64,000 nucleotides of DNA. It comes from Psychrobacillus psychrodurans (GTDB taxonomy: Bacteria > Bacillota > Bacilli > Bacillales_A > Planococcaceae). The stretch is from positions 1-64,000 of the forward strand of contig FOUN01000011.1 of NCBI GenBank assembly GCA_900114885.1. Reading direction: 5' to 3'. The translations under genes and the position numbers were made by a program. The notes under the pieces are model-generated. The model was not told where the DNA came from, did not search any database, and worked only from the letters and a program-made list of their open reading frames with translations. Of the stretch, positions 1-64,000 are shown in pieces; position 1 is the first letter of the stretch; each line of letters opens with the position of its first letter.

Positions 1-98
1 TGTTTCTCGACAATTCAAGTATAAAAGATTTGGAAGATGTTGTGCATTTTTTATGCTCTTAATTGTTTTAAGACCCCAACATTTATTGTAGAGCCATA

Positions 99-147
99 AT
101 AAAAAGCGAGCTCCTAAACGACAGGTCGCTCTGGGAACTCGCTTGAA
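99..147 (-). terminator. Intrinsic terminator after ysxC
   Basis: An 11-bp stem (AAGCGAGTTCC paired with GGAGCTCGCTT, one G-U pair) is followed on the minus strand by a T-run. It lies just past the ysxC stop and ends the ysoA/tig/clpX/lonA/ysxC gene string. Confidence 0.85.
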
Positions 148-159
148 ATACAAATAATA

Positions 160-744
160 TTAAAGAATTCTACTTTCGATTTCAGCCCATGCTGCATCAA
201 AGCCCAATCCTGTTTCTGAAGAAAAAACGATTAGCGGATCTTCTTTATCCATTTGAAGTTCTTCTTTTACTATCTTCTTATGCTTATCCCATTTACCTTT
301 AGGAATTTTGTCTGCTTTTGTTGCGATCACAATACATGGGATATTATAATGCTTTAAAAAATCATACATCATGCAATCATCAGCTGTTGGTGGATGTCTT
401 AGATCAACGATCAACACTACAGCTTTCAATATATTACGTGAAGTAAAATAAGTTTCGATCATTTTACCCCATGCAGCACGTTCTGTTTTAGATACTTTTG
501 CGTATCCGTAACCAGGAACATCCACAAATATCAATGCTTCCTCCAATTGATAAAAGTTCAACGTTTGCGTCTTACCTGGTTTTGAAGAAATCCTAGCCAT
601 GCTTTTTCGACCAATCATTTTATTGATAAAGGATGATTTCCCTACATTTGACCGTCCAGCCAAAGCTATTTCAGGTAAGTCCCCTTCTGGATATTGCGCT
701 GGTCTTACAGCACTAATTAGTAATTCTACATTATGGATTTTCAT
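160..744 (-). CDS. ysxC: Ribosome-biogenesis GTP-binding protein YsxC (EngB family)
   Basis: 194-residue cytoplasmic GTPase of the TrmE-Era-EngA-EngB-Septin group, needed for assembly of the large ribosomal subunit. The P-loop GRSNVGKS is at about residues 30-37, the G3 motif DVPGYG near 74-79 and the G4 motif TKAD near 142. Length matches the family (about 195). It begins 2 bases after the lonA stop, so it is probably co-transcribed with lonA, the same order as in B. subtilis. A strong terminator follows. Family assignment is secure; the ribosomal role is known from homologues. Confidence 0.96.
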
Positions 745-746
745 TA

Positions 747-3065
747 TTATGCCTCCTCTAGAGCCAGTTGAAGCACCTCTTCAGCATCGGAAACAAAATG
801 GAATGTTAATACTTCGCGAACACTTTCTGGTATATCTTCAATATCGCGCTCGTTATCTGACGGACAAATAATTGTCGTCAAACCTGCACGATGTGCACTT
901 AGTGTCTTTTCTTTTAAACCACCGATAGGTAATACTCGACCTCTTAATGTAACTTCTCCTGTCATACCAACTTCACGTTTTATAGGACGCTTAGATAGCG
1001 CGGAGACAAGAGCAGTAACAATTGTAACACCTGCGGAAGGACCATCCTTTGGAACAGCACCCTCTGGCACGTGAATATGGATATCATTACTTTCATAGAA
1101 CTTTGGATCAATTCCAAAATCCTCCGCTTTTGAACGCACATAAGACAATGCTGTTTGTGCAGATTCCTTCATCACATCTCCGAGCTTACCTGTTAATTGA
1201 AGTTTTCCAGTTCCAGCTGATAACGAAACCTCAATTTGTAGAGTATCTCCTCCTACTGATGTATAAGCGAGTCCCGTAGCAACTCCAATTTGATTTTCTG
1301 TTTCAGCTTGTCCGTACCGGAATTTTCGTTTACCAATAACGTCTTCTAGATTTTTTGTTGTAATCGAAACTCTTTTTTTATCACCTGATACAATTTGAAG
1401 TGCAGCTTTACGACAAAGATTTGCTAGTACCCGTTCCAAACTGCGAACCCCAGCTTCTCTTGTATAGTGGCGAATTACATCCAATAATGCATCATCTTTA
1501 AGCTGTAGCTGACTTTTCGTCAAACCATGCTCTTTCAACTGTTTTGGTAATAAATGATTTTTGGCAATAGATAGCTTTTCTATTTCCGTGTATCCAGCAA
1601 TCGAAATAATCTCCATGCGGTCACGAAGTGGACCAGGGATAGTACTTAAATCATTTGCTGTAGCGATGAAAAGGACATTTGATAGATCATACGTCTCTTC
1701 GATATAATGATCACTAAATGTATTATTTTGCTCAGGATCTAAAACTTCTAGCATTGCTGCAGAGGGATCCCCTCTAAAGTCGTTCGACATTTTATCAATT
1801 TCATCTAGTAAAAACAATGGGTTAATCGTTCCCGCTTTTTTCATCCCTTGAATTATACGTCCAGGCATAGAGCCTACATATGTTCTACGATGACCTCTAA
1901 TTTCCGATTCATCCCGTACTCCCCCGAGTGAGATTCGTACAAAATTACGTCCTAAAGACTCCGCAATTGATTTAGCCAAGGAAGTTTTACCAACACCAGG
2001 AGGACCTGCTAAACATAGAATTGGACCTCTTAAGGATTTCGTCAACTGTCTTACAGCCAAATATTCTAGCACACGCTCTTTAACAGACTCCAATCCATCA
2101 TGATCTCTATCCAGTATTTTTTCAGAACGTTTTATATCTAATTGATCTTCTGTCGCTTTAGTCCATGGAATAGAGACAATCCAATCGATGTAATTGCGTA
2201 TTACGCCACTTTCTGGTGCCTGTGAAGGAAGCTTTTCATAGCGGTCTAATTCCTTTAACACATTTTTTTTCGTCACTTCAGGTAGACCAGCTTCGTCAAT
2301 ACGTTTTTTTAGTTCAGCAACTTCACCGGTCTTACCTTCTTTATCTCCAAGCTCCGTCTGAATCGCTTTCATCTGCTCACGTAGATAGAACTCTTTTTGT
2401 GTTCTTTCCATCGCATGCTTAACCCTTGTATTTATTTTCTTTTCTAGGTCTAATATTTCTTGTTCATTGTATAAACGAGCGATTAGCCATTCTAATCGTT
2501 CTTTGACATCCATTATTTCTAAAATTTCCTGTTTACCAGAAATTTTTAAAGGTAAATGAGAAGCAACCATATCTGCTAAACGACCTGGTTCTTCAATATC
2601 AGTAACTGAATTGAACGTTTCTTCGGATACACTCTTAGATGATTTTGAATATTTTTCAAAATTATGTACCAGCGTACGCATGAGTGCTTCGTCTTCCTGA
2701 TCTGCTTTTTCTGGTTCAATAAATGCAGTTACAGAAACTTCGTCAAAAGTATCAAGACGATTAAAATCATCCCAAATAGCACGTTGCAATCCTTCTACTA
2801 AAACTCGCATTGTACCATTTGGCAATTTTACCATTTGTTTTACTTTTGCAATTATACCAACATCATAAAGATCTGACATCTCAGGTTTTTCCAAGGTCAT
2901 ATCTCTCTGAACAGAAAGGAATAACTTTTCCTCCCGAATCATTGCTTCATTAAGTGCATCGATAGAGCGTTCACGCCCCACATCCACATGTAAAATCATT
3001 GTAGGATAAACTAGTAAACCTCTTAGAGGTAGTACTGGATAATATATTTCTTTTTCTTTAGCCAT
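747..3065 (-). CDS. lonA: ATP-dependent protease LonA
   Basis: 772-residue AAA+ serine protease that degrades misfolded and regulatory proteins in the cytoplasm. Visible are the N-terminal substrate domain ([14 protein letters not shown]), a coiled middle region, Walker A GPPGVGKT, Walker B LFLLDEID, and the C-terminal protease domain with DGPSAG carrying the catalytic serine at about residue 675 and a lysine some 40 residues later. I chose the start at [10 protein letters not shown] because GGAGGTGA lies 8 bases upstream; the longer open frame reaching 3203 lacks a ribosome site and family similarity. B. subtilis LonA has 774 residues. The lonB gene normally found upstream is missing. Confidence 0.96.
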
Positions 3066-3144
3066 TTGGGTAGTCACCTCCAGCTTATTCTGTCCGAATA
3101 ATTCATTAATAATGCTTCTTACAAAAAAAGTTCCTATTATGTTG

Positions 3145-3198
3145 AAAAAGCTGACATCCTTGCATGCGCTAAGCACGCGCAGATTGGAAGCCAGCTTT
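3145..3198 (-). terminator. Possible attenuator hairpin between clpX and lonA
   Basis: AAAGCTG at one arm pairs with CAGCTTT at the other, with a short TCC/GGA extension, and TTTTTC follows on the minus strand. It lies in the clpX-lonA gap and could reduce read-through into lonA. The large loop makes this uncertain. Confidence 0.35.
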
Positions 3199-3210
3199 GT
3201 CAATGGCTAG

Positions 3211-4479
3211 TTAAGCCGATGTTTTTTCATTATCTTTTTCTAATTCTGTGCCATCCGCTAATAACAGTTTAGGTTTGGCTTTATCTGTAATAGATTCTTT
3301 AGTTATTACACATTCTACAATATCTTCTCTTGAAGGTAATTCAAACATTACATCAAGCATGATATTTTCGATGATAGAACGAAGACCACGAGCACCAGTT
3401 TTACGTTCTATCGCTTCTTTAGCAATAGCTTCTAAAGCACTATCTTCAAATGTTAACTTCACATTATCCAACTCAATCATTTTTTGATATTGCTTAGCAA
3501 GAGCATTTTTCGGCTCTGTCAGAATTTGAACTAGCGCATTCACGTCTAATTGCTCTAAGCTAGCTAGTACTGGTAAACGTCCGATGAATTCTGGTATCAA
3601 ACCAAACTTCAATAAATCCTCAGGAATTAGTTGAGAAAGTACCGAACCTTCTGCAACTTCCACTTTGTTAGGATCCGCTCCGAAACCAATTACTTTTTCG
3701 CCTAAACGACGTTTAATGATTTGTTCGATACCATCAAAAGCTCCACCTACAACGAATAAAATATTCGTTGTATCGATTTGTAAAAACTCTTGATGAGGAT
3801 GCTTACGACCACCTTGTGGAGGAACGCTTGCAACAGTACCTTCTAATATTTTTAGAAGTGCTTGTTGTACACCTTCACCAGAAACATCACGTGTAATAGA
3901 TGGATTCTCAGATTTCCGAGCAACTTTATCTATTTCGTCAATATAAATAATTCCTTTTTCAGCACGTTCGATATCATAGTCAGCCGATTGAATTAGTTTT
4001 AAAAGGATGTTCTCAACATCTTCCCCTACATATCCTGCTTCTGTTAACGATGTTGCATCTGCAATTGCAAATGGCACGTTTAGAATTCTTGCAAGTGTTT
4101 GTGCTAGTAATGTTTTACCACTACCAGTTGGGCCTATTAATACTATATTAGATTTAGCTAATTCTACTTCATCAATTACACTGTTGGAATTGATGCGTTT
4201 GTAATGGTTATAAACAGCAACTGCAAGTGATTTTTTTGCTCGTTCTTGACCAATTACATATTCATCTAAAATAGCTAAAATTTCTTTTGGTTTTGGAACT
4301 TCTTTAAATTCTACTTCTTCTTCAATTCCTAGCTCTTCTTCTACAATCTCAGAACAAAGGTCGATACATTCGTCACAAATATATACGCCTGGTCCTGCCA
4401 CTAACTTACGAACTTGTTCTTGTGGCTTACCACAAAAAGAACATTTTAAATTCCCTTTTTCATCATTGAATTTGAACAA
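3211..4479 (-). CDS. clpX: ATP-dependent Clp protease ATP-binding subunit ClpX
   Basis: 422-residue AAA+ unfoldase that feeds substrates to ClpP. An N-terminal C4 zinc finger (CSFC then CDEC, residues about 12-37) recognises substrates and adaptors; Walker A GPTGSGKT and the sensor/arginine-finger regions follow. The start is taken as a TTG codon (MFKFNDEKG, matching B. subtilis MFKFNEEKG), 6 bases after AGGGGTG. The GTG three codons upstream overlaps that ribosome site and cannot use it. Next to tig and lonA in conserved order. No CtsR box was seen. Confidence 0.96.
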
Positions 4480-4504
4480 AATATTCACCCCTATTCAAGC
4501 AATT

Positions 4505-4533
4505 ATGTTACAAGATTCTCATCAAGTAATCAA
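4505..4533 (-). promoter_or_regulatory. Candidate sigma-A promoter for clpX
   Basis: Minus-strand TTGATT, a 17-base spacer and TAACAT lie 25 bases upstream of the clpX start. Each hexamer deviates by about two positions from consensus, so support is moderate. Confidence 0.4.
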
Positions 4534-4581
4534 ATAATACGTTTAAGTATGTTTTTTAAAAATAAAATGCTATGTATATGA

Positions 4582-4621
4582 TAGAACAAGGCACAGTTTT
4601 AAGTGCTGTACCTTGTTCTAT
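4582..4621 (-). terminator. Long hairpin downstream of tig
   Basis: A nearly perfect 15-bp inverted repeat (TAGAACAAGGTACAG and its complement with one mismatch) follows the tig stop. No T-run directly follows, so it may be a terminator of modest strength or an mRNA-stabilising 3' stem rather than a full stop. Confidence 0.55.
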
Positions 4622-4648
4622 TTGTATTAAAACCGTATTGATTTGAAA

Positions 4649-5941
4649 TTAAGAAATTTTAGCGTTATCTACTAAGAATTCAACTGTTTTTGCAAAGCGT
4701 AGATCGTTTGCAAGTACGTCAGTACTACCTAGTGCACGCTTAATATCTTCAATCGTCATATTGAATTGTGCGCTCATTTTTTCTAGCTCTGCATTGATAT
4801 CTTCTTCAGAAGCTTCGATGTTTTCTTGTTTAGCAATTGCTTCAAGAGTTAATGAAACTTTTACGCGATTATTAGCATCTTCTGTCATTTGAGAGCGTAA
4901 TGCTTCTTCATCTTGACCAGAGAATTGATAGTAAAGATCTAAGTTCATACCTTGTTGCTCTAAACGTTGACCAAATTCTTGTAGCATGCGGTCAGTTTCA
5001 GATGCGATCATTGCTTCAGGAATATCAATTGTTGCATTTTCAGCAGCAGCTTCAACTAATGTATCACGAAGTGTTTGAGCAGCTAATTGTTTTTTCTCTT
5101 CAGCAGTTACTTCTTTAAGTTTAGCACGTAATGCGTCGATACCTTCTACTTCAGCATCTACTTCTTTAGCAAAGTCATCATTAAGTTCAGGAAGTTCTTT
5201 ACCTTTAACTTCTTTAACAGTTACTTTAAAAGTTGCAGCTTTACCAGCTAATTCAGCAGCATGATACTCTTCTGGGAATGTTACTTCCACATCTTTAGCA
5301 TCTCCAGTTTTTGAACCAACTAATTGTTCTTCAAATCCTGGGATAAATGAATTAGAACCAATTTCCAATGGATAATCTGTTCCTGCTCCACCTTCAAATG
5401 CAACTTCATCAACGAATCCTTCGAAGTCGATTACAGCAGTATCACCTTCAACGATTGCATCTTCTTTTACAACTAATTCAGCTAAACGATTTTGTTGGCT
5501 TTGTAGTTGCTCATCGATTTCTTCGTCAGTTACTGATTCTTCTAATTTTGTTACTTCAAGACCTTTATAGTTACCTAGAGTTACTTCTGGTTTTACAACA
5601 ACTTTAGCAGTGAAAACTAAAGGCTGTCCTTTTTCCATTGTTACTACATCGATTTCTGGTTGATCTACTGGGTCAATTCCAGCGTCTTCAACAGCATGAC
5701 CATAAGCATGAGGAAGAATGATATCTAATGCATCTTGGAATAATGATTCTACTCCATACATTTTTTCGAACATTTGACGAGGCATTTTCCCTTTACGGAA
5801 ACCTGGTACGTTAATTTGTTTAACTACTTTTTTAAACGCTTGATCTAACCCTTTTGCTACTTCTTCTGCAGTAACTTCTACAGTAAGTAAACCAGTATTA
5901 CCTTCTTGTTTTTCCCATTTTACAGTCTGATCCATTGACAT
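4649..5941 (-). CDS. tig: Trigger factor, ribosome-associated chaperone
   Basis: 430-residue peptidyl-prolyl isomerase/chaperone that meets nascent chains at the ribosome exit. The N-terminal ribosome-docking signature GFRKGKMPR is at about residues 45-53, the FKBP-type domain lies in the middle ([13 protein letters not shown]), and an acidic helical C-terminal domain follows. GGAGGT sits 7 bases before the ATG of [11 protein letters not shown]; a TTG five codons upstream lies inside that site. Family length is about 425-430. It has its own promoter upstream. Confidence 0.96.
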
Positions 5942-6036
5942 ATATTCTACCTCCAAATAATAATTTACAATAATTTAGCAGCCTGCATACACTGATACAG
6001 CGCAGTTTTTCACTAATTATATTGACAACTTGTATA

Positions 6037-6064
6037 TTATAGCATAGATGACTAGAGTTTCAAC
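6037..6064 (-). promoter_or_regulatory. Sigma-A promoter for tig
   Basis: On the minus strand TTGAAA, a 16-base spacer and a perfect TATAAT lie about 96 bases upstream of the tig start, directly abutting the ysoA stop codon. Confidence 0.65.
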
Positions 6065-6065
6065 A

Positions 6066-7064
6066 TTATTCACAACTCAAAACTTCTAATGATTCTTCTA
6101 GTACTATAAGCAATTTAAAGAACTCATCCGACTGCAATTCACTATTACCAAATAACACATCCACATATTCAATATATCTGTTAGCTACTTTTTCATTAGT
6201 ATATCCTACCCAGTCAAACGGAAACAAGGTATAAGCATGTCGATGAACCATTTCCAACGTCATTTGAAGCTTAGTTGGATCTTTTTCTAACGCGTTCTCG
6301 ATAAATCGTTTTATAGGTTCTACACGATCAACTGCAGTACGTTCTGGTGGTGCTGTTGGAATAACTGTTTCTTTAAAACCAAATTTTTCAACGGTTACTT
6401 CATTGTTCACTCCAGCGGCGCCAAGTAGTAAAAGCGCAAGTGATTTAATAGTAGGGATTATATCTGAGCTTTCTATTATAGTGATGATTTCCCTAGTTAT
6501 ATCCTTAATATCTGTTTGAAATGCCTCTTGTAATAACTGTTCTTGCCTGCCATAAGGTAGTGTTTTGAAATTACTAAGCTCAAATAGATCAGTGTCAAAG
6601 TTAGTTTGCATGTCTTCATCAGTAGAATATGTAGTATCTGTTAACAACTTGATGCTCAGTTCTTTTAACTGTTTAAAATTTTTCTTTTGTTGAAAAGTAT
6701 ATGTCGAATCTTTCATTAATCCATTTAACACTTCGTTTAATTGTTTGTATTCCTTTAAATCAAGTAATATCGTCAAATATAATTCTATTACTTGCTCAAA
6801 AAAAGGGGATTTTTTTTCATAAAGAGTTTCACAAATTTTCTTCGCATCTTTAGCCCTACCTGTTTCTAATAAAGAAAGTATGTAAACACTTTGTACCATA
6901 TCACTAAGTTCTTTATATTTATTTGCCTCATCTAAACAAGCGACTGCTTGTACAAAATTATTCTCTTCAGCGAATTTTAGCCCATTTTCTATATAATTTT
7001 CGACCATTCCTGGAAATATAATGACGTTTTCATCCTTTAAAATTGGATGACCCTTTTTTTTCAA
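6066..7064 (-). CDS. ysoA: TPR-like protein YsoA
   Basis: 332-residue soluble, mostly helical protein with tetratricopeptide-like repeats in the N-terminal half (for example ENGLKFAEENNFVQAVACLD at about residues 26-45). Place and length match B. subtilis YsoA, which lies immediately upstream of tig. TTG start with AAGGTGG upstream. No catalytic motif is visible; a protein-binding role is inferred. Function is not established. Its upstream region carries a set of CTGTGT/ACACAG inverted repeats. Confidence 0.8.
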   Translation of the reverse strand: MKKKGHPILKDENVIIFPGMVENYIENGLKFAEENNFVQAVACLDEANKYKELSDMVQSVYILSLLETGRAKDAKKICETLYEKKSPFFEQVIELYLTILLDLKEYKQLNEVLNGLMKDSTYTFQQKKNFKQLKELSIKLLTDTTYSTDEDMQTNFDTDLFELSNFKTLPYGRQEQLLQEAFQTDIKDITREIITIIESSDIIPTIKSLALLLLGAAGVNNEVTVEKFGFKETVIPTAPPERTAVDRVEPIKRFIENALEKDPTKLQMTLEMVHRHAYTLFPFDWVGYTNEKVANRYIEYVDVLFGNSELQSDEFFKLLIVLEESLEVLSCE

Positions 7065-7127
7065 TATAACTCGCCACCTTCACTAGCTTATCTATGTACT
7101 TTATTATATATACTATAGCATTTTTTC

Positions 7128-7151
7128 TGTGTACACAGATACAATCTGTGT
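7128..7151. promoter_or_regulatory. Palindromic CTGTGT/ACACAG cluster upstream of ysoA
   Basis: CTGTGTACACAG is a perfect 12-bp palindrome and overlaps ACACAGAT-ACA-ATCTGTGT, an 8+8 inverted repeat. Together they give three half-sites about 65-90 bases upstream of the ysoA start. A minus-strand TATAAT lies just downstream. An operator is plausible; the protein is unknown. Confidence 0.4.
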
Positions 7152-7171
7152 TTGGAAATTTTAATACAACA

Positions 7172-7214
7172 AAAGAGATACGCCTAATCGGCAACAAATT
7201 AGGGGCATCTCTTT
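7172..7214 (-). terminator. Terminator-like hairpin after the 57-residue small gene
   Basis: AAAGAGATGCCCCTAAT pairs with ATTAGGCGTATCTCTTT with two mismatches. Only a short T-rich stretch follows on the minus strand. Confidence 0.6.
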
Positions 7215-7231
7215 ACATCTTATATAAATAA

Positions 7232-7405
7232 TTATTGACGCAAGCCACCGTCTTCTTCTGTACTAATCGTATCTTCTTTATAATTCCCTTCTCCTCGTCG
7301 TTCTTTATCGTTTTCTTTTCTTTTCTCTATTTCTTCGATTTTACTTGGCTGCTCCTGTGTAGTGTTAGGATCTTCAGAGTATCGCTTTTCATTTTGGTAA
7401 GACAT
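7232..7405 (-). CDS. Small hydrophilic protein, 57 residues
   Basis: Short frame starting MSYQNEKRYSEDPN and ending EEDGGLRQ, very rich in Glu, Lys, Arg and Asn, with no hydrophobic core; likely disordered. AGGAGAG lies 8 bases upstream of the ATG and a terminator-like hairpin follows the stop, which argues for a real gene. Its composition resembles small stress or spore proteins of Bacillales, but I recognise no family. Confidence 0.65.
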   Translation of the reverse strand: MSYQNEKRYSEDPNTTQEQPSKIEEIEKRKENDKERRGEGNYKEDTISTEEDGGLRQ

Positions 7406-7502
7406 ATTAATCTCTCCTCTTTTCGAAATTATATTTTGTGATAGTAATAAGGTTCCCTATCTTTACGGTTATAAACAATTTAAACTATCTTTTATAAGAA
7501 AA

Positions 7503-7747
7503 CGAGGCTTGCACAGAAGTAGAAATTTTATTGGATAAGGAGAAACCTTTACTAAATAATGGATATTTAATAAAATTGATTGGAATGGAGGGGCGACTCC
7601 TATGGGAATAGCGTGACGCCTGAAACTACAGGCTCTGGCCACGCCCGTGGAAAGCGTCCCTGGAATGGAAATCAATTTTGTAAACAGCAAAAAAACAGCA
7701 TTTTTCTCACAAAGAAAAATGCTGTTTTGGGGTTCTGTCCCAGCCAC
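7503..7747 (+). repeat. Dispersed ~245-bp element, copy 1
   Basis: First of three copies (others at 40089-40331 and 58090-58336), more than 90 percent identical by eye. Layout: left terminal repeat (degenerate here: GGCTTGCACAGAA), an AT-rich arm, an AAAATTGATT...AATCAATTTT inverted pair around a GC-rich core with GGAAAGCGTCC, then an AAACAGCATTTTTCTC hairpin, then right terminal repeat TTCTGTCCCAGCC. It carries no gene. Its right end is 8 bases from the stop of the next leftward gene, which uses the hairpin as terminator. Confidence 0.9.
7690..7726 (-). terminator. Intrinsic terminator inside repeat copy 1
   Basis: Minus strand: AAAACAGCATTTTTCT, a short loop, AGAAAAATGCTGTTTT, then more T. 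This is a near-perfect 16-bp stem with T-run, directly after the HExxH gene at 7755. Confidence 0.85.
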
Positions 7748-7754
7748 GTTTAAA

Positions 7755-8312
7755 TTACGCAGTTTTTTCGTTTAGGTTTTCTAGCTGATTCTCGTATAAT
7801 TTTAAATCCTCTAAATACAGTTTTTGATAAGATTCTAAGCTTAGTTTTTTTACTAATCTAAAAGTAGATTGATGAACCAGATTATATTTCTGGTTAACTT
7901 GTTCTGCATTAACCCAAGCTGTTTGTTCAAATGTAATATTCATTTCATGTTCCTCTATAAGCATAGCTAGCAAGGACCTATCATTATAGATTTCACTTAA
8001 TATATATCTTTTTTTCGTCTGAAAAATTTCAATCGTGCGTTCCAAGGATTCAAGTAATGCAAGTCGATCCGCAGCGTGTCCTAGTTCGTGAATTGTTAAC
8101 ACTTTTATAAATGATTCTAACGAAATAGATGTGTGAGTTTCCTCCCATGAACTTAGTAAGCGTTCAAAATCCACCCCTATATAGTTGTCAATAAAGTTGT
8201 AACTCATGTTTACGCCAGAATGGTCTTGTCTTAATTCCAAATTCATCTTAACTGTATTCATAACAGATTTGATAATCTCTTCAATATAGTCATTAGTGTA
8301 TCTACTCAACAT
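7755..8312 (-). CDS. Uncharacterised HExxH-motif protein
   Basis: 185-residue cytoplasmic protein with HELGHAAD at about residues 92-99, a zinc-metallopeptidase-type HExxH site, followed by acidic helical sequence. No signal peptide or membrane segment. The third zinc ligand cannot be identified by eye, so activity is unproven. Start is the first ATG (MLSRYTNDYIEE); the AAGGAG upstream is rather far (about 15 bases), so the true start could lie slightly inside. I recognise no named family. Ends at a mobile repeat that provides its terminator. Confidence 0.7.
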   Translation of the reverse strand: MLSRYTNDYIEEIIKSVMNTVKMNLELRQDHSGVNMSYNFIDNYIGVDFERLLSSWEETHTSISLESFIKVLTIHELGHAADRLALLESLERTIEIFQTKKRYILSEIYNDRSLLAMLIEEHEMNITFEQTAWVNAEQVNQKYNLVHQSTFRLVKKLSLESYQKLYLEDLKLYENQLENLNEKTA

Positions 8313-8415
8313 TTAGTTTTTTGACTGCTCCTTACTATCTTAGGTTTTACTTCTTCAACAAGATACACTATAGGATAATAGGAATATGATTTCAATTGAA
8401 AAGTTTCAGGAAAAT

Positions 8416-8456
8416 AAAAAGATGCACAAAGCCACCTTGGCTTTGTGCATCTTTTT
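8416..8456. terminator. Bidirectional terminator, perfect 19-bp stem
   Basis: AAAAAGATGCACAAAGCCA, a 3-base loop, and its exact complement; T-run on both strands. It follows the KGG protein gene (stop at 8489). Confidence 0.9.
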
Positions 8457-8488
8457 CATTGCTATTTAGTTTTTTTGCATTTTAGGTT

Positions 8489-8731
8489 TTAACTATTGAT
8501 CGAGTTATAATCGTCTTCGTTTCTCTTTTTGTCTTGTCCATCAGTTTCTTCCTGATTCTTTTTGTCAAAGTCATTTTGTTTGTTCCGAGCTTCTCCGCCC
8601 TTACGACCTATTTCTTCATAAAACTCATTTTCATGATTATTGGAGGTTGCTTCCCCGCCGTTACGTCCCGCTTCATTGACTGACTGATTTGGATTGTTGT
8701 TTCTGTTGCGATTGTCCTGGTTGTTTGGCAT
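8489..8731 (-). CDS. Small KGG-repeat stress-type protein
   Basis: 80-residue, strongly hydrophilic protein with two copies of the glycine-rich motif (RNGGEA and RKGGEA), as in the GsiB/YciG family of hydrophilin-like stress proteins. Start chosen at MPNNQDNRNR, where AGGAGG lies about 10 bases upstream. An open frame continues to 8893, but that extension is hydrophobic, has no ribosome site and is unlike the family. Likely desiccation or general-stress related by family; a sigma-B promoter was not identified. Confidence 0.75.
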   Translation of the reverse strand: MPNNQDNRNRNNNPNQSVNEAGRNGGEATSNNHENEFYEEIGRKGGEARNKQNDFDKKNQEETDGQDKKRNEDDYNSINS

Positions 8732-8893
8732 TCTAATAATTCCTCCTTTAATTTTTTTGAGCTTCATAGGCTCACTATCTAGTTTCCCGGTTGTAAACGA
8801 AATAAACATAAAAATTAATTTTACTAAAAAAAGAGCTTGGAGAATCATCCAAACCCTTTTTACTATAGCCCCTTTTGAAGGGGTGTCACACAT

Positions 8894-9559
8894 TTATTTA
8901 CAGAATAATAATTGATTGAATTGTTCTACTGTATCGAAGTAATATTTAGACTCCTTTTTCATTTGGTCCTTGATTTCAGGAATTATGTGAGACCACCCAG
9001 CTGCCGCAAAATCTACATTACAACTTCTTGCCATCTCCATTCCAGGTTTAAGGTCATCTAACATTAATGCCTCAGTTTCTTGAAGATTAAAGCGTTTCAA
9101 AATTTCCTTTATGGGGTAAGGATGTGGTTTTCTTTGATGTTCAGGAAGTTCCCATCCAAAGGTTGCATCTGGCACAAATCCACAATGAATAGAATAATCT
9201 CTTTCAATTCTATTTCTCTCAGAATGAGAAACAACTGTCACAATACCACCTTGTTTTTTAAATTCTTGAATTGTCTCCGCAAAAAGTTCATAAAAATCTG
9301 GCACAGTTGATTGGGTATATTTTTTCCATACCACTTGCTGATGCTCTTGCTCTTCCTCAGTGAATTTAATAATGTCTTTACATAAAGAAGAAAAACCTGG
9401 ATTGAAACAGTACCTAACGAACTCATCAAGTGTAATAGCCTTCTCATTTGGTCGTACATTTGTAAGAGCTTCAACAAATGATGGATAATGTATTCCAGGT
9501 GTACTTTTTACGGCAGTATCATCGTGATCTAAGATTAAACATTTATATTTTAAAGCCAT
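8894..9559 (-). CDS. HAD-superfamily hydrolase
   Basis: 221-residue cytoplasmic phosphatase-like protein. Motif I is LDHDDTAV (residues about 9-16, the DxDxT nucleophile pair), motif II is VSHSE, and the acidic motif IV is MLDDLKPGM; a helical cap domain lies between I and II. This matches phosphoglycolate phosphatase-like HADs, but substrate cannot be read from sequence. GGAGGATATT precedes the ATG. It stands alone between the KGG gene and the AGCS transporter. Confidence 0.85.
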   Translation of the reverse strand: MALKYKCLILDHDDTAVKSTPGIHYPSFVEALTNVRPNEKAITLDEFVRYCFNPGFSSLCKDIIKFTEEEQEHQQVVWKKYTQSTVPDFYELFAETIQEFKKQGGIVTVVSHSERNRIERDYSIHCGFVPDATFGWELPEHQRKPHPYPIKEILKRFNLQETEALMLDDLKPGMEMARSCNVDFAAAGWSHIIPEIKDQMKKESKYYFDTVEQFNQLLFCK

Positions 9560-9715
9560 AATATCCTCCTATAAGCCTTCATAGCCTCTTGTTTAAGTTA
9601 ATGATTACACAGTCTCATATTTATTCTAACATAAATACCTAGTGCGAAATTATAGAGGCAACCCATTTTCACAATATTAAACGAATACTCAACAATAACA
9701 TTAACTGAGCCAAGA

Positions 9716-9750
9716 AAAAGACAAACCGCATATTCAACGATTTGTCTTTG
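9716..9750 (-). terminator. Terminator after the AGCS symporter gene
   Basis: AAAGACAAATCG pairs imperfectly with CGGTTTGTCTTT; TTTTTC follows on the minus strand. Confidence 0.75.
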
Positions 9751-9762
9751 TTTTTTATATAA

Positions 9763-11229
9763 CTATTTACTACTTTCTTTTTTCACTTTATCCTCGTAAA
9801 ACACACTAAAATTAGGATCAACAATTCCTATATTTAAGTATCTGGCTTTGTAGTCTCGAAGAAGTTCGAAGAATTTTTTGCTTAAGAACAAAATAACTAA
9901 TAGGTTAACAAATGTGGGGATTGCTGTCGTTATATCTGCAAAATACCAAACTGCTTTTCCTGGCATATCATTCATTACCGCGTAGATTACCATTAATGAA
10001 CCCGGAATTGGATATAGCCATTTGAACAGCGTTAATATTTTATACTTTAATGCAAGTTTTTTTTCATTATTAAATACATGTCTTAACAATATTTCATAAT
10101 ACGTGTACCAGCCTGTAGAAGTGGTTAGTCCGAATAAGAATATCGAAATCGTAATAATATTTCTACCAAACTCACCAATTCCGATTTCAAATGCAGACAA
10201 TGTTAGAGCCGCACCATCCAAACCTGAAGACCATGCGCCTGTTATGATAATAGTAAATGCAGTGATAGAACATACGATAATCGTATCTGCGAATACCTCC
10301 ATCGCTCCCCACATTCCTTGTTTCACAGGGTGGGCAGTCTTTGCAGTAGAATGTATCATTGGAGAAGTTCCCCAACCAGCCTCATTACTATATACTGCAC
10401 GAGCAACTCCCATACGAATCACCTGAGCAATTGCCGCTCCTGTGAATCCCCCAACTGCTGCCATTCCCGAAAAAGCACTATCAAAAATTAAAGAAAAGAC
10501 AGGAATGATTTCAGAATAATTTTTAAAAATGATAAATAGGCCTGCAATCACATAGAACAAACACATAAAAGGAACTAACAAAGAAGCAATCTCACCTATC
10601 CGTTTGATACCACCATAAATAATAATATAAATAATAGTCAAATAAATAAATGAGGCAGGAATCATTCCAATATCAAACGTAGAGCTAACTGCTTCTGAAA
10701 TTGTATAGTTTTGAAGTGTGATGAAAAATGTAGTGAAAATACCTAAGCCGAATAATATTGCTGGTACCTTCCAATACTTGAAATTCTTTTCCTCTCCAAG
10801 CCCTTTTTCCATATAATAAGTTGGTCCGCCATATGGGTTACCCTTTTCATCTGTATTTCGGTAATACACGGATAAGGTTACTTCCACTGTTTTCGTGATC
10901 ATACCAAGTAGAGCGGTGGTCCACATCCAAAATACTGCTCCAGGTCCCCCAATTGCTATGGCCGTTGCAACACCACCTATATTTCCTACCCCTACGCTTC
11001 CACCAATGGCAGTAGCCACAGCTTGAAATGGTGTTAATATACCTTTTGTAGCCTCCGTTTTATCTTTTTTACCAAACATTTTCCCAAATGTTTCTTTAAA
11101 AATATGCGGTAAATAACTAAACTGAAAAAGTTTACTTCCAATTGTAAAATATATTCCTACAAAAAGGACAGTAAATATTAGTGGTAATCCCCATAACCAA
11201 CCAACAATCGTTTCCAGTATTGTATCCAA
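9763..11229 (-). CDS. Sodium:alanine/glycine symporter (AGCS family)
   Basis: 488-residue inner-membrane transporter with about 10-11 hydrophobic segments. Family signatures are clear: GGSVGVGNIGGVATAI near residues 95-110, GGPTYYMEKGLG, and SNEAGWGTSPMIHSTAKT near residue 285. It imports a small neutral amino acid (alanine or glycine) with Na+. TTG start with AGAGGAG 8 bases upstream. The gene ends 37 bases downstream of the amidohydrolase gene, so the two may form one unit handling an N-acyl or amide-derived amino acid; that link is inference. Confidence 0.92.
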   Translation of the reverse strand: MDTILETIVGWLWGLPLIFTVLFVGIYFTIGSKLFQFSYLPHIFKETFGKMFGKKDKTEATKGILTPFQAVATAIGGSVGVGNIGGVATAIAIGGPGAVFWMWTTALLGMITKTVEVTLSVYYRNTDEKGNPYGGPTYYMEKGLGEEKNFKYWKVPAILFGLGIFTTFFITLQNYTISEAVSSTFDIGMIPASFIYLTIIYIIIYGGIKRIGEIASLLVPFMCLFYVIAGLFIIFKNYSEIIPVFSLIFDSAFSGMAAVGGFTGAAIAQVIRMGVARAVYSNEAGWGTSPMIHSTAKTAHPVKQGMWGAMEVFADTIIVCSITAFTIIITGAWSSGLDGAALTLSAFEIGIGEFGRNIITISIFLFGLTTSTGWYTYYEILLRHVFNNEKKLALKYKILTLFKWLYPIPGSLMVIYAVMNDMPGKAVWYFADITTAIPTFVNLLVILFLSKKFFELLRDYKARYLNIGIVDPNFSVFYEDKVKKESSK

Positions 11230-11266
11230 AAAATTAACTCCTCTCCGTTTTCTGATTCTTGATTCT

Positions 11267-12862
11267 TTATCTTTGGTACCTTATTTCTCCTCCAATTACG
11301 GTCATTTCCGTTTCGGTTGTCAATAATTCGTCGGGATTTTCCATGCGAAAAGGGTCATGAGATAAAACGGTCATATCTCCTAACTTACCTCGTTCTAATG
11401 TTCCCTTTAAGTTTTCCTCATTGGTTGCATTGGCCCCCCCAACTGTGAATAAGTGAAAAGCTTCATACATAGATAATTTTTCCTGCGCATTATATCCAGC
11501 ATGGGTTTCTCCAGCCTTCTTTCTTGTTACAGCTGCATGAATGCCTAATAAAGGATTTAGCGATTCAATAGGAGCATCAGAGCTTCCTGCACTTATTACC
11601 CCTTTATCTAGGAGACTTTTAAAAGGATACGCAAAACCTGCTCTTTGTTTTCCGAGTCTATCCTCAATCCAAGGATAATCACTAGAAACAAATTTAGGCT
11701 GCAGATCAACTATTCGATGAGGACTTTTTAGTCTTTGGATTAAATGTTCATTTAATATTGAAACATGAATGAGCCTATCACGATATTTGGTAGGTTTAAA
11801 TTGGTCTAGAATATCAAGAACATCAATAAGTGCTTGGTCTCCAATTGTATGTATTGCTACTGGCATATCTTGCAGTCTAATGTTACGTATTAGTTGGAAT
11901 AAGACCTCTTTATCGTACATCGCATTTCCAACATTATTCGGATCATCCTGATACGGCTCCGATAAATGAGCTGTTCTCCCACCTAGCGCTCCATCCGCAA
12001 ATAATTTTATAGCTCCTATTCTAACGTTATCATTTCCATATCCTGTGCTCATTTCGGTGTTCTTCATTTCCTCTAAATAATCATAATCTATTAACAGATT
12101 ACTACGAGGTCCAACTCGATCATGATTGATAAGTTCATCAAATAACCTATATGTCTGTAACGCACCTCCAAGATAATTCGGATCATTAGTGTGAATACTT
12201 GTTAAACCTAAACTAGTAGCTTGTTTCAAGCCCGCTTGCAAGGCACTTTTTAATTGCTCATAGCTTTTTTCTGGAATATGCTTTGAAATGATTGTTGATG
12301 CAGTTTCTAACAATAAGCCATTAGGTTTTTTCGTAATAGGATCTAGTACGATTGTTCCACCATAGGGAATGTTCATATCTGAGTGGTAGCCACATATATT
12401 CAAAGCTGTGCTATTGACCAAAAAAGCATGTCCACAAATTCGAGGTAAAAAAAGTGGCGTATTCAACGAAACTTTATCTAACTCTTCAATAGACGGAATT
12501 CTTCTATTTGGAAAAACATTTTCATCCCAACCCCTACCTAAAATCCATTCACCCGGTTTCATATTAACTGCCCATTTCTTGATAGAATCCAATAATTCAT
12601 CTGTAGTTTTTACATTAGTAAGATCCAGTTCTTGAGAATTGATACCAACACTCGAAATATGCAAATGACTATCTATTAAGCCGGGCACAACAGTCCTACC
12701 TTCCAAATCGATAATTTTAGCTCCATCTCTCCCCCATTGTAGTTGAATCTCTTCATCTGACCCCATATCTACGATTCGTTCATTATTCATATAGATGGAT
12801 TGAACAACTGGTTCCTTCGGATTCATCGTGTATATCTTTCCATTTATAAAAATAGTTTTCAT
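11267..12862 (-). CDS. Amidohydrolase, YtcJ type (amidohydrolase family 3)
   Basis: 531-residue cytoplasmic metal-dependent hydrolase. The N-terminal beta-sandwich strands (MKTIFINGKIYTMN) are followed by the metal site GLIDSHLHIS at about residues 63-72, further histidines (IHTIGDQAL) in the barrel and the late SSDAPIESLNPL aspartate. Same family as B. subtilis YtcJ and formamide deformylase NfdA. Natural substrate unknown. GGGGGAGGAG lies before the ATG. Upstream of the AGCS symporter in the same direction. Confidence 0.88.
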   Translation of the reverse strand: MKTIFINGKIYTMNPKEPVVQSIYMNNERIVDMGSDEEIQLQWGRDGAKIIDLEGRTVVPGLIDSHLHISSVGINSQELDLTNVKTTDELLDSIKKWAVNMKPGEWILGRGWDENVFPNRRIPSIEELDKVSLNTPLFLPRICGHAFLVNSTALNICGYHSDMNIPYGGTIVLDPITKKPNGLLLETASTIISKHIPEKSYEQLKSALQAGLKQATSLGLTSIHTNDPNYLGGALQTYRLFDELINHDRVGPRSNLLIDYDYLEEMKNTEMSTGYGNDNVRIGAIKLFADGALGGRTAHLSEPYQDDPNNVGNAMYDKEVLFQLIRNIRLQDMPVAIHTIGDQALIDVLDILDQFKPTKYRDRLIHVSILNEHLIQRLKSPHRIVDLQPKFVSSDYPWIEDRLGKQRAGFAYPFKSLLDKGVISAGSSDAPIESLNPLLGIHAAVTRKKAGETHAGYNAQEKLSMYEAFHLFTVGGANATNEENLKGTLERGKLGDMTVLSHDPFRMENPDELLTTETEMTVIGGEIRYQR

Positions 12863-13347
12863 ATTCTTCTCCTCCCCCTTAGTTATATTTATTATAAAAT
12901 AAGCTATTCATAAATTAAATATAATTTTTAGATATATCTTAATATTCCGTCTTTTTAAAAAAGTATATGAGGTCTAGAAAAAATGTAGAACAAGTCGATA
13001 CTTTAGACTTTGGAAACATATAATAAACGCAAAAAACAACTAAGAAAGTTTTTATGGAAAATTTGTTTGTTTACTCCTTCAAAAACTATAAAGGTTACCG
13101 TCAAGGATTATCTCTTCCACGAAAGAGAGAAATCATAGGAATTCAAAAGCTTAACTCTTTTTCTCTTTTGAGGCTCACTTTAAATATTCTTTTAGTAATA
13201 CAAAAATCATACTTAATAAAATAGAAAGGAGCCCTTAGACAAAGGACTCCTAGAATTTGCTGAATCAGCTACGTTCAAAAAGATTTTCCGTTCACAATTG
13301 TTTTGCTCACTTTTAGCAGATGAACGACTTGTATATTTTCTTTCATA
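12863..13347. other. 485-base stretch without a recognised gene
   Basis: AT-rich. No frame with a ribosome site was found. Contains the hairpin at 13227-13251 and the upstream region of the amidohydrolase gene. No repeat shared with the rest of the window. Confidence 0.5.
13227..13251 (-). terminator. Hairpin downstream of the 49-residue gene
   Basis: AGGAGTCCTT pairs with AAGGGCTCCT around a TGTCT loop; a T-rich run follows on the minus strand. It is about 97 bases after the stop at 13348. Confidence 0.5.
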
Positions 13348-13497
13348 TTATTTATCTGTTTGTTCTTGCTTCTTTTTCAAGTACTCGACACGTATTTTTT
13401 CAAGTTGCTGCTTTTTATCAAATTTGGCAGGCTTATATTTTTCATGATACTTTGCCACAGCTTGCTTACCTTTGGTATCCAATTGATATTTCCCCAC
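13348..13497 (-). CDS. Small basic protein, 49 residues
   Basis: GTG-started frame MGKYQLDTKGKQAVAKYHEKY... ending KKQEQTDK; lysine-rich, charged, probably helical, no membrane segment. AGGTGA lies 5 bases upstream. Unrecognised; it resembles small conserved Bacillales proteins of unknown role. Too short to support a function. Confidence 0.65.
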   Translation of the reverse strand: MGKYQLDTKGKQAVAKYHEKYKPAKFDKKQQLEKIRVEYLKKKQEQTDK

Positions 13498-13641
13498 TTT
13501 GTTCACCTACTTTTCTTTCCTTAAAGAGAATCTATCCAACAAATATAATATACCTTATTTTACTGTAGTAAACAAAAATCCTCCATTCGATTGATTTGGA
13601 AGATAATATCGGTACTATATTCACTTAACTTCAAGGGTAAT

Positions 13642-13692
13642 AAAAAAGGGATTCTGCATTGATGACCGAAGCCCCAACCGAATCCCTTTTCT
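13642..13692 (-). terminator. Terminator of the tRNA-Arg gene
   Basis: AAAAGGGATTC and GAATCCCTTTT form an 11-bp stem with a loop of about 25 bases, then TTTTTT on the minus strand, 33 bases past the tRNA 3' end. Confidence 0.85.
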
Positions 13693-13724
13693 CACAAACA
13701 GTTTATGTATGTATTTATTTAGTA

Positions 13725-13798
<74 letters not shown>

Positions 13799-13838
13799 AA
13801 GTACTCCCCCACCTAAACTGATAGGAAAGACAAGATTT

Positions 13839-13867
13839 ATTATATAATGATAATGAAGTTAAGTCAA
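13839..13867 (-). promoter_or_regulatory. Sigma-A promoter of tRNA-Arg
   Basis: Minus strand TTGACT, exact 17-base spacer, TATAAT; about 40 bases upstream of the tRNA 5' end. One mismatch from full consensus. Confidence 0.85.
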
Positions 13868-13883
13868 CACTATTTCTAAAAAT

Positions 13884-14381
13884 TTATAAAGTTACTTTTT
13901 CAAGCATTATATGTTCAGCAGAATAAAAAGAAACTGCCCAGGAATTACCTTTATTTTCAGCTATTGCGTAGCTTTTTTCTTTACGTCCACGAGGTTGCTG
14001 TAGGCTACCAGGATTGATAAATAAAATACCTCCTTGCATTTCTGCTCCTAATAAATGCGAATTACCAAAGCATACTACTGAGGCTTGTACTTCCTGCGCT
14101 CGATAAAAAAGGGGCATTAATGTTGATTTTACATTATATTTATGACCATGAACTACAAGTACTTTTAAATCTTGGACAGTAAACAATTCCTCTAGAGGAA
14201 ACCGATCATCCATATCGCAATTCCCACGAACAACACGGATAGGGGTATTATAGAAGTAACTAGCATTTAACTCACTATCTCCACAATGGATAATCGCGTC
14301 CACTTCCTGTTGATGTTGTTCAATAACTTGTTCCATTAAATTAGTTGCACTATGCGTATCACTCATTATTAGTAACTTCAT
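13884..14381 (-). CDS. ysnB: Metallophosphoesterase YsnB (YfcE/MJ0936 type)
   Basis: 165-residue cytoplasmic calcineurin-like phosphoesterase. All metal-binding blocks are seen in order: MSDTHS (residues about 6-11), GDSE, VRGNCD, VVHGHKY, GNSHL and NPGSLQQPR. Homologues cleave phosphodiesters in vitro; the physiological substrate is unknown. It starts 8 bases after the rdgB stop with AGGTGAGG in the overlap, so the pair is probably co-translated, as in B. subtilis. Confidence 0.93.
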   Translation of the reverse strand: MKLLIMSDTHSATNLMEQVIEQHQQEVDAIIHCGDSELNASYFYNTPIRVVRGNCDMDDRFPLEELFTVQDLKVLVVHGHKYNVKSTLMPLFYRAQEVQASVVCFGNSHLLGAEMQGGILFINPGSLQQPRGRKEKSYAIAENKGNSWAVSFYSAEHIMLEKVTL

Positions 14382-14389
14382 TACCTCAC

Positions 14390-14992
14390 CTATCCTTCAG
14401 AAATTATTTCTTTTAGGCCCAATGAAAGTTTTTTTATAGCGTTGCCACGATGGGATATAGCTCCCTTTTGCTCAGCTGTTAGTTCTGCCATCATTTTTTG
14501 TTCAGATGGAACATAAAATATTGGGTCGTATCCAAAACCATTCGTTCCTTTTCTTTCAGTCCCAATTACTCCTTCACACGTTCCTCTAACAGTGAAAGGT
14601 TCTTTGTTTGGGGATGCCACGGCAATTGCACATACGAACCTTGCCGTTTTTTCCGATTCTTTGATACCTTCAAGCTCTTTTAATACCTTATCTATATTGT
14701 CATCATCATTTTTCTCTTCACCTGCGTAACGGGCAGAAAAGATGCCTGGGCGTCCACCAAGTGCATCAATCTCCAAACCACTATCATCTGCAATAACCAT
14801 TGTTTGTAAGTGATTTGCTAGGGAAGTAGCTTTTATTAATGCATTTTCTTCAAAGCTTGAGCCTGTTTCTTCAATATCCATTTCTTCTGCGACATCATGG
14901 AGTGTTTTCACTTCATATCCTAAAGGGTTAAACAAAGCTTCAAAGTCTTTGGCTTTTCCTATATTTTTAGTAGCAATAATAATCTGTTTCAT
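14390..14992 (-). CDS. rdgB: dITP/XTP pyrophosphatase (RdgB/HAM1 family)
   Basis: 200-residue house-cleaning enzyme that hydrolyses ITP, dITP and XTP to monophosphates, keeping deaminated purines out of nucleic acids. Signature N-terminus IIIATKNIGKAKDF with the T-x-N-x-x-K nucleotide site, then IADDSGLEIDALGGRPG with the metal-binding aspartates near residues 70-71, and GFGYDPIFYVP. Length matches. B. subtilis carries gerM and rph between racE and this gene (ysnA); here they are absent and only 126 bases separate them. Confidence 0.95.
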   Translation of the reverse strand: MKQIIIATKNIGKAKDFEALFNPLGYEVKTLHDVAEEMDIEETGSSFEENALIKATSLANHLQTMVIADDSGLEIDALGGRPGIFSARYAGEEKNDDDNIDKVLKELEGIKESEKTARFVCAIAVASPNKEPFTVRGTCEGVIGTERKGTNGFGYDPIFYVPSEQKMMAELTAEQKGAISHRGNAIKKLSLGLKEIISEG

Positions 14993-15083
14993 TTTATATC
15001 TCGTCCTTTTTCTTTTATTTTTAAAAGCCAGCTAACCAAACTGCTTAGTAGCTCCTTTTAATGTTCCCCTGCAAGCAAAAGAA

Positions 15084-15120
15084 GACCCCGCTATTCGAGG
15101 ATTCTCAAGCTAACAGGGTC
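15084..15120 (-). terminator. Possible terminator between racE and rdgB
   Basis: GACCCTG...CGGGGTC arms at the racE stop followed by TCTTCTTTT on the minus strand. Stem about 7-8 bp with a long loop. Confidence 0.55.
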
Positions 15121-15916
15121 ATTTAAATGAAATTGTTCGAACATCTGCACTTGGTATTTCCAACCATTTCTCTACGATTGTTTTAAATATAGGTACAGAG
15201 CCGGTCGTAAAAAATATTGGTGTTTCTTTATGTTTAATCGGATTATTTAGTTCATGGTAGTTTAAATATTCTTTTACATCATGAGCAGTTTCTTCAGCGG
15301 AAGAAAGTACTTTTACATGATTCCCAACTGCCTCTTCAATATGCTTTTGCAAAAGTGGATAATGCGTACAGCCTAAAATGACGGTATCAAATTGCTCTCT
15401 CTTAAGTGGCGCTAATTTTTCCATCACCATATTTCGAGCAAATTCGCCTTCGTATTCATTACTTTCTACAAGTGGTACGAACGTGGGGCATGCCAATGGA
15501 ATTACTTTACTAGACGTATTTAAAGAAGCAATAGCTTTCTCATACGCACCACTTTTAATAGTACCGCTTGTACCTAGCACTACTATTTCATTACTTTTTG
15601 TTGCTTTAATCGCCGCTCGGGCACCCGGGAAAATTACTCCTATAACCGGAAAAGGCATCTTATTACTTAAAGAGTTAAGTGCCACTGCTGTTGCTGTATT
15701 ACACGCAATTACAAGCATTTTGATATTCATTTTCGCCAAAACATTAGCCAATTGCCAGGTAAATTTCCGTACCTCTTCGCTAGTTCTAGGACCGTACGGG
15801 CATCTGGCTGTGTCGCCAATGTAAATTATTTTTTCATTCGGTAGTAATTGCATAATTTCTTTCGCAACTGTTAACCCACCTACTCCAGAGTCTATAACAC
15901 CAATTGGGGCATTCAC
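15119..15916 (-). CDS. racE: Glutamate racemase
   Basis: 265-residue cytoplasmic enzyme making D-glutamate for peptidoglycan. DSGVGGLTV is at residues about 8-16, the first catalytic cysteine is in ACNTATA (about 72) and the second in GCTHYPLL (about 184). GTG start with GAGGAA 7 bases upstream, ten bases after the ysmB stop, so read with ysmB. Length is normal (family about 265-270). Confidence 0.96.
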   Translation of the reverse strand: MNAPIGVIDSGVGGLTVAKEIMQLLPNEKIIYIGDTARCPYGPRTSEEVRKFTWQLANVLAKMNIKMLVIACNTATAVALNSLSNKMPFPVIGVIFPGARAAIKATKSNEIVVLGTSGTIKSGAYEKAIASLNTSSKVIPLACPTFVPLVESNEYEGEFARNMVMEKLAPLKREQFDTVILGCTHYPLLQKHIEEAVGNHVKVLSSAEETAHDVKEYLNYHELNNPIKHKETPIFFTTGSVPIFKTIVEKWLEIPSADVRTISFK

Positions 15917-15926
15917 GTCTAATTCC

Positions 15927-16382
15927 TCAGTTCTTCATCTCTTGATGTAGTTTTTCTAATAATATAGATAAATTAGCAACTTCAACTTGATCGAAATGTT
16001 GAAGTACATCCTCTAAATATTGCTGTCGTTTGTCGATAACCTCTTCTATAATTCGTGCGCCCTCTTCTAACAAATGTATACGAACAACACGACGGTCTTG
16101 TTCATCCCTTATACGCTTTACAAGGTCACTTTTTTCCATACGATCAATTAAATCCGTCGTTGTACTAAAAGCTAAATACATTTTATTGGATAAATCTCCG
16201 ATAGTCATATCACCAAGTTCTAGTAGCCATTGAAGTGCTACAAACTGTGGAGGTGTAATAGTGTAGGTACTTAAAATTTGTCGCCCTTTTTGTTTAATGA
16301 TTCCAGATATATGTCGAAGCTCTTTTTCTAAAAAAGCGACTTGATCCTGATCTAATATTGTCTTATTTATATCTTCTGCCAT
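15927..16382 (-). CDS. ysmB: MarR-family transcriptional regulator YsmB
   Basis: 151-residue winged-helix regulator: DNA-binding segment around MTIGDLSNKMYLAFSTTTDL, the wing RDEQDRRVVRIHLLEEG, and terminal dimerisation helices. Position between gerE and racE matches B. subtilis ysmB. Target genes and ligand are not known to me. AGGAGTGAAGG precedes the ATG. Confidence 0.9.
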   Translation of the reverse strand: MAEDINKTILDQDQVAFLEKELRHISGIIKQKGRQILSTYTITPPQFVALQWLLELGDMTIGDLSNKMYLAFSTTTDLIDRMEKSDLVKRIRDEQDRRVVRIHLLEEGARIIEEVIDKRQQYLEDVLQHFDQVEVANLSILLEKLHQEMKN

Positions 16383-16460
16383 CTATTCCTTCACTCCTCA
16401 AAACAATAACCTACTTTCTATTATTGTGACGTGTTATGAGGAAAATGGCAAGGATTCATA

Positions 16461-16691
16461 TCAATTCAGCGATAGTTCACCTAATCGTAATAATTCTACA
16501 ATCGCTTGTGACCTACCCGAAACTCCTAATTTTTGTATTGTATTTGAAATATGGTTCCTAACTGTTTTCTCACTTATCGATAACAATGCTGAAATTTCCT
16601 TCGTAGAATTATCTTCTACTAGTAACTGAAAGATTTGACGCTCTCTATTTGTCAAAATCGAACGATGCTGATTATTGTCGTACAATGCCAT
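16461..16691 (-). CDS. gerE: Spore-coat transcription regulator GerE
   Basis: 76-residue LuxR-type helix-turn-helix protein, essentially a lone DNA-binding domain. LTNRERQIFQLLVED, ISEKTVRNHISN and QKLGVSGRSQAIVELLR match GerE, the last mother-cell regulator of sporulation that tunes sigma-K coat genes. AGGGGG stands just before the ATG. A sigma-K promoter lies directly upstream. Presence of gerE shows that the organism is an endospore former. Confidence 0.95.
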   Translation of the reverse strand: MALYDNNQHRSILTNRERQIFQLLVEDNSTKEISALLSISEKTVRNHISNTIQKLGVSGRSQAIVELLRLGELSLN

Positions 16692-16713
16692 AGCCCCCTA
16701 TCCACTCTCCTAC

Positions 16714-16744
16714 TAACGTATGTAGCACAGGGATGGTAGGTGAC
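16714..16744 (-). promoter_or_regulatory. Sigma-K promoter of gerE
   Basis: Minus strand GTCACC, a 16-base spacer and CATACGTTA, which fits the sigma-K -10 consensus CATAnnnTA exactly and its -35 AC core. It lies 23-53 bases upstream of the gerE ATG and just past the ysmA stop. Confidence 0.7.
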
Positions 16745-16746
16745 GG

Positions 16747-17199
16747 CTAGTTAATACTCTTTTGAAAAACTTCTTTTTCCTCGTCAGACCATTTTGCAGC
16801 ACGACCAGTTTTCTTATCAATTTGAACAATGGATCCACGGCCAATAAAGACAATTTCACTTTTTTCGTTCTTTGCCATGTAATGTATATCCACAGAGGAT
16901 GAACCAACAGAATTTGCTTTTACATATATGCGAAGCTTCTCATCAAAGAATACTTGTTTTACATAATCACATTGCAAATCAGCGACTACTGGAATTTTTT
17001 CTCCTTTTGGATTTAACCAGTCATTCATAAGTTGAATATGCTTGAAGTATTCAATTCGTGCATACTCAAAATAAGCAAATGTAACCGTATTATTCAAATG
17101 TCCATACATATCCGTTTCTGAAAATCGCACACTAACCTCTGAATAAAACTGGAAATCCTGTTCCCACATCGCAATATCTTCTATGTATTTAGCCTTCAT
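16747..17199 (-). CDS. ysmA: Acyl-CoA thioesterase YsmA (4HBT hot-dog fold)
   Basis: 150-residue hot-dog protein; VRFSETDMYGHLNNTVTFAY at about residues 23-42 is the 4-hydroxybenzoyl-CoA thioesterase signature with the catalytic aspartate (SETD). Likely cleaves an acyl-CoA. The start MKAKYIED is chosen because AGGGGGAG lies 8 bases upstream; the longer frame to 17265 would run through the operator. A near-consensus FadR operator sits 21 bases upstream of the ATG, linking the gene to fatty-acid control. Locus matches B. subtilis ysmA. Confidence 0.9.
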   Translation of the reverse strand: MKAKYIEDIAMWEQDFQFYSEVSVRFSETDMYGHLNNTVTFAYFEYARIEYFKHIQLMNDWLNPKGEKIPVVADLQCDYVKQVFFDEKLRIYVKANSVGSSSVDIHYMAKNEKSEIVFIGRGSIVQIDKKTGRAAKWSDEEKEVFQKSIN

Positions 17200-17219
17200 A
17201 ATTAAAACTCCCCCTAAAA

Positions 17220-17237
17220 TGAATGAATATTCATTTA
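17220..17237. promoter_or_regulatory. FadR operator upstream of ysmA
   Basis: TGAATGAATATTCATTTA matches the B. subtilis FadR consensus TGAATGAnTAnTCATTCA with one mismatch. It is a palindrome placed where it would block ysmA transcription. Confidence 0.7.
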
Positions 17238-17252
17238 TTGTAACAGAGAAAG

Positions 17253-17289
17253 AAAAAATCTGCATAGAATAATAATATTCTACACAGAT
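17253..17289 (-). terminator. Terminator of the sdhCAB operon
   Basis: ATCTGTGTAGAATA and TATTCTATGCAGAT form a 14-bp stem with a TTAT loop and T-run on the minus strand, between sdhB and the ysmA operator. Confidence 0.85.
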
Positions 17290-17362
17290 TTTCTTATAGC
17301 ATTTATTGTCAAGCTTCAGCTCAAAGCTTGTTGCAACATACCAATATGCTTACGCATTTCTA

Positions 17363-18139
17363 TTAATCAACCATACGGTCGCTTCCAAAGAAGTCTTTGA
17401 ACATTTGAACAGTAGTGTCACGATTCAATGCAGCGATAGAAGTTGTAAGTGGAATTCCTTTTGGACAAGCAACAACACAGTTTTGTGCGTTACCACAGTT
17501 TGCAAGGCCACCGTCTCCCATAATTGTATTTAAACGCTCATCCTTATTCATAGAACCTGTTGGATGTGCATTAAATAAACGTACTTGTGAAAGTGGTGCT
17601 GGTCCCATAAAGTTAGAACCACTGTTTACATTTGGACATGCTTCAAGACATACACCACAAGTCATACACTTAGAAAGTTCATATGCCCATTGACGTTTAC
17701 GTTCTGGCATACGAGGACCTTCACCAAGATCATATGATCCATCGATAGGAACCCATGCTTTTACTTTTTTCAAAGAATCAAACATACGTGTACGGTCTAC
17801 TTGAAGATCACGTACAACCGGGAATGTTTTCATTGGTGCCAATCTGATTGGCTGTGTCAATTGATCGATCAAAGCCGAACAAGATTGACGCGGACGACCA
17901 TTGATAACCATTGAACAAGCTCCACATACTTCCTCTAAACAGTTCATATCCCAAGTTACAGGAGTTGTAGCTTGGCCATCCACATTTACCGGGTTTTGAC
18001 GTATTTCCATCAAAGCAGAAATAACGTTCATATTTGGTCGATAATTTACTTCGAATTTTTCCCAAAATGGTTCTGATTCAGGTGTATTTTGACGTAGTAT
18101 TTCAAACTGTACTTTTTTTGTTTCAGTTGCTGTTACCAT
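17363..18139 (-). CDS. sdhB: Succinate dehydrogenase iron-sulfur subunit
   Basis: 258-residue subunit carrying electrons from SdhA to the membrane anchor. [2Fe-2S] ligands are in CLEEVCGACSMVINGRPRQSC (residues about 61-81 region), and the C-terminal clusters use CMTCGVCLEACPN and CVVACPKGIP. It belongs to complex II on the inner face of the membrane. ATG overlaps the sdhA end (AAGGGGACAATTAATAATG), so translation is coupled. Length matches B. subtilis SdhB (253). Confidence 0.97.
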   Translation of the reverse strand: MVTATETKKVQFEILRQNTPESEPFWEKFEVNYRPNMNVISALMEIRQNPVNVDGQATTPVTWDMNCLEEVCGACSMVINGRPRQSCSALIDQLTQPIRLAPMKTFPVVRDLQVDRTRMFDSLKKVKAWVPIDGSYDLGEGPRMPERKRQWAYELSKCMTCGVCLEACPNVNSGSNFMGPAPLSQVRLFNAHPTGSMNKDERLNTIMGDGGLANCGNAQNCVVACPKGIPLTTSIAALNRDTTVQMFKDFFGSDRMVD

Positions 18140-18141
18140 TA

Positions 18142-19899
18142 TTAATTGTCCCCTTTCGCAGAATAATCGCGTTTACGAGGTGGAATAATAGAAATATCTA
18201 CTTCTTCATAATGTAATACTGGAGCCCCTGTAGCTGGATCAAACTTCGCCATAGTAGTTTTCAAGAACTCTTCATCATTACGTTCTGGGAAGTCTGGTTT
18301 ATAATGCGCTCCACGGCTTTCATTACGATTAAGCGCACCTAAAGTTATAACGCGTGCTAAATATAACATATTTTTTAACTGACGTGTAAATGATGCGCCT
18401 TGGTTAGACCATTGTTGTGTGTCATCCATGTTAATATTTTCATAACGCTCTAAAAGCTCTTGGATTTTCTTATCAGTTGCTTCTAGTTTGTCATTATAAC
18501 GAACAACAGTTACGTTATCAGTCATCCATTCACCAAGTTCTTTATGAATTAAGTACGCATTTTCCGTACCTTTCATAGACATCACTTTGTCCCATTTCTC
18601 TTGTTCCAGTTTTAGTTCAGCTTCAAATATAGAATCGTCCATATCAACAGCATGAGTTTTAAGATGACTCATGTACTTAACTGCATTTGGTCCTGCAACA
18701 CTTCCGCCGAAAACAGCAGAAAGTAATGAGTTTGCTCCTAAACGGTTAGCTCCATGCTGTGAAAAATCACATTCCCCAGCTGCAAATAATCCAGGAATAT
18801 TCGTCATTTGATCATCGTCTACCCATAGCCCACCCATTGAATAATGAACTGCTGGGAAAATTTTCATAGGAACTTTACGAGGGTCATCACCAGTGAATTT
18901 CTCGTAAATTTCAATAATACCACCAAGTTTAACATCTAGTTCATGCGGATCTTTATGAGAAAGATCTAGATAAACCATGTTTTCACCATTGATACCAAGT
19001 TTTTGGTTAACACATACATCGAATATTTCACGTGTTGCAATATCACGTGGAACTAAGTTACCGTATGCCGGATATTTTTCTTCTAGGAAATACCAAGGTT
19101 TACCGTCTTTGTATGTCCAAATACGACCACCCTCACCACGTGCTGATTCAGACATTAATCGTAATTTATCGTCACCAGGAATCGCTGTCGGATGAATTTG
19201 AATAAATTCTCCATTTGCATAATAAGCACCTTGTTGATACACGATAGATGCAGCAGAACCAGTGTTAATGATAGAGTTAGTAGTTTTACCGAAAATAATT
19301 CCAGGACCACCAGTAGCCATAATAACCGCATCTCCACGGAATGCACGAATTTCCATCGTTAGAAGGTTTTGTGCTTTAATACCACGACATACGCCTTCGT
19401 TATCTTTAATTATCCCAAGGAATTCCCATCCTTCGAATTTAGTTACTAATCCATCTACTTCAAAACGACGAACTTGCTCGTCCAATGCATATAGTAATTG
19501 TTGGCCTGTTGTTGCACCTGCAAATGCTGTACGGTGCATCATTGTACCACCAAAACGACGGAAATCTAATAATCCTTCAGGTGTACGGTTGAACATAACA
19601 CCCATTCGGTCAAACAAGCTAATAATTCCAGGTGCAGCATCTGTCATTGCCTTAACTGGTTTTTGGTTTGCAAGGAAGTCTCCTCCATAAATAGTGTCAT
19701 CTAAATGTACTGTTGGAGAATCTCCTTCACCTTTTGTATTTACAGCTCCGTTAATACCGCCTTGTGCACAAACAGAGTGCGAACGTTTAACAGGTACTAT
19801 TGAAAATAGATCTACATGCGTGCCATCCTCGGCAGCTTTCATTGTTGCCATTAGGCCAGCTAATCCACCGCCGACAACAATCAGTTTACTTTTTGCCAT
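18142..19899 (-). CDS. sdhA: Succinate dehydrogenase flavoprotein subunit
   Basis: 585-residue catalytic subunit oxidising succinate to fumarate with covalently bound FAD. FAD-binding VVGGGLAGLMA is at residues about 8-18; HSVCAQGGINGAVN includes the flavin-attachment histidine region; HPTAIPG and the active-site arginine SESARGEGGRIW follow. Close to the B. subtilis protein in length (586). GAGGAGTGAG precedes the ATG. Middle gene of sdhCAB. Confidence 0.97.
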   Translation of the reverse strand: MAKSKLIVVGGGLAGLMATMKAAEDGTHVDLFSIVPVKRSHSVCAQGGINGAVNTKGEGDSPTVHLDDTIYGGDFLANQKPVKAMTDAAPGIISLFDRMGVMFNRTPEGLLDFRRFGGTMMHRTAFAGATTGQQLLYALDEQVRRFEVDGLVTKFEGWEFLGIIKDNEGVCRGIKAQNLLTMEIRAFRGDAVIMATGGPGIIFGKTTNSIINTGSAASIVYQQGAYYANGEFIQIHPTAIPGDDKLRLMSESARGEGGRIWTYKDGKPWYFLEEKYPAYGNLVPRDIATREIFDVCVNQKLGINGENMVYLDLSHKDPHELDVKLGGIIEIYEKFTGDDPRKVPMKIFPAVHYSMGGLWVDDDQMTNIPGLFAAGECDFSQHGANRLGANSLLSAVFGGSVAGPNAVKYMSHLKTHAVDMDDSIFEAELKLEQEKWDKVMSMKGTENAYLIHKELGEWMTDNVTVVRYNDKLEATDKKIQELLERYENINMDDTQQWSNQGASFTRQLKNMLYLARVITLGALNRNESRGAHYKPDFPERNDEEFLKTTMAKFDPATGAPVLHYEEVDISIIPPRKRDYSAKGDN

Positions 19900-19948
19900 G
19901 CTATTCTCACTCCTCGATTTAATAGTAGTTGAACGTCTTTACAGTTTC

Positions 19949-20560
19949 TTAAACGAATGCTAGAAGAGCTTGTACGCCAACTACAGATAACGCTAAGAAG
20001 ATAATTAATGTTACATATGTTGCAATTTGTTGGGATCTTGCAGATTGTGTAATACCCCAGCTAACTAGGAATGACCAAATACCGTTAGCTAAATGGAATG
20101 TAGCAGAGATTACACCTACGATATAGAAACCTAACATCCACGGATTAGATAAGATCTCTTCCATCATGTTAAAGTTAACTTCTTTTGCTCCAATAGCAGC
20201 TTGGAAACGTGTTTCAAAAACATGCCATGCGATAAATACTACAAGGAAAATTCCAGTAAAACGTTGTAAAATAAATAAATAGTTTCTTAATGTACCAAAG
20301 TTTTTCGGATTATTTTTTGCAGTGAATGCAATATAAATTCCGTAAAATGCATGGAACATTAATGGAAGATAAATTACGAAGATTTCTAACATTAATCGAA
20401 ATGGTAGACTCTCCATGAAGTGAGATGCACTATTAAATGCTTCTTCGCCTCTTGTAGCAAAATGGTTTACTACTAAATGCTGCGCTAAAAACAGACCTAC
20501 TGGAATAATACCTAGTAAGGAATGCAGTCGACGCCAATAAAATTCGCGCTCATTCGACAA
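19949..20560 (-). CDS. sdhC: Succinate dehydrogenase cytochrome b558 subunit
   Basis: 203-residue membrane anchor with five predicted helices and several membrane histidines for two haem b groups (for example RLHSLLG near residue 11, LAQHLVVNH near 25-33, IAWHVFETR). It passes electrons to menaquinone. TTG start with GAGGGGG 8 bases upstream. First gene of the operon. Confidence 0.95.
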   Translation of the reverse strand: MSNEREFYWRRLHSLLGIIPVGLFLAQHLVVNHFATRGEEAFNSASHFMESLPFRLMLEIFVIYLPLMFHAFYGIYIAFTAKNNPKNFGTLRNYLFILQRFTGIFLVVFIAWHVFETRFQAAIGAKEVNFNMMEEILSNPWMLGFYIVGVISATFHLANGIWSFLVSWGITQSARSQQIATYVTLIIFLALSVVGVQALLAFV

Positions 20561-20599
20561 AACAATTACCCCCTCAAATTTCCGACCGAAAGGAATGAA

Positions 20600-20628
20600 A
20601 ACTATCGCAAAAAAACAATTGTGTTCAA
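20600..20628 (-). promoter_or_regulatory. Candidate sdhCAB promoter
   Basis: Minus strand TTGAAC, 17-base spacer, ATAGTT; 40 bases upstream of the sdhC start. The -10 is weak. Confidence 0.35.
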
Positions 20629-20842
20629 AACTTTCACATCATCATGTTACGTATTTATGACATATCCATTGTACTCTCATCATTTTAGAGCGTCAAGGTA
20701 TCTTTCCGAATTTCCATATGGATTCCTCTACCTTTTTTGGATAATAATTTGTTTAAATAATCACAATCTATTCGGTCCCCATTCCTATTTTTTTATGATA
20801 AAATAAATAGGCAATAATGATTTTGGAAAGAAGGGTTGCTAC

Positions 20843-21256
20843 TTGAATGAAAAGGAACATTCACATGTAACTTCCTTTGGATATGAGTTAATAAGAGACC
20901 ATGTGCTTACTTCTATTCTCGGAAAACATGAAAAAGATATATTATATTGGGCTGGGAAGGATTTAGCTCGCAAATTCCCCCTTTATTCAATGGAAGAAGC
21001 CGTCACGTTTTTCAACGAAGCTGGATGGGGCACTTTGCATTTAGAAAAAACAACAAAAGATTCAGTTTTCTATACGTTAAGTACATATAATCTACCTAGA
21101 AGTGGACAGAGTAGAAGTCATCGGTTAGAAGCGGGTTTTTTAGCTGAACAACAACAGAAGCTTACTGGTTATTTAACTGAATGCTACGATGAAGAAGTTA
21201 AAAAGAACGGCTTAGTTACTTTACAAATAAAATGGGATTCTAAAACTAAAGGGTAA
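20843..21256 (+). CDS. yslB: DUF2507 protein YslB
   Basis: 137-residue cytoplasmic protein of the DUF2507 family, divergent from sdhC exactly as yslB is in B. subtilis. Contains GYELIRDHVL, ILYWAGKDLARKFP and RLEAGFLAEQQQ; the fold resembles V4R-like ligand-binding domains, function not established. TTG start with GAAGGG 7 bases upstream. The stop codon lies inside the terminator stem. Confidence 0.85.
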   Translation: MNEKEHSHVTSFGYELIRDHVLTSILGKHEKDILYWAGKDLARKFPLYSMEEAVTFFNEAGWGTLHLEKTTKDSVFYTLSTYNLPRSGQSRSHRLEAGFLAEQQQKLTGYLTECYDEEVKKNGLVTLQIKWDSKTKG

Positions 21257-21296
21257 CAGGATAGTCAGCTAATGACTTTTCCTGTTACCCTTTTCA
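21251..21296 (+). terminator. Terminator of yslB
   Basis: GGGTAACAGGA and TCCTGTTACCC flank a loop; TTTT follows. The yslB stop TAA lies within the 5' arm. Confidence 0.9.
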
Positions 21297-21368
21297 ATAA
21301 ATAAGCGTATATAAAAGTGTCCCGTAAACACAGGGTTTATATGAATTGAAAGATTGAATAATACTACT

Positions 21369-21500
21369 GATTTCCGTTTCAACGCACTTTCATGTTTCAA
21401 AGCTAGCGTAGCGATGCAGAAACAGGCGGACGCTTTCCACGGGGGAGTGATGAGCTATCTCCCTCGCTAACGCGTCGTTGTGATAAAAATCAAACGGTAG
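21369..21500 (-). repeat. Degenerate GC-rich repeat core, minus orientation
   Basis: Contains TGATTTCCGTTTC and GGCGGACGCTTTCC, the reverse complements of segments in the 26278-26390 repeat. The rest is rearranged. It fills most of the 345-base gap between yslB and lysC, which holds no gene that I can support. Confidence 0.6.
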
Positions 21501-21639
21501 TAATATAGCAATAAGTCTGTCCAAAGTCTGCTGAAAACGGTAGAAACAGGTTTTGAACTTTAAGAACCAAGCATCTTTTTGACTGTTTTTTTGATTTTAT
21601 TTGAGATAGTTTAATTTCAACAGTACTTTAAACTATAAA

Positions 21640-22872
21640 TTATTGTACTGATTGATGCGTTAATGCAAGATCGAATTCGTCATGTAATGCATTAGCAGCT
21701 TCTATCATATGCTGCTGAGGTACGACAACTGACACTTTTATCTCAGATGTACTTACCATTTTCACAGGAATATTCTCTTTTCTTAATCGGTCAAACATTT
21801 GAGCAGCTACCCCTGGGTTTGAAACCATCCCTGAACCAACAATAGAAACCTTAGAAAGACCTACTTCAAAATCTGCGAAAGTAAAACCAAGCTCCTGTTT
21901 ATGTGTTTCTAAAACTGTAATTGTTTCAGCCAAGGATTCCTTTTTAATTGAAAAAGAAACTGCGGGTTTCACTCCATCAACTATCGACTGGACAATTATA
22001 TCCACGTTAATATGATTTGCAGCTAAAGTAGTAAAAATAGAAGCTAAAGAACCGTTAAATGGCACCTCGTATTCTATAGTTAATCGAACGATATCGGATT
22101 CAAACGCTACCCCACGAACTACTAAATTATTTTCCACATCTACTTCCTCCTTCAAAATCGTTCCTTCTCCATCTTTATAACTTGGGCGAACTCTTAATGG
22201 AACCTTATAGTTTTTAGCGAATTCAACCGCACGTGGATGCAATACCCCTGCACCTAAATTAGCTAGTTCTAGCATTTCGTCATATTCAAGTTGTTCCAAC
22301 CTTCGAGCATTCTCGATATAGCGCGGATCTGATGTATAAATACCATCAACATCCGTATAAATATCGCAAATTTCTGCTTTGATAGAAGCAGCAATAGCTA
22401 CAGCAGTTGTATCAGATCCCCCTCTGCCAAGGGTTGTAATCTCTCCTTCTTCTGATATCCCCTGAAAACCTGCTACAATAACCACTTTATTTGAATCAAG
22501 TAAACTATCAATTTTAGCGGGATCCAGTTTCAGTATTTTTGCATTTCTATGTATATCATCTGTTATGAGACCGGCTTGAGCACCAGTCAGAGAAATGGCA
22601 TCTATCCCAATTGCATTTAACCTAATAGAAAGTAAAGCCATCGTAACTTGCTCCCCATTGGATAAGAGCATGTCCATTTCACGTTTTGATGGTGATTCTG
22701 CTAATTCACAAGCAAGGTTTGATAATTCATCCGTTGTTTTACCCATTGCAGATACTACAACAACAATATCATGTCCTTTATCTTTCTCACGTTTCACTCG
22801 AGTAGCAACATTTTCAATTTTTTCAGTTGATTCAACTGAAGTACCGCCAAATTTCATTACAATTTTAGTCAT
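21640..22872 (-). CDS. lysC: Aspartokinase, lysine-regulated
   Basis: 410-residue enzyme that phosphorylates aspartate, the first step to lysine, threonine, methionine and diaminopimelate. KFGGTSV (residues about 6-12) is the ATP/aspartate signature; GRGGSDTTA lies mid-protein and two ACT domains form the C-terminal third. Start taken at MTKIVMKFGG, 9 bases after GGGAG. The longer frame to 22923 runs through the riboswitch terminator and must be wrong. B. subtilis LysC (408) matches. Controlled by the L-box upstream; an internal start for a separate beta subunit is likely as in homologues. Confidence 0.95.
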   Translation of the reverse strand: MTKIVMKFGGTSVESTEKIENVATRVKREKDKGHDIVVVVSAMGKTTDELSNLACELAESPSKREMDMLLSNGEQVTMALLSIRLNAIGIDAISLTGAQAGLITDDIHRNAKILKLDPAKIDSLLDSNKVVIVAGFQGISEEGEITTLGRGGSDTTAVAIAASIKAEICDIYTDVDGIYTSDPRYIENARRLEQLEYDEMLELANLGAGVLHPRAVEFAKNYKVPLRVRPSYKDGEGTILKEEVDVENNLVVRGVAFESDIVRLTIEYEVPFNGSLASIFTTLAANHINVDIIVQSIVDGVKPAVSFSIKKESLAETITVLETHKQELGFTFADFEVGLSKVSIVGSGMVSNPGVAAQMFDRLRKENIPVKMVSTSEIKVSVVVPQQHMIEAANALHDEFDLALTHQSVQ

Positions 22873-22904
22873 GAACATCCGCTCCCTAATTAATCTGTAA
22901 GGAT

Positions 22905-22938
22905 TAAAAAATGCTTTCCACATATTGTGAAAAGCATT
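22905..22938 (-). terminator. L-box terminator of lysC
   Basis: AATGCTTTTCACA and TGTGGAAAGCATT form a 13-bp stem (one G-U), then TTTTTT on the minus strand. Placed between aptamer and lysC ATG, as needed for premature termination on lysine binding. Confidence 0.9.
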
Positions 22939-22970
22939 GTCTCATACACGGTCCAAAAAATCTGCCCATG

Positions 22971-23146
22971 TGAGATAGCCCTCCAGAATATAAATTCTGA
23001 CAATTCTACATCTATTAAATGCAGAACCAACAATAGAATAGGAAAAGCTAATCTATGTTTCGGCGAAAAACCCTTTCCACAGCCATTCTAGGAACTTTCC
23101 TTCCTCCTGCTGCGTACTGATGTCTAATCGCACCTCTATCTTCACT
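22971..23146 (-). promoter_or_regulatory. Lysine riboswitch (L-box)
   Basis: About 175-base aptamer. P1 halves GATAG (start, in GAAGATAGAGGTGCG) and GGAGGGCTATCTC (end) pair; the core GCCGAAAC and the ATCAGTA segment match the L-box consensus known from B. subtilis lysC. Lysine binding is expected to favour the terminator at 22905-22938. Confidence 0.95.
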
Positions 23147-23165
23147 TAAAATACAGTGAAATATT

Positions 23166-23270
23166 CAATTACGCCTCGGTGTAAATGCCTCCAGACTTTG
23201 AATTGTGCTTACGCATTAACTCCTTCAAGATCTATGACATCCGCCAGAGGCTTAACTTGAATCAGCAATT
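23166..23270 (-). repeat. Dispersed repeat family 2, copy A
   Basis: Shares with 29783-29880 the block GCCTCTGGCGGATGTC and, about 80 bases on, the CAATTACGCC-type palindromic end, with TGCTGATTCAA before it. Lies between uvrC and the L-box. Confidence 0.75.
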
Positions 23271-23335
23271 TTTAACCACGTATTTGCGACGTTTTGTACT
23301 GAGTCAAGTTAAATTGTTTCAACCATAACACATGA

Positions 23336-25129
23336 TTATTCAGAAGACAATATATTTTTCTGAAAATGATTAACCATGATCTCTGCTTGCTTACTAGGAA
23401 GACCCGCTTCCATAAACTCTTCTTTACTAGCAGCTTGTATTTTCTTTAAGGAACCAAAATGCTTTAATAATAACTTTTTCCGTTGAGGTCCGATTCCTTC
23501 TATACCATCGAGAGATGATGCAATAGTATGCTTCCCTCTTTGTTGTCTATGGAATGTTATAGCAAAACGATGGACTTCATCTTGAATACGTTGTAGCAAA
23601 TAAAAACCTTCACTCGTCCGCTTCATCGGTATTAGTTCCAAAGGGTCTCCATAGATAAGCTGAGAAGTTTGATGCTTGCCATCCTTTGCAAGACCTGCAA
23701 TTGGAATATCTAACCCCAATTCATCCTCTATAATTTCTCGTGCAGCTTCAATTTGTCCTTTTCCTCCATCAATAATGATTAAATCAGGCAGTGGCAAGTT
23801 TTCCTTAAGTACACGAGTATATCTTCTACGTACAACTTCGCGCATTGCTCCGTAATCATCATGCTTAGCTGCGGTTTTAGTTTTATACTTACGATAATCT
23901 TTTTTGCTGGCTCTACCATCAATAAAAACAACCATTGCAGATACCGCATCAGTCCCATGAATATGAGAGTTATCAAAAGCTTCAATTCGCATTGGAGGTG
24001 CAATATTCATCGAATCACCAAGCTGTTCTATCGCGCCTATCGTCCGTTCTTCTTGTCTTTCGATTAAATGAAATTTCTCCGTCAGTGCAATTTTAGCATT
24101 TTTTTCCGCCAATTCGACCAGATTTTTCTTCGTCCCTCTTTGTGGTACGAAAATCTTCATCTCTAACAGTTTTGAAGCCAAGTCAATATCCGTACTCAAA
24201 GGAACATAAATTTCTTTTGGTTTAATATGTTCTGATTTCGCATAAAATTGACCTAAAAATGTTATAAACTCCTCCTCTGGATCTCGGAAGATTGGAAATA
24301 AAGAAACATCTCTTTCAATAAGCTTCCCTTGTCTGATAAAGAATACTTGAACACACATCCATCCTTTATCCACATGGAAACCAAAAATATCTCTGCTTGT
24401 GAAATCATTCATCGTCATTTTTTGTTTTTCCATAACTTGTTCAATATGTGAAATCTGATCACGGTACTCTTTTGCTCTCTCAAATTCAAGCGCTTCTGCA
24501 GCTGAATTCATCTTCGTAACCAATTCTTTTTTCACTTGCGTATGCCCGCCATTCAGGAAACTAGTAATTTCATGAATGATTTTATCATAAGCACTTGCTT
24601 CAATTTTTTTCACACATGGAGCTAGACACTGACCCATATGATAGTAAAGACATACTCTATTCGGCATTTTTTGACATTTGCGAAGTGGATATAAACGATC
24701 CAGCAGTTTTTTCGTTTCATGTGCCGCATGAGAATTCGGATAAGGTCCAAAGTATTTCCCTTTATCTTTTTTAACTTGTCTTGTAATGATCAGTCTCGGA
24801 TCTTTTTCAGCAGTAATTTTAATATATGGATACGTTTTATCATCTTTTAACATAATATTGTATTTAGGATCATGTTTTTTAATAAGATGGAGCTCGAGTA
24901 TTAAAGCTTCCACCTCAGATGAAGTGACGATATATTCAAAGTCAACAATTTCTTGTACTAATCGAAGCGTTTTCCCGTCGTGAGCTCCTTTGAAATATGA
25001 GCGTACGCGATTTTTTAATATTTTTGCTTTTCCTACATAGATAATAGTTCCTTGTCGGTCTTTCATTAAGTAACATCCTGGCTCATCTGGTAGGATGGAA
25101 CACTTTTGTTCGATCAAATCATTATTCAT
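23336..25129 (-). CDS. uvrC: Excinuclease ABC subunit C
   Basis: 597-residue nuclease that makes both incisions in nucleotide excision repair with UvrAB. The GIY-YIG domain is N-terminal ([20 protein letters not shown], about residues 17-36), a UvrB-binding UVR motif lies near residue 205, the RNase H-like endonuclease core has EAFDNSH and IIDGGKGQ, and a C-terminal helix-hairpin-helix pair ends it ([16 protein letters not shown]). B. subtilis length is 598. CAGGTGA precedes the ATG. Confidence 0.97.
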
Positions 25130-25143
25130 ATTATCACCTGTTT

Positions 25144-25176
25144 AAAAAAACCGGGTACTATGTAGCACCCGGTTTT
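25144..25176 (-). terminator. Terminator of trxA
   Basis: AAAACCGGGTGCTA and TAGTACCCGGTTTT, then T-run, on the minus strand between trxA and uvrC. Confidence 0.9.
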
Positions 25177-25179
25177 GAA

Positions 25180-25494
25180 TTATGCGTTTTTTTCTACTAA
25201 TTGTACTAATGCTTCTTTTGGTTGGAACCCAACAGCCTTGTCTACAGGTTGGCCATCTTTAAATAATACTAGTGTTGGGATAGACATAATACCGAATTGA
25301 CTTGCAGTCGCTTGGTTTTCATCAACATCTACTTTTACGATTTTAACTTTATCGCTCATTTCAGCATCCATTTCTTCTAATACTGGAGCTATCATTTTAC
25401 AAGGTCCGCACCATGTTGCCCAAAAATCTACTAATACTAAACCTTCTTCTATTTCTGTATTAAAAGTTTGATCTGTTCCGTGAACTATTGCCAT
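25180..25494 (-). CDS. trxA: Thioredoxin
   Basis: 104-residue cytoplasmic disulfide reductase. The active site is ATWCGPCKM at about residues 26-34 and the cis-proline loop is MSIPTLV near residue 74. AGGAGGAATTTTTAAT precedes the ATG. It has its own terminator, and a 1-kb gene-poor region upstream separates it from etfA. Confidence 0.97.
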
Positions 25495-25746
25495 ATTAAA
25501 AATTCCTCCTTTGTCTACTATGTAATGATTATAACAGACAGAAATATCAACATCTACATATTAGCTTGAAAGAAAAGCTTAGACTACTTACAAGTACAAA
25601 ACCTGTTTTATATCATTTAAATTGATGACTTATAACAAAATTTGATTAAAGTACACAAAGAATGAAACAAAAAAAATTTTCAACGTATAAGACATTAAGT
25701 AAGTCAATTCCATAAAAGCATATTATATAGAGATACCCGAACAATG

Positions 25747-25795
25747 TTGATTTCTACTTCAGGCGGACGCTTTCCGCTCCAATCAACGATATCGC
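25747..25795 (-). repeat. Fragment of GC-rich repeat core
   Basis: TTGATTTCTACTTCAGGCGG continuing ACGCTTTCCGC matches the minus strand of the core at 26278-26390. Confidence 0.6.
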
Positions 25796-25984
25796 CCTTT
25801 ATAAAAAACGAATAAAAGAATTGAATATCACATAAATATTCATGGTTTTAATTGAAATAAGTAATTATGAAATTGGCTCAAGTACTAATATTAAATAAAT
25901 ATTAATATAGGGGATTTTTATGAATTACAATTTTGAAAAGTCAATCACACCCGAACATTTTGGGACTGCTTTTAAACAAGACAA

Positions 25985-26102
25985 TGCGTTTATGAAGAAC
26001 TATAGATAAGATACTTTCCTATATAGAGCAAGCTCTCGAAGATACAATTTCGTTCGCTATTTCACTTTTTTATGGGGCAAATACTTACTACTTCTCTTTA
26101 TT
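25985..26102 (+). repeat. Dispersed repeat family 3, copy 1
   Basis: Matches 36804-36921. The central block AGCTCTCGAAGATACAATTT plus TCGTTCGCTATTT is identical and the last block TACTTACTACTTCTCTTTA nearly so. Both copies keep the same open frame over this part (ALEDTISFAI, then NTYYFSL). Confidence 0.75.
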
Positions 26103-26277
26103 TCCACTAGTACAAAAGATAATCTACTTTCTTCCTCTATCATTGTATAATAGCATTTCTAATTCAAAAGCGATTACAAATAGTTTATCACTTTCTAATA
26201 TTTGACCAATCTTATCATCAAAGCGATAAGCAATGTTAAATCTTATAGTGAAGTACTACTTACTAATTGATTGTAGT

Positions 26278-26390
26278 GAAAGGTGGCGACTCCAGCGGGA
26301 ACAGCGCGAGCTGAAAGCCCCGCAGGAGCGGAGTGACGAGGAGATTGAAGCCGTGCCCGCGGAAAGCGTCCGCCTGAAACGGAAATCACA
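26278..26390 (+). repeat. GC-rich repeat core
   Basis: Markedly GC-rich block from GGTGGCGACTCCAGCGGGAA to GCGGAAAGCGTCCGCC and GAAACGGAAATCA. It corresponds to the core of the 245-bp elements (GGGGCGACTCC...GGAAAGCGTCC...GGAAATCAA) but lacks their arms and terminal repeats. Confidence 0.75.
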
Positions 26391-26463
26391 AGAATTATTC
26401 ATTCTTTCAAGTCCTATGAACCCAGTTTACATGGGATATGTTTACATACTTTCATAATCTATC

Positions 26464-26502
26464 AAAAAAGGCCATCCAAAATTGTACTTTTGGACAGCCA
26501 CC
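26464..26502 (-). terminator. Terminator of the fadR-fadB-etfB-etfA unit
   Basis: GGCTGTCCAAAA and TTTTGGATGGCC flank GTACAA; TTTTTT follows on the minus strand, 10 bases past the etfA stop. Confidence 0.85.
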
Positions 26503-26510
26503 TTCTATTA

Positions 26511-27488
26511 TTAAGCGTTTACTTTAAGTTTTTTGAACTCTTCTATAAGCATTGGAATTACTTCGAACAAATCTCCAACGATACCGTAGTCTGCAACTTT
26601 GAAAATATTTGCTTCTGGATCTTTGTTGATAGCTACAATAATTTTCGAGTTAGACATCCCTGCTAAATGCTGAATCGCTCCAGAAATACCTGCTGCGATA
26701 TAAAGATCCGGAGTTACCACTTTACCTGTTTGACCGATTTGTAATGAATAATCACAATAATCAGCGTCACAAGCTCCACGAGAAGCTCCAACTGCTCCAC
26801 CTAGTACGTCTGCAAGTTCTTTTAAAGGTGCAAATCCTTCTTCACTCTTAACTCCGCGACCACCAGCGATAACAACTTTCGCTTCCGATAAATCTACACC
26901 TTCTGTAGATTTACGAACTACTTCTTTAATAATAGTACGAAGATTAGTTATATCTACTGACATAGAAGATACTTCCGCTGACTTACTATCATCTTTTGCA
27001 AGAGGCGCAATATTGTTTGGACGAATAGTGATAAATTCAATACCATCTTTTACTTTAACTTTCTCAAAAGCTTTACCAGAGTATATTGGACGGATAAATA
27101 CGGCCGCATCTCCTTCACCTTCAATAGAAGTTACGTCTGATACTAAACCAATTTGTAGTTTACTTGCAATTTTAGGAGATAAATCTTTCCCAAGTGCTGT
27201 ATGACCAAATACGATTGCCTCTGGATTTTCCTGTTCAATCACAGCCAGCAATGCTTGACCATAACCGTCTGATGTATATTGTTTTAAATGTGGATGCTCC
27301 ACAGTTATTACACGATCAGCGCCATATTTTCCAAGCTCATTAGCCAGTTCTCCCACGGAATCTCCTAATAGAACACTAACAACTTCTCCGCCGCTAGAAA
27401 TTTGTTTAGCAGCAGCGATCGCTTCATATGATACGTTACGAAGAGCACCTTCACGTGCTTCTCCTAATACTAATACTTTTTTAGACAT
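26511..27488 (-). CDS. etfA: Electron-transfer flavoprotein alpha subunit
   Basis: 325-residue FAD-binding subunit that takes electrons from acyl-CoA dehydrogenases. The C-terminal FAD domain shows GGRGVKSEEGF near residue 209, VGASRGACDADY, QIGQTGKVVTPDLYIAAGIS and AINKDPEANIF. Partner of EtfB just upstream. AGGAGG precedes the ATG. Last gene of the fatty-acid degradation unit. Confidence 0.96.
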   Translation of the reverse strand: MSKKVLVLGEAREGALRNVSYEAIAAAKQISSGGEVVSVLLGDSVGELANELGKYGADRVITVEHPHLKQYTSDGYGQALLAVIEQENPEAIVFGHTALGKDLSPKIASKLQIGLVSDVTSIEGEGDAAVFIRPIYSGKAFEKVKVKDGIEFITIRPNNIAPLAKDDSKSAEVSSMSVDITNLRTIIKEVVRKSTEGVDLSEAKVVIAGGRGVKSEEGFAPLKELADVLGGAVGASRGACDADYCDYSLQIGQTGKVVTPDLYIAAGISGAIQHLAGMSNSKIIVAINKDPEANIFKVADYGIVGDLFEVIPMLIEEFKKLKVNA

Positions 27489-27588
27489 GCTTTTTTCCTC
27501 CTAATATTAAAATTATTACGAATCAAATATGCATTGGCACATTTTCTCCTGTGCGAACTCTTCGCAGTACAATATTTGCTGTATGAAG

Positions 27589-28362
27589 TTAAACGACTTT
27601 TGCTTCCGAGTGAAGTAAATGAACTAACTCTTTTACTTGATCAGCTAAATCGCCTTCTAATACTTTTCCAGCTTCCTTTTTAGGAGGTAAATAAATTTCG
27701 ATTGTTTCTGTTTTTGCTTCTACATCATCTTCATCTATATCTAAATCATCTAATTCAACTTCTTCTAAAGGCTTTTTCTTTGCCTTCATAATCCCTGGAA
27801 GAGATGGATAGCGTGGTTCATTTAGACCTTGCTGAGCAGTAACCAATAATGGCAATGAAGTTTCTAATACTTCCGTATCTCCTTCAACATCACGTTTAAT
27901 TGTTACTGTAGTTCCATCAATCTCTAAGTTTGTAATAGTAGTTACATAGTTAATGCCTAAGCTCTCAGCAACACGTGGCCCAACTTGTCCGGATCCACCA
28001 TCAATCGCTACGTTACCTGCTAATATTAAATCCGGATTTTTATCTTTTAAGTACTCAGAGATAATATGTGCAGCTGTAAATTGATCTAACTCTTCTACAT
28101 CATCTTCTATATTAATAAGTACCGCTTTATCTGCACCCATTGCTAGTGCAGTACGAAGTTGCTTCTCAGCATCTTCTCCACCCATCGTGAGAACTGTTAC
28201 TTCTCCACCTTGTGCGTCACGAACTTGTATTGCCTCTTCTATTGCATACTCATCGTATGGATTAATGATGAATTCTGCACCATCTTCTTGAATTTTCCCC
28301 CCGCTTACTACGATTTTCTCTTCTGTATCAAATGTACGTTTTACTAATACATAAATGTTCAT
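27589..28362 (-). CDS. etfB: Electron-transfer flavoprotein beta subunit
   Basis: 257-residue subunit binding AMP; heterodimer with EtfA. MNIYVLVKRTFDTEEK N-terminus, AIEEAIQVRD, the signature segment VEGDTEVLETSLPLLVTAQQ and GIMKAKKKPLE near residue 195 are typical. GGAGGATATCTAA precedes the ATG. About 100 bases separate it from etfA. Confidence 0.96.
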   Translation of the reverse strand: MNIYVLVKRTFDTEEKIVVSGGKIQEDGAEFIINPYDEYAIEEAIQVRDAQGGEVTVLTMGGEDAEKQLRTALAMGADKAVLINIEDDVEELDQFTAAHIISEYLKDKNPDLILAGNVAIDGGSGQVGPRVAESLGINYVTTITNLEIDGTTVTIKRDVEGDTEVLETSLPLLVTAQQGLNEPRYPSLPGIMKAKKKPLEEVELDDLDIDEDDVEAKTETIEIYLPPKKEAGKVLEGDLADQVKELVHLLHSEAKVV

Positions 28363-28387
28363 TTAGATATCCTCCCAATGTAAAATA

Positions 28388-29161
28388 TTATTTACCTTTA
28401 AATATTGGTTCTCTTTTTTCAATAAATGCAGAAATACCTTCTTTTGCATCCTCTGATACAAATACAGTTCCAAAAGCATTTGCTTCTGCTTTAACACCTT
28501 CATGATAGGAAGCTGGTTTAGCATACTGAAGCATTTCTAATGCATTTTTAACCGCAATTGGACTTTTCTTAGCAATCTTGACTGCAAGCTTTTTGGCATG
28601 ATCAAATAATTCTTCTTCCGCATAAGCATGATTAGCAAGTCCTAACTGAGCTGCCTCTTTCCCACTAATAGGATCACTTGTTAACATCATTTCTGCTGCT
28701 TTTGCAAACCCTACATAACGGGGTAAACGTTGTGTGCCAGCAAACCCCGGTATTAGTCCTAGTTGTAATTCAGGTAGCCCAAGCTTTGCATTTTCTGAAA
28801 CAAGTCGGATATGACAACTCATCGCAAGTTCAAGACCTCCGCCAAGTGCAGCACCATGAATTGCAGCAATAACGGGTTTCGAGAAAGTTTCCACTCTTTC
28901 GAAAATTGTTTGCCCACTTGCAGCAAGCTCAGAGAATGCCGCTCCAGATGTAATCGAGGTAAATTCTTTTATATCTGCTCCGGCGGAGAAAAATCTTCCT
29001 TCCCCTTTTAGCAAGATTACTCGAACTGCATCATCATGTTCTACAGCATCCAATAACTCATTGACTTCTAATATAACCCCTCTTGCCAAAGCGTTTGCTG
29101 GTGGACGATTTAGTGTTACTGTAGCTACACCATCTTCAATATTCCATGACAGAAATTCCAT
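28388..29161 (-). CDS. fadB: Enoyl-CoA hydratase
   Basis: 257-residue crotonase-fold enzyme of beta-oxidation, hydrating trans-2-enoyl-CoA. The oxyanion-hole segments are [11 protein letters not shown] (about residues 57-67) and [17 protein letters not shown] (about 100-116), with the catalytic glutamates in ELAMSC and LPELQLG. In the fadR-fadB-etfB-etfA order of B. subtilis. GGGGGAGTGGGG precedes the ATG. Confidence 0.93.
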
Positions 29162-29179
29162 TTCCCCACTCCCCCTTCG

Positions 29180-29761
29180 TTAAACTTTTACACCATTTAA
29201 CAATAGACGATGTACTTTACTTGTTAGATCAACTAAATCATATTTATGCTCGTTCATTACCCAAGTAGTAGTCGTCTCATCAATTGTACCAAAAACCATT
29301 TGTCTTGCTAAGCGAATATCAATCGAATGATCAAATTCTCCTTGTTCAATTCCCTCTTTTAAAATTGTATCTAGTAATACTAAATAATTTCTTAAAACCG
29401 CATTGATGCGTAATCGCAATGCTAAATTGGCTTGTCTTAATTCCAATTGAGTAACCGTTGCTAAATGATGATCGCTTGATAACACCATAAAATGATTCTC
29501 AATCATTTTATACAACTTTTCTGATGAACTAATTTCTTGTTGAATAATTTCTTTTAGATTGTCTGCAAAAATCTCCATTTTTTCTTCAAACACGGAGACT
29601 AAAATTTCTTCTTTGTTTTTAAAATATAAATAAATTGTCCCATCAGCTACTCCCGCCTGTTTGGCAATTTTAGAAACCTGTGACTGATGGTATCCATTTT
29701 CAGCGATAACAATAATTGCCGCGTCAATGATTTGCTTATATTTTGGTTTGTCCTTCTTCAT
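29180..29761 (-). CDS. fadR: TetR-family fatty-acid degradation repressor FadR
   Basis: 193-residue repressor. The HTH region is residues about 10-50 (AIIVIAENGYHQSQVSKIAK and then GVADGTIYLYFKNKEE); the rest is the ligand domain that binds long-chain acyl-CoA in B. subtilis, releasing DNA. A palindromic operator lies 152 bases upstream, so it is autoregulated. GGTGGTGA precedes the ATG. The leader between operator and ATG holds a dispersed repeat. Confidence 0.92.
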   Translation of the reverse strand: MKKDKPKYKQIIDAAIIVIAENGYHQSQVSKIAKQAGVADGTIYLYFKNKEEILVSVFEEKMEIFADNLKEIIQQEISSSEKLYKMIENHFMVLSSDHHLATVTQLELRQANLALRLRINAVLRNYLVLLDTILKEGIEQGEFDHSIDIRLARQMVFGTIDETTTTWVMNEHKYDLVDLTSKVHRLLLNGVKV

Positions 29762-29782
29762 TATGAATTCACCACCAATTAA

Positions 29783-29880
29783 TCAATTACGCTATGGCGT
29801 AATTGTGTCAGGATTATGTATTGAGCAAGCTAAATTCATAATCTGTGACATCCGCCAGAGGCTTTCATTTAATTCAGCAT
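29783..29880 (-). repeat. Dispersed repeat family 2, copy B
   Basis: Shares GCCTCTGGCGGATGTC and flanking blocks with 23166-23270. Minus-strand end CAATTACGCCATAGCGTAATTG is a palindrome. It lies between the FadR operator and the fadR start, in the presumed leader. Confidence 0.75.
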
Positions 29881-29912
29881 TCGTTATAACTCTTGCTGAA
29901 AAAAATAAAAAT

Positions 29913-29930
29913 ATGAATGATGATTCATTC
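29913..29930. promoter_or_regulatory. FadR operator of the fadR operon
   Basis: TGAATGATGATTCATTCA is a near-perfect 18-bp palindrome (7+7 exact arms) fitting the FadR consensus arms. Lies between lcfA and fadR. Confidence 0.75.
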
Positions 29931-29974
29931 ATATTTTTATATTATATTTAATTTTGTCGATTGTCAATAATCAA

Positions 29975-31669
29975 TTAACTTGGGATGGTTTGTTTTTGCT
30001 TCTCTTTTTCTTCATCTATTAATGTTCTTCTTAAAATCTTACCTACAGCTGTTTTCGGAAGTTCTGCTCTGAACTCATAAATTCTTGGCACTTTAAACGC
30101 AGCTAAGTTCTCACGACAAAAAGTGTTTAACTCCTCTTCTGTCACAGTTGCTCCCTCTTTAACTACTATAAATGCTTTTACAGTTTCTCCTCTGTAAGGA
30201 TCTGGAACTCCAGCAACAACGCATTCCTGAATTGCAGGATGTTCATATAATACCTCTTCTACATCCCTCGGATAAATATTATAGCCTCCAGCAATGATTA
30301 AATCTTTTTTACGATCGACTACATAAAAGTAACCGCTTTCATCCATGTATCCTAAATCTCCAGTTAAAAACCAACCATCGCGCATAGTCATTTCTGTATC
30401 CTCTGGTCGATTCCAATACCCTTTCATTACTTGTGGTCCTTTAACTGCAATTTCTCCGATTTCTCCAAATGGTAATGGAGTCGTTGAATCAACCGCAAAA
30501 ATTGATGCTTCTGTATCCGGCCAAGGAATACCGACTGATCCTTTTATCCGATCCTCCGTATAAATCAAATTCGCATGGGTTACCGGGGAAGTTTCGGTTA
30601 AGCCGTAGCCTTCTACTAATCTACCGCCAGTAATCTTTTCAAACTTTTCTTGTACTTCTAATGGTAATGGAGCAGACCCACTTAAACAAGCACCAATTGA
30701 AGATAAGTCATATTTTTGGATATCGGGGTGATTTAATAATCCAATATAAATCGTTGGAGCTCCGGGGAAAATAGTTGGTTTCTGCTTATCTATCGTTTTT
30801 AATGCAGTTTCCACATCAAACTTTGGTAACAATACCATTCTATTACCTAGCATAACAGAAAAGATTAAAACAGTAGTCATTCCATAAACATGAAAGAATG
30901 GGAGCACTCCTAAAATAGTTTCTTCGCCTTCTTTGCATTTATAGTTCCATACTGTACACATAGTAGTATTCGTTACTAAGTTTTTATGGGTAAGCATAAC
31001 TCCTTTTGGAAATCCAGTTGTACCGCCTGTATATTGTAATAGTGCAATATCCTCTTCAAAATCAAAATCCATTTTAATCGCTTCAGCTTTTCCGACTTTC
31101 ATAATCTCTGGAAATAAGTGATTTATCCCTCTATGTTCTACTTTAACACTAAACCCGTATTGTTTCTTTTGGATAAAAGGATAGACAAGATTTTTGGGGA
31201 ATGGTAAATAATCCTTAATACCAGTAACAATAATATTCTCTAAGTCTGTTTCTTTTAAAACTTTTGTTACACGTGGAAATAATATATCCATAGTTAAAAT
31301 AACTTTTGCCCCAGAGTCCTTCATTTGATATGCTATTTCTCTTTCTGTATAAAGAGGATTTGTCTGAACAACAATTGCTCCCGCATATAATACACCATAG
31401 TAACCAATTACCCCTTGTGGACAATTTGGTAGCATAATCGCTACTCTGTCTCCTTTTTGGATACCAATCGACTGTAAGTAGTTAGCAAATTTCAATGATG
31501 ACTCGTAAAGCTCTTTGTACGATACATCTCTCCCCATGAAATGTATAGCTACCTTGGTAGGAAATTTCCTATACGCTCTTGTTAAGTATTCTTGAACTGG
31601 AATATGTTCATAATCGAGCGTGTGCGGAATTTCTGGTGGATATTGTGCTAACCACGGCTTTTCTGTCAT
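29975..31669 (-). CDS. lcfA: Long-chain fatty-acid CoA ligase
   Basis: 564-residue AMP-forming acyl-CoA synthetase that activates fatty acids for beta-oxidation. The P-loop-like motif LLQYTGGTTGFPKG is near residues 193-206, VEGYGLTETSP near 340, GWFLTGDLGYMD near 430 and the catalytic C-terminal lysine in KTAVGKILRR near 548. Start at MTEKPWLAQ with AAGGGGG before it; the longer frame to 31744 overlaps the operator. First gene of the fatty-acid cluster. Confidence 0.94.
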   Translation of the reverse strand: MTEKPWLAQYPPEIPHTLDYEHIPVQEYLTRAYRKFPTKVAIHFMGRDVSYKELYESSLKFANYLQSIGIQKGDRVAIMLPNCPQGVIGYYGVLYAGAIVVQTNPLYTEREIAYQMKDSGAKVILTMDILFPRVTKVLKETDLENIIVTGIKDYLPFPKNLVYPFIQKKQYGFSVKVEHRGINHLFPEIMKVGKAEAIKMDFDFEEDIALLQYTGGTTGFPKGVMLTHKNLVTNTTMCTVWNYKCKEGEETILGVLPFFHVYGMTTVLIFSVMLGNRMVLLPKFDVETALKTIDKQKPTIFPGAPTIYIGLLNHPDIQKYDLSSIGACLSGSAPLPLEVQEKFEKITGGRLVEGYGLTETSPVTHANLIYTEDRIKGSVGIPWPDTEASIFAVDSTTPLPFGEIGEIAVKGPQVMKGYWNRPEDTEMTMRDGWFLTGDLGYMDESGYFYVVDRKKDLIIAGGYNIYPRDVEEVLYEHPAIQECVVAGVPDPYRGETVKAFIVVKEGATVTEEELNTFCRENLAAFKVPRIYEFRAELPKTAVGKILRRTLIDEEKEKQKQTIPS

Positions 31670-31729
31670 ATTAATGCCCCCTTTGTTTATAATAGCGTGA
31701 ATATTCCTATTTTTAATTATAAAGAAAAA

Positions 31730-31747
31730 TGAATGACAATTCAATTC
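31730..31747. promoter_or_regulatory. Imperfect FadR-like site upstream of lcfA
   Basis: TGAATGACAATTCAATTC keeps one full arm and TCA of the other. It lies 61 bases upstream of the lcfA ATG. Confidence 0.45.
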
Positions 31748-31800
31748 TTTAATTAAAAAGAGTTATTCGACGATTTGCTACTCAACAATAGAATAAAATA

Positions 31801-31861
31801 AAAAGACTGTAACGCTCACTCCATCATCATTAAGATTAAAAGTGCTACATTGCAGTCTTTA
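31801..31861 (-). terminator. Terminator after yshE and the 26-residue gene
   Basis: AAAGACTG and CAGTCTTT outer arms with further pairing inside (AGCACT/AGTGAGC); TTTTTA follows on the minus strand. Confidence 0.7.
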
Positions 31862-31883
31862 AATACGCTATTAATTTATTATA

Positions 31884-31964
31884 TTAATTTGCAACGATAT
31901 ATATTATACCTACTAAGACAAATAGTAGGCCAACACCCAATAATATTTTTGACAATTTTTCCAT
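31884..31964 (-). CDS. 26-residue single-span membrane peptide
   Basis: MEKLSKILLGVGLLFVLVGI then IYIVAN: short basic start and one hydrophobic helix of about 20 residues. AGGAG lies 8 bases upstream of the ATG, and the frame starts 11 bases past the yshE stop and ends before a terminator. Together these argue for expression with yshE. No family recognised. Confidence 0.55.
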   Translation of the reverse strand: MEKLSKILLGVGLLFVLVGIIYIVAN

Positions 31965-31975
31965 TGTAAACGCTC

Positions 31976-32389
31976 CTAAGAAATACTTGCACCAATAACA
32001 AATGATAACCCGACAGAAATAACTAGTGAAATAAACCCAATTGAACGATTATCTTTTTCGATTTCCTCATCAACATTAAAGCTCGGCGTTAAAAACTCAA
32101 ATAACAGGTACGCAATGATCAGTAATGTAAACCCAAATAAACCCCAACCAACCATTTCAAAGAATGTATTGTGTTGTTCTATGGAATACCTAAAAATGTT
32201 ACACACACCAAAAATTTTCCCACCAGTAGCAAGTGCAACTGCTACATTACCTTTTTTTATTTCTTGCCAATTCTTATATTTCGTGACGATTTCAAAAATA
32301 ACCATCGAAACGAGCAAGCATAGAATAACAACACTAAAATAACCTGCAGACTCTACGAGTGGGTTTGACCAGAAACTGGATAGAACCAT
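31976..32389 (-). CDS. yshE: DUF350 membrane protein YshE
   Basis: 137-residue integral membrane protein with four hydrophobic segments (about residues 15-35, 52-70, 80-102, 115-136), a DUF350-like layout. Locus between mutS2 and lcfA matches B. subtilis yshE. Function not established. AAAGGGG lies about 10 bases before the ATG. Confidence 0.8.
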   Translation of the reverse strand: MVLSSFWSNPLVESAGYFSVVILCLLVSMVIFEIVTKYKNWQEIKKGNVAVALATGGKIFGVCNIFRYSIEQHNTFFEMVGWGLFGFTLLIIAYLLFEFLTPSFNVDEEIEKDNRSIGFISLVISVGLSFVIGASIS

Positions 32390-32459
32390 ACTTAAAAAAC
32401 CCCTTTTACACTTTTCCTTCTATACGGAGAGCCCGATAAAAAGTTTCATAAATTATATA

Positions 32460-34823
32460 TTATTTTAATTCTACAACTGTTACACCATGACCACCCTCAC
32501 CAGCTTCTCCGAAACGATAGCTTTTCACACGAGAATGATTTTTCAGAAACTGTTGTATAGCTTGTCTTAATACGCCAGTACCTTTTCCATGAATAATGGA
32601 GATTCTCGGATAATTCGCGAGAATTGCATCATCTAAATACTTTTCTGTACGCATTATGGCATCCTCATAACGTTCACCACGAAGATCTAATTCTAATTTC
32701 ACATGGGAGTCTCTTCCGCGAATGGAATTCACAGAAACCGTCTGTTTTTGTTTCTCTGGTTTAACAAATTCTAGATCAGATTCGTCCAGTTTCATCTTTA
32801 ACATACCAATTTGAACAGACCATTCCGAGTTAGACAGCTTCTCTAACAGAGTCCCTTTTTGACCGAAGCTTACTACCTTCACTTCATCGCCGGATTTCAA
32901 CTCTTTTAATGTTTCATTTAACTTTTTTTGTTTCTTCAATACGGGATTATCTGGCAAAGCAGCATCTAGACGTTTTTTCGCATCGATCAATTCATGTTCT
33001 TTTACAAACTTATGTGTATTAGCTTGCATTTTTCGCAGTTCACTTATAATGTCATCCGCTTCTCGACGAGCTTCATCAACAATTTTCTTTGCCTTGTCTT
33101 TTGCTTTTTGTTCTAGTTTTTCTTTATTTTGTTCCAGTTCAGCTAATCGTAATTCTAAACCTTCTTTTACTTTACGAGCTTCCTCTAAGTGTACTTCTGT
33201 TTCTTCCGCATCTTTTTCTGCTTGTCGACGACTGTCCTCAAGAGAAGCAATCATAGAGTTCACTTCTCCGCGATCTGTTCCTGTAAACGTTTGAGCTTGG
33301 CTGATGATATATTCTGGTAAACCAAGTCGCTCGGATATCTCAAAGGCATTACTTCTTCCGGGAACCCCTATTAACAGTTTATAAGTCGGACTTAAAGTTT
33401 CTATGTCAAATTCAACACTAGCATTAGCAACGCCAGGTCTATTATAACCATACGCCTTAAGTTCAGGATAATGTGTTGTTGCCATTACACGTGCACCAGT
33501 GCCATGTACTGCATCCAAAATAGAAATTGCGAGTGCCGCACCCTCTTGTGGATCGGTACCTGCACCAAGCTCATCAAATATGATCAATGATTTATCGTCA
33601 TATTTTTTTAATATATCGACAATATTAACCATATGAGAAGAAAAAGTACTTAAACTTTGCTCAATAGATTGCTCATCTCCGATATCTGCAAATACTGATT
33701 CAAACAAAGCAACTTCAGAGCCATCCAATGCAGGAATAGGAAGTCCACTTTGAGCCATTAATGTACAAAGACCAACTGTTTTCAGTGTGACCGTTTTACC
33801 ACCTGTATTCGGCCCAGTAATTACAATTGTTGTAATGTCTTTTCCAAATTCGATTGTATTTGGCACAGCTGTCTCTATTGGAATAAGTGGATGTCTTGCT
33901 TTCACTAAACGGATATAACCTTCGTTATTAATGACTGGCATTGTACATTTTTGTGCTTGTCCATATTTAGCTTTAGCTAGAATAACATCAACCTCTCCCA
34001 GTACATTTACTAATAGAAAGATGTCATGTCCAACTATTTCTACCTCAGCTGTCAATCTAATAAGGATACGATTAATCTCTTCCTGTTCCTTCACTTTTAA
34101 GCTTCGAATATCATTGTTTATTTGGACTACTGCTGAAGGTTCGATAAATAATGTTTGCCCTGAAGAGGATTGGTCATGAATTATTCCACCGTAATGACTG
34201 CGATATTCCGACTTAACAGGAATTACATATCGATCATTTCGGATTGTAATAATTGAATCTGAAAGCATTTTCGCAGCATTAGCTCCTCTTGTATAGCTTT
34301 CTAGTTTCTCTCGCACACGACTAACTTGAATGCGTAATTGTTGGCGTATAGAGCGCAATGTACTACTAGCACTATCTAATACTGAACCGTTTTCATCTAC
34401 ACATTCATTAATTTCATGTTCAAGAGCTGTTAAAATCGGAATATCTTCCTTTTTTTGAAGGAAGTGTGGAATCTTAACATCTTCCGATTCCGCTACATTT
34501 TCTAAAAACTGACGTAATATTTTGCTTGCACGTATGGTACTTGCAATTTCCATTAATTCCGTAGGACTAAGCATACCGCCAATTTGGGCACGTTTAGCGT
34601 GGGGGCGGATGTCTGTCATCCCCCCCATTGGAACATTGCCACGTAACCGAAGAATTGACATACCTTCGTCCATTTCCTCTAATAACTTCGTCACTTCTAT
34701 AAAATCAACAGAAGGAATGAGGTTATCTATATGGCTTTTTCCAATAGAAGAAGTACAGTAATTTGAAACCTCTTCTCGAATTTTATAATACTCTAAAGTT
34801 CTCAGTGCTCTTTCAGCTATCAA
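32460..34823 (-). CDS. mutS2: Endonuclease MutS2 / ribosome-rescue ATPase
   Basis: 787-residue MutS-family ATPase without the mismatch-recognition domain. Walker [16 protein letters not shown] is near residue 327, Walker [14 protein letters not shown] near 410, then a long charged coiled coil (about 515-630), a KOW-like segment and a C-terminal Smr domain ([22 protein letters not shown]). Known roles are suppression of recombination and, in B. subtilis, splitting collided ribosomes. TTG start with AGGAGG 8 bases upstream; a GTG three codons earlier overlaps that site. Confidence 0.95.
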
Positions 34824-34839
34824 CCGAGGCACCTCCTAA

Positions 34840-36543
34840 TTATTTCTGGATATATTCCTTAAACTTCTCAAAAGACCAAGTGTTCACAATATTGTCTTTA
34901 TGCAACCAGGCTTTTTGAGCATATTGAACACCAATATCCATATATTTCAGCTGATCGATATGATGAGCATCCGTATTAATGGCTATTGGAACACCTTTTT
35001 CTTGGGCTAACTTTAAATATTCTGTGTTCAAATCGAGACGATAAGGATTTGCATTTAACTCCAAAATCTTGCCATATTCCTTTGCCCATTCTATTAGTGT
35101 TGGAACATCTGGATTATAACCATCTCTTTGTTCGATTATTCTTCCCGTTGGATGCGCTATCATATGTACATATGGATTCTTCAACGCATTTAAAAGTCTG
35201 TCCATAATCTTTTCTTGTGGTTGACTAAAACTTGAATGGATAGAAGCTATAACAAAATCTAGTTGCGCCAATACATCATCTTCAAAATCGAGTGATCCAT
35301 CCGGTAGTATATCCATTTCGGTACCAGCAAGTATTTCAATATCTGTATATTTCACATTAAGCTCACGTATGATTTCCATTTGGTTTAATAATCGTTCTTT
35401 AGAAAGTCCGTTTGCTACTTTTAAATAGTTTGAATGATCCGTAATCACCATATGAGAATAACCTTTTGCACGGCAGGCTTCTACCATTTCTTCTATAGAA
35501 TGAGCACCGTCCGACCAAGTACTATGCATATGAAAATCGCCATGTATATCCTTATGATTTACTAGTAGAGGTAGCTGATCTAACTTAGAAAATTCCGATC
35601 CGTCCTCCCGCACAGTTGGCGGTATAAAAGGTAAGTCAAAGAAAGCATAAAAATCTTCTTCAGAATTAAAATGCTCCACACTACCATCAGGTAGCTCAAC
35701 CCCATATTCACTGATTTTCTTCCCTTGTTCTTTTGCAATTTGACGCATTTTAATATTATGGTCTTTCGAACCAGTAAAATGATTTAGTGCAGAAGCATAC
35801 TGGCTTATTTCCACAAGTCGGAAATCGACATCAATCTTTACTCCCACATCTAAAGTTACAGAAACTTTCGTATCTCCAGCAGCAATTATCTTTTTTACAG
35901 GAAGTACTTTTAATAATTCTTCTCTTACTTCTTGAGGAGAACTTGTAGCGATTATAAAGTCGATATCCTTACTAGCCTCTTTTACTCTTCTGAACGAACC
36001 AGCAACGGAAAATTTATCGATCAAAGAAATAGAAGAAAGTTTGTATTCAATTAGCTCTACGATTGGTTCAATTTGCCAAACAGCAGTTCGTTCCGGTTTA
36101 GCTTGAAGGTTTACTATTTCTAATAGTATCTTTTCTTCTGTCTTCTTAGCAAATCCAGGAAGACTTTGGACTTTTCCTTCTTCACACGCAAGTTTCAGCG
36201 AATCTATTGAATCAATATGTAATTCCTTATAAAGCTTGGCGATTTTTTTACCGCCAAGTCCTGGAATCTTAAGCATTGGGAGTAGGCCACTAGGAACTGT
36301 TTCTTGTAGCTCCATGAGTAAAGAAGATTCACCGACGGTGGTTAATTCCTCTATTACAGCCCCAGTTGCAGCTCCAATTCCTTTTAAAGATAAGATATTA
36401 TCCATTTCAGACAAGCTTCTGTCATCTAATTCTAGAACCTGTGCAGCCTTCCGAAAAGCAGATACTTTAAAAGGATTTTCACCTTGTAATTCCATATATA
36501 ACGCAATTTTTTCTAATGTTTTAATAATCGTTTTCTTATCCAA
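34840..36543 (-). CDS. polX: DNA polymerase X with PHP exonuclease
   Basis: 567-residue repair polymerase of family X. N-terminal helix-hairpin-helix (ILSLKGIGAATG) and a second HhH (MLKIPGLGGKKI), then the polymerase palm with GSFRRVKEASKDIDF (metal aspartates near residues 193-195 and 240), and a C-terminal PHP domain (HGDFHMHSTWSDG) giving 3'-5' exonuclease and AP-site activity. TTG start (MDKKTIIKTLEK) with AGGAG 8 bases upstream. Sixteen bases separate it from mutS2. Confidence 0.95.
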   Translation of the reverse strand: MDKKTIIKTLEKIALYMELQGENPFKVSAFRKAAQVLELDDRSLSEMDNILSLKGIGAATGAVIEELTTVGESSLLMELQETVPSGLLPMLKIPGLGGKKIAKLYKELHIDSIDSLKLACEEGKVQSLPGFAKKTEEKILLEIVNLQAKPERTAVWQIEPIVELIEYKLSSISLIDKFSVAGSFRRVKEASKDIDFIIATSSPQEVREELLKVLPVKKIIAAGDTKVSVTLDVGVKIDVDFRLVEISQYASALNHFTGSKDHNIKMRQIAKEQGKKISEYGVELPDGSVEHFNSEEDFYAFFDLPFIPPTVREDGSEFSKLDQLPLLVNHKDIHGDFHMHSTWSDGAHSIEEMVEACRAKGYSHMVITDHSNYLKVANGLSKERLLNQMEIIRELNVKYTDIEILAGTEMDILPDGSLDFEDDVLAQLDFVIASIHSSFSQPQEKIMDRLLNALKNPYVHMIAHPTGRIIEQRDGYNPDVPTLIEWAKEYGKILELNANPYRLDLNTEYLKLAQEKGVPIAINTDAHHIDQLKYMDIGVQYAQKAWLHKDNIVNTWSFEKFKEYIQK

Positions 36544-36698
36544 CGATAACACTCCTATCATTTCAATTAGCAATGTAGCTAACCTAACTTAAGATAAATC
36601 TGGTAAAAGACATGCTTGGTCCTTTATTGGCAAATCCTGTTTCTCTCGTTTTCGAAGCCCTTTGGATAGACGTTTTACTATATGATTACCTAGTGAAT

Positions 36699-36728
36699 GG
36701 TTGGTTGTAACGTTCGTCACAACCAACC
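36699..36728. other. Perfect 10-bp hairpin upstream of polX
   Basis: GGTTGGTTGT, a 10-base loop, ACAACCAACC. No T-run immediately on either strand, although CCCTTTTTTCG follows 8 bases later on the plus strand. Role unclear. Confidence 0.5.
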
Positions 36729-36803
36729 AGCATCCCTTTTTTCGATAATCTTATGGCTTTTGTCTATCCGTCGCCCTCCTATAACTCTTAGAAACAGGTT
36801 AGT

Positions 36804-36921
36804 GCGTTTTTGGATAACGAGAGAAAAGATACTATCTTATTCATAAAGGAAGCTCTCGAAGATACAATTTCGTTCGCTATTTGGCTTCTTTATATAGTAA
36901 ACACTTACTACTTCTCTTTAT
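36804..36921 (+). repeat. Dispersed repeat family 3, copy 2
   Basis: Second copy of the sequence at 25985-26102, about 80 percent identical by eye with an exactly conserved central block. Confidence 0.75.
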
Positions 36922-36985
36922 CATTCTTTAAAGTCCCGTGGCCCCTGTGTTCCCGGATGATTTTTATATACTTTCTTATTCCTTC

Positions 36986-37014
36986 AAAAAAACTTCCCTC
37001 TACCGAGAGAAGTT
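36986..37014 (-). terminator. Terminator of zapA-cvpA
   Basis: AACTTCTCTC and GAGGGAAGTT around GGTA, then TTTTT on the minus strand, overlapping the cvpA stop. Confidence 0.85.
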
Positions 37015-37555
37015 ACTTTTCAATATAAATATACCACCAATTTTTAACCATCTCTGATAGGATTGGCGTATGGTCTAACATCCATCCGGTTAAAACTGAA
37101 CCTGATATTAAGTTTTGGATAATATCGATTGGTAAAAGGGCAAATACATACAGTAGTACAAATATAATAAAATAAAATTCAATAAGTCCTAAAATTGCTC
37201 CTACAATATTGCTTACAAAACCTAAAATAGGTAAATACTTTAAAAAGTCAAACATTGAAGCAATCATCTGTAAAGCAAATTTTACAGCAATAAAAATAAG
37301 CGCAAAAGCAATAATTCGATAAAATGTTTGAGCCAAATCTAAACTCTCTACTGCAATTGTCAATTTAGAACCGGCGGTTACAGCAGGAAATGGAATCCAT
37401 AAAACAAATTTATCTGCAAGTGGTTTATAATAAGAGTATGCCACTATTAGTGCTACAATAAATCCAGTCATGTGGATAAGTTGAACAATCAATCCGCGCT
37501 TTGCGCCGGTTATTAAACCGCCAACAAGTAATATCAATATAATTATATCTAGCAT
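37013..37555 (-). CDS. cvpA: CvpA-family membrane protein (YshB)
   Basis: 180-residue integral membrane protein with four hydrophobic helices (first MLDIIILILLVGGLITGAKR). Matches the CvpA/colicin V production family by its layout and by locus (B. subtilis yshB, between zapA and polX). Biochemical role unknown. It starts 4 bases after the zapA stop. Confidence 0.88.
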   Translation of the reverse strand: MLDIIILILLVGGLITGAKRGLIVQLIHMTGFIVALIVAYSYYKPLADKFVLWIPFPAVTAGSKLTIAVESLDLAQTFYRIIAFALIFIAVKFALQMIASMFDFLKYLPILGFVSNIVGAILGLIEFYFIIFVLLYVFALLPIDIIQNLISGSVLTGWMLDHTPILSEMVKNWWYIYIEK

Positions 37556-37559
37556 ATTT

Positions 37560-37820
37560 TCAGTCCTTTAACCTTTTCAATTCTTCTTCAAGTAACTCTA
37601 ATTGTTCTTTTACTTTTATGTAATCATGTACAGTATTTACAGCTGTGAGCACTGCAAGCTTTGCAATATCTAGCTGACCGTTATGTGAATGTATTTCTCT
37701 CATTTTATCATCCACTATTGAAGCTACTAGTCTCATATGGCCTGAAGATTCAGAACCTACCATTTTATAATTCTGTCCATATATATCAACCGAAATTCGT
37801 GTTTTTTCCTGTTCTGACAA
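37560..37820 (-). CDS. zapA: Cell-division protein ZapA
   Basis: 86-residue FtsZ-ring stabiliser: [32 protein letters not shown] and [15 protein letters not shown] are typical of ZapA, followed by a C-terminal coiled coil. Start set at TTG ([10 protein letters not shown]), 8 bases after AGGAGG; the ATG two codons upstream is only 2 bases from that site, and the longer frame to 37928 overlaps divergent rnhC. Divergent from rnhC, as in B. subtilis. Confidence 0.92.
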
Positions 37821-37897
37821 AGCCATACCCTCCTCAGAAAATCCTAATACTAATAATAACACGAAATAGATTACGATGTGAAGAAAGGAACGAACGA

Positions 37898-38830
37898 ATG
37901 TCCAACGAAGTCTTATTAATGAAGCCAAATGAAATAGAAAAAGTAAAATCCCATTATATGAAGTTCAAGGTAGAACGCTCTGCCCCTGGTGTTGTTTTTG
38001 CTGCAAAACTCGTAGATACAGCTATTACCATCTATAAATCGGGCAAGGTAATGTTTCAAGGAAACGGTGCTACTCGGGAGGCATCTCTTTGGGGAACAAG
38101 TTCTACTAAATCTTTATCAACAAGTGTAGCTAAAGGAGACATGTTACCTGCTAATTTTTCCTCATTGTCCGTACTAGGTTCTGATGAAACAGGAACTGGT
38201 GACTATTTTGGTCCTATTACAGTTGCTGCTTGTTATGTTCATGCAGACCAAGTAGAGCTAGTGAAAGAATTAGGTGTTAAGGATTCCAAGATGCTTACGG
38301 ACGATGTGATGCTTAAAATGGCACCTGACTTAATGGCAACACTAACTCATAGTGTCTTGGTGTTGAAAAATGAAAAATACAATGATATACAATCTCGTGG
38401 GTGGTCACAAGGGAAAATAAAAGCACTCATGCACAACCAAGCACTAAAGCACGTGTTAAAAAAAATGGAAACAGAAAAACCCACATATATATTAATCGAT
38501 CAATTTGCAGAGCGTAGCATTTACTATAATCATCTTAAAATGGAGAAAGAAATCATCCAAGAAAATGTTTTGTTTTCTACAAAAGCTGAGCAGCTTCATG
38601 TTGCAGTTGCAGCGGCATCCATTATTGCAAGATATGCATTTTTAAAGGAAATGGATCGTTTGACTGAAATAGCAAATACCCCGATACCGAAAGGAGCAAG
38701 CGCAAAAGTCGATGAAATAGCAGCTAAGATTTATTTGAAGCACGGAGAGGAATTTTTAAAGTCCATCACCAAATGGCATTTTGCTAATACTGGAAAAGCG
38801 ATAAAAATTGTAAACAAGCGACGATTTTAG
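37898..38830 (+). CDS. rnhC: Ribonuclease HIII
   Basis: 310-residue nuclease removing RNA from RNA-DNA hybrids. N-terminal TBP-like substrate-binding domain ([20 protein letters not shown]) precedes the RNase H2-like catalytic domain with [13 protein letters not shown] (catalytic acid pair DE at about residues 97-98) and [18 protein letters not shown] lies 8 bases before the ATG of [10 protein letters not shown]. The longer frame from 37661 lies antisense to zapA and is rejected. Confidence 0.95.
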
Positions 38831-38848
38831 CATAGGAGTCGAACATAA

Positions 38849-39355
38849 TTGGGAATTATTTATGAAACAGAACGGTTGTTTTTATGCGTATTTGATCAAT
38901 CACATATAGAGGCAGCAAAACAATTTTGGGGTGATGAAGAAGTAATGTCATTATGTGATGGACCTTCTGCACATGAGTTGCTTCCCAAAGTGATAGAAGG
39001 ATATCGTAAATTGCAAGAAGATAGAGGTTTATCCGTTTATGCAGTAATAGAAAAAGAATCGGATGAAGTAATAGGAGCTGTTGGTTTTAATCCAACTGAT
39101 TCTATGGAAGTAGTAGAGTTAATTTATCATTTTAGCAAAATCAAATGGGGAAAAGGTTTTGCAACAGAAGCTGCGGTTGCTTGTCTAAAGCTAGCTAAAA
39201 ATAAAGGAAATACTAAATTCATCACTGCATCAGCAAATCCCCTAAATCAAAGTTCATTAAAGATTTTAGAAAAAATTGGTTTTACTTATAAGGGAATGAA
39301 GTGGTTTGAAGATACTGAGCAAGAAGAGCCTTATTATGAGTATTTACTGAAATAA
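38849..39355 (+). CDS. GNAT-family N-acetyltransferase
   Basis: 168-residue acetyl-CoA-dependent transferase of the RimJ/RimL-like type. Acetyl-CoA loop KWGKGFATEA is at about residues 111-120, the ASANPLNQSSLKILEKIGF segment near 133-151. Acceptor unknown. TTG start with TAGGAG about 10 bases upstream. Begins 18 bases after rnhC, possibly read with it. It is at the edge of the accessory block. Confidence 0.88.
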   Translation: MGIIYETERLFLCVFDQSHIEAAKQFWGDEEVMSLCDGPSAHELLPKVIEGYRKLQEDRGLSVYAVIEKESDEVIGAVGFNPTDSMEVVELIYHFSKIKWGKGFATEAAVACLKLAKNKGNTKFITASANPLNQSSLKILEKIGFTYKGMKWFEDTEQEEPYYEYLLK

Positions 39356-39564
39356 TCACAGACCTATTGACTCAATTGACCTCATAAAAAGTGGAGTAAT
39401 ATGAAAATTTTAACATAAAAGTACAACCCGATGGACGTTGTTTGTGAAACCGGCTTCTTTTACTCCCAAAGCTCCTATCATTGCAAATTAGTACAGATAA
39501 CACAAAACCATAGAAATGCATAACATGTATCTGTACATGTTTAAATAGCGATGGAGGTTAGAGT
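39356..39564 (+). promoter_or_regulatory. Leader with two mutually exclusive hairpins
   Basis: GTACAGATA (39491-39499) is complementary to TATCTGTAC (39528-39536), and AACATGTA (39522-39529) to TACATGTT (39534-39541). They share bases, so only one can form. They lie 24-74 bases upstream of the 39565 start. Confidence 0.45.
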
Positions 39565-40056
39565 ATGGTAAATTTTCAAGCTTTTCATGGTACTGTTACC
39601 ATGATTAGTGATTTTATGACTGGGTCTAATGGTGAAGGAGAAGGTTGTTATACATTAATGTCCGTAGATAACGGCAATGGAACTTCAGTAAATTTCGTGG
39701 TGTCCCCCACTACTTATTTTGTAGACCATGTAATGATAGTAGTTGGAGATAGGGTGACGGGATACTATGATGCAAATGCACCTGTTCCTCTTATTTATCC
39801 ACCACAATACCGAGCACTTATTATAGCAAAAGAAAATCCAAATCAAAATGTGAAAGTAGACTACTTCAACAGCCAGTTTGAAAGTAGTGATGGTCAATTA
39901 AAATTAAATATATCACCATATACTCCAATATTATTGACAAATGGGCAAGCTTATACAAGAAATCCCGCAAACCGAAATCTTATTGTAATTTATGGCCCTA
40001 CCACAAGAAGTATCCCTGCTCAAACAACACCCTACGAAATTATTGTTTGGTGTTAG
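39565..40056 (+). CDS. Conserved hypothetical protein, 163 residues
   Basis: Soluble, beta-rich protein (FHGTVTMISDFMTG, NFVVSPTTYFVDH, VGDRVTGYYDAN, TTRSIPAQTTPYEIIVWC). I have seen similar Bacillales proteins called hypothetical; the VGDRVTGYYD segment suggests an OB-like beta barrel, which is inference. GGAGG lies 7 bases before the ATG. No signal peptide. The next features are a mobile repeat and a convergent gene. Confidence 0.75.
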   Translation: MVNFQAFHGTVTMISDFMTGSNGEGEGCYTLMSVDNGNGTSVNFVVSPTTYFVDHVMIVVGDRVTGYYDANAPVPLIYPPQYRALIIAKENPNQNVKVDYFNSQFESSDGQLKLNISPYTPILLTNGQAYTRNPANRNLIVIYGPTTRSIPAQTTPYEIIVWC

Positions 40057-40088
40057 AAATTATCGAAAAGCATTATTATATAAATTAA

Positions 40089-40331
40089 TGAGGCTGGGAC
40101 AGAAGTAGAAATTTTATTGGATAAGGAGAAACCTTTACTAAATAATGGATATTTAATAAATTGATTGGAATGGAGGGGCGACTCCTATGGGAATAGCGTG
40201 ACGCCGAGACTACAGGCTCTGGCCACGCCCGTGGAAAGCGTCCCTGGAATGGAAATCAATTTTGTGCACAGCAAAAAAACAGCATTTTTCTCACAGAGAA
40301 AAATGCTGTTTTGGTTCTGTCCCAGCCTCAT
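40089..40331 (+). repeat. Dispersed ~245-bp element, copy 2
   Basis: Best-preserved copy: 17-bp perfect terminal inverted repeats (ATGAGGCTGGGACAGAA and its complement). Same inner layout as copy 1, with one A fewer in the AAAATTGATT arm. It sits between two convergent genes, 33 bases after one stop (40056) and 12 before the other (40344). Confidence 0.92.
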
Positions 40332-40343
40332 ATTCTTTTATAC

Positions 40344-41423
40344 TCACACCAGATTATCTGTTTCTATCCTCGCTTCACCCATAACCCTTTGAACAAGTTG
40401 TGCCACAGTCTCGACTCTAGCAAGTTTCGCATTTTGGCCAGCCCATAGTGACATATATTCTTGGTTATTTTGATTCGCAGATGCCTTTCGAATCGATTGG
40501 GTTAGTACATTTTGTATTGGAAAGTTTGGAATAATGTCTTTATATTGTTCCATCTCCATTATATATTTATTTTTAATCCCCCTTGCCCATTTTCCAGAAA
40601 AAGCACGAGTCAAAATTGTATCCCCATCCTTTGAGCACAGAATTGCTTCTTTATGTATGGGATGTGCACCACTTTCTGTACAAGTCAAAAAAGCTGTACC
40701 CATTTGGACAGCTTTTGCTCCTATACTTAACGCCGCTACCAGTCCTTTACCGTCCATTATGCCTCCAGCTCCAATTACAGGAATTTTTACTGTGTCTGAA
40801 ACCTGTGGAATTAAAGACATCAAGCCAATTAAGCTATCTTCATGACTACATATAAAGTTTCCCCTATGCCCTCCCGCTTCACTACCTTGCACAATCACTG
40901 CATCCATTCCAAGCTTCTCAATAGAGATTCCCTCTGCCACAGTTGTAGCTGTTCCAATTGTAGTTATATTATGTTGTTTAAATTTTTCCATCACATCTGC
41001 AGTTGGAACACCAAATGTAAAGGAGCAGATTGGTACTCCTTCTTCTATAACTACGTTTATTTGCTGCATATACGAAAGAAAAGCATTATCCATGTTCGGA
41101 AGAGTGATATTCTCTTCAAATATATTTAGTTCCTCACGATATGTGTTTAATAAACTATTCACCATTTTTACTTCGTTTTCCAAGATTTTAAATTTGCTTG
41201 GAACAAAGAGATTTACTCCAAAATTATTTGAAGTAAGTTGCTTTATCTCTCTAATCTGTTCCCGTAATTGAATAGGACTCATATAGCCTGCTCCGATCAT
41301 TCCAAGTGCTCCATTGTTGGAAACAGCAGCAACGAGTTTCGACGTAGCAATTCCACCTGCCATGGGAGCTTGAATAATCGGATAATCTATACTTAAAAGT
41401 CTTGTAATCTCATTTTCAAACAT
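40344..41423 (-). CDS. Nitronate monooxygenase / FabK-like FMN enzyme
   Basis: 359-residue TIM-barrel flavoprotein. N-terminal YPIIQAPMAGGIATSKLVAA and the FMN phosphate loop VVQGSEAGGHRG (VIVQGSEAGGHRG near residues 175-187) then IPVIGAGGIMDGKG are the 2-nitropropane dioxygenase family marks. Either nitronate detoxification or, less likely, FabK enoyl reductase. GGGGTG precedes the ATG. Terminated by the repeat element. Confidence 0.9.
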   Translation of the reverse strand: MFENEITRLLSIDYPIIQAPMAGGIATSKLVAAVSNNGALGMIGAGYMSPIQLREQIREIKQLTSNNFGVNLFVPSKFKILENEVKMVNSLLNTYREELNIFEENITLPNMDNAFLSYMQQINVVIEEGVPICSFTFGVPTADVMEKFKQHNITTIGTATTVAEGISIEKLGMDAVIVQGSEAGGHRGNFICSHEDSLIGLMSLIPQVSDTVKIPVIGAGGIMDGKGLVAALSIGAKAVQMGTAFLTCTESGAHPIHKEAILCSKDGDTILTRAFSGKWARGIKNKYIMEMEQYKDIIPNFPIQNVLTQSIRKASANQNNQEYMSLWAGQNAKLARVETVAQLVQRVMGEARIETDNLV

Positions 41424-41471
41424 ATATTACACCCCAATACTTATGATTAACCTTGTCAGAATTAAGTACTT

Positions 41472-41935
41472 TATTTCTTTTTTACTTTCCAATCATCAAA
41501 GTAATTAGCGTCCAACCCCAAATCATTTGTTTTTTGCCATTCAAATGCTTTCAACACTAATGGCGAAGCATTTTCAACAGAAATCTCTTCTTCTGTAACC
41601 CATTGGCACCAAGTGAGTCCTGCCCTTCAAACTTTTCGGGCGCTACTAGATTAACACCTATTTGCTTTACTAAATAAAACACTGCAATATGTTGAACATC
41701 CGTCCAACCTTTCCAGTCCGATGAAATTATAAAGTCAGCAATTCCAATACTTTTAATAATTTCAATTTCTAGACCCGTTTCTTCAAGAAACTCTCTTTTT
41801 CATAGCATTAGTCAAGCTTTCTTTTTCTTCTAAACTACCACCTGGTAAATCCAAACGATTGATGTATGGACCTCCATTTTTGTTAATAACGAGTAGCCTT
41901 TCATCTTGGATACAAACACCATACACCCCATATGC
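41472..41935 (-). pseudogene. Broken NUDIX hydrolase gene
   Basis: Read across two frameshifts the minus strand gives a NUDIX protein: DERLLVINKNGG, LDLPGGSLEEKESLTNAM, then REFLEETGLEIEI and WVTEEEISVENA, ending WKVKKK. An extra A in the run of five A's near 41807 breaks the NUDIX box, and a second shift occurs near 41620 before LTWCQW. It begins right after the GrpB stop, so it was the last gene of that group. Sequencing error is possible, but two breaks favour a real pseudogene. Confidence 0.75.
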
Positions 41936-42475
41936 TCAATGAAATTTCCTTGCTTCTATACTATTAAACCAATCAATCGCTTGTTGTTCAATCTCCTTGG
42001 CTAATTCTTCTTTCCCATTAATATAAGCTGCCATGTCGTAAGGAAATTGTTTTGCTAACACTTTTTTAAAATCACCATATTTCTTTGCAATAACAGGGTG
42101 CTTTCTTAAAAAATTTCGAAATGCAAGATGTCTTTCAATTTCAGGATTACCCATTTCATACATATGAACATGGTGTGTTCGATTGTCTCCACCTTTTTGG
42201 AAGTATCTACGTCCTGGAAGGCCATTTTCTCCTTTTGGCTCATAGCCATTGGCAATCATTGTATCGTTAAAAGCATCAATTTTTGTTATATCTCGAACAA
42301 CCGGTATCATATCAATAATTGGTTTTGCACTCAAACCATCTACAGAAGTGCTTCCAATATGATGAATTATTTGAATTTCTAAGCCAAAAATCTTTTGAAG
42401 CAGTATTACTTCATCTTCAAACTTTTTCTTCCAATCTTCTACATACTCTTCTACTACTACTCTACGCATGTTCAT
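41936..42475 (-). CDS. GrpB-family (UPF0157) nucleotidyltransferase-fold protein
   Basis: 179-residue protein with IHHIGSTSVDGLSAKPIIDM at about residues 37-56, the GS...D nucleotidyltransferase-like signature of the GrpB family; often linked to dephospho-CoA kinase or stand-alone. Target unknown. Its start overlaps the DUF402 gene by 14 bases, so translation is coupled. Confidence 0.85.
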   Translation of the reverse strand: MNMRRVVVEEYVEDWKKKFEDEVILLQKIFGLEIQIIHHIGSTSVDGLSAKPIIDMIPVVRDITKIDAFNDTMIANGYEPKGENGLPGRRYFQKGGDNRTHHVHMYEMGNPEIERHLAFRNFLRKHPVIAKKYGDFKKVLAKQFPYDMAAYINGKEELAKEIEQQAIDWFNSIEARKFH

Positions 42476-43022
42476 TTTCCATCTTTTGCAAATGTACTTC
42501 TAACAATTCTTTATGAGCATTAGAATATCTAAGCAGTGTAAATTGTTCTTCCTTAATACATTTAGTAATTCTATTTGCTTCATCTCGTGCTAAATCATAC
42601 TTTTGCTGATTGATACTGCCACTTTCTAAGGCTTCTTCCAATTCATCCTCGTCCAATTGAATAATTTCTCCTGTTGGCAAGACAACAATATCTAAAATTA
42701 AATCATCCACCCAAGGAACATTATTTTCGATTCCGATTTCGTAACATATATCAATATACCATTGCACGATTTCCCCATTAGCATCGAACATTGTAGTGAC
42801 GGAATAATTTTTCCCCATAGGAAAATGCTGTAGCCACATATAATGATCATCTACAATACAAATTCTTTTTTCTCCGTACTGTACCCATAGTGGATCGGTA
42901 ACCTTTATCATATTTATTAATGTGATATGTCCTGTAAATTCTTTTTTATCTACGTAAGATTTTGTATACTCTCTTTGAATAATTCGTTTCCAATCTGAGC
43001 GATCTCCATATCTTCTAAACAT
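42462..43022 (-). CDS. DUF402 protein, possible nucleoside di/triphosphate phosphatase
   Basis: 186-residue protein: WVQYGEKRICIVDDHYMWLQHFP, WYIDICYEIG and WVDDLILDIVVLPTGE contain the acidic residues of the DUF402 fold. A staphylococcal relative hydrolyses NTP/NDP; activity here is inferred. GAGGATG precedes the ATG. Middle gene of a compact leftward group (43271 to 41472). Confidence 0.8.
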   Translation of the reverse strand: MFRRYGDRSDWKRIIQREYTKSYVDKKEFTGHITLINMIKVTDPLWVQYGEKRICIVDDHYMWLQHFPMGKNYSVTTMFDANGEIVQWYIDICYEIGIENNVPWVDDLILDIVVLPTGEIIQLDEDELEEALESGSINQQKYDLARDEANRITKCIKEEQFTLLRYSNAHKELLEVHLQKMENEHA

Positions 43023-43037
43023 CTAAACACACATCCT

Positions 43038-43271
43038 CTATTTTTTTCGCTCATTTCCACGTTTAAAGTTCCCTGTTATTTTTGCTAAAATTAATTGCAC
43101 TTCTTTATCATTTCCTGCCAATTCTATTCTTTTTAAAAACTTCTCTACCTCTTTCCCTTTTAATATTTTCACGCGCTTTCCATGAAATTCTATGAAAACC
43201 GTATTATCCTTAGATATCTTATAACTAAAAGGGTTTTCTTCTAAACGATTCCTTTTATCAATTCCATCCAT
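43038..43271 (-). CDS. Conserved small protein, 77 residues
   Basis: Basic protein MDGIDKRNRLEENPFSYKIS... with KILKGKEVEKFLKRIE and ITGNFKRGNERK. A family of similar Bacillales small proteins exists with no known function. GGAGGAGAA lies before the ATG, and the gene leads the DUF402/GrpB group. Confidence 0.75.
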   Translation of the reverse strand: MDGIDKRNRLEENPFSYKISKDNTVFIEFHGKRVKILKGKEVEKFLKRIELAGNDKEVQLILAKITGNFKRGNERKK

Positions 43272-43445
43272 CTATTCTCCTCCATACTTCTTTACTTTTT
43301 ACATTCGCTTAAAACTGTATTTTCCCTCTTTTATTTCTAATATAATATCCGAAACTAGTATTATTCCTCTGCCATCCGTATAATTCGCTGATAAAATCAG
43401 TTACAATGAAATAAATTATTTTAGTTTTACTTAAGGAGAATTTAT

Positions 43446-44585
43446 TTGAAGGTACAAGTTTTATTGAAAGGGTATAATTTTTTGTTTTTCGGCTTACTTG
43501 CCCTATTTATTCCTTTTTTGCCTGTTTATTTAGGAGAACAAGGATTATCTACGAGTGAAATAGGAATAATCATCGGAACTGGTGGATTTGTGACATTATT
43601 TGCTCAACCCTTATGGGGGTTTATCAGTGATAAAACAAAAACAATCCGTAAAGTGATGCTAATACTTGTTTGTTTGACTGCAGTTTCCGGTTACTTTTTA
43701 TTTAACTTCGATAGTTTTGTGTTACTAATTATATTTGCGCTATTAGTGTATTTTTTCCTAATGCCTCTTGATCCATTAACTGAGAGTTTAAATTTCACTG
43801 TTTCGGAAATGGCTCGTATTAGCTATGGGTCCATACGGACATATGGAGCACTAGGATATGCAGTTTTGTCTTTATTGGCTGGATTTGCAATGGATTATTT
43901 TGGGGTTAGCAGTCTATCGATCTTATTTGTTTTATTGGGACTTCTATCGTTTGGAATTGTTTGGTTCATGCCTGATGTACAAGCCTCAGCAAAGCCAGTG
44001 ACTATTGAGGGGTTAAAAACAGTATTACGCAACAAAGAAATGCTTTTATTTTTAACATTAATCTTTGTAAGCTCGGTACCTGCTCGTATGAACGACACTT
44101 TTTTAGGAATTCATATTAAAGCTCTTGGAGGAGATACATCCTTGGTGGGAATTGCCTTTTTCTTAGCAGCTACTAGTGAGATTATTATCTTTGCACTAAG
44201 TTTCTGGTGGCTTAGAAAGGGTAAGGAATTAGAAATTATTACAATAGCTACGTTCTTTTACTTCTTACGTTTTTTTGTATCAGGTTTTATAACTAGTCCG
44301 GTTGCTCTTACATTGTTGCAGTTATTGCAGATGTTGACGTTTCCAATTTTCTATACTGCTGCTATTCAGTACTTGTATAACATTATGCCAAAGGAATGGC
44401 GTGCTACAGGCCAAACTGTTCTTGCATTATTATTCTTTGGATTATCTAGCATTATTGCTTCATATGCAGGAGGATTTCTCTATAAGGAGTTTGGAGGACA
44501 GACATTTTACTTCATCATTTCAGCTTTGTCCTTCATCGGAGTCGTATTTGGTATACTGTTGACTGTTCGGAAACGAAAAATATAA
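43446..44585 (+). CDS. Major facilitator superfamily transporter
   Basis: 379-residue permease with about 12 hydrophobic segments. FVTLFAQPLWGFISDKTKTI at about residues 49-68 holds the MFS loop 2-3 motif. It fits the MFS_1-like/nucleoside-symporter subgroup; substrate not predictable. TTG start with AAGGAG 7 bases upstream. Confidence 0.88.
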   Translation: MKVQVLLKGYNFLFFGLLALFIPFLPVYLGEQGLSTSEIGIIIGTGGFVTLFAQPLWGFISDKTKTIRKVMLILVCLTAVSGYFLFNFDSFVLLIIFALLVYFFLMPLDPLTESLNFTVSEMARISYGSIRTYGALGYAVLSLLAGFAMDYFGVSSLSILFVLLGLLSFGIVWFMPDVQASAKPVTIEGLKTVLRNKEMLLFLTLIFVSSVPARMNDTFLGIHIKALGGDTSLVGIAFFLAATSEIIIFALSFWWLRKGKELEIITIATFFYFLRFFVSGFITSPVALTLLQLLQMLTFPIFYTAAIQYLYNIMPKEWRATGQTVLALLFFGLSSIIASYAGGFLYKEFGGQTFYFIISALSFIGVVFGILLTVRKRKI

Positions 44586-44719
44586 AATATTGCTCCTTCT
44601 GTTGAATGATGATTATTCCCTTCAAAAATGGGTATTAAAAATACATAGACTTAAAATTAGTACCTTTTACTAAACTTTCTTTATTTTACCCAAAGAGATT
44701 TTGGTGGGGGGTGATTAAT

Positions 44720-44914
44720 TTGAGAAGAGCCTATGGGGTAATCAAGCTATCTTCTTATTTAGATACAGTTGGATACCCACTAACTGAAGAGGAAATAAAT
44801 GTTTTAATCATTAACAAAGAGATTCCTCACTTAAGACCAATGGCAAATATGATTGTCTTTAATTTGGATCATATTGATTGGTGGATTAATCAGAAACAAA
44901 TTTCTCCAAAATGA
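44720..44914 (+). CDS. Small protein with possible HTH, 64 residues
   Basis: MRRAYGVIKLSSYLDTVGYP then LTEEEINVLIINKEIPHLRP and ending WWINQKQISPK. The layout resembles small excisionase-like DNA-binding domains (helix, turn, basic PHLRP), but this is a guess. TTG start 5 bases after GGGGGGTGA; the GTG at 44711 is part of that site. A clear terminator follows, supporting expression. Confidence 0.6.
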   Translation: MRRAYGVIKLSSYLDTVGYPLTEEEINVLIINKEIPHLRPMANMIVFNLDHIDWWINQKQISPK

Positions 44915-44915
44915 T

Positions 44916-44943
44916 AACCCTGCAAATATGCAGGGTTTTTCAT
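44916..44943. terminator. Terminator after the 64-residue gene
   Basis: ACCCTGC, AAATAT, GCAGGGT, then TTTTT. The following transporter gene is convergent (stop at 44953) and may share it. Confidence 0.85.
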
Positions 44944-44952
44944 TTTGCAATA

Positions 44953-46383
44953 TTAACTCATTTCTCTCAAACCAATCATAATATCTTCTGAAGGTAATAT
45001 TTTAGAAAATAATATTGTCAATATAACAGATGCAAGTACTCCCCATAAAACACCTAGTATTAGAGAGACAATTGCACCAGAGATTATACCGATTCGAGCA
45101 CCCCAAACAGAAACTTGACTATTCTTCATACCCATTTCAAAAGTAGAGTTTCTCTTACTTTTCCAGATTAATCCTACAATTAATACAGGAACCACTCCTC
45201 CCCCGGCCATTGAGTAAGCTAGAGAAAATAAATCAATTATAGAATCCGCCCAAATAGCAGTTACAATAGTGAGTATGCCAAATACAACTACACTAACTCT
45301 TGTTAACTTGAGGTAAAATAAATCCGTCTTTTCTTTTATATTCGGTATAACTAAATCATTGATGATTACAACAGCAGCTGAATGAAGTAATGATGACGCG
45401 CTTGATATAGCAGCCATGAAAATCATGATAAAGAAAGCTAGAGCAGCTAATTGTGTCATCTCTTCTAGTATCAACCACGAAATAGCATTATCCGCATCGA
45501 GAGTTGGATTTTGAAGCTTAACTACCAATCCACTAACAGTTGCTAGAGTCGTAAAGATAATTGCTACAATACCACTTATCAGCATAGCACGACTTGCTGA
45601 CTTTGAACTTTTGGATGCAAAGCAACGTTGCCAATAAACTTGAGCAGCTAATATTCCTAAAGTTCCTGTCACAAAAAGTGTTACAACCTCCATTACAGAT
45701 AGATTCATCTGAACGAGTTCACTTGAACCGACCTCAGCTAACCCAGTCTTCAAATTCGTATAACTAAAGTCAATACGATCAAATACTTGAAAATAGAACC
45801 ACACTGCTATAGCAATGAGAATCCCTCCTTGTATGAGGTCAGTCCATACTACTGAATACATCCCCCCTACTGCTGTATAAATTATAAATACTGCAGAAAA
45901 CACTAAAATCATTAGAATAGGGTCAGCACCAGTAAAGGTTGAAAATAAAGCCCCCATCCCCATTGCCTGTCCACTGACCCAAGCTATCATTATGGATGAA
46001 GTCAAAAGAGCAACTAGACTGCGAGTAATCCGATCTCGCACGATTAAATCATTTATCATTTCTGCCAACGTTTTATATGTAAATTTTGCTGCAAACCCCG
46101 CAAATACTAAAGCAAATAGTATCTTTGCCCCCTGTTCTCCAACTACAAAAGGAATATTAGCTATTCCAATCTCATAACCCTTTGAAGAGTGACCAACAAA
46201 ATTCCCAACACCCATAATCGTAGCAATATCCGTGAATAGTAATAAGAAAAAAGGTAGTGACCCACCCGCTATTGCATAGTGAGCGAAACTAGCATCTGCC
46301 TTCTTTTTAAAGAAAAACGACATTCCTATAAAAAATAAGGATAATACGATAGTCAATGTCCATGTCCAAAAGCTTAAACCCAT
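44953..46383 (-). CDS. Sodium:solute symporter (SSS family)
   Basis: 476-residue membrane transporter with about 12-13 hydrophobic helices; IYTAVGGMYSVVWTDLIQGG near residues 168-187 is the SSS signature, and substrate could be proline, pantothenate or another organic solute. The ATG at 46383 is used because GGAGG is 6 bases upstream; a TTG directly before it is too near. Orphan gene in the accessory block. Confidence 0.9.
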   Translation of the reverse strand: MGLSFWTWTLTIVLSLFFIGMSFFFKKKADASFAHYAIAGGSLPFFLLLFTDIATIMGVGNFVGHSSKGYEIGIANIPFVVGEQGAKILFALVFAGFAAKFTYKTLAEMINDLIVRDRITRSLVALLTSSIMIAWVSGQAMGMGALFSTFTGADPILMILVFSAVFIIYTAVGGMYSVVWTDLIQGGILIAIAVWFYFQVFDRIDFSYTNLKTGLAEVGSSELVQMNLSVMEVVTLFVTGTLGILAAQVYWQRCFASKSSKSASRAMLISGIVAIIFTTLATVSGLVVKLQNPTLDADNAISWLILEEMTQLAALAFFIMIFMAAISSASSLLHSAAVVIINDLVIPNIKEKTDLFYLKLTRVSVVVFGILTIVTAIWADSIIDLFSLAYSMAGGGVVPVLIVGLIWKSKRNSTFEMGMKNSQVSVWGARIGIISGAIVSLILGVLWGVLASVILTILFSKILPSEDIMIGLREMS

Positions 46384-46461
46384 CAAACCCCTCCTTATTT
46401 CTCTCTTCCCTGTGTGTCACACAATTCAAACACTATTCTGAATATATTTTAAAAATTCTAT

Positions 46462-46495
46462 AAAAAAAGAGCAACACCTAAAATCGGCGCTGCTC
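46462..46495 (-). terminator. Terminator of pheST
   Basis: GAGCAGCGCC and GGTGTTGCTC with two G-U or mismatched positions, then seven T's on the minus strand, just after pheT. Confidence 0.9.
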
Positions 46496-46507
46496 AACTT
46501 TTACTTA

Positions 46508-48919
46508 TTATCCTCTTAACTCCGCTCCCGCTTGCTCTGCAAGTGCTTTTAATACTTTGTTATGAGCGTTTACTACTTCTTCGTCCGTAAGGGTACGTTC
46601 TGGATCAAAGTATGTTAGGGAGAATGCAACCGACTTTTTGCCTGGCTCCATTTTTTCTCCTTCGTATAAATCGAATAGATTTACACCTTTTAATAATCTA
46701 CCACCAGATAATTGGATAATCGCTTGAAGTTCCCCAGTTGCTTTTTCACTATCTACAACTAAGGCAATATCACGTGTAATTGAAGGGAATTTAGATACTG
46801 GTGCATAATATAATGCTTCTACTTCTTTATTTAGTACTTTTGCTAAATCCATTTCCAACACATACGTTTCTTTTAAATCACGATCTTTTTGCTCAGATGG
46901 GTGTAATTGAGCGATTAATCCGATTTTTTCTCCAGACAATTTGATAGAAGCTGTGCGTCCAGGATGTAATCCATCTACTACTGCTCGTTCAAATGTAAGC
47001 TCACTTGTATGTCCGAGAAGCTCCATTAATCCTTCTACAATTCCTTTTAGTACAAAGAAATCAACTGCTTTTTTCTCACCTTGCCAGCTATGGTCTAACC
47101 ACTTACCAGAGATTACCGCTGCTAGATGTTCTTGTTCATGAGGTAATCCAGAATCAGTTTCGCCTAAGAAAACAGAGCCTACTTCATACAGTGCTACCGT
47201 ATCTGCTTGACGGGCTGTATTATACGTAACAGCTTCTAGTAAATGCGGGATTAAACTTTGGCGAAGTATGCTTCGTTCTTCACTCATTGGCATTAACAAC
47301 TCTGTTACCGGGGCTGTTTCTAACGCAAATTTTTGAGACATTTCTTTAGAAGTTAATGAATACGTAATTGCTTGATATAAACCAGCACCTTCTAAGTATG
47401 CACGTACTTGACGACGTTTTGCTTGATAAGACGTTAGTCCACCTGGTTTGGATTCCTCAACTGGTAATGTCATTGGAATTTCATCATAGCCGTACATACG
47501 AGCAATTTCTTCTATTATATCTTCTTCAATTTTAATATCCTGGCGTCGAGTTGGTGCTTTAATGTACAAGAGACCATTTGCTGCTTGGTAATCAAATTTT
47601 AATCGAGTTAAAATAGATGTCATATCCTCTAAGGAAATCTTCATACCTAAACGGTTGTTGATGAAGTCCGGAGATACAACTACTTCAGCAGGAGTTTTGT
47701 CTAGCTCATCGACGATCACAGAACCAGCTAGCACTTCTCCTCCTGCAAGTTCTGCAAGAAGGCTTGCCGCACGCTCTGCTGCAAGAATTACTCGGTTTGG
47801 ATCGACCCCCTTTTCAAAACGTGCACTCGCATCACTGCGTAAGTTGTGGTCTTTCGATGTTTGACGAACAGAACCACTTACAAAGTAAGCTGACTCAATG
47901 ACAACAGTTGTTGTGCCATCATGAACTTCAGAATTTGCTCCACCCATCACTCCGGCAATTGCAACAGGTTCATTGCCATTTGTTATAACTAGGTTATTCG
48001 ATTTCAATGTACGTTCCTGGTCGTCAAGAGTAACAATTTTTTCCCCGTCACCTGCAAGTCGCACTACAATCTCTTTTGTTTCCAGACGATCATAGTCAAA
48101 TGCATGAAGAGGTTGACCATATTCCATTAATACATAGTTCGTAATATCTACTACATTATTATGTGGACGAACACCGGCTGCCATTAAGCGATGCTGTAAC
48201 CAAAGTGGCGACTCTTTCACTTGTACATTTTTCACTACTTTAGCAATATACATTGGATTTTCTTCAATTGCTTCTACTGTTAGTTTTAAGAAATCCGTTG
48301 CTTTTACATTACTTGCTGTATATGCTGCTTCTGGATATTTCATATCCTCAGATAAAATTGCTCCAACTTCATATGCAACACCAAGCATGCTCAATGCATC
48401 CGAACGATTTGGTGTTAGTCCAAGTTCCAAAACAATATCATCTAAACCTAAAAGTGGAAGAACACTCTCCCCAGGAACAGCTGTTTCCGGAAGAACATAA
48501 ATACCATCAGCATATGCTTTAGGAACAAGGCGACCTTCAATTCCCAGTTCTTGAAGGGAACAAATCATTCCGTTCGATTCTTCCCCACGAAGCTTCGCTT
48601 TTTTAATCTTCATACCACCAGGAAGTACTGCTCCTGGACGAGCAACGATTACTTTTTGCCCTGCTTCTACATTTGGTGCTCCACAAATAATTTGTGTAGT
48701 TTCTTCACCAACATCTACCTGACAAATATTCAATTTATCTGCTTCTGGATGCTTCACTTTTTCTTTCACATATCCTACAACAACATTTGTCATTCCATGA
48801 GAACGATCTAGCACTGCATCTACTTCAATACCTGCACGTGTGATTTTCTCCCCTAAATCTTTCGGATCTAATCCTTGTGTGTTTACATACTCTGATAACC
48901 ATTTCGTCGATACTAACAT
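46508..48919 (-). CDS. pheT: Phenylalanyl-tRNA synthetase beta subunit
   Basis: 803-residue subunit (B. subtilis 804). N-terminal EMAP-like tRNA-binding domain (VVGYVKEKVKHPEADKLNIC), B3/B4 editing domain, B5 motif and C-terminal ferredoxin-like anticodon domain (FPSITRDIALVVD). Editing of mischarged tyrosine is a family activity. Start at MLVSTKWLSEYV with AGGAGG 9 bases upstream; the longer frame to 49009 overlaps pheS and has no site. Confidence 0.96.
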   Translation of the reverse strand: MLVSTKWLSEYVNTQGLDPKDLGEKITRAGIEVDAVLDRSHGMTNVVVGYVKEKVKHPEADKLNICQVDVGEETTQIICGAPNVEAGQKVIVARPGAVLPGGMKIKKAKLRGEESNGMICSLQELGIEGRLVPKAYADGIYVLPETAVPGESVLPLLGLDDIVLELGLTPNRSDALSMLGVAYEVGAILSEDMKYPEAAYTASNVKATDFLKLTVEAIEENPMYIAKVVKNVQVKESPLWLQHRLMAAGVRPHNNVVDITNYVLMEYGQPLHAFDYDRLETKEIVVRLAGDGEKIVTLDDQERTLKSNNLVITNGNEPVAIAGVMGGANSEVHDGTTTVVIESAYFVSGSVRQTSKDHNLRSDASARFEKGVDPNRVILAAERAASLLAELAGGEVLAGSVIVDELDKTPAEVVVSPDFINNRLGMKISLEDMTSILTRLKFDYQAANGLLYIKAPTRRQDIKIEEDIIEEIARMYGYDEIPMTLPVEESKPGGLTSYQAKRRQVRAYLEGAGLYQAITYSLTSKEMSQKFALETAPVTELLMPMSEERSILRQSLIPHLLEAVTYNTARQADTVALYEVGSVFLGETDSGLPHEQEHLAAVISGKWLDHSWQGEKKAVDFFVLKGIVEGLMELLGHTSELTFERAVVDGLHPGRTASIKLSGEKIGLIAQLHPSEQKDRDLKETYVLEMDLAKVLNKEVEALYYAPVSKFPSITRDIALVVDSEKATGELQAIIQLSGGRLLKGVNLFDLYEGEKMEPGKKSVAFSLTYFDPERTLTDEEVVNAHNKVLKALAEQAGAELRG

Positions 48920-48932
48920 GTCAAATTCCTCC

Positions 48933-49970
48933 TTACACTTCTGTTCGGTGGAATTGCGATAAGAAACGCACATCATTCGTATAGAAATGACGAATATCTT
49001 CCACTCCATATTTCAACATTGCAATACGTTCTGGTCCCATACCAAATGCAAATCCAGATAGCTTTTTAGAATCATAGCCAGCCATCTCTAAAACGTTCGG
49101 ATGAACCATTCCAGCACCTAAAATCTCAATCCAACCTGTTTTCTTACAAACGTTACAGCCATCGCCACCACATTTAAAGCAAGAAATATCCATTTCCACT
49201 GAAGGCTCTGTGAATGGGAAGAAGCTTGGACGTAGACGAATTTCACGGTCATCCCCGAACATTTTCTTCGCAAATACAGAAAGTGTACCTTTAAGGTCAC
49301 TCATGCGAATATTTTCACCGATTACAAGTCCTTCAATTTGTGTAAATTGATGTGAATGCGTCGCGTCATCATTATCCCGGCGATATACTTTACCTGGGCA
49401 AATAATTTTAATTGGTTGGCCTTCTTTTGCTTCCATCGTACGTGCTTGAACTGGAGACGTATGAGTACGCAATAGAATATCCTCTGAAATATAGAAAGAG
49501 TCTTGCATATCACGAGCTGGATGACCTTTTGGTAAATTCAGCGCTTCGAAATTATAATAGTCTTTTTCTACTTCTGGACCTTCTGCAATCTCATAACCCA
49601 TGCCTATAAATAAATCTTCAATCTCCTCTACTACTCGAGTTAGTGGATGATGATTCCCCATTTTTACTGGACGACCTGGTAGTGTTACATCAATTGATTC
49701 TTTTTCTAGTTGTTCATTAATTGCTTGTTCTTGAAGCAATGTCATTCGTGCCTCTAATACAGTCGTTACCTCTTCACGAACAACATTTACTAACGCTCCC
49801 ATTTTCGGACGTTCCTCCGCAGGAAGTTTACCCATTCCTTTTAGTAAATCCGTAATGGGTCCTTTCTTTCCTAAGTAGGCAACACGCACGTCATTAAGTT
49901 CTTTAACGCTCGCTGAAGCTTCAATTTTTTGTAGTACTTCTTCTTTTAATTGTTGAAGTTGTGCTTCCAT
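48933..49970 (-). CDS. pheS: Phenylalanyl-tRNA synthetase alpha subunit
   Basis: 345-residue catalytic subunit charging tRNA-Phe, in an alpha2-beta2 enzyme. N-terminal coiled coil; class II motifs include [28 protein letters not shown] (motif 2 region), and [14 protein letters not shown] (motif 3) at about residues 308-321. GGAGAGATCAGG precedes the ATG. Expression is gated by a T-box leader. Confidence 0.97.
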
Positions 49971-50073
49971 TTTCCTGATCTCTCCTTAATCAAATTCACC
50001 TTATCTAAATGGACAACATATTTTGCACCTTATCTTGCTATTAAATATTCTTTTACAAAATATGAGACAAAAT

Positions 50074-50106
50074 AAAAAATCCCCGCCCCTATAAAAGGGA
50101 CGAGGA
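50074..50106 (-). terminator. T-box terminator of pheST
   Basis: CCTCGTCCCT pairs with AGGGGCGGGG, then TTTTTT on the minus strand. Its 5' arm overlaps the antiterminator. Confidence 0.92.
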
Positions 50107-50335
50107 CTAATTTCGCGGTACCACCCTGATTATTGCACAAAGATAAGTGCAATCACTCAATTCGACTAACGGCTCTACACCGGCTCACCTTTACAGCAAT
50201 TGCTGGTCCCGGTGGCAGCTAGCGGGGTGAACTTCTATATGCATTCTCTATTTACACTTTCAGTCAAGGTGTAAAATTCCTGTTTTCAAATTAGCATATA
50301 TACTTTTCCCGATGACAGCTTTTATATATTAGATT
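50085..50335 (-). promoter_or_regulatory. T-box riboswitch, tRNA-Phe specific
   Basis: AGGGTGGTACCGCG is the T-box proper; UGGU matches the ACCA end of tRNA-Phe. A long stem I lies upstream with a candidate UUC (Phe) specifier in GAAGTTCACC. Uncharged tRNA-Phe is expected to stabilise the antiterminator. Confidence 0.93.
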
Positions 50336-50341
50336 ACATCT

Positions 50342-50370
50342 ATTATACGGACTTTTTAATTTTTCTTCAA
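50342..50370 (-). promoter_or_regulatory. Promoter of the pheST T-box leader
   Basis: Minus strand TTGAAG, exactly 17 bases, TATAAT. Expected start near 50335. Confidence 0.75.
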
Positions 50371-50426
50371 GTCTGATTTATTTTTATACGTATACTGAAT
50401 TAATTACAGCATAATGATTTTATATA

Positions 50427-51191
50427 TTATTTTAAAGTAAGACCATACAACAGAATACCCGTAGCAACTGCAACGTTTAATGATTCTGCTTGTCCCAATA
50501 AAGGAACGATAATATTTTGATCGGTCTGCCCGAGAAGTTCCTTATTAATGCCACTTCCTTCATTTCCTACGATTAGCGCAAATGTTTCTCCTTTTTTAAC
50601 TTCATTATATGGTGTAGAATTTTCAAACGCTGTACCAAATACGGTTACTTTTCGTTCTTTCAATTTTTCTACCCATTCAGAGAGATTACCTTTGATAATT
50701 GGCAAATGGAAATGAGATCCCTGTGCAGAACGCAGCGTTTTCGAATTATAGGCATCTGCTGATCCTTTCCCAAGAATAACAGCATCAAGACCAGACGCAT
50801 CTGCTGTCCGAATCATTGTGCCAATATTCCCTGGATCCTGTACAGCATCTATTAATAATATGCGATTCCAGTTAACATACTCCTCTTCATTCACAGTTTG
50901 TTGCTTGCAATGTGCAAATATACCTTGCGTATGTTCTGTTTCGGCTAACTCTTTTTTTATCAAATCATTTATTTCTACAACTTCCATATTTTTTATATCC
51001 CAATTTTCAGGAACTTCCGCTGTATCACTTATCATAATGGTAAGTACATTTTCTTTTTGCTTAATTGCTTCTTCTACTAAATGATATCCTTCTATAATGA
51101 ATTCGCCTGTTTTGTCGCGTTCTTTTCTAACACTTAATAATTTTTTCCAATGCTTTACTAAAGAATTTTGCGGAGATTCAATTCGTTTCAT
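50427..51191 (-). CDS. ysgA: SpoU/TrmH-family rRNA methyltransferase YsgA
   Basis: 254-residue SAM-dependent 2'-O-ribose methyltransferase. N-terminal substrate-binding domain (RKERDKTGEFIIEG), catalytic SPOUT domain with LLIDAVQDPGNIGTMIRTAD (near residue 115-134), VGNEGSGI and NVAVATGILLYG forming the SAM knot. Same locus as B. subtilis ysgA, between pheS and sspI. RNA target not known. Confidence 0.93.
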   Translation of the reverse strand: MKRIESPQNSLVKHWKKLLSVRKERDKTGEFIIEGYHLVEEAIKQKENVLTIMISDTAEVPENWDIKNMEVVEINDLIKKELAETEHTQGIFAHCKQQTVNEEEYVNWNRILLIDAVQDPGNIGTMIRTADASGLDAVILGKGSADAYNSKTLRSAQGSHFHLPIIKGNLSEWVEKLKERKVTVFGTAFENSTPYNEVKKGETFALIVGNEGSGINKELLGQTDQNIIVPLLGQAESLNVAVATGILLYGLTLK

Positions 51192-51280
51192 GTATATGTA
51201 ACCGCCTTTTTTATTTTAGTGTAACAAAATCATGTATAGCTTGCGAGAGTTTGGGGAAGATAATTACAAGGAGTGATTAA

Positions 51281-51490
51281 ATGGATTTTCAAATAAGAGA
51301 AGCTATTACAGCTAATATGAAAGGTCATACCGCAACAGATATTCGAGGTGTAGTAGAAGATGCTATCCAAAGAGGCGAAGAACACTTACTACCTGGATTA
51401 GGTGTTTTCTTTGAAAAATGGTGGAATATGACAGATGAATCGAACAAACAATCCGTATTAAGTGAATTAGCAACTGCATTCGCAAAATGA
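51281..51490 (+). CDS. sspI: Small acid-soluble spore protein SspI
   Basis: 69-residue spore-core protein. ITANMKGHTATDIRGVVEDA, GEEHLLPGLGVFFEKWW and the locus match SspI (B. subtilis 71 residues), made in the forespore under sigma-G. AAGGAG precedes the ATG. A clear terminator follows. A sigma-G promoter was not convincingly found. Confidence 0.93.
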   Translation: MDFQIREAITANMKGHTATDIRGVVEDAIQRGEEHLLPGLGVFFEKWWNMTDESNKQSVLSELATAFAK

Positions 51491-51496
51491 GATAAT

Positions 51497-51530
51497 CCCG
51501 TGAAGAAATGGAATTCTTCACGGGGTTTTT
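51497..51530 (+). terminator. Terminator of sspI
   Basis: CCCGTGAAGAA and TTCTTCACGGG, then GTTTTT, 6 bases after the stop. Confidence 0.92.
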
Positions 51531-51742
51531 CAATTTTTATTAAATTTTTTCAAGAATTACTAAACCGCTTACAATATTGTCATATGGCCTTCTCCCCAAA
51601 TATACAATATATTAAATTGCGTTTATATCCAAAAATTACAACAATAAAAGTTTGCCTTTTTATAATTACTGCTTATAATTGTTTTATTGGAATCATTGGA
51701 AATATTCTAATAAATTATCAATATATTAAAGAGGCGAATAAA

Positions 51743-53137
51743 ATGAATACATCCATTGAAATTACTTTAAGTGAATTAAAGAAATTTTTAAACGAAGAGC
51801 AGATTTCAGTCAATCTGACTGTAAGAGAATTACATAGTAAAGATGAGTCTTATCATGAAGTAAGTCTTCCTGACATAGTAGTGTTTCCCAAAGAAACGGA
51901 TGAGGTTAGTCAAATTTTGAAGACTGCAAATAATCTACATATACCTGTCGTTCCATTTGGGCGCGGTTCAAGCCTAGAAGGTCATGTAATTCCCTATGAT
52001 AATGGAATTACAATCGATTTTTCATTAATGGACAAAATATTGGAAATCCGTGAAAATGACCTGCTAGTCAAGGTGCAACCTGGTGTAACTCGAACACAAT
52101 TAAACAAGGAGCTAAAAAAATACGGATTATTCTTCTCTGTAGATCCTGGAGCAGATGCGACACTTGGTGGTATGGCAGCAACAAATGCTAGTGGCACAAC
52201 GACGGTTAAATACGGTGTGATGCGTGATCAGGTACGTGATTTAGAAGTTGTCCTAGCGGATGGCACTGTTATACATACTGGAAGTCTTGCAGCTAAATCA
52301 GCTTCTGGGTATCATTTGAATGGTTTATTTGTTGGTTCTGAAGGGACACTTGGTTGTTTTACAGAATTAACCTTAAGAGTATACGGGATACCTGAATTCA
52401 CAACAGCAGCTCGAGCTGTCTTTCCGACAGTTCAAAACGCTGTAGAAGCTGTCACTTCTATTTTACAGGCAGGAATTCCAATCGCTCGCGTGGAACTGGT
52501 CGACGAAGAATCTATTCGACAAGTTAATCGTTTTAGTGAAACGAATTATGCAGAGAGACCAACCTTATTTTTAGAATTCGACGGCAATGAAGCAGGTTTA
52601 AAACAAGATGTAGAGTTTACAAAAGAAATAATGGAAGATCACAGCTGCGAAGAAATCCAATTTGAAACAGATAATACAGCACGTACTAAGCTATGGGACG
52701 CAAGACATAACTTAGCGTATGCGTATATCCATGGGAATGTCGGTAAAAAAATGATGGTTACTGATGTGTGTGTACCAATCTCTGAACTAGCCGATGCTGT
52801 GGTTTTTGCACGTAAGGAATTAAATTCCCTTGATCTTATTGGAGGTCTTACTGGTCATGTGGGAGATGGTAATTTCCATGCAATAATAATGATTGATATG
52901 AATGATGCGGAAGAAGTTGCTAGGGCAGACAGTTTTAATGAAAAAATAGTGCATTATGCAATCGATCGTAACGGCACTTGTACAGGAGAGCATGGCGTTG
53001 GTATTGGTAAACAAAAATACCAAGCATTAGAGCACGGCGCTGCTTTACAGGTAATGGAAAAGATTAAAATAGCTCTTGATCCTAACAATATTCTAAATCC
53101 ACAAAAAATCGTAAAAATAGAAAGTACTGGTGAATAA
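51743..53137 (+). CDS. glcD: FAD-linked glycolate/lactate oxidase subunit GlcD
   Basis: 464-residue flavoprotein of the VAO/GlcD family. FAD-binding PFGRGSSLEGHVIP at about residues 73-86, GGMAATNASGTTTVKYG near 137-153, and the C-terminal metal/substrate segment TGHVGDGNFHAI and CTGEHGVGIGKQKY. Oxidises glycolate, D-lactate or another 2-hydroxy acid. Start at MNTSIEITLSEL with GAGG 8 bases upstream; the frame extending to 51500 would begin in the sspI terminator. GlcF, its partner in B. subtilis, is absent here. Confidence 0.92.
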   Translation: MNTSIEITLSELKKFLNEEQISVNLTVRELHSKDESYHEVSLPDIVVFPKETDEVSQILKTANNLHIPVVPFGRGSSLEGHVIPYDNGITIDFSLMDKILEIRENDLLVKVQPGVTRTQLNKELKKYGLFFSVDPGADATLGGMAATNASGTTTVKYGVMRDQVRDLEVVLADGTVIHTGSLAAKSASGYHLNGLFVGSEGTLGCFTELTLRVYGIPEFTTAARAVFPTVQNAVEAVTSILQAGIPIARVELVDEESIRQVNRFSETNYAERPTLFLEFDGNEAGLKQDVEFTKEIMEDHSCEEIQFETDNTARTKLWDARHNLAYAYIHGNVGKKMMVTDVCVPISELADAVVFARKELNSLDLIGGLTGHVGDGNFHAIIMIDMNDAEEVARADSFNEKIVHYAIDRNGTCTGEHGVGIGKQKYQALEHGAALQVMEKIKIALDPNNILNPQKIVKIESTGE

Positions 53138-53138
53138 G

Positions 53139-54128
53139 ATGAAAGTATTGGAATCTATCAGTAATTTGGCAGGCAAATATTTTGCACTACTTGTAATTGT
53201 CGTAGGAGTAATTGCATTTTTAGTTCCAGAAACGTTTTTACCAATCAATGATTATATTCCAATTTTACTAGGTGTTGTTATGTTTGGTATGGGTCTCACC
53301 TTAAAGGCAGTCGATTTTAAATTAATCGCAACACACCCTAAACCTGTTATCATCGGTGTTATAGCGCAATTTGTCATAATGCCACTTATTGCTTTTACAA
53401 TTGCTTATATATTAAATTTACCTAGTGAGTTAGCCGCGGGGCTAGTACTACTCGGTTCAGTCCCAGGAGGAACTGCTTCTAATGTAATGGTTTATTTAGC
53501 AAAAGGTAACGTGCCACTTTCGATTACAATGACATCTTTTTCAACACTGCTTGCTCCATTGTTAACACCTGCATTATTACTTTTATTTGCTGGACAGTGG
53601 ATGCCTGTAAATGCAGTTGAAATGTTTATATCAATTGTTCAAGTCATAATTTTCCCAATCGTACTTGGATTAATCGTGAAAAAATTGTTTCCAGTTGCCT
53701 TTGAGAAAAGTACAAATATTGTCCCTTTAATATCCGTGTTGGCAATAATAACTATTGTTTCAGCTGTTGTTGCAGGAAATGTAAATAATATCGCTTCAGC
53801 TGGTTTGTTAGTATTTTTAGGAGTATTTTTGCATAATGGAGCAGGTTTATTACTTGGCTATTATACCGCAAAACTTCTGGGATTATCTGAGCTGGATCGT
53901 CGTGCTATATCTATTGAAGTAGGTATGCAAAACTCTGGTTTAGGTGTTGCTTTAGCAGGTACTCATTTAGGGCCACTTGCAGCACTTCCAAGTGCATTAG
54001 GTGCTGTATGGCATAATATTTCTGGACCGATTTTAGCAACGTACTGGTCTAAGCGTCCAGTGAAAGAGGAAGTGAAAGAAAACGTAGTTGTTTCTATTGA
54101 TAGTACAACTAAAGCCCAAGTTGAATAA
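53139..54128 (+). CDS. Bile acid:sodium symporter (BASS) family transporter
   Basis: 329-residue membrane protein with about nine to ten helices. GSVPGGTASNVMVYLAKGN at about residues 106-124 and ISIEVGMQNSGLGVALA near 258-274 are BASS signatures. Probably takes up an organic acid with Na+. The ATG is 1 base past the glcD stop, so the two are co-translated, which suggests that it imports the GlcD substrate (inference). Confidence 0.9.
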   Translation: MKVLESISNLAGKYFALLVIVVGVIAFLVPETFLPINDYIPILLGVVMFGMGLTLKAVDFKLIATHPKPVIIGVIAQFVIMPLIAFTIAYILNLPSELAAGLVLLGSVPGGTASNVMVYLAKGNVPLSITMTSFSTLLAPLLTPALLLLFAGQWMPVNAVEMFISIVQVIIFPIVLGLIVKKLFPVAFEKSTNIVPLISVLAIITIVSAVVAGNVNNIASAGLLVFLGVFLHNGAGLLLGYYTAKLLGLSELDRRAISIEVGMQNSGLGVALAGTHLGPLAALPSALGAVWHNISGPILATYWSKRPVKEEVKENVVVSIDSTTKAQVE

Positions 54129-54141
54129 ACTTGTTTATTTG

Positions 54142-54174
54142 GAGTAGAGTGCTCGTCGCTCTACTCTTTTTTAT
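54142..54174 (+). terminator. Terminator of glcD-BASS operon
   Basis: GAGTAGAG and CTCTACTC flank a 9-base loop, then TTTTTT. Confidence 0.9.
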
Positions 54175-54298
54175 GTTCAAATGAGGAGATTTTGGCAATA
54201 CATATTGTAATTCTAATCTATGTATCTAAATGTAAGTAGGATATAGAAATAGTGTAATTTAAACTTCACATACCTAGACTTACTTTTTAAAAATAATA

Positions 54299-54331
54299 AA
54301 GAGTGATTCAGCGTCTCCCGAATCACTCTTC
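54299..54331 (-). terminator. Terminator of argF
   Basis: AAGAGTGATTC and GAATCACTCTT are exact complements; TTATTATTTTT follows on the minus strand. Confidence 0.8.
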
Positions 54332-54430
54332 CTATGTAGTGATGAAGTTATCCATCTTGATACACGACATCACTATAAATAATTCCAAACAAAGAGACAG
54401 ACCCTGTCTACATTCATTTGTGATACAAAT

Positions 54431-55396
54431 TTAAGCCATTACTGATGCAAGTATTGCTTTTTGTGCATGTAAGCGATTTTCAGCTTGTTGGAAAATATAC
54501 GAGTTCGGACCATCAATCACAGAGCTGGCAACCTCTTCTTCACGATGGGCCGGCAAGCAATGTAAAAACATATAATCTTTTTTTGCATTAGCAACTAATT
54601 CATCATTGATTTGATAGTTTTTAAAATCAGCAAGTCTCTTAGTTGTTTCCTCTTCTTGCCCCATCGATGTCCATACATCCGTATATACAACATCTGCATT
54701 TACGACCGCTTCTACAGGATCATTAGAAACGAACAGCGAGCCACCATTTTTTAGAGCAAGAGCATTAGCCTTTTCTAGTATTTGCATGTCAGCTTCATAG
54801 CCAACTGGAGTTGCCACGGAAATATGCATCCCCATATGAGCTGCAGCTATTACTAGTGAATGCGCAACATTGTTTCCATCACCGATATATGCAAGTTTGA
54901 GTCCAGAAGTGTATCCTTTTACTTCATGAATCGTTAAAATGTCAGCAAGTGCTTGGCATGGATGGAAAATATCTGTTAAACCATTAATGACAGGAATACT
55001 GGCATGTTCAGCAAGCTCTTTAACCATTTCATGGGAATTTGCACGAATCATGATTCCATCTAAGTAACCAGACAAAACATGACCTGTGTCATATACAGAT
55101 TCACCTCGACCGATCTGTAAATCACGCGCGTTCATGAACATACCGTTACCACCTAATTGCTTCATACCTACTTCAAAGGAGATTCTTGTACGGGTTGAAT
55201 GTTTTTCAAAAATCATGCCTAACGTTTTACCTTCTAGTAATGGAGGACATTTTCCAGCTTTCGTCAAAGCCTTCAACTCAACTGCCAACTGGATTAAATC
55301 GTTAACTTCCTCCTTTGAGTAATCTAAAAGCGTTAGTAAGTCTTTCCCTTTTAAGCTATCCACTACCTTTAAATTCACCCATTCGAGTAACTTCAT
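54431..55396 (-). CDS. argF: Ornithine carbamoyltransferase
   Basis: 321-residue enzyme joining ornithine and carbamoyl phosphate to citrulline. Carbamoyl-phosphate site EKHSTRTRISFE at about residues 64-75, HPCQALAD near 145, and the ornithine-site HCLPAHR near 282. Length is normal. AAGGAG lies 10 bases before the ATG. It stands alone with its own promoter; the first-gene arginine operator sequence is discussed below. Whether its role is synthetic or in arginine catabolism is not shown, as no other arg genes lie here. Confidence 0.95.
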   Translation of the reverse strand: MKLLEWVNLKVVDSLKGKDLLTLLDYSKEEVNDLIQLAVELKALTKAGKCPPLLEGKTLGMIFEKHSTRTRISFEVGMKQLGGNGMFMNARDLQIGRGESVYDTGHVLSGYLDGIMIRANSHEMVKELAEHASIPVINGLTDIFHPCQALADILTIHEVKGYTSGLKLAYIGDGNNVAHSLVIAAAHMGMHISVATPVGYEADMQILEKANALALKNGGSLFVSNDPVEAVVNADVVYTDVWTSMGQEEETTKRLADFKNYQINDELVANAKKDYMFLHCLPAHREEEVASSVIDGPNSYIFQQAENRLHAQKAILASVMA

Positions 55397-55434
55397 CTAA
55401 AAAATCTCCTTTTCCGTATATTTATGTAATACAT

Positions 55435-55463
55435 ATTATATTATTGGATAAATATTAAGTCAA
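55435..55463 (-). promoter_or_regulatory. Sigma-A promoter of argF
   Basis: Minus strand TTGACT, 17 bases, TATAAT; about 39 bases from the ATG. Confidence 0.85.
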
Positions 55464-55483
55464 GTGAATTATTATACAAATAA

Positions 55484-55512
55484 TAAAAATTCATTTTTAT
55501 TAAAATACAGTT
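55484..55512. promoter_or_regulatory. Candidate ARG box upstream of argF
   Basis: AATAATAAAAATTCATTTTT resembles the AhrC/ArgR half-site pattern (ATGAATAAAAATTCA type); a second loose match TGAATAAAAAAATAC lies at about 55521. It lies 20 to 50 bases upstream of the -35. Confidence 0.4.
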
Positions 55513-55680
55513 GAAATAACTGAATAAAAAAATACTTTCATTAAATTTTCTTTGTAAATCTATATAAAATGTAGTATTAAATTGTATATCCATTTACATA
55601 TATATGCATACAGACGTTTATTGTATACACTTTTTGGTAATGGTTTGGTCGTCACCATTGATACATACCTTATTTAATGC

Positions 55681-55745
55681 AAAAAAACCTCATGCGTATC
55701 CATAATTAGTACATTTTCATGTACTAATTATGGATACGCATGAGG
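55681..55745. terminator. Perfect 27-bp terminator hairpin
   Basis: Arms 55688-55714 and 55719-55745 are exact complements over 27 bases with a 4-base loop; seven T's follow on the minus strand. It terminates the chemoreceptor gene. Confidence 0.92.
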
Positions 55746-55779
55746 AATATTCAACTTAATTTATATGAACTTCTATTTT

Positions 55780-57786
55780 TTATACTTGAAAGCGATTTAC
55801 GGCCTCTGTTAATTTGTCACTTAGTTCAGTCAATGTTTCAGAGGCACTTGCTACCGATTGAATAGCACGAAGTTGTTCATCGGAAGAAGCACTCACTTCT
55901 TCACATGCAGCAGCCGTTTGTTGAGATGTAGCTGCCATCATTTGGATTGTATCTACCACTTGTTCCTTGTAATTAGATACTTGTTCTATTTCATTAGATA
56001 CCTCGTCAATAGAAGTTTGCATAGAGGACATAAGCTCCGATATTTCCTTAAAGGTCATTTCTGTATCAACCACTACCGTCCCCTGACTTTGGAAGGTTTC
56101 TCTCGTTTCATTCATTTGTTCGCTTACTAGAGCTGATTCCTGTTGTAATTCAAGAATGGTCTTTTTAACATCTTCTGTTGCTTTAGCTGACTGTTCGGCT
56201 AATTTCCTAACTTCATCTGCAACTACCGCAAAACCTTTACCATGTTCACCTGCTCTTGCTGCTTCAATACTAGCATTTAAAGCAAGTAAGTTTGTTTGTG
56301 CGGAGATTTCCATGATTGTTTCCATTACTCCACCTATTGCCTTTACTTTACGTTCTAGCGTATTAACAACGCTGCCCATAGAAGTCAAATTTGTTTCCCA
56401 ACTATTAAATGAGTTTTTCAATTCACTCATCTGATTTTGGCCATTGATATTAATTTCACTGGCTTTCTTAGCAATAGTCGTCATCTTATGCGATTTCTCA
56501 CTGATCAGATTGATCTGATCACTTAAATGAACTGAGTTATTTGTAACTTCTTCTGCATCCTCTGCTGATTTTAAAGCACCTTCCGCTATTTCTTCAATAG
56601 CAACAGATACCTGTTCTGCTGAAGCGGTAGTTTCCTCTGCTACTGCACTTAAACTTTCTGAGTTGGATTGTACATGATTAGCTGAGTCTTTTACTACTCC
56701 TATTATGTTATGCATACTATCCGTCATCTTGTTGAAGTTATTTGCTAATTGACCTATTTCATCGGTAGTATCAACTTTCGCATGAACTGTTAGATCCCCT
56801 TCGGCTACCTGATCCATTAGTTTTTTCAATTGCTCAATAGGCTGTATTAGACGTTTTGTTACAAAGTAAAGAGAAATAAACATGAATATCATAATAGCTA
56901 CTGCAATCATTATAATTACATTACGAATGCTATCAGCAATCTGATTTATATTATCCTGTTCATAAACTGCTCCTACTTTCCAATCTAACCCTGGGAGAGT
57001 TGTGAATACGGATATTGTTGACATCCCGTCAGTAGAATCGCGAATTACCCCTTCCTCCTCGGTACTCGCTAGCATTTTATTTATAAATGCATAGTTAGAT
57101 AAGTTTTCACCTGCTAACGTAGGATGTGCAATGGCCGTTCCATCTTCCTCCATAATAATAGGATACCCATCAAATCCTAGCTCACTTTCAGATATAGTGT
57201 TTGTCAGTTGTGATAGTAGGATATCAATACCGATAACTCCCATCACCTCTCCATTTACCAAAACCGCTTTAGAACCAGTAATCGTATACGTTTTAGTTAT
57301 TTCATCCATATATGGTTTTGACCAAACAAACTCTTCCTTGCTCCCAAGTCCATTTTGATACCACTCTCTTGATGTAGGATCAAAGTCTGCTGGTAAATCT
57401 GCCGCTGGATAAATTTCTAAATGTTTACTAGGTAACGCATAGTAAATAGCTGAAGTTGCATCATATACAGACGAGAATTCTTTAAACTTGTTAGATAATT
57501 CTTGTTGAAGCGGAGCCTTTGCATCTTCCCCTGCATTTATATATTCATTATAAAATTGTACAATCTCGGAGGATTTAGACATTTGTTCCACAGCACTTTC
57601 ATAAGAACCCAGGTAAGTGTCAATTGTGGAAGACATACCATTAACTACTACTTGACTTTGTTCGATTAAACTTTTTTCCGTTTTGTCACTAACCATTAAT
57701 GTACTGATTACACTTAAAGCAGACATACTAATAATTATCAGGACCATTACGGTAATAATTATTTTCCATTTTACTGAATTTCTCAT
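55780..57786 (-). CDS. Methyl-accepting chemotaxis protein with dCache sensor
   Basis: 668-residue chemoreceptor. First membrane helix about residues 8-29, an extracytoplasmic dCache domain to about 280 ([14 protein letters not shown] and [20 protein letters not shown] are typical), second helix about 290-312, HAMP ([14 protein letters not shown]), then the long signalling coil with its conserved tip ([20 protein letters not shown]). It lacks a C-terminal CheR pentapeptide. Ligand unknown; related B. subtilis sensors bind amino acids. GAAGGATGA precedes the ATG. Ends in a very strong terminator. Confidence 0.94.
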
Positions 57787-58089
57787 GTTAAATCATCCTT
57801 CTAAATTGAATTTTACATATCTAGTAACTAAAAGTTCAGACAACTCATTATAACAGGAAAATTCAGTTTAGAAATAAAAAATTGAATACATTTTCACACG
57901 TTAATTCATAAATTAAAAGTACTTTTTCACCATAATTGTGGATATTTTCATTATTTACTATTATTATCTATAAAATTTAGGTATATGGACTCTTATATTA
58001 CTTAAAACAGCTTAATATATATATATCTACTTTGTAAAATAAATTAGATATTTCAATTTAACGAAACACAATAAATCTATATAAAGGAA
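57787..58089. other. AT-rich upstream region of the chemoreceptor gene
   Basis: About 300 bases with no gene. Contains a minus-strand TATAAT about 65 bases upstream of the start but no good -35, and no clear sigma-D match. A short TA tract at about 58017. Confidence 0.4.
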
Positions 58090-58336
58090 ATGGGCTGGGA
58101 CAGAAGTAGAAATTTTATTGGATAAGGAGAAACCTTTACTAAATAATGGATATTTAATAAAATTGATTGGAATGGAGGGGCGACTCCTACGGGAATAGCG
58201 TGACACCTGAGACTACAGGCTCAGGCCACGCCCGTGGAAAGCGTCCCTGGAATGGAAATCAATTTTTTGCACAGCAAAAAAAACAGCATTTTTCTCACAG
58301 AGAAAAATGCTGTTTTGGGGTTTAGTCCCAGCCTCA
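58090..58336 (+). repeat. Dispersed ~245-bp element, copy 3
   Basis: Third copy with terminal repeats GGCTGGGAC...GTCCCAGCC, the same inner hairpin and GC core, differing from copies 1 and 2 at about ten positions. It lies downstream of the M42 peptidase gene (stop 58412), same orientation as the other copies. Confidence 0.92.
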
Positions 58337-58411
58337 GTTAAAATGATAATTTAATACGGGAAATGAGGGTATTAGTAAATCATTCCTCACTCATTTCTTC
58401 TATGTTATGAC

Positions 58412-59500
58412 CTAATTAAAAGTAATTTTATTTACTGCATCACGATCTAATTTCTTTATCACTTCTACAATTAATTTCACCGTGTTTTCGTAGTCATCTC
58501 TATGCAAAATTCCTGCATGAGAATGTATATATCGCGTCGCTACACCAATTGACAGCGAAGGAACACCATTAACAGAAATATGCATAGAACCTGCATCAGT
58601 TCCTCCACCTGGTATCATTTCAAATTGGTAAGGAATATTATGCTCGTCTGCAGTATCTGTTACAAAATCACGTAAACCTTTATGGGAAACCATGGAAGCA
58701 TCAAATAATACGATTTGTGGTCCCTCACCCATTTTACTTGTCGATTCTTTTGCAGTAATACCTGGAGTGTCACCAGCTACCCCCACATCTACAGCAAAGC
58801 CGATATCTGGTTTTATCTTATTAGTAGTTGTTTTAGCACCTCGAAGGCCTACCTCTTCTTGAACATTACCTACTCCATAAACGACGTTTGGATGTTTTTC
58901 ATCCTTTAATGCTTTTAATACATCCACTGCGATTGCACAACCTATACGGTTATCCCACGCTTTTGCTAATAGAAGTTTTTCGTTATTCATTACAGAAAAC
59001 TCAAAATAAGGAACTACCATATCTCCTGGTAATACGCCCCATTCCATTGCTTCTTCTTTAGATGATGCACCTATATCAATGAACATATCCTTTATATCCG
59101 CTGCTTTTTTACGTGCTTCTGCAGACAGTATATGAGGAGGTTTAGAACCGATAATACCAGTTATATTATCTCCTTTACGAGTGACAATTGTTACCCGCTG
59201 TGCAAGCATTACTTGAGACCACCAACCACCGACTGTTTGGAAGCTCAAAAATCCTTTGTCATCGATTTTTGAAATCATAAATCCGACTTCATCTAAATGT
59301 CCAGCTACCATGATTTTAGGACCGTTCGCATCTCCCACTTTTTCTGCGATCAAGCTACCAAGATTATCGTATTCAATTTTATCTGCAAAAGGTGCAATGT
59401 ACTTTTCCATCACTTCTCTTGGTTCACGCTCGTTACCAGGAATCCCTTTAGCATCCGTCAATTCCTTTAACATCGTCAATGTTTCATCTAGCTTTGGCAT
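58412..59500 (-). CDS. ysdC: M42-family glutamyl aminopeptidase YsdC
   Basis: 362-residue cytosolic metallopeptidase that forms large tetrahedral complexes in relatives. Metal ligands and catalytic acids appear in [11 protein letters not shown] (about residues 65-75), [12 protein letters not shown] (near 182), [11 protein letters not shown] (near 214), and [23 protein letters not shown] supplies the late histidine/aspartate. Trims short peptides. GGAGGTCG precedes the ATG. Conserved place near ysdB. Confidence 0.94.
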
Positions 59501-59580
59501 TATTTCGACCTCCTAAATATATGTACGATTTAATTATATTCTAAATTAATGACATTTTCAAAATTTGAGCCCACGATATT

Positions 59581-61479
59581 TCAATCAGCTCCCGCACCTC
59601 CACCGCCGTCTCCACCACCATCTGATGAACCTCCCGAGTGAGAACTTCCTCCATCTGATGACGTGGAAACCTTAGTCCATGACCAAGACTTAGTAACATA
59701 ATCTATGGGGTCTGTGCTTGCAAGTAATACGGCAGCAAATGGAACAGAAAACTCCTTCGTTGGTATATCTACATTTTTTTTACCTAGTAAATAAGCTCTT
59801 ACTACCCATTTTTCTTGCTCATTATTATTTAATGTATTTGGCATCCCATTTTTTAATTCTTTTCGATAGGAACGTACTGCATCCTTTGCACGGACTGCAT
59901 TCATCGAAAGAATATTTCTTGGTGCAACAAAATATAAAATGATAACCATAAATAATAATCCAATTATTAAATTTACAACCTCTTCATTTGCAATAGAAGT
60001 AGTAAAGAAAAATAATAGAATAGCGTATATACTTAAAAATAATGTCGAACGTTTTTTTATCCATAGGATAACTAAAAAAATAATCGTAAATATGGCTATA
60101 ATAGCTATAGCCGTATAGCTCTGTACATTTGCATAATAAGCGAACATAGTAATCAGCGAAAGCATTAGGATAGAAGCTGTAATGATTAGTAGGGGAATTT
60201 TTCTATTCATAGCTCCCGCCTCTTCTAACTCTTTTTCTACTAACTGATGCCACTCCGTTTTTTTCTTTTTAAAGACTTTTACTTTGCTATGAAAGAATGT
60301 GGAATTTTTATTATCTTTCGCAGCACCTGCAGCATCATGTAAATGAAAAGCCCATTTTCTAGAGCCACTTCTAGTTGTAAATAGCCAACTAGTCATTTGC
60401 TTCTCAAAAACTGAAGTCGCGAGTTCGCCATTAGTAAGCCGGAAATCCAATGTTTCTTCCGGCGCTTTTGGATCGTGTTTAAAACGAAGTGCAGACTTTG
60501 CATGTTTTACCTTAACAGCCCCTCTTTCTACTAATGAAAAGAGACCTGCAAGGAAGTCTTTAGTATTGGGGTTTCCGCATTTATCAACAAAAAACAAATA
60601 CAATACATCCGTATTTAGAACTTCCTCACTATACCCCTTTCTCCAAAAATGTCTTTGCGGTAAGAAAAGCAGTAAGCATAAGATAATAATTAGTATTGTA
60701 AATGAGACTTTCGGTATGAATGAGATAAGTGTATCGATATAAGACAGTCTTTTATTCCATTTTTTCTGTTCTTCTATTTCATTAGCTAAAGCATCTTTAT
60801 AGGGTATTGCTGCTTTAGTTTTACCAGATAAAGCAATTAGGTCCGCAGGGAATATTAAACTAGTCTTCGTTTCAGTAAATGCTTTGGAAACAGGACTTGT
60901 AAATCGAATACCAAAAGTATTTTTCTCCGTTTTCACCTTTGCTTTATTGTACAAAACGCCTTCAAACGTAGTTGTTTCAGCTGTTTCGGGAAGAATATAA
61001 TCTATAGTTAGATTAGAATAATCCTGATCATGGTTGTCCCCTTCTTCAAAATAAACAACATCTAGCTCGTTATAATTATCATATGCAGTGACACTATTTT
61101 TGAGCGTATAAGCATACAAAAATGATACTTGCCGATCACGTACTCCTATATCCGAAAAAAATGTATTATTATCTTTTGTCACTTGTAAGGGAGTCATCAT
61201 AGCTTGATCAATAAACCCTGGTTCCAAGTTCAAGTGGGCTAACTCATAAGCATAAAATTGTTCTACGTCTTTACCATGTTCATTTGGGAAAGACCTATGC
61301 AATTTAGAGAAAGACCCCTCAAAATTATAAGTAAATACTTCATTTATTAAAAGGTCCCCATTTGGTTGAATCCAAGATTTTATATGTATTTTATCAATGG
61401 AATAGGACTTTGCTTCTGCTACTATTCCAAAGGAGAGTGACAGTACAACTAATACTATAGATACAATAAACTTTTTCAT
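59581..61479 (-). CDS. DUF2207 membrane protein
   Basis: 632-residue protein. Signal peptide of about 24 residues (MKKFIVSIVLVVLSLSFGIV then AEAKS), then a DUF2207 extracellular beta domain (IKSWIQPNGDLLINEVFTYN), a membrane helix near residue 265, a cytoplasmic stretch, two to four further helices (about 430-515) and a Gly/Ser-rich tail (SGGSSDGGGDGGGGAGAD). Function unknown in the family. GGTGGTG precedes the ATG. Confidence 0.88.
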   Translation of the reverse strand: MKKFIVSIVLVVLSLSFGIVAEAKSYSIDKIHIKSWIQPNGDLLINEVFTYNFEGSFSKLHRSFPNEHGKDVEQFYAYELAHLNLEPGFIDQAMMTPLQVTKDNNTFFSDIGVRDRQVSFLYAYTLKNSVTAYDNYNELDVVYFEEGDNHDQDYSNLTIDYILPETAETTTFEGVLYNKAKVKTEKNTFGIRFTSPVSKAFTETKTSLIFPADLIALSGKTKAAIPYKDALANEIEEQKKWNKRLSYIDTLISFIPKVSFTILIIILCLLLFLPQRHFWRKGYSEEVLNTDVLYLFFVDKCGNPNTKDFLAGLFSLVERGAVKVKHAKSALRFKHDPKAPEETLDFRLTNGELATSVFEKQMTSWLFTTRSGSRKWAFHLHDAAGAAKDNKNSTFFHSKVKVFKKKKTEWHQLVEKELEEAGAMNRKIPLLIITASILMLSLITMFAYYANVQSYTAIAIIAIFTIIFLVILWIKKRSTLFLSIYAILLFFFTTSIANEEVVNLIIGLLFMVIILYFVAPRNILSMNAVRAKDAVRSYRKELKNGMPNTLNNNEQEKWVVRAYLLGKKNVDIPTKEFSVPFAAVLLASTDPIDYVTKSWSWTKVSTSSDGGSSHSGGSSDGGGDGGGGAGAD

Positions 61480-61546
61480 AGATTACACCACCGTTTTAAT
61501 ATGTATTATTTTTTTACGGCTAGTCTACGAAAAAGTTTCACTCAAA

Positions 61547-62032
61547 TCAATAACCACTTTTTTGACGGTCATAATTTGTTTGATTTTTTTCGATATATGC
61601 CTGTAAGACGTCCTCACTGCTAAACCCAAGTTTGTCCGCAATTGCCCCATACATTATCCATAGTTTTTCGTAGTGATTCTGAGTCGGTGCATTTAAAAAT
61701 GTCAAAACGGATTCATTTGTGCCTATGAAAAGTGCAGTTAAATCTCCATCAATACTTTTATGAGGCCATTCCTCTAAATCTTCAAATCCTTTTTCTATAC
61801 CTAACGATAATATAAAGTGAATAGAATCAACATACTCCTCTAAGATAACACTTCGTTCTGAAGGACCCTTTTCACTCCAGAATTTAAAGCATCTCGTTTC
61901 GTTTGCAAGTTCTGCAAGTTCAACTATTAGCGCCAACCCTTTTTTTACAAAAACATCCTCCGTAACTTGCTTGTTGGATTGTATATATTGGTCTAAAGCG
62001 CGCTGCATTGTAAAAAGTTTGTGTAAATTCAT
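61547..62032 (-). CDS. Dimeric dUTPase (dUTPase_2, MazG-like fold)
   Basis: 161-residue all-helical enzyme hydrolysing dUTP to dUMP. LALIVELAELANETRCFKFW (about residues 37-56) supplies the metal-binding glutamates and ILEEYVDSIHFILSLG (about 73-88) the second E/D pair. This is the dimeric, not trimeric, type. Start at MNLHKLFTMQ with GGAGG 5 bases upstream; the 62134 frame overlaps the ysdB promoter. Confidence 0.88.
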   Translation of the reverse strand: MNLHKLFTMQRALDQYIQSNKQVTEDVFVKKGLALIVELAELANETRCFKFWSEKGPSERSVILEEYVDSIHFILSLGIEKGFEDLEEWPHKSIDGDLTALFIGTNESVLTFLNAPTQNHYEKLWIMYGAIADKLGFSSEDVLQAYIEKNQTNYDRQKSGY

Positions 62033-62060
62033 CATTTCCTCCAAATATTTTAATTTATTT

Positions 62061-62089
62061 TGAAACCAAACTACCTCTTCTATCGTATA
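62061..62089 (+). promoter_or_regulatory. Sigma-W promoter of ysdB
   Basis: TGAAAC, a 17-base spacer and CGTATA fit the sigma-W consensus (TGAAAC-N16/17-CGTA). It lies 37 bases upstream of the ysdB ATG. Confidence 0.75.
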
Positions 62090-62125
62090 GCAAGTACAAT
62101 GTATTTTACAAGGAGGACATTTGAG

Positions 62126-62512
62126 ATGTTCCATTTACTAAGACTGCTTATTTTGATACTTATCATATATGTTTTTTATAAAATTCTTCGCTACTTATTT
62201 GATCCTAAGCGTAAACTGGATGAGGCATATGAAAAAGAACAGTATTATTATTATGATGAGGTAAAAAATGTTCGTAAAAACTTCTTTATCACGTATAAAG
62301 GGATCCTATTTGAGGGAGAAAAATATTTAGGTACTACCGACCAAGCCTTCGAAGTCGTTTCTATCTTTATTTGGACAAAAGATCCAGCTAAATTACAGGG
62401 CTTTACAAAAGAAGACTTACGTTTCTTACAAAATGAAATTAAAATGAATTACCCAAATGCCAAAATAAACTGGAAAAGCCCTATTGAGCAATTAATGCGG
62501 GATGACCAGTGA
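62126..62512 (+). CDS. ysdB: Sigma-W pathway protein YsdB
   Basis: 128-residue protein with an N-terminal membrane helix (MFHLLRLLILILIIYVFYKI) and a charged cytoplasmic part containing KNFFITYKGILFEGEKYLG. Locus and length match B. subtilis YsdB, which belongs to the cell-envelope-stress sigma-W regulon; the promoter here agrees. Function unknown. AGGAGG lies 9 bases before the ATG; the frame to 62060 starts upstream of the promoter. Confidence 0.9.
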   Translation: MFHLLRLLILILIIYVFYKILRYLFDPKRKLDEAYEKEQYYYYDEVKNVRKNFFITYKGILFEGEKYLGTTDQAFEVVSIFIWTKDPAKLQGFTKEDLRFLQNEIKMNYPNAKINWKSPIEQLMRDDQ

Positions 62513-62523
62513 AAATAAAAAAC

Positions 62524-62555
62524 GGTTAGCCGAGAGTTTTCGGCTAACCTTTTTG
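62524..62555 (+). terminator. Terminator of ysdB
   Basis: GGTTAGCCGA, GAGTTT, TCGGCTAACC, then TTTTT. Confidence 0.92.
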
Positions 62556-62818
62556 TGATTGATCGATAAAAAATATCAAATATTTAACTATAGGAAACAC
62601 CCTACATGAATGTTGAACTTTCCGCATGCTTCGCTTGTAACCTTCAAGGATGGATCGCGATCGCTATCTTTCGTCCCTTCACCCCTTTTGAAGTCTCATT
62701 CTTTGCGCTCTTACGGCTCGTAATGCGCACATCCTAGGGACCACTGTGATGTAGAATTTTCTTTTTACAGATCATCCATCGGATAATTGAAGTATTGATG
62801 GATATATTTTTCGTTCCG

Positions 62819-62909
62819 CAAGTAAATAAGCTTCTTAAGCAAGTAAACTAACAATCTGCACAAGTAATCTCTGAAGGATGACAAGTAAGTAAAATTCAAG
62901 AGCAAGTAA
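62819..62909 (+). repeat. Five CAAGTAA heptamers on an exact 21-bp pitch
   Basis: CAAGTAA begins at 62819, 62840, 62861, 62882 and 62903, each 21 bases apart; consensus RCAAGTAA. The 14 bases between differ. Pitch equals two helical turns. Confidence 0.9.
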
Positions 62910-62985
62910 ATGGTTTTGTATATGTAATTTCTCTCTCTTAATTATACTAGTCAATAGCGACTCTTGTAGATACAGGTAGATATAA

Positions 62986-63126
62986 TCGGATGACCTAGGC
63001 AAGCCAGTACAAGTATGGATTAGTATCATTTTGTTTATTATTTTGGCTATTGTTAAAGGCTATGTTTCACTTAAAATAACGGAGCAGTTTAGTGTAATAA
63101 GGGTTCTATTTAATCCACAAAATTAA
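62986..63126 (+). pseudogene. Possible 3' remnant of a membrane-protein gene
   Basis: Open frame without start: VWISIILFIILAIVKGYVSL then KITEQFSVIRVLFNPQN and stop. One hydrophobic helix. No ribosome site; preceded by a stop. Could be chance. Confidence 0.3.
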
Positions 63127-63162
63127 AGCTAAGATAAAAATTTTTTTTGGGGGGATAAATTG

Positions 63163-63396
63163 ATGAAAAAAACTAGAATTGTATTTGCAATAATTGCTTT
63201 TTCTTTATCTTGTTATAGTCTGATAAGTAGAGATTTTGATTTAATGCCGATTGTAATGATGTGCTTAGGGGCATTTATGTTAGCGTCAGGATTATACGAA
63301 CTTCAAAAAGACCGGAAAAGATTTGAAGGATATTTATTCATTATTGTCTCTTTATTTCTTTTCACTATTACCATAACGGGTTTGTTATTGAACTAA
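63163..63396 (+). CDS. DUF3953 family membrane protein (YczI-like)
   Basis: 77-residue protein with three hydrophobic segments (about residues 5-20, 28-46, 56-76) and the central LYELQKDRKRFEGYLFI motif typical of YczI/DUF3953 proteins. GGGGGG lies 8 bases before the ATG at 63163. Function unknown. Confidence 0.8.
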   Translation: MKKTRIVFAIIAFSLSCYSLISRDFDLMPIVMMCLGAFMLASGLYELQKDRKRFEGYLFIIVSLFLFTITITGLLLN

Positions 63397-63690
63397 AGAA
63401 GCAGGTTAGCCAAATAAGCGGGTAGCATACATCACTAAAAATGCATTTTGAAAGAGGGATATTATGAACTACTACCAAATTGTAAAAGAAGTAGTGATAC
63501 ATGAGGTCTTGAATCAAAATGCTTTCGAGGAGTAGAGTACCTTCGTTTAATATTTGTTATCCAAGTGTCTTAAAAATATGGAACAAAATTTATAATAGTA
63601 AATTTCCAAATTCAAAAAAACGATATTAATCAAAAACAATATTATTAAACTCCCATGAAAATTTAAAAATGCAACAAATCTATAAAATGT
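63397..63690. other. AT-rich region before the structured RNA
   Basis: A 23-codon frame (63464-63535, MNYYQIVKEVVIHEVLNQNA) with AGAGGG before its ATG may be the start of an interrupted gene. Nothing else recognisable. Confidence 0.4.
63464..63535 (+). CDS. Very short frame, possible truncated gene
   Basis: 23 residues, ending NAFEE. Ribosome site AAAGAGGG about 6 bases before the ATG. No terminator. Could be a stub left by an insertion or a chance frame. Confidence 0.25.
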   Translation: MNYYQIVKEVVIHEVLNQNAFEE

Positions 63691-63789
63691 ACAAAAGGGA
63701 CTCAGAAATTGCTTTTTTAAAAAAGCTGATCCTTCAGAATGATTATATTAAGCTGAAAGTTAAATCAAGAACCAACTCCATACTTGTTA

Positions 63790-64000
63790 GGATAAAGGCA
63801 AGGCTGGTGCAATAACCAGAGTAGGATTATCTCCCATGAGTGCTTCCCCTAAGGGAGCGACAGTCTGTGATGCACCGTGGTCGCTGGAGTCAGACTAACA
63901 GATGGGCTCTTTGGCACCATAGTTCATCGACCTTCCTCTCCCAGCCGTAGAATCCTATACCCACGTTTTTACATTTTCATTCTCTGTGGTGTAGCGCTGA
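63790..64000 (+). ncRNA. Structured non-coding RNA, probable mobile-element end
   Basis: No gene; several complementary pairs: CTGGT/ACCAG (63804-63808, 63815-63819), TAGGATT/AATCCTA (63822-63828, 63951-63957), GCGAC/GTCGC, AGTCTG/CAGACT, and GGCTGG/CCAGCC crossing the long stem. The layout (folded RNA of about 170 bases, compositionally distinct from its AT-rich flank) resembles the non-coding end of IS110-family elements (bridge RNA) with a recombinase gene expected beyond 64000; an IscB/TnpB-associated RNA is the alternative. Confidence 0.45.

Follow-up and report, generated by a model that had tools for sequence, protein, structure and literature searches.

Short intergenic words repeated every 21 bp form dispersed arrays in Psychrobacillus and related bacteria

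In plasmid iterons (e.g., R6K, RK2, and F), one protein binds several direct repeats that are asymmetric and spaced by about two helical turns. ParR/parC centromeres of the pSK41 type consist of tandem 20-bp repeats that seed a protein superhelix, and the ends of Tn7 carry three to four direct TnsB sites of ∼22 bp. The REP/BIME, ERIC, BOX, and Bacillus cereus bcr elements occur in many intergenic copies, often between convergent genes, and are mostly palindromic or RNA folding; BOX has a modular structure in which an inner block is repeated. The DNA uptake sequence dialects of the Neisseriaceae are short, over-represented intergenic words, single or paired, that vary with lineage. To our knowledge, there is no uptake-word system in Bacillales.

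The arrays described here share with iterons the direct repeats about two turns apart, but they are dispersed over the chromosome (37 loci in the relative G004), their spacers are unrelated, and no gene family recurs beside them, whereas iterons lie at a replication origin beside a rep gene. They share a tandem, ∼20-bp-scale site geometry with ParR/parC, from which they differ in having many dispersed copies and no recurring segregation gene family. Like TnsB sites, they place several direct sites at a spacing of about two turns; however, they are one-ended, and no transposon body, second end, or inverted termini were found. The many intergenic copies, which avoid genes and promoters, recall REP/BIME, ERIC, BOX, and bcr, but the main core is not a palindrome, no fold is predicted, and a strict 21-bp beat is kept. 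Uptake dialects resemble the arrays only in their lineage-specific words, as the arrays are phased. We class the arrays with phased binding-site arrays and dispersed repeats, while stating a chance that they form a new class. A limited search of open-access papers found no description of such arrays.

The starting point was an array near the end of the window, the 64,000-nucleotide stretch of Psychrobacillus psychrodurans DNA analyzed here (contig FOUN01000011.1, positions 1 to 64,000). A preliminary description had reported five copies of CAAGTAA spaced by exactly 21 bases, and their starts were confirmed at 62819, 62840, 62861, 62882, and 62903. The features of the locus are as follows.

62524 to 62554, plus strand: predicted intrinsic terminator of the ysdB-like gene, read from the sequence (stem GGTTAGCCGA/TCGGCTAACC, then TTTTT); the array lies beyond it.
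62557 to 62569, plus strand: GATTGATCGATAA, possibly a lone unit of the GATCGATT array that has seven units in the same gap of the relative G005.
62799 to 62909, plus strand: whole element, leader plus five units spaced by 21 bp, with limits set by conservation.
62799 to 62818, plus strand: leader TGGATATATTTTTCGTTCCG, immediately 5' of unit 1, fitting TGGaaAAAtTttCC.TT.CG, the consensus of 77 related arrays.
62819 to 62825, plus strand: core 1, CAAGTAA, preceded by G.
62840 to 62846, plus strand: core 2, CAAGTAA, preceded by G.
62861 to 62867, plus strand: core 3, CAAGTAA.
62882 to 62888, plus strand: core 4, CAAGTAA.
62903 to 62909, plus strand: core 5, CAAGTAA, preceded by G; a sixth core is present in most related arrays.

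The four 14-base spacers (ATAAGCTTCTTAAG, ACTAACAATCTGCA, TCTCTGAAGGATGA, and GTAAAATTCAAGAG) are unrelated to each other, which bears out the claim that an invariant heptamer with differing spacers is not a simple tandem duplication. Tandem Repeats Finder did not report the array because its spacers differ too much. All four exact 21-bp pairs of CAAGTAA in the window come from this array. With up to two mismatches allowed, there were six pair matches, compared with 1.08 expected, and none of 100 window shuffles reached six. The array had also been placed correctly between ysdB and a YczI-like gene: the ysdB-like ORF ends at 62512, and an ORF of the DUF3953 (YczI) type occupies 63160 to 63396. 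The ATCCATC and GATGGAT arms noted just upstream do exist (62774 to 62780 and 62797 to 62803), but as an inverted repeat they are not conserved. GATGGAT extends into the beginning of the leader that other copies conserve. Because the region upstream of the leader, where ATCCATC sits, is not conserved (at most about 0.4 bits among the 77 arrays), the inverted repeat is probably a coincidence.

Two other stretches of the window resemble dispersed repeats. At 62700 to 62740, CTTTGCGCTCTTACGGCTCGTAATGCGCACATCC is similar, when reverse complemented, to a dispersed repeat of the GGATGTGCGCTGCCGCACGCTACGC type; several other arrays have this repeat downstream (e.g., L181, L251, L252, and L256). The GC-rich noncoding stretch at 63805 to 64000 (also in L262, L274, and L276) is like dispersed GGCGACTCCAG(C/T)GG repeats that are found repeatedly in ysdB-type gaps among several relatives; no transposase appears in the ORF list just beyond it.

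A genome-wide scan for CAAGTAA at 21-bp spacing, which the preliminary description had proposed as a check, gave a huge excess over its control. CAAGTAA-N14-CAAGTAA occurs 234 times (135 + 99) in the window genome (G000), compared with once (0 + 1) for the reversed pattern. The relative G004 has 96 such pairs (complete list), which fall into the 37 loci by our own grouping. Many CAAGTAA arrays are present in 4 of the 19 genomes of the genus (G000, G004, G007, and G008), and matches to CAAGTAA in which the spacers vary were also found in Fictibacillus, Metabacillus, Ureibacillus, and Bacillus sp. 522_BSPC. Matches of the four-copy pattern outside Bacillales were set aside, since most are simple 7-bp repeats or 21-bp repeats that are nearly identical. 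A viral origin was likewise rejected: judged by the repeat stretch, the 26 matches in viral contigs look coding-type or simple, and none has a leader with a variable-spacer element. Separately, one chromosome segment, apparently the same in three genomes, is unusually dense in arrays (G004, 1.3 to 1.6 Mb; G000, C8 240 to 395 kb; G008, 2.9 to 3.2 Mb).

The anatomy of the element was summarized from 77 representatives of arrays in about 80 regions, chained with at most two mismatches per core. Typically, a 20-bp leader (TGGATAAATTTCCCGTTCCG-like) precedes six 21-bp units; six units are present in 47 of the 77 arrays and five in 21. Flanks beyond the element are little conserved. The conserved word spans 7 to 8 bp, and a weak GAGMG before it and an A after it extend the site to ∼14 bp. 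Steps between units are overwhelmingly 21 bp (n = 328), with a few of 20 bp (n = 21) or 22 bp (n = 2) and double steps of 41 to 42 bp where a unit is degenerate or lost. Helical phasing was thus the right idea, as spacing departs from 21 bp by only ±1, and the phase is maintained in close relatives. Spacers are common to dispersed copies within one genome and drift between copies. At some loci, several whole blocks stand in tandem (up to eight copies of the six-unit block), with amplification periods of 186, 226, and 103 bp.

Several familiar explanations were rejected on these features. A coding heptad repeat is contradicted by the 20- and 22-bp steps within arrays, by TAA stops in one frame of each unit, and by the lack of any array in a long ORF (ORF-based). 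The arrays are not CRISPR arrays: the conserved word is only 7 to 8 bp, compared with identical repeats of about 23 to 50 bp in CRISPR, the spacers are shared and drift between copies rather than being unique, and the neighbors are diverse housekeeping genes instead of cas genes. Curvature from phased A-tracts was weighed on paper alone, with AA and AAA lying about half a turn apart.

The arrays occupy particular kinds of gaps. By ORF-based assignment, gaps with arrays comprised 32 convergent, 48 co-directional, and 7 divergent cases, compared with 45, 122, and 55, respectively, for gaps without arrays. Arrays are therefore depleted in divergent (promoter) gaps and enriched in convergent ones (chi-square P = 4e-4), and where inspected, they lie beyond terminators. 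The 78 flanking proteins contain no Pfam family more than twice, and no transposase or segregation gene family recurred among them; the best 25 of the 100 Pfam families found in these proteins include no replication initiator. The five direct repeats two turns apart had led the preliminary description to suggest cooperative operators or iterons. As a local set serving a neighboring gene or replicon, this reading fares poorly, since dozens of copies per chromosome lie beside unrelated housekeeping genes, promoter-type gaps are avoided, and no replication gene family recurs nearby; we consider it very unlikely.

Two protein families were seen near arrays. Arrays of TACGAGAG and CCACCACATAA at 21 bp lie repeatedly near a secreted-looking family (MKKKKMFNKAFSAFL...) in L236 to L239 and L246 to L249, with 12 of the 21 cluster members having an array no more than 1 kb away. 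The second family comprises ORFs that begin with MNKKEIALLTETESLERLLYRLPKNHSQRR and possibly encodes a NERD-type protein; in three genera, its members lie no more than ∼110 bp from arrays (L257 5367 to 6320, L247 5144, and L308 1701; three of the four members seen).

Arrays mostly run in the direction of the local genes (55 versus 27 loci), so that an apparent replichore polarity of the arrays is accounted for by gene direction. In co-directional gaps, the array strand is the gene strand in 33 of 48 cases. This bias would suit an RNA-level element, such as a binding site in a 3' UTR or a sponge whose 7-base seeds are repeated. However, the arrays inspected lie beyond terminators, and neither strand is predicted to fold: among 76 arrays, the mean z score relative to shuffles was +0.9 for the array strand, which is thus less structured than shuffles, and +0.1 for the other strand. 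Rfam gave no match above the gathering score, and spacing held to ±1 bp is unexpected for single-stranded RNA. RNA structure was accordingly rejected, and we assign only a slight probability to any RNA-level role.

The 21-bp beat extends to other words. We scanned ∼1 Mb from nine other Psychrobacillus genomes, not selected for arrays, for exact 6-mers occurring three times with dissimilar spacers at periods of 14 to 35 bp. There were 17 matches at 21 bp, at least one of which also looks coding, and none at 14, 16 to 20, 22, or 23 bp. The reading-frame-like periods (15, 24, 27, and 30 bp) gave one to five matches and 25 bp gave one. Outside reading-frame-like periods, variable-spacer arrays in this sample thus occur almost only at 21 bp.

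The word varies with lineage, and a single genome can hold several word families (GCAACCAA, ATTCCAACTAA, TTGATCGATT, and GCGCAACACTT). Noncoding 21-bp words include GAGAGCAACCAA and ATTACAACTAA in G013; TTTACGACAATC, ACCGACCGATTA, and GCGCAACACTT in G012; and ATTCCAACTAA and TTGATCGATT in G005. The clade of the window has the further families TACGAGAG and CCACATAA, and G004 and G008 carry TACGAGAG and CCACCACATAA arrays alongside CAAGTAA. Three copies of GCAANNA at 21 bp were matched in 75 of 151 genomes of the family; many of these have one or two matches, which may be chance, while genomes with tens to hundreds of matches use the lineage words GCAAGTAA, GCAACTAA, and GCAAACAA. Further lineage words are GCAAGCAA, CCAACTAA, and CCAAATAA. 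In 399 Bacilli genomes, three copies of CAANYAA, a pattern blind to unrelated words, were concentrated in the family of the window and a single genus outside it (g58, apparently Metabacillus).

Different words can occupy the same gap. In the ysdB gap, the window has CAAGTAA (five units), G005 has GATCGATT (seven units), and G009 and G013 have GCAACCA-type arrays; in the G013 copy (L277), up to three array families stand in a row (CGAGCATAAAA, ATGTTGCG, and GGTTGCT types). Close to an M42 peptidase gene, G000 and G004 have CAAGTAA arrays in a gap where G005 has TATTCCAACTA units. Although such single gaps are shared, an early impression that array positions are conserved between genera was dropped because cross-genus sharing (4/13 versus 5/21) was not above chance.

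Orthologous arrays allow core and spacer change to be compared. In 18 orthologous pairs from G000, G004, and G008 (three of 21 first-pass pairs were excluded as apparently mispaired), substitutions affected 7.7% of core positions and 25% of spacer positions (P = 5e-23). Because arrays were detected by their cores, the best adjacent unit pair of each array was then dropped, which gave 11.3% and 26.0%, respectively (P = 2e-9). With detection bias allowed for, the core thus changes at about half the spacer rate, a difference to which gene conversion could contribute. In G005, which has no CAAGTAA arrays, the one orthologous copy that was examined is decayed, with just one recognizable unit left.

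These data bear on whether ordinary repeat turnover, i.e., spread with gene conversion or slippage and no binding protein, could have produced the arrays, with the 21-bp beat inherited from a few founders. Whole-block tandem amplification and the spacers shared by dispersed copies within one genome fit this account. It does not anticipate that unrelated words all recur at 21 bp while neighboring periods are empty, that words are homogenized and spacers are not, or that arrays are biased in gap type and orientation. We regard it as improbable.

Gain and loss are clearest in the yojF gap. There, a ∼205-bp insert comprising leader and units lies directly behind the terminator at the same point in G004, G008, and G007, and G005 has a shortened remnant. 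The gap is short or empty in the window genome, G014, and most other relatives (at least 10 readable; G013 and G002 were left out, and G017 has unrelated sequence there). On this single locus, the simplest history would be a gain in the clade followed by loss in G000.

Such presence and absence raises the main rival, namely, that the array comprises subterminal transposase or recombinase sites of a nonautonomous mobile element, copies of which inserted behind terminators, with different words reflecting different enzymes. A longer diverged repeat encloses the array at many loci, although alignment of this repeat around some arrays did not yield clear ends, and phased ∼22-bp direct sites are known from Tn7-type ends. 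However, the yojF insert shows no terminal inverted repeats or target-site duplication, and it provides the one clean empty site found, which the window genome may owe to loss of its copy. No transposase family recurs among the 78 flanking proteins. In addition, the core is better preserved than the spacers in resident orthologous copies, which would not be the case for dead insertions. Mobility, which is not exclusive with a protein-bound array, is in our judgment unlikely but well worth weighing.

The tolerance of only ±1 bp, the direct orientation, the constrained words, and the placement after terminators instead point to a protein-bound array on double-stranded DNA. We give about an even chance to the reading that these are dispersed, helically phased, head-to-tail arrays for a putative sequence-specific protein with lineage-specific specificity. 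The element would be noncoding, with a leader followed by about six direct ∼14-bp sites (GAGMGCAAGTAAAT) centered every two helical turns. The putative protein would bind these sites head to tail and cooperatively on one face of the duplex, touching its neighbors; such contacts between neighboring copies may explain why core word and 21-bp phase are kept while the remainder of the spacer drifts. Its specificity would differ by lineage, with several word families coexisting in one genome. Because arrays lie mostly in gaps behind terminators, a structural job (anchoring, insulating, or road-blocking between genes) seems likelier than promoter control; we hold any particular role with much less confidence than the array reading itself. 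The tandem clusters of up to eight six-unit blocks and the presence or absence of ∼205 bp also fit a mobile or expanding repeat. That one protein family stands behind all words is an assumption, since the cores TACGAGAG and TTGATCGATT have little in common with CAANYAA.

More tentatively, and with some doubt, we propose a previously undescribed multifamily phased-array system in Planococcaceae and some Bacillaceae. Each of its many array families would have a word of its own (8 to 14 bp), all at 21 bp, and would be bound by one co-evolving member of a putative family of head-to-tail DNA-binding proteins that organize or insulate the chromosome behind terminators; the words would switch genome-wide in concert between lineages.

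If a cognate protein exists, the arrays would represent a previously unknown chromosome-binding system in which each genome offers dozens of natural multisite arrays and the recognition word evolves, so that the co-evolution of a protein with its genome-wide sites could be traced across close relatives. If the arrays are instead mobile, they would be dispersed elements of a new kind, all sharing one conserved phase. In both cases, they probably give rise to spurious repetitive ORFs in annotations.
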